Virus record (IMG/VR): IMGVR_UViG_3300005748_000132 | Location: 1 to 20,179 of that record | Source: a virus | Length of the DNA stretch: 20,179 nt | Strand: one strand, 5' to 3' | In this document: positions 1 through 20,179 of the stretch, piece after piece | Layout: every line of letters begins with the position of its first letter | How positions within the stretch are numbered: position 1 is the stretch's first letter | Translations under genes and position numbers: made by a program | Notes under the pieces: generated by a model | Database searches by the model: none | What the model was told of the DNA's origin: nothing | The model's input: only the letters and a program-made list of their open reading frames with translations

Positions 1-90
1 ATTACCAGACACCCAAGCATTACCAGACACCCAAGCATTACCAGACACCCTAGCATTACCAGACACCCAAGCATTACCAGACACCCAAGC
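1..90. repeat. 18-bp tandem repeat, five copies
   Basis: Five adjoining 18-bp units (ATTACCAGACACCCAAGC on the plus strand) cover 1-18, 19-36, 37-54, 55-72 and 73-90. Four are identical. The third differs by one base at position 51, changing Trp to Arg in the encoded hexapeptide. The array is in frame within the minus-strand hexapeptide protein and probably continues beyond the window. Confidence 0.97.
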
Positions 91-228
91 ATCATTATAT
101 TGACTTAAGTTTTTTTCAGATTCTACCCAACCACCTTTTTCTTTTGTAGATAACCGTCTAATTCTAAATAAAGTTACTCCCATGAAGTTTACTTTAGTCT
201 CTGTTTTAATTAGCTCATATTTTTTCAT
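1..228 (-). CDS. Hexapeptide-repeat (beta-helix type) protein, N-terminal part
   Basis: This minus-strand gene starts at 228 and runs off the left edge of the window, so only 76 codons are visible. The start ATG follows GGAG with short spacing and lies one base from the stop of the upstream gene. The N-terminus (MKKYELIKTETKVNF...) reads into GGWVESEKNLSQYND and then repeats of AWVSGN. The third copy reads ARVSGN. Phage proteins with a short N-terminal domain, a GG(Y/W)(I/V)ESE.NLS motif and then A.V.GN/D hexapeptides are a familiar family predicted to form left-handed beta-helices. Their function is unknown and I assign none. The repeats are nearly identical at DNA level, which suggests recent copy-number change. 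The family call is fairly confident, the role is not. Confidence 0.85.
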   Translation of the reverse strand, partial: MKKYELIKTETKVNFMGVTLFRIRRLSTKEKGGWVESEKNLSQYNDAWVSGNAWVSGNARVSGNAWVSGNAWVSGN

Positions 229-229
229 A

Positions 230-418
230 TTACTCCTTTACCATTTCGTCAAGATATTGCATGTTAAGTTCATGAAGCTCCTTTTCAAGCTCCTTAGTTC
301 TGACACTATCCCTATCCGAGTAGACAAAGATTTTAGTTTCTAGTTCGTTGATTTTTTCTAGTAAGTAATGTTTTTCCCATGCTTTTTCTTGCTGGGTTAA
401 AATAGTTGTTAAGTTCAT
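230..418 (-). CDS. Small hypothetical protein, helical, early region
   Basis: Unrecognised protein of 62 residues starting MNLTTILTQQEKAW. I chose the ATG at 418 rather than the upstream in-frame ATG at 469, because AAAAGGGGAAAC immediately precedes it and because the longer version would begin upstream of the promoter -10 at 445-440. The sequence is charged and probably helical: ELETKIFVYSDRDSVRTKELEKELHEL looks like a coiled coil. It ends one base before the start of the hexapeptide-repeat gene, so the two are probably cotranscribed. No function can be inferred. Confidence 0.75.
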   Translation of the reverse strand: MNLTTILTQQEKAWEKHYLLEKINELETKIFVYSDRDSVRTKELEKELHELNMQYLDEMVKE

Positions 419-439
419 GTTTCCCCTTTTGTTACTTAT

Positions 440-469
440 ATTATAGCACATAGTGTCAAAGTTAGTCAA
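440..469 (-). promoter_or_regulatory. sigma70-type leftward promoter
   Basis: On the minus strand, TTGACT (469-464), an 18-bp spacer and TATAAT (445-440) preceded by TGC form an extended -10 promoter. The spacer contains GACACTATGTG, similar to the spacer of the promoter at 2778-2807. The stop codon of the upstream gene (468-466) lies inside the -35 hexamer. Confidence 0.7.
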
Positions 470-699
470 GTAGTTTTTGAGTAATTTCTATAATAAGTAG
501 ATTCTAAAAATTCCTTTATATGACTTGGTTTATACTTATCATAATTCATTTGACGGGTTCCATACAGCTTAAATTCCTCACTATTTTCCCACCCGTGATC
601 TTTTTCATTGTATTCTTCAAACCCTTTGGGGAGCTTCATTTCATTAGGTGCTAAACAGTAATTTCCCCAATACCATGTTTCAAAACGTACCTTTTTCAT
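466..699 (-). CDS. Small hypothetical protein, early region
   Basis: 77-residue protein (MKKVRFETWYWGNYCLAP...) with no family I recognise. It is rich in aromatic residues (Trp, Tyr) and has one Cys at residue 15. A GGAG Shine-Dalgarno sequence lies 6 bases before the ATG and overlaps the 3' end of the upstream gene, whose stop is only three bases away. The two genes are almost certainly cotranscribed from the promoter near 1015-1043. Its TGA stop sits inside the -35 box of the next promoter, an unusually compact arrangement. Confidence 0.8.
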   Translation of the reverse strand: MKKVRFETWYWGNYCLAPNEMKLPKGFEEYNEKDHGWENSEEFKLYGTRQMNYDKYKPSHIKEFLESTYYRNYSKTT

Positions 700-702
700 A
701 AT

Positions 703-987
703 TCACTCCTCTATGTTAAAAAGTTCTATAGTATGTTCATCTCCGTAACTATCTACAAGGTAAGTTAGACACCCTTGTTCTGTATACAACATGATATCTC
801 TATTCGCAACGCTACAATCATACACTATATATTCCTTATCGTCAACAAATACTGAAAAGTCTACTTCCACGCTTAAGCTTTCATCTGCGGTTAAACTTAG
901 CTCAATAAGGTCGTTTATATCAGTTATAGGAAGCTTGTAAACTCGACCAGTTTCTGAATCTCTCATTAATTTGATTTTGTTGCTCAT
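703..987 (-). CDS. Small acidic hypothetical protein, early region
   Basis: 94-residue acidic protein (MSNKIKLMRDSETGRVYKLP...). The pattern of alternating hydrophobic and polar residues (SLSVEVDFSVFVDDKEYIVYDCSV) suggests a small beta-sheet fold. Two cysteines, near residues 58 and 73, do not form an obvious metal site. AAGGGG precedes the ATG by a normal distance, and a sigma70-type promoter with an extended -10 lies directly upstream. It is first in a leftward unit of about four genes (703-987, 466-699, 230-418, 1-228). Function unknown. Confidence 0.82.
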   Translation of the reverse strand: MSNKIKLMRDSETGRVYKLPITDINDLIELSLTADESLSVEVDFSVFVDDKEYIVYDCSVANRDIMLYTEQGCLTYLVDSYGDEHTIELFNIEE

Positions 988-1014
988 ATTTTCCCCTTGT
1001 CAGTTCCTATAATA

Positions 1015-1043
1015 AGTATAACACACTGCGTTAAATATTGCAA
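1015..1043 (-). promoter_or_regulatory. sigma70-type leftward promoter
   Basis: On the minus strand, TTGCAA (1043-1038), 17 bp and TATACT (1020-1015) with TGT before the -10. The spacer includes TTAACGCAGTGTG, resembling the promoter at 2778-2807. It drives the four leftward genes at 987-1. Confidence 0.6.
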
Positions 1044-1102
1044 CAACTTTTTTACTTATTTTGTAAATATTTACTACGGAAAAGCTACGGATATAGTAAA
1101 CC

Positions 1103-1131
1103 TTGACAATAAACTAGGTTTATGCTATAAT
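1103..1131 (+). promoter_or_regulatory. Consensus sigma70 promoter, rightward
   Basis: TTGACA (1103-1108), exactly 17 bp, and TATAAT (1126-1131) with TGC immediately before the -10. This is the best match to the E. coli-type consensus in the window. It points rightward toward the small gene at 1241, back to back with the leftward promoter at 1015-1043. Confidence 0.8.
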
Positions 1132-1211
1132 TCACTAAATGCTTGAAAATAGAGCTATATTGAAATTAGATAGTTATTATCTAAAAATTGTATAGGTATA
1201 AATAACTTAAT

Positions 1212-1226
1212 ATTGACAACTATATA
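1212..1226 (+). promoter_or_regulatory. Phage late-type promoter motif, copy 1
   Basis: ATTGACAACTATATA ends 14 bases before the ATG at 1241. The same motif recurs at 8607, 12145, 15844 and 17711, always upstream of a rightward gene. It is the only copy found in the leftward left arm. Confidence 0.65.
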
Positions 1227-1240
1227 AGGAAAGGAAACTT

Positions 1241-1441
1241 ATGTCAAAGCTTGATCACGGTAAAAGAAACAAACTAGAAAAGTTAAGACGACAAAGTGGT
1301 GAGAGAGTTTACAAGCCTAAAAAAGCTACAAGTAAACAAAAAGAGTTGATGAAAAAACTAGGCATTAAATTTGAACCAAACATAAATAGAAAAACCGCTT
1401 CATTAAAAATTAGTGAGGTTTTAAATAAAAAGAACGTATAA
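1241..1441 (+). CDS. Small basic protein, rightward gene inside the leftward block
   Basis: 66-residue, Lys/Arg-rich protein (MSKLDHGKRNKLEKLRRQ...). Residues about 28-60 read ATSKQKELMKKLGIKFEP then NINRKTASLKISEVL. This resembles the short module (T.KQ...L..LGI....NITK.EAS..I) found in various phage and helicase-associated proteins, but that match is from memory and weak. The charge suggests nucleic-acid binding. GGAAAGGAAAC precedes the ATG. A consensus sigma70 promoter and a phage late-type motif both lie upstream, so it may be expressed both early and late. It is the only rightward gene supported in the left arm, and a hairpin-rich stretch without a convincing rightward gene follows it. 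Confidence 0.8.
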   Translation: MSKLDHGKRNKLEKLRRQSGERVYKPKKATSKQKELMKKLGIKFEPNINRKTASLKISEVLNKKNV

Positions 1442-1680
1442 GACCGACGACCGTTAAAAATGACCGAAAGGAAGGAAACGACCGAAAGGCTAAGAGGATT
1501 CAGGGCGATACTAAACAAAAGAAGTTTAGGGTAGAATTAAAGCTGAAATACTTTAATACTGAATACTAGATTAGGAAAGCCAGAACTAACTAGCGGAAAG
1601 CGTTGCTCTAAGTACTTGAAATTCACAAGCATTTTACTACGGGAATTAAAGATAAGTAGTAACATGAAAACAACCACTTA
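1442..1680 (+). ncRNA. Possible structured 3' RNA downstream of the small basic gene
   Basis: No convincing gene lies here on either strand. Read rightward it holds several good hairpins: CTAAAC/GTTTAG with a 7-base loop, ATTAAAG/CTTTAAT with an 8-base loop, CTAG-A-TTAG paired with CTAACTAG, and TTACTAC/GTAGTAA. There are also two copies of GACCGAAAGG that could present GAAA loops. AT-rich DNA makes weak hairpins easily, so this is suggestive only. Confidence 0.3.
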
Positions 1681-1691
1681 GCATATTCGCC

Positions 1692-1906
1692 ACACTAAGA
1701 GGTAAAGTTTTCTATACCCAAAATTCAACACTAATTACTTTACCGAATCACCACACTAACCTAGTAACAACCTCAACACTATAACAAACAACCCAGCAAA
1801 ACAACATTGCATAACCAAGTGAATAAGTTTATAATCTGACACTAAATACTCCTTTTGTGAACACTACTATAAGCAAGTAGTAATAGTTTATAAAAATGCA
1901 ACACTA
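1692..1906. repeat. Cluster of seven ACACTA repeats
   Basis: ACACTA occurs on the plus strand at 1692, 1728, 1753, 1776, 1839, 1861 and 1901, mostly as CACACTA or AACACTA. Spacings are irregular (20-63 bp). The cluster overlaps the 28-codon ORF at 1756-1842. It belongs to a wider enrichment of this motif and could be a protein-binding array. Confidence 0.6.
1756..1842 (-). CDS. Possible 28-residue single-pass membrane peptide
   Basis: A short minus-strand ORF begins with GTG at 1842, preceded by AAGGAG at 6-base spacing, one of the better Shine-Dalgarno sites in the region. The peptide starts MSDYKLIHLVMQCC and continues through a hydrophobic run (LVMQCCFAGLFVIVLRLLLG) long enough to cross a membrane once. 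It lies about 125 bases downstream of the leftward gene 1968-2174 and could be cotranscribed with it. Very short length and the GTG start make this uncertain. If it is not translated, this stretch is otherwise noncoding. Confidence 0.4.
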   Translation of the reverse strand: MSDYKLIHLVMQCCFAGLFVIVLRLLLG

Positions 1907-1939
1907 CAAATTCCATTTCGTAGCATTGCGATATAGTAA

Positions 1940-1967
1940 CCTGTTATGAGAGAGAGTGTATAACAGG
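1940..1967. terminator. Hairpin directly after a stop codon
   Basis: Perfect 8-bp inverted repeat CCTGTTAT/ATAACAGG with a 12-base loop, starting at the base after the stop of the 1968-2174 gene. Neither strand has a U-run after the stem, so it may be a 3' stabiliser or processing site rather than a classical terminator. Confidence 0.45.
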
Positions 1968-2174
1968 CTAAAAATTAGTTAAGATTTTAGTACGTAAATG
2001 AATGTTAATGTTTATAGTACTTTCAACGTTTTCTAGACCCCTGAGCACCCTACCATATTCTTCACCACCATCCCACTTAGTAACCGAGACTGGTATCCTA
2101 TCAATACTATTTATTAACCTAGTCCTTTCAGCTCGTAACTCGTTTAACCTCTTATCAATTTCCTGTATTGTCAC
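1968..2174 (-). CDS. Small charged helical protein, early region
   Basis: 68-residue protein (MTIQEIDKRLNELRAERTRL...) with an N-terminal amphipathic, coiled-coil-like helix and a shorter polar C-terminal part. The start is GTG at 2174, supported by a full AGGAGGT Shine-Dalgarno sequence 5 bases upstream, the strongest in the window. The overlapping plus-strand reading at 2002-2238 lacks such support. A 20-codon reading (2233-2171) ends across this start and could couple translation, but it has no good ribosome site. A perfect hairpin follows the stop. No family recognised. Confidence 0.75.
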   Translation of the reverse strand: MTIQEIDKRLNELRAERTRLINSIDRIPVSVTKWDGGEEYGRVLRGLENVESTININIHLRTKILTNF

Positions 2175-2369
2175 AATTTACCTCCTAAATAAATATTATT
2201 TACTACAAAGCTCTCACAAGTCTTATACGCCATTTTAGTTCCAACCCTACCTTAGGTATAGACCTAGGTACTAGAAGCTCACCTCAGCTAAATTAGCTAC
2301 CAATTAGAGCCTGATATAACTTAGTTCTAGTAGTGTCGTAGTTTACTCCTATTAGTTATTTCTTAATAT
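2175..2369 (-). other. Leftward spacer with short palindromes
   Basis: Untranslated stretch between genes 2370-2753 and 1968-2174. It holds TACCTTAGGTA (2248-2258) and ACCTAGGT (2262-2269), two adjoining palindromes, and a TAGTGTC copy at 2331-2337. AGGAG at about 2346 is not followed by a start codon. I see no gene. Confidence 0.4.
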
Positions 2370-2753
2370 TTATATGGTCCAGTATTCACCATTGACAACA
2401 CTATAAGCATATAAGTTACTTACATCATTAACCTGCTTGAACTTACCTAGTACTTCAGTCTTACCATTTTGGTATAATAAAGAAGCTTCTCCTTTATAGT
2501 CTCTGACAAGTATACTCTCTTGATCAAAGCTCTTGAAAGCAAAGTCCTTAATAGCTTCAAATTCTTCCTCGTTCTTAAATATCACCATAAAGCTTTCTTC
2601 CGTACTCCCCTTGTAGCAGCCCTGTATTTGCTTATAAGGTAGTTCTAGCTCTTGTAACATGGAATCTAGTAGCTCTGTACGTTGGTGGTTATTTCTAGCT
2701 GATAAAGTGCTTAATTCTGCTGATAAGATGATAAATTCTTTTAGTTGTTTCAT
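2370..2753 (-). CDS. Hypothetical protein, 127 residues, early region
   Basis: One of the largest early proteins here (MKQLKEFIILSAELSTLSAR...). The N-terminal half is helical. The middle contains GCYKGSTEESFMVIFKNEEEFEAIKDFAFK, which looks like a small alpha/beta fold. The C-terminus (YAYSVVNGEYWTI) is beta-like. I do not recognise a family. AAAGGG lies 5 bases before the ATG, and a sigma70-type promoter with an extended -10 sits 25-55 bases upstream, so it probably forms its own unit. The promoter carries an ACGCAA-containing sequence also found in the next promoter to the right. Confidence 0.82.
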   Translation of the reverse strand: MKQLKEFIILSAELSTLSARNNHQRTELLDSMLQELELPYKQIQGCYKGSTEESFMVIFKNEEEFEAIKDFAFKSFDQESILVRDYKGEASLLYQNGKTEVLGKFKQVNDVSNLYAYSVVNGEYWTI

Positions 2754-2777
2754 ATATACCCTTTTGTTTGTTTATTC

Positions 2778-2807
2778 ATCATAACACATTGCGTCATAAC
2801 CTGTCAA
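2778..2807 (-). promoter_or_regulatory. sigma70-type leftward promoter with operator-like spacer
   Basis: On the minus strand, consensus TTGACA (2807-2802), 18 bp and TATGAT (2783-2778) preceded by TGT. The spacer contains TTATGACGCAATGTG. On the plus strand CATAAC is directly repeated on either side of ACATTGCGT. The TGA stop of the upstream 32-residue gene lies inside TTGACA. Confidence 0.75.
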
Positions 2808-2902
2808 GCTTTATTAAACAACTTATTTAACTCATATACATAACTCTCATAAGTTATAACATTGTTTTCATAGTAGTATAATAGTTCTTGCATTGTAAAC
2901 AT
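2804..2902 (-). CDS. 32-residue microprotein, early region
   Basis: Short minus-strand gene starting at ATG 2902 with AAGGAG five bases upstream and a sigma70 promoter 30-57 bases upstream. The peptide begins MFTMQELLYYYENNV and is rich in Tyr (6 of 32), Asn and Glu, with no membrane segment. A second in-frame ATG lies at 2893, but the Shine-Dalgarno spacing favours the first. Its TGA stop is built into the -35 box of the promoter for the next gene. A dedicated promoter plus a good ribosome site make this a likely real gene despite its size. Function unknown. Confidence 0.65.
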   Translation of the reverse strand: MFTMQELLYYYENNVITYESYVYELNKLFNKA

Positions 2903-2915
2903 ATAAGCTCCTTAT

Positions 2916-2959
2916 GCGTTGCGTCATAATCAGTATACCACAACTAAAATCAGAGTCAA
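2916..2959 (-). promoter_or_regulatory. sigma70-type leftward promoter with downstream operator candidate
   Basis: On the minus strand, TTGACT (2959-2954), 16 bp and TATACT (2937-2932) preceded by TGG. Just after the -10, TTATGACGCAACGCATAA has TTATG/CATAA ends and shares TTATGACGCAA with the promoter at 2778-2807. It probably binds a regulator near the start of transcription. Confidence 0.65.
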
Positions 2960-3312
2960 CACTTTTTTAAACTTTATTCACTATTCTAATGATATCAAGT
3001 AGTTACTAAAATACCTTGTTATTAGTCCTTAATAAGCTCTATATAGTGTCGTGATTTATACCTATATGATAAGTAGCGTTTGGTATCTGGTGAGCATATG
3101 GAGGATGTGAGGTGGTAAATAGAATATGTTTAGGTAGTGGGAGCCAAGGAGTATTTTGTAAACAGGATTTGTTTAGTGGTATAGGATTTGCAGGGGGTAA
3201 ATAAGATTTGTTTATAAATAGTTTTTGTTTAGGGGAGGGTAGGGGGTAAGGGGATTATGGTTGGGTTATAAAGTAGTGGTATACTGAGAGAACCATTTTC
3301 ATAACTTTACTT
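2960..3312. other. Gene-free interval with strong G/C strand skew
   Basis: No plausible gene on either strand. Bases 3101-3290 of the plus strand contain 68 G but only 5 C by my count. They include a G-quadruplex motif at 3232-3253 and imperfect repeats of GATTTGTTTA (around 3166, 3205 and 3224). A TAGTGTC copy lies at 3044-3050. Read leftward the transcript would be C-rich and nearly free of G, as Rho loading sites are. Candidate roles are Rho-dependent termination of the upstream leftward genes or a replication origin. Confidence 0.7.
3232..3253 (+). other. G-quadruplex motif
   Basis: Four G-runs (GGGG, GGG, GGGGG, GGGG) separated by loops of 1, 2 and 3 bases, with a further GGG at 3263-3265. 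This satisfies the usual G3+N1-7 rule with very short loops, which favour stability. It lies in a gene-free interval. Confidence 0.75.
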
Positions 3313-3531
3313 TTAATACACTATTTTCCTAATATAGTCATTCACTAACTTCTTAGTTGCTTTAACAAAACTATCAGTATTCTCAGAACTTCTAGGAACA
3401 AGCAACCTTTCTTCTCCGCAAATATTACAAGTACTTACTACTGTATGAGACTGTGCTAATAACCCATGTCTCCAGTGTGACCAATTATGATCCTCATTTT
3501 TACACTCTAATGGTAATTCAAGTTGTTTCAT
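3313..3531 (-). CDS. Small Cys/His-containing protein, early region
   Basis: 72-residue protein (MKQLELPLECKNEDHNWSHW...). A CNICGEE motif near residues 35-41, together with Cys10 and several His residues (15, 19, 22, 29), suggests a small zinc-binding fold, though the ligand spacing is not that of a family I can name. The ATG follows AGAAGGG. It is last in a leftward series of closely spaced genes, and the G/C-skewed gene-free interval follows. The stop region contains ATAGTGTATTAA, also found at or near the ends of the next gene and of 4409-4660. Confidence 0.8.
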   Translation of the reverse strand: MKQLELPLECKNEDHNWSHWRHGLLAQSHTVVSTCNICGEERLLVPRSSENTDSFVKATKKLVNDYIRKIVY

Positions 3532-3535
3532 ATTT

Positions 3536-3736
3536 TTACAACCCTTCTATTCTTAATACACTATTTACCAACTCTACATACTTCTCAGGTAACTTAATCA
3601 TATCACCCTCTTTTTCACTCAAAGAAGCTGCTATACCCAATTCGATGCCAATATTACCCGTTTTACCAACTTTTCTAGAATAGTACACAATAGCTTTCTT
3701 TACGTCTTCTACTGGTATTTTAGTGTCAGATTTCAT
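3536..3736 (-). CDS. Small hypothetical protein, early region
   Basis: 66-residue protein (MKSDTKIPVEDVKKAIVYYS...). The ATG overlaps the TGA stop of the upstream gene (ATGA), with AAGGAG eight bases upstream inside that gene, so the two are translationally coupled. The first residues (MKSDTKI) nearly repeat those of the upstream gene (MKKSDTKI), because both open with a GACACTAAAATA sequence. The C-terminal VNSV repeats a peptide in two other early proteins. No recognised family. Confidence 0.82.
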   Translation of the reverse strand: MKSDTKIPVEDVKKAIVYYSRKVGKTGNIGIELGIAASLSEKEGDMIKLPEKYVELVNSVLRIEGL

Positions 3737-4071
3737 TTCAAATACTCCTTATCAATACTGATAACCTCAGCTTGCATGGGAGCTATTACACTATGAAGAA
3801 TCTCATCACTTACGCAATTGTTAAATATCTCTACCACATCTGCTCTAAACCCTTGTATTTTATGAGGATACTCTTCTATGTTATCTCTGTAATATATCCT
3901 ATAGTTACCAAATTGTAAATACATATCAGACTTATTCGCGTATAATTCGTTACTCAACCTCTTGAAATAACTACAATCTTGTTCAAATGCTTCTTTTGAA
4001 CCTATCGATTCAGAAGTTCTCTTTCTTGTAGGATATAACTTTAGTATTATTTTAGTGTCAGATTTTTTCAT
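3733..4071 (-). CDS. Hypothetical protein, 112 residues, early region
   Basis: Unrecognised protein (MKKSDTKIILKLYPTRKRTS...). It mixes charged helical stretches (residues 28-45) with beta-like sequence (MYLQFGNYRIYYRD, residues 51-64). Two Cys residues (33 and 87) are far apart. TTGGAG lies about 9 bases before the ATG, at the end of the gene upstream, seven bases away. Its 3' end overlaps the next gene by four bases. Its opening codons carry the GACACTA motif. Confidence 0.82.
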   Translation of the reverse strand: MKKSDTKIILKLYPTRKRTSESIGSKEAFEQDCSYFKRLSNELYANKSDMYLQFGNYRIYYRDNIEEYPHKIQGFRADVVEIFNNCVSDEILHSVIAPMQAEVISIDKEYLK

Positions 4072-4077
4072 ACTCTG

Positions 4078-4368
4078 TTACTCCAACTTCTTTATCAAGT
4101 CCTCTAAAGCCTGCTCCTCCCAATCTTCAGGTGATCCCGGAGGACAATGGTTATCTAATTCTATATTCATCACTTTTAATTTTACTACACTATTTACAAA
4201 TAGTTGAAAAAAATCTTCCATCTCTACTAATTTTAGTAACTTAGGAGGTTTTATATAGTCGCGTTTCCAAAATGGAGTACTGACTATTTTACCCTCTTCA
4301 TATATAGCTATTTTCTTATGTATAGGGAATATATTGATAAAATAGTTCCCAGTATCTAGATTTTCCAT
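4078..4368 (-). CDS. Hypothetical protein, 96 residues, early region
   Basis: Acidic protein beginning MENLDTGNYFINIFPIHKKI, with an N-terminal beta-like half and an acidic helical C-terminus (SPEDWEEQALEDLIKKLE). I recognise no domain. GGAGAGGT immediately precedes the ATG. It contains FVNSV around residues 57-61, encoded over an AATAGTGTA DNA motif that also occurs in neighbouring genes. It is part of the leftward early series. Confidence 0.82.
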   Translation of the reverse strand: MENLDTGNYFINIFPIHKKIAIYEEGKIVSTPFWKRDYIKPPKLLKLVEMEDFFQLFVNSVVKLKVMNIELDNHCPPGSPEDWEEQALEDLIKKLE

Positions 4369-4408
4369 ACCTCTCCATATTTTTTAAAAGCTTTAAATAG
4401 TTAATACA

Positions 4409-4660
4409 CTATATTTCTAGCATTTCTACCAATTTAGTTTCGTTTCCTACATCTATCATAATAAATTTTCTAGCTAGTAGTTTTTCACTTTCTATTATAA
4501 CATATTCTGGTTCATACTCTAATACTTCGTTATTTTCATCTTTAATATATTCCAATAGTGCTTTTATTTCATCTTTGTTTTTTATTTCCTCATTACTGAA
4601 TCTATACACCTTTTCTTTATATTCTACTACAATACTGACATTTCCTACTATTACCTTCAT
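4409..4660 (-). CDS. Hypothetical protein, 83 residues, early region
   Basis: Acidic small protein (MKVIVGNVSIVVEYKEKVYR...). Alternating residues suggest two N-terminal beta strands, followed by a charged helix (NEEIKNKDEIKALLEYIKDE) and more strands. A small alpha/beta fold is likely, but no family is recognised. AAGGAATTAACAG precedes the ATG. The stop codon is part of ATAGTGTATTAA, one of three such sequences near the ends of early genes. About 40 bases separate it from the next gene downstream. Confidence 0.82.
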   Translation of the reverse strand: MKVIVGNVSIVVEYKEKVYRFSNEEIKNKDEIKALLEYIKDENNEVLEYEPEYVIIESEKLLARKFIMIDVGNETKLVEMLEI

Positions 4661-4693
4661 TCTGTTAATTCCTTGAAAAGATCAAACTTGGTT

Positions 4694-4936
4694 TCATTCC
4701 TCTAAATCTCCATTCAAATAACTATCATACTCCTCTCTTGACAACACTACCATTCTATCAGTTATACTAGTCGCATACCCTCTAGCGTTCATGAACCTCT
4801 TAAACACCTCTAGTTCTCCAGAAGCGTTAGTGTCGCCGTCATTATAGATTATTTCTATACCCATCTCAGGTATCAAAGCTTCTATCTCATCGTCATACCA
4901 GCTTTCTGTCGTTGTTTTTAGAATAACTTTACTCAT
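4694..4936 (-). CDS. Acidic hypothetical protein, 80 residues, early region
   Basis: Strongly acidic protein (MSKVILKTTTESWYDDEIEA...). High negative charge and small size are typical of phage inhibitors that mimic DNA, but nothing specific shows that role here. The ATG overlaps the TGA of the upstream 52-residue gene, and AAGGAAG supports the start, so the pair is coupled. A GACACTA copy lies inside the gene (codons for Asp-Thr). The plus-strand reading on the far side of this start (4937-5119) is a shadow. Confidence 0.82.
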   Translation of the reverse strand: MSKVILKTTTESWYDDEIEALIPEMGIEIIYNDGDTNASGELEVFKRFMNARGYATSITDRMVVLSREEYDSYLNGDLEE

Positions 4937-5091
4937 TTGTCTTCCTTTACTGGTTCTCCGACACTATTTACCCTCTCCAAAGCTTCTTTCCACCATTTAT
5001 CATACTTTTTCTTGTATTCAAATAACTCTTCAGCAGATAAGTGTCGTAGTTTTTTATTAAAAAGTTCCTCTAGTTCGTCAATCGTTGCCAT
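4933..5091 (-). CDS. 52-residue helical protein, early region
   Basis: Short minus-strand gene from ATG 5091 with GAAGG five bases upstream. The peptide (MATIDELEELFNKKLRHLSA...) is almost entirely charged helix, with DKWWKEALERVNSV in the middle to C-terminal part. It ends in an ATGA overlap with the next gene. The overlap and ribosome site make this a real gene rather than the opposing plus-strand ORF covering the same bases. VNSV is again encoded over AATAGTGT DNA. No family recognised. Confidence 0.78.
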   Translation of the reverse strand: MATIDELEELFNKKLRHLSAEELFEYKKKYDKWWKEALERVNSVGEPVKEDK

Positions 5092-5166
5092 AAATACCTT
5101 CTCAGAAGCCCATATTTAGCTTATATGAGCTTTTAACCCCTAAACCCAGCTTACCATACCAGTTTA

Positions 5167-5379
5167 TCACTCCGAGTCCTTAGAGAGCCATTTACGAGCT
5201 TCTGAGCGTATGTCGTCTATATTGGTTTCTGTAGTGTCCTCGTTTTCAATTTCCTCAGAAAAGAAGTCTTCTAGGAATTTTATAGCTTTAGAAGCTGGTA
5301 AGTTAGTGATATCACCTGTTTTAGGGTTACGAATTAGTAGTCTTCCGTTATCTAAGCGTCTTATCATTAGGTCGAACAT
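5167..5379 (-). CDS. Hypothetical protein, 70 residues, early region
   Basis: Small protein opening MFDLMIRRLDNGRLLIRNPK, with a beta-hairpin-like N-terminus and an acidic helical C-terminus (EEIENEDTTETNIDDIRSEARKWL). The ATG overlaps the TAA stop of the gene upstream (TAATG), so translation is probably coupled. The ribosome site itself is weak (GTGAGAG). About 75 bases without a gene follow before the 52-residue protein. No family recognised. Confidence 0.8.
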   Translation of the reverse strand: MFDLMIRRLDNGRLLIRNPKTGDITNLPASKAIKFLEDFFSEEIENEDTTETNIDDIRSEARKWLSKDSE

Positions 5380-5618
5380 TAGTCTCTCACTTTTAGTATT
5401 ACTGAACCATTTATAGTATTCATAGTAATTTCTCTAATCAATCTAGAGTGTCCGTCTTCGTCAATTTCGTAAGGATCTTGTCCGTCAGAAGCTAATATTT
5501 GTATCATCATACCGGGTTCTATCATAAAGATAGGAGTTATTCCAAATAAAAAATTCTCTGATAGATCTGACATAAGCTGTTCACATATGTCTATGAACTT
5601 ATCTTCTGGTTTTATCAT
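5379..5618 (-). CDS. Acidic hypothetical protein, 79 residues, early region
   Basis: Protein of 79 residues (MIKPEDKFIDICEQLMSDLS...). It has an N-terminal helix, then hydrophobic, beta-like stretches (FLFGITPIFMIEPGMMIQIL) and an acidic loop (DGQDPYEIDEDGHS). The middle hydrophobic run is interrupted by Pro and Glu, so I do not call a membrane segment. GAGGAACGAAT precedes the ATG. It overlaps the upstream membrane-protein gene by 20 bases and the downstream gene by one. No recognised family. Confidence 0.8.
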   Translation of the reverse strand: MIKPEDKFIDICEQLMSDLSENFLFGITPIFMIEPGMMIQILASDGQDPYEIDEDGHSRLIREITMNTINGSVILKVRD

Positions 5619-5802
5619 ATTCGTTCCTCACTTTTACTGTTTTCAATGTTTTATCTTCGTAATAGCTTCTTACAATTAAAGCTATTGTAGTAGTATAACA
5701 TAGTGTTTGGAAAATTGCAACACTAAAACTCTCTCCTGTACCAGATAATACCAAAGTTAGTAGTGTCAGAAAAGCTGCTAGGACTATTTTGAACCTTACC
5801 AT
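5599..5802 (-). CDS. Small two-helix membrane protein, early region
   Basis: 67 residues from ATG 5802, which has GAGGGAG just upstream. A longer reading would need a TTG start. Two hydrophobic segments (about residues 5-20 and 27-45) are followed by a basic, charged tail (RSYYEDKTLKTVKVRNEYDKTRR). It overlaps the end of the lipoprotein gene by seven bases, so the two envelope proteins are made together. A holin could look like this, but an early location and pairing with a lipoprotein would also fit a superinfection-exclusion or envelope-modifying protein. Role is inference. Confidence 0.75.
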   Translation of the reverse strand: MVRFKIVLAAFLTLLTLVLSGTGESFSVAIFQTLCYTTTIALIVRSYYEDKTLKTVKVRNEYDKTRR

Positions 5803-6023
5803 ACTCCCTCGCAACGAAATTTCTCTGAAGTAGTGTCGTTATATGGGTCTTTGCGGTCAATATAGAACCTACACATTTCATTATCTGTACCGAAGTAGTT
5901 GATATCCTTACAAACTTTAATATTTTCTGTAAAATGGCGACAATAGTTCACTTTTCCGTCAGGTAAAGTGGTAGTACAGCCTGTAAGTAGTAGTAAAATG
6001 GTTAAAATCAGCTTATTCACCAT
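5796..6023 (-). CDS. Small cysteine-rich lipoprotein, early region
   Basis: 75 residues with a short lipoprotein signal: basic N-terminus (MVNKL), hydrophobic core (ILTILLLL) and lipobox L-T-G-C at residues 13-16. The predicted mature protein begins at Cys16 and carries four further Cys (28, 38, 51, 71), enough for two disulphides, as expected in the periplasm. The Thr residues after the Cys give no clear Asp+2 retention signal, so outer-membrane sorting is plausible. GAGGGG supports the ATG, which lies within the end of the upstream gene. Early phage lipoproteins such as T5 Llp block receptors against superinfection, and a spanin is the other option. No sequence family is recognised. Confidence 0.8.
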   Translation of the reverse strand: MVNKLILTILLLLTGCTTTLPDGKVNYCRHFTENIKVCKDINYFGTDNEMCRFYIDRKDPYNDTTSEKFRCEGVW

Positions 6024-6201
6024 ACTTTACCCCTCGCTTAGCAGCTTCTAGCAACTTCTCGCTTATAATACTGATTTTACGTAATATGAACTGTTTAGTG
6101 TCGGGTTCTATGTCGAAATCATTTAAGGAAGCTATGAGTTCTTCTCTGTATGCTTCGATTTTCTTAAGTTCTTCTGGGTCTTCAAATGGTCTAAATTCCA
6201 T
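6013..6201 (-). CDS. Small helical protein, early region
   Basis: 62-residue charged helical protein (MEFRPFEDPEELKKIEAYRE...). A second helix is likely over KQFILRKISIISEKLLEAAKRG. AAAGGAAAAG precedes the ATG. It overlaps the lipoprotein start by 11 bases, indicating coupling. A GACACTA copy encodes its Asp-Thr. No family recognised. Confidence 0.8.
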   Translation of the reverse strand: MEFRPFEDPEELKKIEAYREELIASLNDFDIEPDTKQFILRKISIISEKLLEAAKRGVKYGE

Positions 6202-6219
6202 TACTTTTCCTTTCTAACA

Positions 6220-6264
6220 TTATTTTCGTGATAGTAACAATTTTATGTTAGGATCACTTTTCAT
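6220..6264 (-). CDS. Possible 14-residue minigene
   Basis: A tiny ORF (MKSDPNIKLLLSRK) begins with an ATG overlapping the TGA of the upstream gene and has GGAG five bases before it. The ribosome site and overlap are as good as those of the larger neighbours, but nothing else supports translation. It may act only to keep ribosomes moving toward the next gene, 19 bases further on. Confidence 0.3.
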   Translation of the reverse strand: MKSDPNIKLLLSRK

Positions 6265-6428
6265 TCTATCTCCAATAGGGTATTTACCTTTAAAGGTACG
6301 TAATAAGCTACTGTACCGTATATCACCTGTCTTCTGTGTATCTCAGAGACTATTTCGTAGATGGTTCCTTTGAAGGTGATTTCTTCTCCAGAGTCTACTT
6401 CTACGAATACTATCTCTACTTGTTCCAT
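6261..6428 (-). CDS. Small beta-rich protein, first gene after an internal early promoter
   Basis: 55 residues (MEQVEIVFVEVDSGEEITFK...). I chose ATG 6428, preceded by AAAAGGTGAC. A longer reading would start at a TTG inside the palindromic operator candidate. Alternating residues (VEIVFVEV, EEITFKGTIYEIV, VAYYVPLKV) suggest a small beta-barrel or sheet. It is directly downstream of a strong extended -10 promoter whose leader carries a TAGTGTC palindrome, so expression is probably regulated. No family recognised. Confidence 0.75.
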   Translation of the reverse strand: MEQVEIVFVEVDSGEEITFKGTIYEIVSEIHRRQVIYGTVAYYVPLKVNTLLEIE

Positions 6429-6437
6429 GTCACCTTT

Positions 6438-6459
6438 TAGTGTCAAAATCGCGACACTA
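6438..6459. promoter_or_regulatory. Palindromic operator candidate
   Basis: TAGTGTC (6438-6444) and GACACTA (6453-6459) form a perfect 7-bp inverted repeat with an 8-bp spacer. It lies between the -10 (6472-6467) and start codon (6428) of the leftward promoter, a typical repressor position. The half-site is the motif enriched throughout the window. Confidence 0.6.
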
Positions 6460-6466
6460 CTTGACG

Positions 6467-6495
6467 ATTATATCATATTTTTTAACTTGAGTCAA
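6467..6495 (-). promoter_or_regulatory. sigma70-type leftward promoter
   Basis: On the minus strand, TTGACT (6495-6490), exactly 17 bp and consensus TATAAT (6472-6467) preceded by TGA. It drives 6261-6428 and probably the genes beyond, including the lipoprotein and membrane protein. Confidence 0.78.
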
Positions 6496-6497
6496 GC

Positions 6498-6595
6498 GGT
6501 AATACAAGAAAGTTACCACCTAATTACTATTATTTGTATTACCTTCATATTACTGCTCAGGTAACTAAATGGCTACAATTACGCAGTAATTTAGC
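6498..6595. other. Set of interlocking inverted repeats between early genes
   Basis: Three inverted repeats fill the spacer after gene 6604-6978. A 10-bp perfect pair is GGTAATACAA (6498-6507) with TTGTATTACC (6534-6543). A 7-bp pair is AGTTACC (6511-6517) with GGTAACT (6560-6566). A stem with a 3-base loop spans 6572-6595 (GCTA-C-AATTAC paired with GTAATT-TAGC). The first two interlock, so both together would form a pseudoknot. There is no U-run, so classical termination is unlikely. Confidence 0.55.
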
Positions 6596-6603
6596 ACGGA
6601 CGA

Positions 6604-6978
6604 CTAAAATGCTCCTTTCCACCACCCATAGTCCTGATTAAAGCTACTATCTGGTTTCTTATCAGCTTCTTCTATAAGTTCCTCTGCTGTCTTATTACAG
6701 GTACTACAGTCGTACCAAGTACTAGCTCCAAACTTAGTCATAGTCCATTCTGAGCTACATACAGGACACTTATCAACTTCTATATCCTTTTTATTAGCTT
6801 TTAGGTGACTATTGTCAAACTCTAATACGTCTTCGGTATAGTCACTTTCTACTCCACTACTAAACTTCAGCTTATACTTAAATATACCGTTATGTTTATA
6901 TGATTTCACTACTATAGCTTTGCTATCAAATCTAGTTACAACCTTATCACCTGCTTTAAATTTCGGATAGTTATTCAC
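6604..6978 (-). CDS. Hypothetical protein with SH3/KOW-like N-terminus and zinc ribbon
   Basis: 124 residues. The N-terminal part (KFKAGDKVVTRFDSKAIVVK, then YKLKFSSGVESDYTED) has the glycine and beta-strand pattern of small SH3/KOW-like barrels. Near residues 71-94, CPVC...CSTC separated by about 19 residues forms a probable zinc ribbon. The combination suggests binding to nucleic acid or to the transcription machinery, which is inference. The start is GTG at 6978, overlapping the end of the upstream gene, with AAAAGGAACAAG just upstream. It is followed by the inverted-repeat spacer and an internal promoter, so it probably ends a unit. Confidence 0.8.
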   Translation of the reverse strand: MNNYPKFKAGDKVVTRFDSKAIVVKSYKHNGIFKYKLKFSSGVESDYTEDVLEFDNSHLKANKKDIEVDKCPVCSSEWTMTKFGASTWYDCSTCNKTAEELIEEADKKPDSSFNQDYGWWKGAF

Positions 6979-7171
6979 CTTGTTCCTTTTTTATTTTAGT
7001 AGCTATTTTTATTTCGCTGAGTTTCTTAGATTTGGAGATCTCTTCTATATACTCTCGTATGTGTCTGAAATCAGCAGCATAGAGGTTATGATCTGCCGTA
7101 TAGTAGTCCATAACATCTTGTACGTCTTTAAGTATTTTCAGTATCTTGGTAGCTCTTTGAGGTAGTTTCAT
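6971..7171 (-). CDS. Small basic helical protein, early region
   Basis: 66 residues (MKLPQRATKILKILKDVQDV...), largely helical, with a basic C-terminus (KSKKLSEIKIATKIKKEQGE). The ATG follows AAAAGGAAATAG, which is also the end of the upstream gene, three bases away. It overlaps the next gene by eight bases. No family recognised. The plus-strand ORF opposite it is a shadow. Confidence 0.8.
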   Translation of the reverse strand: MKLPQRATKILKILKDVQDVMDYYTADHNLYAADFRHIREYIEEISKSKKLSEIKIATKIKKEQGE

Positions 7172-7174
7172 AAG

Positions 7175-7462
7175 CTATTTCCTTTTAAAAGCTACGATCT
7201 TCGTACTAACTTTATTAGGTTCTATATCTATCCTGACCGCTTCTTCCATAAGTTCCTCAGAAAGCTTACCTGCTAGGTGATACTTCAAAACGTCTTCTTC
7301 TTCGCTAGTAAAGTTAGTTTTGATGACGGACTGACTCTGTGACACTATAACTATGTTCTCATCCATCCATTTATGTACGGTGCGGATTTTGTCCATATGA
7401 CTCATGTCCTCGTTAAACTGCTCTCCTAGCTCAATAAGCTTATATAGTACTTCTTTTTCCAT
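7175..7462 (-). CDS. Hypothetical helical protein, 95 residues, early region
   Basis: Mostly helical acidic protein (MEKEVLYKLIELGEQFNEDM...) with a basic tail (VAFKRK). The stretch SEEEDVLKYHLAGKLSEELMEEAVRID suggests helical packing, but no domain is recognised. GAGGTGACTG precedes the ATG and overlaps the stop of the 33-residue gene upstream. It is in the first leftward operon behind the promoter at 8144-8172. Confidence 0.82.
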   Translation of the reverse strand: MEKEVLYKLIELGEQFNEDMSHMDKIRTVHKWMDENIVIVSQSQSVIKTNFTSEEEDVLKYHLAGKLSEELMEEAVRIDIEPNKVSTKIVAFKRK

Positions 7463-7470
7463 CAGTCACC

Positions 7471-7572
7471 TCATCCGTCACTATTGATTGTTTTAGTAGT
7501 ATACGTCACCCCTAGCTTCGTAGTAGTTTTTCTGTAAGATTTTTCATGGTGTTTTTCTGACACTACTGACAT
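7471..7572 (-). CDS. 33-residue basic microprotein, early region
   Basis: Short minus-strand ORF between two well-supported genes. It begins at ATG 7572, one base after the stop of the membrane-protein gene, with GGGGTGG upstream, and its stop overlaps the ribosome site of the next gene. The peptide (MSVVSEKHHEKSYRKTTTKL...) is basic and Thr-rich. Position and spacing support translation, length limits confidence. A TAGTGTC copy covers codons 3-5 (Val-Val-Ser). Confidence 0.55.
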   Translation of the reverse strand: MSVVSEKHHEKSYRKTTTKLGVTYTTKTINSDG

Positions 7573-7573
7573 T

Positions 7574-7861
7574 TTACCACCCCTGATCTTGATCACTATT
7601 AAAATCCTTCATAAACTGGGTCATTCTACCCCCGACTTCTTGTTCATCCGTTCCTCCTAGAATGAAGGTGATCTTGAAAAGAGTCCTTAATAAAAATTCT
7701 AACACATTTAGTACTCCCAGTAATAAAGTGGGGATCGAAGTAAGTAGTGCTAATATCGTACTTTGTAAGAAAGGGTATTTGAAGTGAACATAGAAACCTC
7801 TAAGTAAAGCTAAAATAAGTATAATTAGTACTAAACTCGTACAAGCTATAACTACTCCCAT
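7574..7861 (-). CDS. Two-helix membrane protein, early region
   Basis: 95 residues with two long hydrophobic segments (MGVVIACTSLVLIILILALL, about residues 2-22, and about residues 34-58, STILALLTSIPTLLLGVLNV). A short amphipathic stretch and a polar acidic tail (GGTDEQEVGGRMTQF...) follow. No signal-peptide cleavage site is evident. It overlaps the upstream gene by 10 bases. As the second gene of the first early operon it may alter the host envelope or block other phages, and a holin is the alternative. No family recognised. Confidence 0.8.
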   Translation of the reverse strand: MGVVIACTSLVLIILILALLRGFYVHFKYPFLQSTILALLTSIPTLLLGVLNVLEFLLRTLFKITFILGGTDEQEVGGRMTQFMKDFNSDQDQGW

Positions 7862-8016
7862 TCGATGTCCCCTTCGTCTTTGTAATCAAAAAAGTCCATA
7901 ATAGCATAACCTCTTTCTAGAGCGTCGTAAAGGACTGTCGCTAAATACTCAGCTTCCTCTTCGTCGAATGTCATGTGCATCATTACCTGATTACGAATTA
8001 CTTCACCTACTACCAT
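7852..8016 (-). CDS. 54-residue acidic protein, first gene of the main early operon
   Basis: Minus-strand gene from ATG 8016 with AAGGAAGCTTG upstream. The peptide (MVVGEVIRNQVMMHMTFDEE...) has a beta-like start and a helical, strongly acidic remainder ending DFFDYKDEGDIEWE. It overlaps the next gene by 10 bases. It is the first gene after the strong promoter at 8144-8172 and its structured leader, so it is probably among the earliest and most abundant products. Such first early proteins often inhibit host enzymes, but nothing specific shows that here. Confidence 0.78.
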   Translation of the reverse strand: MVVGEVIRNQVMMHMTFDEEEAEYLATVLYDALERGYAIMDFFDYKDEGDIEWE

Positions 8017-8080
8017 CAAGCTTCCTTTTATTGTAAAAGCCTTTTATTAGTCTTGCTTAGGACTGAGTCACCTTGCTCTC

Positions 8081-8136
8081 ATGCAGAACATAAGCCAGTC
8101 AGGTAGTAGTCGCCTGATACTTCAAGAGTTCTGCAT
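8081..8136 (-). other. Structured leader of the early transcript
   Basis: ATGCAGAAC (8081-8089) and GTTCTGCAT (8128-8136) form a perfect 9-bp stem. Inside its loop, TCAGG/CCTGA (8099-8103 and 8113-8117) makes a second hairpin. The structure begins only a few bases after the -10 (8149-8144), so it would form the extreme 5' end of the early mRNA. Confidence 0.65.
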
Positions 8137-8143
8137 ACAGTAT

Positions 8144-8172
8144 AAGATATCACAATTCTCCTCTTATGTCAA
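8144..8172 (-). promoter_or_regulatory. Main leftward early promoter (sigma70 type)
   Basis: On the minus strand, consensus TTGACA (8172-8167), 17 bp and TATCTT (8149-8144) preceded by TGA. It drives the leftward genes starting at 8016. Confidence 0.75.
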
Positions 8173-8506
8173 GTCCTTTCTTTAAATAAGTTTAAGACAA
8201 TAGAAGCGGCATTATCTACTACTAGATAACTAAGTTTAAACTCTTTGCTCAAACCATGAAGCTTAAAGGATTCTCTTTCGAGGTAGTACCAAATGCTGCT
8301 TCCGAAGTAGGCTCCGCTAGTTTCCTACACACATCTTTACAAAGGTTGTGCCTATGGTGACACTTATACTCTCACTTTCTCTCGTCCTACTCAGGTTTCC
8401 CTTACTCGACGGTTACTGATAAGAGTCCCTTAGCTTTTATTTATTGTCGAACTAAGGACTGTAATCTCGACTTACTTTAGGTTACTGCCAAAGTAGATAA
8501 ATGCTA
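8173..8506 (-). ncRNA. Putative structured noncoding RNA
   Basis: No gene is visible on either strand. Read leftward, at least seven local hairpins follow one another: 8496-8488 with 8481-8471; 8460-8452 with 8433-8424 (9 pairs, one bulge); 8411-8383, closed by AGG-GAAA-CCT with an internal loop GAGTA/GAGTAG; 8328-8324 with 8311-8307; CTC-GAAA-GAG (8282-8273); 8268-8259 with 8250-8243; and a perfect 7-bp stem 8229-8212. GNRA loops occur only in the leftward reading, fixing orientation. A promoter-like sequence precedes it. I recognise no known RNA class. Confidence 0.45.
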
Positions 8507-8512
8507 CTGCCC

Positions 8513-8541
8513 AGATTAGCACAAAAATTGGTTTTTTGCAA
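8513..8541 (-). promoter_or_regulatory. Possible leftward promoter of the structured RNA
   Basis: On the minus strand, TTGCAA (8541-8536), 17 bp and TAATCT (8518-8513) preceded by TGC, an extended -10. No gene follows for over 300 bases, which supports a noncoding transcript. The match is moderate. Confidence 0.45.
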
Positions 8542-8606
8542 GTATTTTTTACAAGTGTCTGTAATTACAAGGATATAGTAAATAAAGCTTATAATACACC
8601 CTTAAG

Positions 8607-8621
8607 ATTACCAACTATATA
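8607..8621 (+). promoter_or_regulatory. Phage late-type promoter motif, copy 2
   Basis: ATTACCAACTATATA ends 17 bases before the ATG at 8639. It precedes the first rightward unit, which includes the terminase genes. A TATAAT (8590-8595) lies just upstream, but only with a weak -35 at 19-bp spacing. Confidence 0.65.
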
Positions 8622-8638
8622 TCAGAAAGGAGAAAACT

Positions 8639-8923
8639 ATGGAGAATATGAAAGGAGCTTTGAAAGCTTTGAGAAAGATAGCTGGACTAGAGAAGGAGTC
8701 TGAGGAGGTTAACCCTGACCAAGAATACTTCGACAATCTAAGAGCTAAAAAAGACGCTAGGGTTGAGGACATTAAGGAAAACAGAGTTGATAGCTTTGAA
8801 GAGATGTTAGATATGAAAGATAAGGTTGAATCTATGCCAGATGAGAGACTTCCTGAAGAAAGAAGAAAGGCTTTAGCTAGGGAAATGCAAAGAAAGCAGA
8901 AGCAGGAACTAGGTATTAAGTAA
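8639..8923 (+). CDS. Charged coiled-coil protein, start of the late region
   Basis: 94 residues (MENMKGALKALRKIAGLEKE...), nearly all charged helix with heptad character over residues 30-90. AGAAAGGAG precedes the ATG at good spacing. It is the first gene after late promoter motif copy 2, and its stop overlaps the next start. Position just before terminase suggests a packaging or virion role, but it is not recognised. A scaffold-like or internal virion protein is possible. Confidence 0.8.
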   Translation: MENMKGALKALRKIAGLEKESEEVNPDQEYFDNLRAKKDARVEDIKENRVDSFEEMLDMKDKVESMPDERLPEERRKALAREMQRKQKQELGIK

Positions 8924-9069
8924 TGAGCGCGATAGATGTCACTAAAGATAACGAGCAGCTTAAGAAGATAAAAGAGAAGTTGGAAAAACTTAAGATAGAG
9001 CAGTTAAAACAAAAAGAAAAGCAACGACTTAGTAAAATAAGAACTCAAGTTAAAAAACAGGAGAAATAA
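8923..9069 (+). CDS. 48-residue lysine-rich coiled-coil protein
   Basis: Small gene whose ATG overlaps the TAA of the preceding gene (TAATG) and whose own TAA overlaps the next ATG by one base, so it fits exactly between them. The peptide (MSAIDVTKDNEQLKKIKEKL...) is a single Lys/Glu-rich coiled-coil helix. The perfect tiling and the same strand support translation. Function unknown. Confidence 0.72.
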   Translation: MSAIDVTKDNEQLKKIKEKLEKLKIEQLKQKEKQRLSKIRTQVKKQEK

Positions 9070-9386
9070 TGAAACAAATTAAAGAAGCACTTCCGTTAGT
9101 ACTACTATTAGCTATAGTACCTTACTTTTTTTACGCAAGTCCTACACTACCTCAAGCTATTATTGCGGCTTGTATTGCAGCTCTAGCAGGGTTTAAATAC
9201 TGGTTAGATCATAACTCTTTACCTGACTATAGAAAGCTTTTTCAAGAGCAGATAGACAAGCGTGATGGGGATATAAAAGCTATTATAGAGGAACTTAACG
9301 AAGAGATTAGTAATGTTCGCGAAAAGCAAGGTATTATAAATATCAATGAGACTAAGAAACAACAACGCGCTAACATAAGCTGGTAA
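9069..9386 (+). CDS. Two-TM membrane protein, holin candidate
   Basis: 105 residues. Two hydrophobic segments (about 8-23, LPLVLLLAIVPYFFY, and 28-45, PQAIIAACIAALAGFKYW) are joined by a short turn and followed by a charged coiled-coil tail (residues 55-95). CAGGAG lies just before the ATG. Size, two closely spaced TM helices, a charged C-terminus and late expression fit a holin. Location beside terminase rather than beside an endolysin leaves this open, and no endolysin is in the window. A virion membrane-interacting protein is the alternative. Confidence 0.75.
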   Translation: MKQIKEALPLVLLLAIVPYFFYASPTLPQAIIAACIAALAGFKYWLDHNSLPDYRKLFQEQIDKRDGDIKAIIEELNEEISNVREKQGIININETKKQQRANISW

Positions 9387-9388
9387 TT

Positions 9389-9733
9389 ATGCAACTTGAT
9401 TTAGAACTAGAATTAAAAGCTTTACAGGAAGAGATTGTAAAACTCAAGTCAGAAAACGCGACTCTAAAAGAGGTTATTGTTGAGAACGGTTTGGAAGCTG
9501 AGATTCCTGATATCGACCTTGTTTCTGTTGAAGAGAAAGCTTGTATAGACGGAATAGGTCATTTAGCTAAATTACTAGAGTCAGGTAATTTTACAAAAGA
9601 CGACGTTAAAGCTTTTTCTGATTTACATAACACACTCAGTAAGGTGAGAGGTAAATCTCCTGCTGGTAAAAGTAAGGTTAAATCTGCTGAAGTTAAGACG
9701 TTGTTAAAAGCTATTAGTGGAGATAAGAAGTAG
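9389..9733 (+). CDS. Putative terminase small subunit
   Basis: 114 residues starting MQLDLELELKALQEEIVKLK, an N-terminal coiled coil. A helical middle follows (ACIDGIGHLAKLLESGNFTKDDVKAFSDLHNTL), with a basic C-terminus (GKSPAGKSKVKSAEVKTLLK). Small terminases recognise the packaging site and regulate the large subunit. They diverge so fast that sequence alone rarely proves identity. The call rests on size, helical make-up and position upstream of the large terminase, separated from it only by an HNH gene. The stop overlaps the GTG start of the HNH gene. Confidence 0.55.
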   Translation: MQLDLELELKALQEEIVKLKSENATLKEVIVENGLEAEIPDIDLVSVEEKACIDGIGHLAKLLESGNFTKDDVKAFSDLHNTLSKVRGKSPAGKSKVKSAEVKTLLKAISGDKK

Positions 9734-10572
9734 TGTCTAGGAAATATTTAGACTACAGCTCAGAAGGTAGAAAATGTTCTAAATGTGGAGAATATAAACT
9801 TTGGTCTGAGTATCATAAATCTAAAAAAGAACCTTCTGGATACAAATCGGCTTGTAAGTCTTGTAGAAATAAAGATAAAAAAAAGTATAATAAAAAAATA
9901 TCGGATTCTAAACCTGAATTTACTCACATTTTAATGAACCCTAACGGTAGACATTGTAGAGACTGTAATGAGTTTAAACCTCTTAGTGAGTATAATAAAT
10001 CGGACAGACATATGTTAAACAGAATGTATCACTGTAAGGAATGTAGAAACAAAGAAATGAGAGATAGGTTTAAAGACCCCGATATTAAAAAAAGGAGAAA
10101 CGAACTCACAAGAAAGTGGAAACAAATACCTGAGAACAAAAAAAGAATATTAGAAAGCAGTAAAAGATATCGTCTGAAAAACAAAGAAAAAGTCAAAGAA
10201 AGATGTGCTAAATATAGAAAGGAGAATCCTGATAAAGTGAGAGAAGCTCAACGTAGATACAATGAGAAAAATCCTCATGTTAGAAAACGTCGTAAAATGA
10301 GAAGACGGAAGACAGAAAAACAAGCTCTAGTGTCATGGAGAAATGAAGATAAAATTAGACAAATTTACAAAAAAGCTAAAGAACTTCAAAAAGAAACTGG
10401 GGTAAAATATCATGTCGATCACATCATACCTCTTAACCATCCTAATGTTTGTGGACTTCACGTAGAAGCTAATTTACAAGTAATAACAGCTTCTGAAAAC
10501 TGTGCGAAACAAAATAGGTTCGATAATACTTATGAAAACGAATCATGGAGAATGGAGATTTATGCAGAGTGA
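9733..10572 (+). CDS. HNH homing-type endonuclease with two zinc-finger repeats
   Basis: 279 residues from a GTG start that overlaps the preceding stop (TAGTG), with GGAG 10 bases upstream. Two similar zinc-binding repeats have Cys pairs at 15/18 and 41/44 and at 75/78 and 101/104, each with a W/L-SEY motif. A long basic linker follows, then an HNH nuclease core near residues 226-262 (YHVDHIIPLNHP...ANLQVI...SEN). Free-standing HNH proteins of this build are common in phages and usually spread as homing endonucleases, though some assist packaging. Its position between the putative small terminase and the large terminase, its Lys/Arg-rich AT-rich coding and its overlap with the large-subunit start suggest insertion into an older gene pair. 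Confidence 0.88.
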   Translation: MSRKYLDYSSEGRKCSKCGEYKLWSEYHKSKKEPSGYKSACKSCRNKDKKKYNKKISDSKPEFTHILMNPNGRHCRDCNEFKPLSEYNKSDRHMLNRMYHCKECRNKEMRDRFKDPDIKKRRNELTRKWKQIPENKKRILESSKRYRLKNKEKVKERCAKYRKENPDKVREAQRRYNEKNPHVRKRRKMRRRKTEKQALVSWRNEDKIRQIYKKAKELQKETGVKYHVDHIIPLNHPNVCGLHVEANLQVITASENCAKQNRFDNTYENESWRMEIYAE

Positions 10573-12133
10573 AGATAAATTAGTAAAGTTAAATGATTGT
10601 GGTAGGATGTACCCTATTGATAATGAGAAATTTGAAAAATATCAAGCTATAGATAAATTGGCTGATCTAGGAGAGACTGATAAACTTTGGGAACTCGGAG
10701 AACTTTATTGGAAGTTAAATAATGTACAACGTGAATTAAAAGAAATGGTTGATACCGATAATACCAAGACTTCAGCAGTAGTTGTTTCGAGGAGAACAGG
10801 CAAGACGTGGTGGCTTTTAGTAGAGTCGATAATGTTATGTTTAAAAAAACCAAATGCTATAGTTAAGTTTATATTTCCTCAGCAAACAGATGCTAAGAAA
10901 AATATACAACCTCTTATCTCAGAGATAACGGAAGACTGTCCAAGACATTTAAAACCTGTATACAATACTCAAGATAAAGTTTTTATTTTTCCTAATAATT
11001 CACAGATACAGATTTCAGGAGCGAATAATTCTCGGATAGAAAACATTAGAGGCGGTAGAGCAGACTTGTGTTGCATCGATGAGGCAGGCTTTATTGACCG
11101 ATTATCTTACGCAATTAAGTCAGTACTGTCTCCTACTATCAGAACTACAGGTGGTAAAATGATATTAGCATCTACACCTTCTACTTCTCCCGATCATGAA
11201 TTTATAACAGACTTTATGGTTCCTTACAAGGCTACAGGAAGATTAAAGATATTTACTATATGGGATAACCCAAACTTTACAGATGAGATTAGAGAAGAAA
11301 TATTAATGGATTTTGAACCTCTTCGTGAAAAAGATCCAGATTTCCTTCGCGAATACATGTGTGAAATAGCAATTGACAAAGAAGCTGCAATTTGTTCAGA
11401 GTTTTACGATAATAAAGCTTCTATTGTATTCTCAGACACTGACGAAGATGCTCCTCAACTCCCACCACACTTCGACTTCTACGTAGGTGCTGATATTGGT
11501 TATCGAGATCTTACTGTGATGTTATTTGGTTACTACGATTTTAGAAATGCACAACTTGTAATTTTAGATGAGTTAGTGATGAACGGACCTACTATGACAA
11601 CAGAAGCTTTAGCTAAAGAAGTGAATATGATAGAAGAGATTAGGTTCCGTCAAAGTGATATAAGAGTACTACCTTACAGAAGAGTCATGGATAATGACCT
11701 AAAGCTTATAAACGACCTCAGACAACTTCACGGTATACAGTTTTTACCGACTAAGAAAGACAATAAAGACGGTGCTATAAATGAGATGAAAATATGGATG
11801 GGACAGAATAGAATTAGGATTCATGAACGATGTAAGCATTTAATTTACCATCTAGAGTACGGACAATGGAATAATAAAAGAACCGATTTCAAAAGATTAG
11901 CTGACAGTCCAGATAAGTCAATACAAGGTGGTCACGTTGATGCAATTCCAGCTTTATATTATCTTATACGTAACATAGATGTTTGGAGAAACCCTTATCC
12001 TCATAACTACGGTATGAACATAACAGAAGATACTCACATACCTTCTCATTTTCAAGAAGCTAATAAATCAGAGGGAGCTGCTTTTATGGCTAAGTTATTA
12101 AATTTACGCAAGAAAACAAAAAAAAGAAGATGA
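10562..12133 (+). CDS. terL: Terminase large subunit
   Basis: ATP-driven DNA packaging motor and headful/cohesive-end nuclease. I chose ATG 10562 (MQSEDKLV, 523 residues), with GGAG four bases upstream. The upstream alternative at 10502 lies deep inside the HNH gene and adds 20 unlikely residues. ATPase motifs: Walker A SRRTGKT (76-82), Walker B LCCIDE (169-174) with the catalytic Glu, and coupling motif ASTPS (203-207). The C-terminal RNase H-type nuclease has acidic residues at GADIG (Asp311), VMDND (Asp377) and HVDA (Asp460). Length fits the family. The start overlaps the HNH stop by 11 bases. All key residues are present, so it should be active. Confidence 0.97.
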   Translation: MQSEDKLVKLNDCGRMYPIDNEKFEKYQAIDKLADLGETDKLWELGELYWKLNNVQRELKEMVDTDNTKTSAVVVSRRTGKTWWLLVESIMLCLKKPNAIVKFIFPQQTDAKKNIQPLISEITEDCPRHLKPVYNTQDKVFIFPNNSQIQISGANNSRIENIRGGRADLCCIDEAGFIDRLSYAIKSVLSPTIRTTGGKMILASTPSTSPDHEFITDFMVPYKATGRLKIFTIWDNPNFTDEIREEILMDFEPLREKDPDFLREYMCEIAIDKEAAICSEFYDNKASIVFSDTDEDAPQLPPHFDFYVGADIGYRDLTVMLFGYYDFRNAQLVILDELVMNGPTMTTEALAKEVNMIEEIRFRQSDIRVLPYRRVMDNDLKLINDLRQLHGIQFLPTKKDNKDGAINEMKIWMGQNRIRIHERCKHLIYHLEYGQWNNKRTDFKRLADSPDKSIQGGHVDAIPALYYLIRNIDVWRNPYPHNYGMNITEDTHIPSHFQEANKSEGAAFMAKLLNLRKKTKKRR

Positions 12134-12144
12134 TAATACACAAT

Positions 12145-12159
12145 ATTGACAACTATATA
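12145..12159 (+). promoter_or_regulatory. Phage late-type promoter motif, copy 3
   Basis: ATTGACAACTATATA, identical over 15 bp to copy 1, lies 12 bases after the terminase stop and ends 23 bases before the portal ATG. Confidence 0.7.
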
Positions 12160-12182
12160 ATGATACGAATAAAGGACTTTAC

Positions 12183-14288
12183 ATGAAACAAGTATATTTT
12201 GCTGCTGATAAAGCTGAGAATACAATAGACGTCTTAACGGAAAAAGCCCGAAGTTGGTTTACAGGTATTTCTGATTCTACTTACATTGATAAAATTGAGC
12301 GTTCTTGGAGAGCTTATTACGGAGATTACTACGACACTAATAATGCTCATCAAATAAGCTTTGGAGGCGAGTCTGGTGAAATCGTACAACTAGCTGTAAA
12401 TCACTTTAGAAACCTTGCTGAACACATTCATGGTATGGTTACAGGCTCTAGACCAGCATTACAATGTAGAGCTATTAATACGGATAAGAAATCGCTTATT
12501 CAGGCGAAGTTAGGAAACGGTCTACTCGACTACTACATGAGAGAAATGAGACTAGAAGAAGTCCTCAATGATGCTGTTGAATATGCAATTATACTAGGGT
12601 CAGGTTACGTTAAGCTAGAGTGGAATAGTACGAAAGGTAAAGTCTATGATGTAATCGAACCTGATCCTAATTCTATCTTTGGAGAAAACGAAGACGGTGA
12701 GCCTGTCGATGAAGATGGAAATGTCCTTACTGGTTTTCCTATTCATGAGGGTGATTTAGAGTTCGGACTAGTGTCTCCTTATGATATAATCTTCGACTCT
12801 ACAAAACCATACTTTTCTAAGAACGACTGGGTTGTTATAAGAACAGCTAAAAACAGATTTGACCTAGCCGCAAAATACCCAGAGCTAGAAGAAAAGTTAC
12901 TAAATATAGAAACTGTAGATAAAGCTCAAAAGAGTGGTACAGATACTCCTCATAATACTGAGAACGAAACTGACGATATTTTTGTTTACGAGTTTTTTCA
13001 CAAAAGAACCGAGTCCATGACCAATGGTCGTTATATGCTTTATGTTAATAACGAGATCATTTTAGAAGATACGGTAATGCCTTATAGAAGCTTACCAGTG
13101 TACAGAATCACTCCTTCAAATATTATAGGAACTCCTTACGGTTATACTAACATGTTTGACCTACTTCCTCTACAGGAAATGCTTAACTCAATGTACTCAA
13201 CAGCAGCTTCAAATATAAATGCTTTTGGTTTACAAAGTGTCATGGTTCCAAGAGAAGCAGGGGTAGAGTTTGAACAAGTCGGTAACGGTATGCAGTTCAT
13301 AAAATACAACGCTCTTAACGGAGGTGGTAAACCTGAACCTATGCAGCTTACAGCTACTAGTCCAGAAGTTTATCAGATGATGCAGCTTCTTGAAAAAGGA
13401 ATGGAGACCTTATCAGGTGTAAATAGTGTCGCGAGAGGTAATCCTGACGCTGCCCTACGCTCTGGTAACGCATTAGCCTTAGTACAAGCTCAGGCTTTAC
13501 AATTTGTAAATAAACTAGAGAACTCTTACGTGAGACTTATTGAAGACGTAGGTACAGGAGTTATAAACCTTCTTAAAGACTTTGCTTCAGTCCCTAGAAC
13601 TATTGCTATTTCTGGAGTAAATAATGCTACAGAAATGAGAGACTTTAAATCTGACGATATAAAATCAATTAATAGGGTTGTGGTTGATAGAGGGAACGCT
13701 CTTATGAACTCTACAGCAGGTAGAGCGCAGGTAGCTGAGAACCTTTTACAGATGGGATTGATTACTGACGTTAACGATTACTTGATGGTTCTTAACACTG
13801 GTAACTTGAATGTAGCTACTGACTCTAAAATAGATAACTCGATACTTATAATTTCTGAAAACGAAGCTATGATAAAGGGTGAGAGACAACAGGCTATTTG
13901 GTCTGAGAAACATTCGCAGCATATCATGAAACATATGGAACTTCTGAACGACGCTGAGTTGAAAAAAGATCCACTTTTATCTCAAATTGTACTCGAACAT
14001 GTTCAGGAGCATGTTAATCTACTACGTACTACTGATCCTTCAATATTATCTATGATTGGGGAAGCCCCACTTCCACCAGCACCAGCTCCTGCTGCACCCG
14101 GACAACCCGGTTCTATGGGAACGGTCACTCCTCCTCAAAATGCACAAGCTCCAGTTCCTGATCAAGGTAATGCTCCAATGATGACACCTAATCAACAAGC
14201 TCCTAGTAATCTCCCGGAACCAGCTACTCCGGCTGGGGTGGATTCTGGAATCTTACCTCCAATGCCTACAACCCCTGAGGAGATGTAA
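12183..14288 (+). CDS. Portal protein
   Basis: Dodecameric head vertex ring through which DNA is packaged. 701 residues, close to the P22-type portal. The N-terminal region has the typical ERSWRAYYGDYYD and VNHFRNLAEHIHGMVTGSRP segments, followed by LEEVLNDAVEYAIILGSGYVK. Near residue 420, SVARGNPDAALRSGNALALV matches the conserved helix region of this family. The last 76 residues are a low-complexity Pro/Ala/Gln tail beginning GEAPLPPAPAP, unusual but seen in some portals. AAAGGAC precedes the ATG, and a late promoter motif lies just upstream. Its stop overlaps the next start by one base. Confidence 0.93.
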   Translation: MKQVYFAADKAENTIDVLTEKARSWFTGISDSTYIDKIERSWRAYYGDYYDTNNAHQISFGGESGEIVQLAVNHFRNLAEHIHGMVTGSRPALQCRAINTDKKSLIQAKLGNGLLDYYMREMRLEEVLNDAVEYAIILGSGYVKLEWNSTKGKVYDVIEPDPNSIFGENEDGEPVDEDGNVLTGFPIHEGDLEFGLVSPYDIIFDSTKPYFSKNDWVVIRTAKNRFDLAAKYPELEEKLLNIETVDKAQKSGTDTPHNTENETDDIFVYEFFHKRTESMTNGRYMLYVNNEIILEDTVMPYRSLPVYRITPSNIIGTPYGYTNMFDLLPLQEMLNSMYSTAASNINAFGLQSVMVPREAGVEFEQVGNGMQFIKYNALNGGGKPEPMQLTATSPEVYQMMQLLEKGMETLSGVNSVARGNPDAALRSGNALALVQAQALQFVNKLENSYVRLIEDVGTGVINLLKDFASVPRTIAISGVNNATEMRDFKSDDIKSINRVVVDRGNALMNSTAGRAQVAENLLQMGLITDVNDYLMVLNTGNLNVATDSKIDNSILIISENEAMIKGERQQAIWSEKHSQHIMKHMELLNDAELKKDPLLSQIVLEHVQEHVNLLRTTDPSILSMIGEAPLPPAPAPAAPGQPGSMGTVTPPQNAQAPVPDQGNAPMMTPNQQAPSNLPEPATPAGVDSGILPPMPTTPEEM

Positions 14289-14647
14289 TGAACTTAAGAA
14301 TTAGATACACAAATCATAAATACAAAGAAAATCACCGTATCTCAATGAGAGCCTTTACTTCAGCTTCCACAGGAGCTAAGTACAGAATCATACTCAACTT
14401 AGAAGATCCTAACGCTATGGAATACTATGTCCGTAACGAAAGAACTAAGGAGTTTGTTTTTAAAAGTGGTAAATATACTAATGAGAATGTCCTAAAAAGA
14501 GCAGCTAGAGCGAAGCTTTCAAAGTTCGGAGTACCTACTGGTAAAGAAAGTAGAGAGCGTAGCTTTGGAGTATGTCCTAAAGGTTTTACTCAAGAAGAAT
14601 GGGAACGACAAGAATTATACGGAAATACGGATAATAAAGAAGAATAA
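14288..14647 (+). CDS. Hypothetical protein between portal and scaffold
   Basis: 119-residue basic protein (MNLRIRYTNHKYKENHRISM...). The first 60 residues look beta-rich and the remainder helical and charged, with one Cys near residue 96. Its ATG overlaps the portal stop (TAATG), so it is coupled to portal translation. Genes at this spot in P22-like modules vary and may encode accessory head or assembly factors. I recognise no specific family. Confidence 0.8.
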   Translation: MNLRIRYTNHKYKENHRISMRAFTSASTGAKYRIILNLEDPNAMEYYVRNERTKEFVFKSGKYTNENVLKRAARAKLSKFGVPTGKESRERSFGVCPKGFTQEEWERQELYGNTDNKEE

Positions 14648-14659
14648 ATCATTTAACCA

Positions 14660-14683
14660 AACTCCTATCATAATGACGGAGTT
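14660..14683 (+). terminator. Weak hairpin before the scaffold gene
   Basis: AACTCC/GGAGTT with a 12-base loop, followed by AATTTGC rather than a U-run. It may attenuate or process the transcript between 14647 and the scaffold gene. It is not a convincing terminator. Confidence 0.3.
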
Positions 14684-14724
14684 AATTTGCTATATCATAA
14701 CAGACTAGCATAAAGGAGAATAAA

Positions 14725-15771
14725 ATGAGTGACGAAAACGTAAGTGCAGAAGCACCAGCAGAAACATCTGCACCAGAAGCAACAGAATCGGCTGCAGAAG
14801 CTTCGGATGAATCAGGACAGGTAGAACTAAATGAGTCAGGAGAGGAAGGTTCTGAGGAGTCTCAGGAGCTTTCAGGAGATGAGAGTTCAGAAGAGTCTGT
14901 AGAAGTTCAAGCTGAAACAGAAGAAGAGTTAGAAGCTGAAATTGAAGAAGCTATTGAGAATGGAGCTAGTGAAGAAGAAGTTCAGTCAATGGTTCGTCAG
15001 TTTGTACTAAAAGTTGACGGTAAAGAGTTTACAAAAGAAATTGATCTTAGTGACGAAGATGCTGTTAGAGCAGAACTTCAGAAAGCTTATAAAGGTCAAC
15101 TTACTATGCAGGAAAAAGCAGAGCAAGAGAAGTTATTTAAGCAGTTTTTAGAGGGAGTTCAAGCTGACCCATTTAAACTAATTAAGCAACTTAACCCTGA
15201 TTTTGACCCTATTGATTATTCTAGTAAGTATTTTGATGACCTTCTTAAAGAACAAGAGCTTAGTCCAGAGGAAAAAGCTGCTCAAGAACGTGAGAGAAAA
15301 TACCAAGAAGCTATTGACAAAGCTGAGAGATTAGAAAGAGAAGCTAGAGAGCGCGAGGAAGCTGAAGAAAATGCTAAGTTGACAGCTAGTTTTAAAAACT
15401 CTATTGAACAAGCTTTAGAGGCTGACCCTGAACTTAAAGTTGATAACGCTACAGTATCTAGAGTGGCTTACCATATGTACGAAGCTGCTAAGAAAGGCTT
15501 AGAGCTGGAACCTAAACAAGTTCTTGATAGTGTCAAAAAAGAGATTCGCGACCAGTTTCAAAGAAGTGCTGGTATGTTGAAAGATCAGAAACTACTTAGT
15601 AAATATATGGGTGAAGATTTATCAGAAGCTCTTAGAAGAACTAGAGTCGAGCAAGCGGCTAAAAAAGTTCCTTCTGCTAGTGATATTAAGAATGTCAGTA
15701 AACCTAAAGACCCTCAGAAAGAAGAAAAGCCTAAATTGAGCTTAAAAGATTTTATGAGAGGCAATCTCTAA
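14725..15771 (+). CDS. Capsid scaffolding protein
   Basis: 348 residues. The first ~90 are extremely acidic and Ser/Ala-rich (MSDENVSAEAPAETSAPEAT...). The middle holds Asp/Glu-rich segments and a long coiled coil (about residues 180-225, AAQERERKYQEAIDKAERLE). The C-terminus is basic and short (KPKDPQKEEKPKLSLKDFMRGNL), the usual coat-binding helix layout of phage scaffolds. Position directly before the major capsid gene supports the call. AAGGAG precedes the ATG at good spacing. Scaffolds direct procapsid assembly and then leave. No protease motif is visible. Confidence 0.88.
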   Translation: MSDENVSAEAPAETSAPEATESAAEASDESGQVELNESGEEGSEESQELSGDESSEESVEVQAETEEELEAEIEEAIENGASEEEVQSMVRQFVLKVDGKEFTKEIDLSDEDAVRAELQKAYKGQLTMQEKAEQEKLFKQFLEGVQADPFKLIKQLNPDFDPIDYSSKYFDDLLKEQELSPEEKAAQERERKYQEAIDKAERLEREAREREEAEENAKLTASFKNSIEQALEADPELKVDNATVSRVAYHMYEAAKKGLELEPKQVLDSVKKEIRDQFQRSAGMLKDQKLLSKYMGEDLSEALRRTRVEQAAKKVPSASDIKNVSKPKDPQKEEKPKLSLKDFMRGNL

Positions 15772-15843
15772 GTTATTGATAATATTTAAAAACTGAATTT
15801 TTTTGTTGAAATTAGGTAAAAAATTAAAAATAAAACTTGCAAA

Positions 15844-15858
15844 ATTGACAACTATATG
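15844..15858 (+). promoter_or_regulatory. Phage late-type promoter motif, copy 4
   Basis: ATTGACAACTATATG, differing from copies 1 and 3 only at the last base, in the spacer between scaffold and coat genes. It gives the coat gene its own promoter. Confidence 0.7.
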
Positions 15859-15888
15859 GTAGAGACTACGATTCGCTCTGGTTTCTAC
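15859..15888 (+). other. 5' leader hairpin of the coat transcript
   Basis: GTAGAGAC (15859-15866) pairs with GTTTCTAC (15881-15888), eight pairs including one G-U, with a 14-base loop. It begins directly after promoter motif copy 4, so it would cap the 5' end of the coat mRNA and could slow decay. Confidence 0.5.
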
Positions 15889-15936
15889 TATAATTTGACC
15901 ACTTTTGCTGCTTAGGCGGTTGAAGGAGATTTTTAA

Positions 15937-15975
15937 ATGAAACGACTATACCCTCGGATTAGTTGTGGACTTTAG
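15937..15975 (+). CDS. Possible 12-residue leader peptide upstream of the coat gene
   Basis: ATG 15937 follows AAGGAG at eight bases and opens a 12-codon ORF (MKRLYPRISCGL). The ribosome site is stronger than many real genes here, and the short ORF uses codons that look uncommon in this AT-rich genome (CGA, CGG). About 90 bases further on the coat gene begins. AAACG and ACCC within this ORF could pair with GGGTCGTTT at about 16007-16015, which is followed by a T-run. It may be a translated leader or a chance ORF. Confidence 0.35.
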   Translation: MKRLYPRISCGL

Positions 15976-16064
15976 AATACCAAATTTAAACTTATAAGAA
16001 GTAATGGGTCGTTTTTTGTATAACTATTAACTAACTGGGTGTAAGAACCTAAAAGGAAATTAAA

Positions 16065-17348
16065 ATGGCTAATCAAGTAGATACGCTAAACGGTCTGTAC
16101 AAAGAAAGGTACGCAGACAAAGTAAAACAATTAGTACCTGATCACGTAAAACTATACAATGCAGTTAAATTTGATACTGCTAAGAAACAAGGTAAAAGCT
16201 ATGTTGAACCTGTAATCCTTTCTTATGAGTCTGGATTCTCTTATGGTGGAACTTCTGGTTCTTTATTTGATCTTAACGACGCTAAAGAATTTAAAATGGA
16301 AGAAGCTTCTGTTCAAGCTAATGAGCTTGTTCTTCGTTCAGCTATTTCTATCGGAGCTTTAAATAGATCCGCTAGTGATGCACAATCAATCGAAAAAGCT
16401 ATGAGTTTAATGGTTGGTAACATGCTTAACTCTATTTACCACAGATTAGAAGTTCAAATGTTCTATGGACAGTCTGGACTTGGAGCTGTTAAAACTGCTA
16501 ACACAGCTGCTACTGCTACTAAAACAATCGAAATCAAAGACGCTGAGTGGGCTGCTGGTATCTGGAATGGTACTACTGGTGCTGAAATTGAAATCTTTGA
16601 TTCTGCTGTTTCTGCTAAGTCTATCTCTGATGCAATTTACATTACTGGCTATTCTTTAACTGATAAAACTATCACTATCGCTAAAGTTTCTGGTGGTAAC
16701 TTCGCTTCTCCTGCTGATGATGTTGCTGTTGATGATGTTATTTACTTTAAAGGTGCTGCTACAACTTCTGCTAAAAACGAGTTCTTAGGTATTCACGGAA
16801 TCTCTGAGGAAAATACTTCTCTTTTTGGTATCACTAACACTAACGAGCCACTTTTCCAAGGTTCTGTAGTTAATGTTGGAGCTGACGTTAATAACCCTGC
16901 TGTTCTTTCTCAAGCTAAGATCGAAGAAGGTATTTCTGCAATGGTAGAAAAAGGTCTTATGGAAGAAGAAGTTTGCGTTTACGTAAACCCTAAGCAATGG
17001 GATGACCTATTGACTGAACAAGATGCTAAGAGAGTTCTTGACTCTTCTTACTCTTCTAACAAGCATCAGTCTGGTGCTAGAGAGATCGAGTTCTTCGGAC
17101 AAAACGGAACTATCAAAGTTAAAGCTTCTACTTTTGTTAAGCAAGGGTATGCATACATCGTATGTGAAAAAGAGCTTAAGAGAATCGGTTCTACTGAAGT
17201 TACTTTCGACAGACCAGATGGCGGTAAATTCGCTAAATTACTTGAAGGTAAGCATGGTATCGAAATGAGATGTATGACTGATGAGTCACTATTCACAGCT
17301 AGACCAAGTTCTATCTGTCAATTAAGATACATCTTAGCTGAAAAATAA
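16065..17348 (+). CDS. Major capsid protein
   Basis: 427 residues, forming the shell. The N-terminus (MANQVDTLNGLYKERYADKV...) and the segment ANELVLRSAISIGALNRSAS, followed by VGNMLNSIYHRLEVQMFYGQ, are typical of coat proteins in this P22-like/podovirus head lineage, which adopt the HK97 fold. Residues about 150-250 are a Thr/Ala-rich, beta-like stretch that could be an inserted domain, as in P22 coat, although I cannot confirm its fold. The C-terminal part (YVNPKQWDDLL..., GIEMRCMTDESLF) fits the P- and A-domain pattern. AAAAGGAAATT precedes the ATG. Own promoter, leader hairpin and downstream terminator suit the high expression needed. Confidence 0.95.
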   Translation: MANQVDTLNGLYKERYADKVKQLVPDHVKLYNAVKFDTAKKQGKSYVEPVILSYESGFSYGGTSGSLFDLNDAKEFKMEEASVQANELVLRSAISIGALNRSASDAQSIEKAMSLMVGNMLNSIYHRLEVQMFYGQSGLGAVKTANTAATATKTIEIKDAEWAAGIWNGTTGAEIEIFDSAVSAKSISDAIYITGYSLTDKTITIAKVSGGNFASPADDVAVDDVIYFKGAATTSAKNEFLGIHGISEENTSLFGITNTNEPLFQGSVVNVGADVNNPAVLSQAKIEEGISAMVEKGLMEEEVCVYVNPKQWDDLLTEQDAKRVLDSSYSSNKHQSGAREIEFFGQNGTIKVKASTFVKQGYAYIVCEKELKRIGSTEVTFDRPDGGKFAKLLEGKHGIEMRCMTDESLFTARPSSICQLRYILAEK

Positions 17349-17355
17349 CTAAATA

Positions 17356-17383
17356 GGGGAGCTTAGTTCTCCCCTTCTTTTTT
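17356..17383 (+). terminator. Intrinsic terminator after the coat gene
   Basis: GGGGAG (17356-17361) and CTCCCC (17369-17374) form a perfect 6-bp GC-rich stem with a 7-base loop, followed by TTCTTTTTT. It is a textbook intrinsic terminator and may be partly read through into the next gene. Confidence 0.92.
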
Positions 17384-17396
17384 ACAAGGATAAATC

Positions 17397-17603
17397 ATGG
17401 CTATTAGAAACCAATTGAAAGTAGATCTTAAGGCTAATCTTAATAAAGACCTTGCTGAACAGATTGAAAAGTTGATTGACGATCATGTAGCTCTAGTTGC
17501 TGCTCATAATGCACTACTAGCTCAACTTGACCTAGATGCTGGAGTAACAGATACAGACTACGAAGCTAATCACGAAGTTACTGCTACTTTGGACGTTGAT
17601 TAA
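17397..17603 (+). CDS. Small structural protein, head fibre/decoration candidate
   Basis: 68 residues (MAIRNQLKVDLKANLNKDLA...). The middle and C-terminus (DHVALVAAHNALLAQLDLDA then GVTDTDYEANHEVTATLDVD) resemble a short module recurring in small phage virion proteins placed after coat genes, often called head fibre or decoration proteins. Recall of this resemblance is moderate. AAGGATAAATC precedes the ATG. The gene sits between two intrinsic terminators, so it is probably expressed by read-through from the coat promoter at a reduced level. Confidence 0.78.
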   Translation: MAIRNQLKVDLKANLNKDLAEQIEKLIDDHVALVAAHNALLAQLDLDAGVTDTDYEANHEVTATLDVD

Positions 17604-17625
17604 TAATTAAAAAATACTATAAACT

Positions 17626-17653
17626 AGCCTCAGACAAGTTCTGGGGCTTTTTT
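17626..17653 (+). terminator. Intrinsic terminator before the fibre genes
   Basis: AGCCTCAGA (17626-17634) and TCTGGGGCT (17640-17648) form a 9-bp stem with one G-U pair and a 5-base loop, followed by a T-run. It closes the capsid unit before promoter motif copy 5. Confidence 0.92.
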
Positions 17654-17710
17654 GTTTAAGTACCTAATATTACTCCATTTTCCAAGAAATAGCGTATTTA
17701 AACCCTGTAT

Positions 17711-17725
17711 ATTAACAACTATATT
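17711..17725 (+). promoter_or_regulatory. Phage late-type promoter motif, copy 5
   Basis: ATTAACAACTATATT, with core CAACTATAT unchanged, lies after the second terminator and 29 bases before the ATG at 17755. Confidence 0.62.
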
Positions 17726-17754
17726 ATAGAGTAAAAACTCTATTGGAGAATATC

Positions 17755-18243
17755 ATGTCAAAAACACTTACAGTACGAGACGAAGTATTTAAATATCCAG
17801 ACGTAGGAGATTCCAATTACGCTGAAGAAGCTACAGGATGGGCTGAAGAAGTAACCGACGTACTCACCAATGTCTCTGGTCCCGGAGATATAGCAACAAC
17901 AGAATTAACCCTTTCAGGAACTGACACAGGTACTCATATTGAAGGTACTATTACAGGTATGTTATTTGATACGGCTTTCGTACAATCTATAGAAGTTACT
18001 GGGTTTATAACTAGAACCTACACAGACGCTACTCCTGATCAAGTTGAAAGATTTGTCATAGAGGGAGCTTATAATGGAACTACCCTTAACTTCAGTGAAG
18101 AATTTGTAGGGGACGATACTGAGCTAAATTTCACAGTTACAGGTGGACAGTTCGGATTCAGTTACCTTAAAATAGCCAATACAGACACAGTGACAATTAA
18201 ATTCGAAGGTAATGCTTTTATAAATGAAGGATTTTTTGAATAA
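17755..18243 (+). CDS. Beta-rich virion structural protein
   Basis: 162 residues from ATG 17755, which has TTGGAG six bases upstream. A longer reading would use a TTG inside that ribosome site. The N-terminus (MSKTLTVRDEVFKYPDVGDS) and the following ATGWAEEVTDVLTNVSGPGD match a motif I know from phage fibre and tail-associated proteins (F.YP....WGEEATGWAE.VT..L....GPGDI). The rest is Thr/Gly-rich beta sequence. It opens the unit that continues into the long fibre-like gene 16 bases later. Probably a virion attachment or fibre adaptor protein, exact role unknown. Confidence 0.8.
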   Translation: MSKTLTVRDEVFKYPDVGDSNYAEEATGWAEEVTDVLTNVSGPGDIATTELTLSGTDTGTHIEGTITGMLFDTAFVQSIEVTGFITRTYTDATPDQVERFVIEGAYNGTTLNFSEEFVGDDTELNFTVTGGQFGFSYLKIANTDTVTIKFEGNAFINEGFFE

Positions 18244-18259
18244 TACGGAGATATAAGAT

Positions 18260-20179
18260 ATGTCAAAATTAAGAAAAAAGTTTGGACTAGGGGTATTACT
18301 AAAACCTTCTACTTCAGCTACAACTAAAGAAGGTGAGTTACGAGTAGATCCTTCTGATATGAAGTTCAAAGCTTACTTGGATTCTGCTGAAAGGTCGATA
18401 GTAACTGAAGACCAAACTCAAACACTAACAAATAAAACAATCGAAGACATAACATTAGACGGTGACTTATCAGGTACAGCTATTCTTGACGAAGACGATA
18501 TGGTCAGTGATTCTGACACTAAACTAGCTACTCAACAGTCAATTAAAGCTTATGTTGATGCTCAAATACAGTCTAAAGACGAAGCTTCTGAAATAGCTTA
18601 TGATAACACAACTTCAGGACTAGTTGCTACAGACGTACAAGCTGCTGTTGACGAAGTTGAAGCTAGAGTAGACCAGAACGAAGTAGACATAGCTTCTAAT
18701 GAATCTGATATAACTGACAACGCTGCAAACATAGCTACAAACACCTCTAACATCTCCACAAACGCTTCTACTATCTCTGAGGTAGATCAGAACGTAGATG
18801 ACCTTATAACGCTTTCTGGGGTCGCTGAGAACTCTACAGACTTAGGTACTTTTACAGGTACTACAATAGCTGATAACGAAACGGTTAAAGGAGCTTTACA
18901 AGACCTAGAAGATGGTATTGAAGCTATAGACGTTACAAGCAAGGTAGATAAAGTTTCACCTTCTACAGATAATGCAATAGTTAGATTTGACGGAGTTACT
19001 GGGGATCAACAGGATTCTGGAGTAACAATAAATGACTTAGATGAAATAGAAGGGGCTACTAAAATAACTGTAGACTTACTTGAGATTGACAGTAATAGTA
19101 TATCTAACGTTAGTGCTAACCCTGTTACTGGAGATATAGTTTTAACTCCTCTAGCGGACAAAGTCACACTTTTAGAAGAAGGTAGTCAACTTAGAGGTGA
19201 CGTAAGTTTTGAATCTTATGTAGACACTACTACAGGAAGCAATGCTACTTTAATAGAACCCGAAGATACGGTAGCTTCTTTAACTAGTGATGCTTTAGTT
19301 AGTATTGATATGATTCCTAGAGTAAAAACATCTAATGTGTTAGATGTTTTTTTAATCTTACAAAATAATTCAACTACTCCGAAAATAATTAATAATGAGA
19401 CAGGAGCTACAGCAGGTGATCAAATCATAACTGGTACAGGAGCTGCTATAACACTAGAAGCTGGTTCGGCTATTAGTTTAATATATAATACCAATAAAAA
19501 TAAATGGCAAGTTCTAGGAGGCACTGGTTCAGGAACAGGTGGTTCTGGAGGATTTAACTATATTGAAAATGGTACTGCTGAAACAGATACCGCAGGATGG
19601 ACAGTTTACGCGAACACTACTCCTGATACTAGACCTGATGACTTTGGGGGTACACCTTCTGGTAACTTAACTTTTACTCAGAACACTACAAATCCTCTTG
19701 TTGAAGACGCTGATTTCAAGCTTTCTAAAACAGCTAGTAACGTACAAGGTGAAGGGGTTTATTACCAGTTTACAGCAGAAGAAGGACATAAGACTTTAAA
19801 GAACCTTCTTAAACTAATTGCAGATACTTCAGCTTTAGACGACGGTGATTTAACTTTCTATTTAGTAAGCTCAAGCGATAGTTTTGTAGCTGACTTTAAC
19901 ATAATTTCACCTAATAACCCTGATTTGATAGCAGGTTCTCCTCAGATACTAAAGCAATTCCAGTTTGACGCTAGTGACGATGATTACAGACTTTGTATTC
20001 ACTACGCTAGTACGGATACTGACGCTAAAGACGCTTATTTTGATGATATTGAGTTGGGACCTAGAGAGACAGCTACTGGGTATTTTGGAACTGATTCTGT
20101 AGCTTGGACTCCTACTGGTACTCATACTACTAATACTACTTATTCTGGTTTTTATAAAAGAGACGGGGAGAGTATAAGT
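18260..20179 (+). CDS. Tail fibre-like structural protein, N-terminal 640 residues
   Basis: Open to the right edge without a stop, so incomplete. ACGGAG precedes ATG 18260. Visible parts in order: a short basic start (MSKLRKKFGLGVLLKP); TQTLTNKTIEDITLDGDLSG (53-72), a module common in phage fibres; SDTKLATQQSIKAYVDAQIQ (85-104), a very widespread fibre motif; YDNTTSGLVATDVQAAVDEV (114-133); a 7-residue Asn/Ile repeat (about 138-180), likely a trimeric coiled coil; a beta-rich stretch; a Gly-rich linker (about 415-430); then a domain starting NYIENGTAETDTAGWTVYAN (about 432-600), resembling carbohydrate-binding jelly-rolls. It probably binds host surface glycans. Fibre versus other baseplate/virion protein is unresolved. 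Confidence 0.88.
   Translation, partial: MSKLRKKFGLGVLLKPSTSATTKEGELRVDPSDMKFKAYLDSAERSIVTEDQTQTLTNKTIEDITLDGDLSGTAILDEDDMVSDSDTKLATQQSIKAYVDAQIQSKDEASEIAYDNTTSGLVATDVQAAVDEVEARVDQNEVDIASNESDITDNAANIATNTSNISTNASTISEVDQNVDDLITLSGVAENSTDLGTFTGTTIADNETVKGALQDLEDGIEAIDVTSKVDKVSPSTDNAIVRFDGVTGDQQDSGVTINDLDEIEGATKITVDLLEIDSNSISNVSANPVTGDIVLTPLADKVTLLEEGSQLRGDVSFESYVDTTTGSNATLIEPEDTVASLTSDALVSIDMIPRVKTSNVLDVFLILQNNSTTPKIINNETGATAGDQIITGTGAAITLEAGSAISLIYNTNKNKWQVLGGTGSGTGGSGGFNYIENGTAETDTAGWTVYANTTPDTRPDDFGGTPSGNLTFTQNTTNPLVEDADFKLSKTASNVQGEGVYYQFTAEEGHKTLKNLLKLIADTSALDDGDLTFYLVSSSDSFVADFNIISPNNPDLIAGSPQILKQFQFDASDDDYRLCIHYASTDTDAKDAYFDDIELGPRETATGYFGTDSVAWTPTGTHTTNTTYSGFYKRDGESIS

Follow-up and report, generated by a model that had tools for sequence, protein, structure and literature searches.

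Introduction

Phage factors for host takeover and anti-defence are almost all known as proteins. The packaging RNA of phi29 is a non-coding transcript of an early promoter that adopts a defined fold, and it is found throughout its lineage and is essential there. The stable RNAs C and D of T4 are structured, stable and without an assigned function, and are encoded in the tRNA cluster. The put RNA of HK022, also structured and made from a phage early promoter, is a cis-acting leader of two hairpins. GOLLD and ROOL RNAs are associated with phages. Both are large, ornate structured RNAs with no role assigned (Rfam; PMC12286853). The passages of the phiKZ Grad-seq study that deal with such transcripts describe unannotated phage non-coding RNAs seen during infection, one of them intergenic, to which they assign no role (PMC8545117).

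Here we describe a phage locus that, judging from sequence comparison, probably encodes a real and previously undescribed non-coding RNA transcribed from a host-type promoter. The stretch analysed, referred to as the window, comprises 20,179 nucleotides, the first bases (1-20179) of a virus record 84,179 bases long. The predicted RNA resembles the phi29 packaging RNA in being an early-promoter phage RNA with a defined fold but, unlike that lineage-wide RNA, it is replaced or missing in close relatives. With T4 RNAs C and D it shares, by description, the character of a structured phage RNA, theirs lying in a tRNA cluster unconnected with the position described here. Whereas put is a cis leader, the RNAs found at this position occur in both orientations, and a distinct early promoter comes after the window RNA. 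GOLLD and ROOL differ from the window RNA in size and structure, and it has no Rfam match. The phiKZ RNAs are alike in being phage-encoded, unannotated and, where the study presents them, of no known role; the phiKZ RNA set beside ours is described as ~100 nt and belongs to another phage group, the likeness being one of description (PMC8545117).

Results

A gene-free interval between divergent early and late units

In the window, a leftward unit of small genes starts at 8019, and rightward genes run from 8639 on, among them terminase, portal and, at 16065, a conserved capsid-like gene. The early, leftward unit carries a gene of the S-adenosylmethionine lyase family (2370-2753, minus strand; PF23780, E 9e-24), which we take to be a T3-type anti-restriction gene. 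The lineage is essentially uncultured, since the nearest named phage, a Silvanigrella phage, shows only 27% portal identity. The RNA interval lies within the head-gene region, ~2 kb ahead of terminase, and is flanked by two promoter-like elements:

8144-8172, minus strand: predicted promoter of the early operon, TG-bearing TTGACA-17-TATCTT, agreeing with the consensus at 10 of 12 positions, downstream of the RNA
8607-8621, plus strand: late promoter-like element around ATTACCAACTATATA, ahead of the first late gene; a TTTAACAACTATA-like motif recurs

At the predicted start of the early mRNA, a strong hairpin, ATGCAGAAC...GTTCTGCAT (8136-8081, minus strand), apparently opens a leader of ~115 nt. 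The TTTAACAACTATA-like motif precedes late genes in relatives and elsewhere in the same phage record (G000). The late promoter-like motif ATTGACAACTATATA is repeated at 8607, 12145, 15844 and 17711 of the window, at 29315 and 35214 of G000 and at many loci, often with AATACAC 12-14 bases upstream, and it resembles the aCTA element in the late promoters of phage 7-11 (PMC8948821). No polymerase or sigma factor reading this motif was found; a search for a T7-type RNA polymerase (PF00940) gave no match, its control being likewise silent.

The first-pass annotation had described positions 8173-8541 as free of genes, and we agree. Open reading frames within or touching the interval are at most 34 aa long, except one of 55 aa that starts at 8536, exits the interval and extends to 8703. 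A coding role is disfavoured by the indels and two-sided stem changes seen in relatives. The same annotation recognized no known RNA class, and a scan against Rfam 15 likewise gave no match at gathering score, the window and its relative L012 producing only far sub-threshold matches by E-value. By ARAGORN and Rfam, no tRNA or tmRNA gene fits the RNA interval; a sub-threshold tmRNA match (8473-8550, 8 bits) overlies the promoter of the RNA and was rejected. Similar DNA was absent from 50,697 phage records, a capsid alignment scan of GTDB genomes returned no match, and a literature search found no description of the locus among the papers it covered.

A leftward RNA is supported by covariation and promoter register

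The terminase, portal and capsid-like proteins served as queries and retrieved more than 100 loci (L numbers), and the divergent interval was read in ~25. The window, L010, L012, L016 and L037, together with the more divergent L033 and L043, constitute type A, in which the promoter lies on the late side and points leftward. In the whole-RNA alignment of L012, L016 and L037, the leftward structure has 96.5% of cells paired, 22 of 77 pairs are altered on both sides, and none of 500 shuffles matches this. When the structures were slid along the alignment as a control, pairing fell to 33-44%, a difference inflated by the derivation of the structure from these three sequences themselves. The covariation in homologues that had been proposed as a check is present in the stems of these relatives.

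The strand assigned earlier is also borne out. The consensus fold of the three relatives reaches -60.15 kcal/mol leftward versus -41.0 rightward, and G-U cells in pairs number 37 leftward versus 17 rightward. The extended -10 promoter noted ahead of the RNA was found again, and its register is kept:

8513-8541, minus strand: predicted RNA promoter, TTGCAA (8541-8536), 17-base spacer, extended TG, TAATCT (8518-8513); register kept in relatives

A leftward TTGNNN-17-TANNNT, with a spacer of exactly 17, stands at the corresponding place in all seven type A intervals, against a chance expectation of 0.62 such patterns per kb per strand. A rightward reading of the window RNA, prompted by the leftward early promoter at 8172-8144, was rejected on G-U conservation and promoter register.

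A covariance model of the first three hairpins, R1, was built from L012, L016 and L037 with the window excluded. Its top window match lies at 8504-8408 on the minus strand (E 0.0042, filters off); over 733 kb the window match scores 18.9 bits (E 0.15), driven by the 5' box, hairpin H1 and the AGTC that follows. The same model finds L010 at E 6e-8 and has no match in L033, L043 or the remainder of G000. The window is placed in type A by the promoter register at 8541-8513 and the R1 match over H1-H3; the model of H4-H6, R2, misses it, and elsewhere in the same phage R2 gives a weak match (E 0.19).

Parts and fold of the window RNA

The predicted parts of the RNA, its 5' end placed by promoter spacing and its 3' end by the last conserved box, are as follows:

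8194-8506, minus strand: predicted structured non-coding RNA, ~310 nt, both ends approximate
8473-8495, minus strand: hairpin H1, TACTTT/AAAGTA, then conserved AGTC; matches R1; mean pair probability 0.86
8428-8471, minus strand: hairpin H2, CCTTAG (8457-8452)/CTAAGG (8433-8428), with pseudoknot GTCGA (8471-8467)/TCGAC (8450-8446)
8368-8426, minus strand: hairpin H3, ACTCTTAT/GTGAGAGT, its inner stem ending in a GAAA loop (8402-8393); pair probability 0.93
8307-8363, minus strand: small hairpins H4 (8363-8348) and H5 (8328-8307, GTAGG/CCTAC); window pair probabilities 0.63 and 0.48
8212-8302, minus strand: weaker 3' part, GAAGC/GCTTC (8302-8258) enclosing CTC-GAAA-GAG, then TTATCTA/TAGATAA (8229-8212)
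8194-8205, minus strand: conserved 3' box TTCTATTGTCTT; TTCCTATTGTCTT in L016, TTCTAATTGTCTT in L037, CCCTATTGTCTA in L033

Mean pair probabilities of H1-H5 in the window range from 0.48 to 0.98. H1 is formed by other pairs in L010, L016 and L037, and H5 covaries among relatives. The place of the pseudoknot is occupied by GTCA/TGAC in L010, L012, L016 and L037, its fourth pair being G-C in the window and A-U in the relatives. The sixth pair of H3 is U-G in the window and in the same four relatives, where a rightward RNA would read A-C. The combination of AGTC, a hairpin with a pairable GAC loop and a neighbouring helix of 8 bp or more occurred in 4 of 20,000 shuffles of the window sequence with AGTC fixed, under a descriptor of pseudoknot, H2 and H3 whose ranges were composed with the window sequence already in view. 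Toward the 3' end, the order of stems is similar in relatives, and in single-sequence folding the outer H6 stem and the last stem have near-zero probability. The 5' half of the window copy is well supported, by model, pairing and order of elements, and the 3' half less so, its evidence being stem order and the conserved box.

All the features named by the first-pass annotation are present in the sequence. AGG-GAAA-CCT and CTC-GAAA-GAG lie at 8402-8393 and 8282-8273, and the perfect 7-bp stem is present at 8229-8212. The stem reported with nine pairs was retained in part: CCTTAG/CTAAGG accounts for 6 bp, but the three further pairs cross the bulged G8427 and compete with the next helix, and we prefer the 6-bp H2 plus that helix because this arrangement is favoured in relatives. 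The GAGTA/GAGTAG internal loop, which had been read as a designed motif, sits in the inner part of H3; this part is not conserved, and the loop differs in L012, L016 and L037, so that the reading finds no support.

Folding energy had been suggested as a further check, and it proved ordinary, with z near -1. Relative to shuffled sequence, the interval 8173-8541 has z of -1.0 leftward and -1.4 rightward, and the refined bounds 8190-8506 have -0.8 leftward and -1.8 rightward. However, the strongly covarying rightward family described below, type B, also scores only -2 to +1, which makes folding energy a poor test here. An energy criterion of this kind would wrongly reject the RNA, given that covariation and promoter register support it despite its z.

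Different RNAs occupy the same slot in relatives

Other relatives carry other candidate RNAs between the early and late genes, in rightward orientation:

L009:78-330, L014:550-825, L015:2660-2930, L022:2118-2335, L023:2728-2950, rightward: predicted type B non-coding RNA, ~220-280 nt
L026:2155-2378, L039:3575-3825, L041:3962-4190, L055:868-1110, rightward: predicted type B non-coding RNA, further loci
L002:5945-6340, L029:2791-3170, rightward: type C, third RNA-like region; promoters TTGTCA-17-TACAAT and TATAGT; common GGGAGCNAACCTTAAGAGACT
L031:1440-1700, L071:1094-1390, rightward: possible fourth kind of RNA; promoter TTGACA-17-TAGTAT and TACTAT

In all nine type B loci a TTGACA-like promoter sits on the early side and points rightward, and behind these sigma70-like promoters the predicted fold consists of a closing helix with internal hairpins. 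Across the nine sequences, 97.7% of cells are paired and 26 of 44 pairs are altered on both sides, a result matched by none of 500 shuffles. From these comparisons, type B is a second new RNA of the slot and the clearest RNA met in the analysis. It has no meaningful Rfam match and no match in phage records, and one exact pattern was without a match in GTDB genomes. A likeness of type B to RNase P or a group I intron, noticed by eye, received no support from Rfam.

The promoters of type C and of the possible fourth kind are also rightward, TTGACA-like and on the early side. A type C hairpin covaries, with TTGCG/CGCAA in one copy versus CTTCG/CGAAG in the other, and in L031 and L071 a long non-coding stretch separates the promoter from the late motif. 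In L046, L047, L097, L104 and L113 the slot is empty, with ~50 bp between the early and late genes, upstream of the late motif.

These arrangements lead us to propose, tentatively and at somewhat less than even confidence, that the position is an exchangeable slot for early RNAs, in which folded RNAs of at least three or four unrelated kinds, pointing either way and each preceded by a host-type promoter, swap or vanish, the window holding one new family. Such turnover would fit an arms race of trans-acting takeover or anti-defence factors. A fixed slot with varied folded RNAs behind host-type promoters would indicate an under-explored RNA layer in early infection, and the sequences given here supply search-ready models for it.

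A proposed role and its alternatives

The reading we prefer, at about even odds, is that the window RNA is a stand-alone early RNA that acts in trans, a reading in which transcription, ends, trans action and target are all predictions. Shortly after the DNA enters the cell, the host RNA polymerase, carrying the main sigma factor, would start leftward at the 8541-8513 promoter; immediate synthesis on infection is suggested by the host sigma70 pattern of the promoter. The product would be a ~310-nt RNA whose first half folds into H1, the pseudoknotted H2, the long H3 and the small H4 and H5, with a less certain fold in its second half. It would then act in trans, most likely on a host protein or RNA, aiding takeover or counter-defence, and would be one of several unrelated structured RNAs kept or lost in the early/late slot. 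Action on the host is suggested by the expected early synthesis and by the changing content of the slot, and the SAM lyase gene in the early unit hints at a takeover or anti-restriction region. A trans-acting accessory RNA also fits better than a lineage-wide leader or packaging role because the slot holds unrelated RNAs of opposite orientation, or nothing, an argument drawn from the layout of the genomes.

The RNA shares its direction with the early operon, which comes immediately after it. No terminator-like site was found in 7800-9000, and with no intrinsic terminator clearly in place where the RNA ends, read-through into the operon is possible. The leftward transcript might accordingly be a cis-acting leader that continues into the early genes and controls them through its fold, by antitermination like that of HK022 put, by mRNA stability or by attenuation. 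We judge this unlikely, although it deserves serious weight: the early operon has a better promoter just downstream (8172-8144), and the slot RNA is reversed in some relatives and absent from others. Control of the phage's own late switch, with the RNA targeting the late promoter, late mRNA or a phage transcription factor, would account for the position of the RNA beside the first late promoter-like motif in all relatives having it, but relatives with an empty slot retain the same late motif, and we regard this role as rather improbable.

Proximity to terminase and the head genes is what a virion or packaging RNA like that of phi29, or a folded DNA serving as a packaging or replication site, would lead one to expect. 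Relatives with similar portal and terminase nevertheless lack the RNA or carry an unrelated one, and the promoter, together with the G-U pairs kept in the leftward reading, indicates RNA instead of folded DNA, which leaves this explanation very improbable. That the hairpins arose by chance in a functionless spacer would agree with a folding z of about -1 and with the failure of R2 on the window; the covariation, the kept promoter register and the match to R1 speak against it and make it highly improbable.

Outside the window, the same phage encodes a nicotinamide phosphoribosyl transferase adjacent to a ribose-phosphate pyrophosphokinase (L142:11161-13421, minus strand), which together form an NAD-salvage pair, and it also encodes a ribonucleotide reductase.
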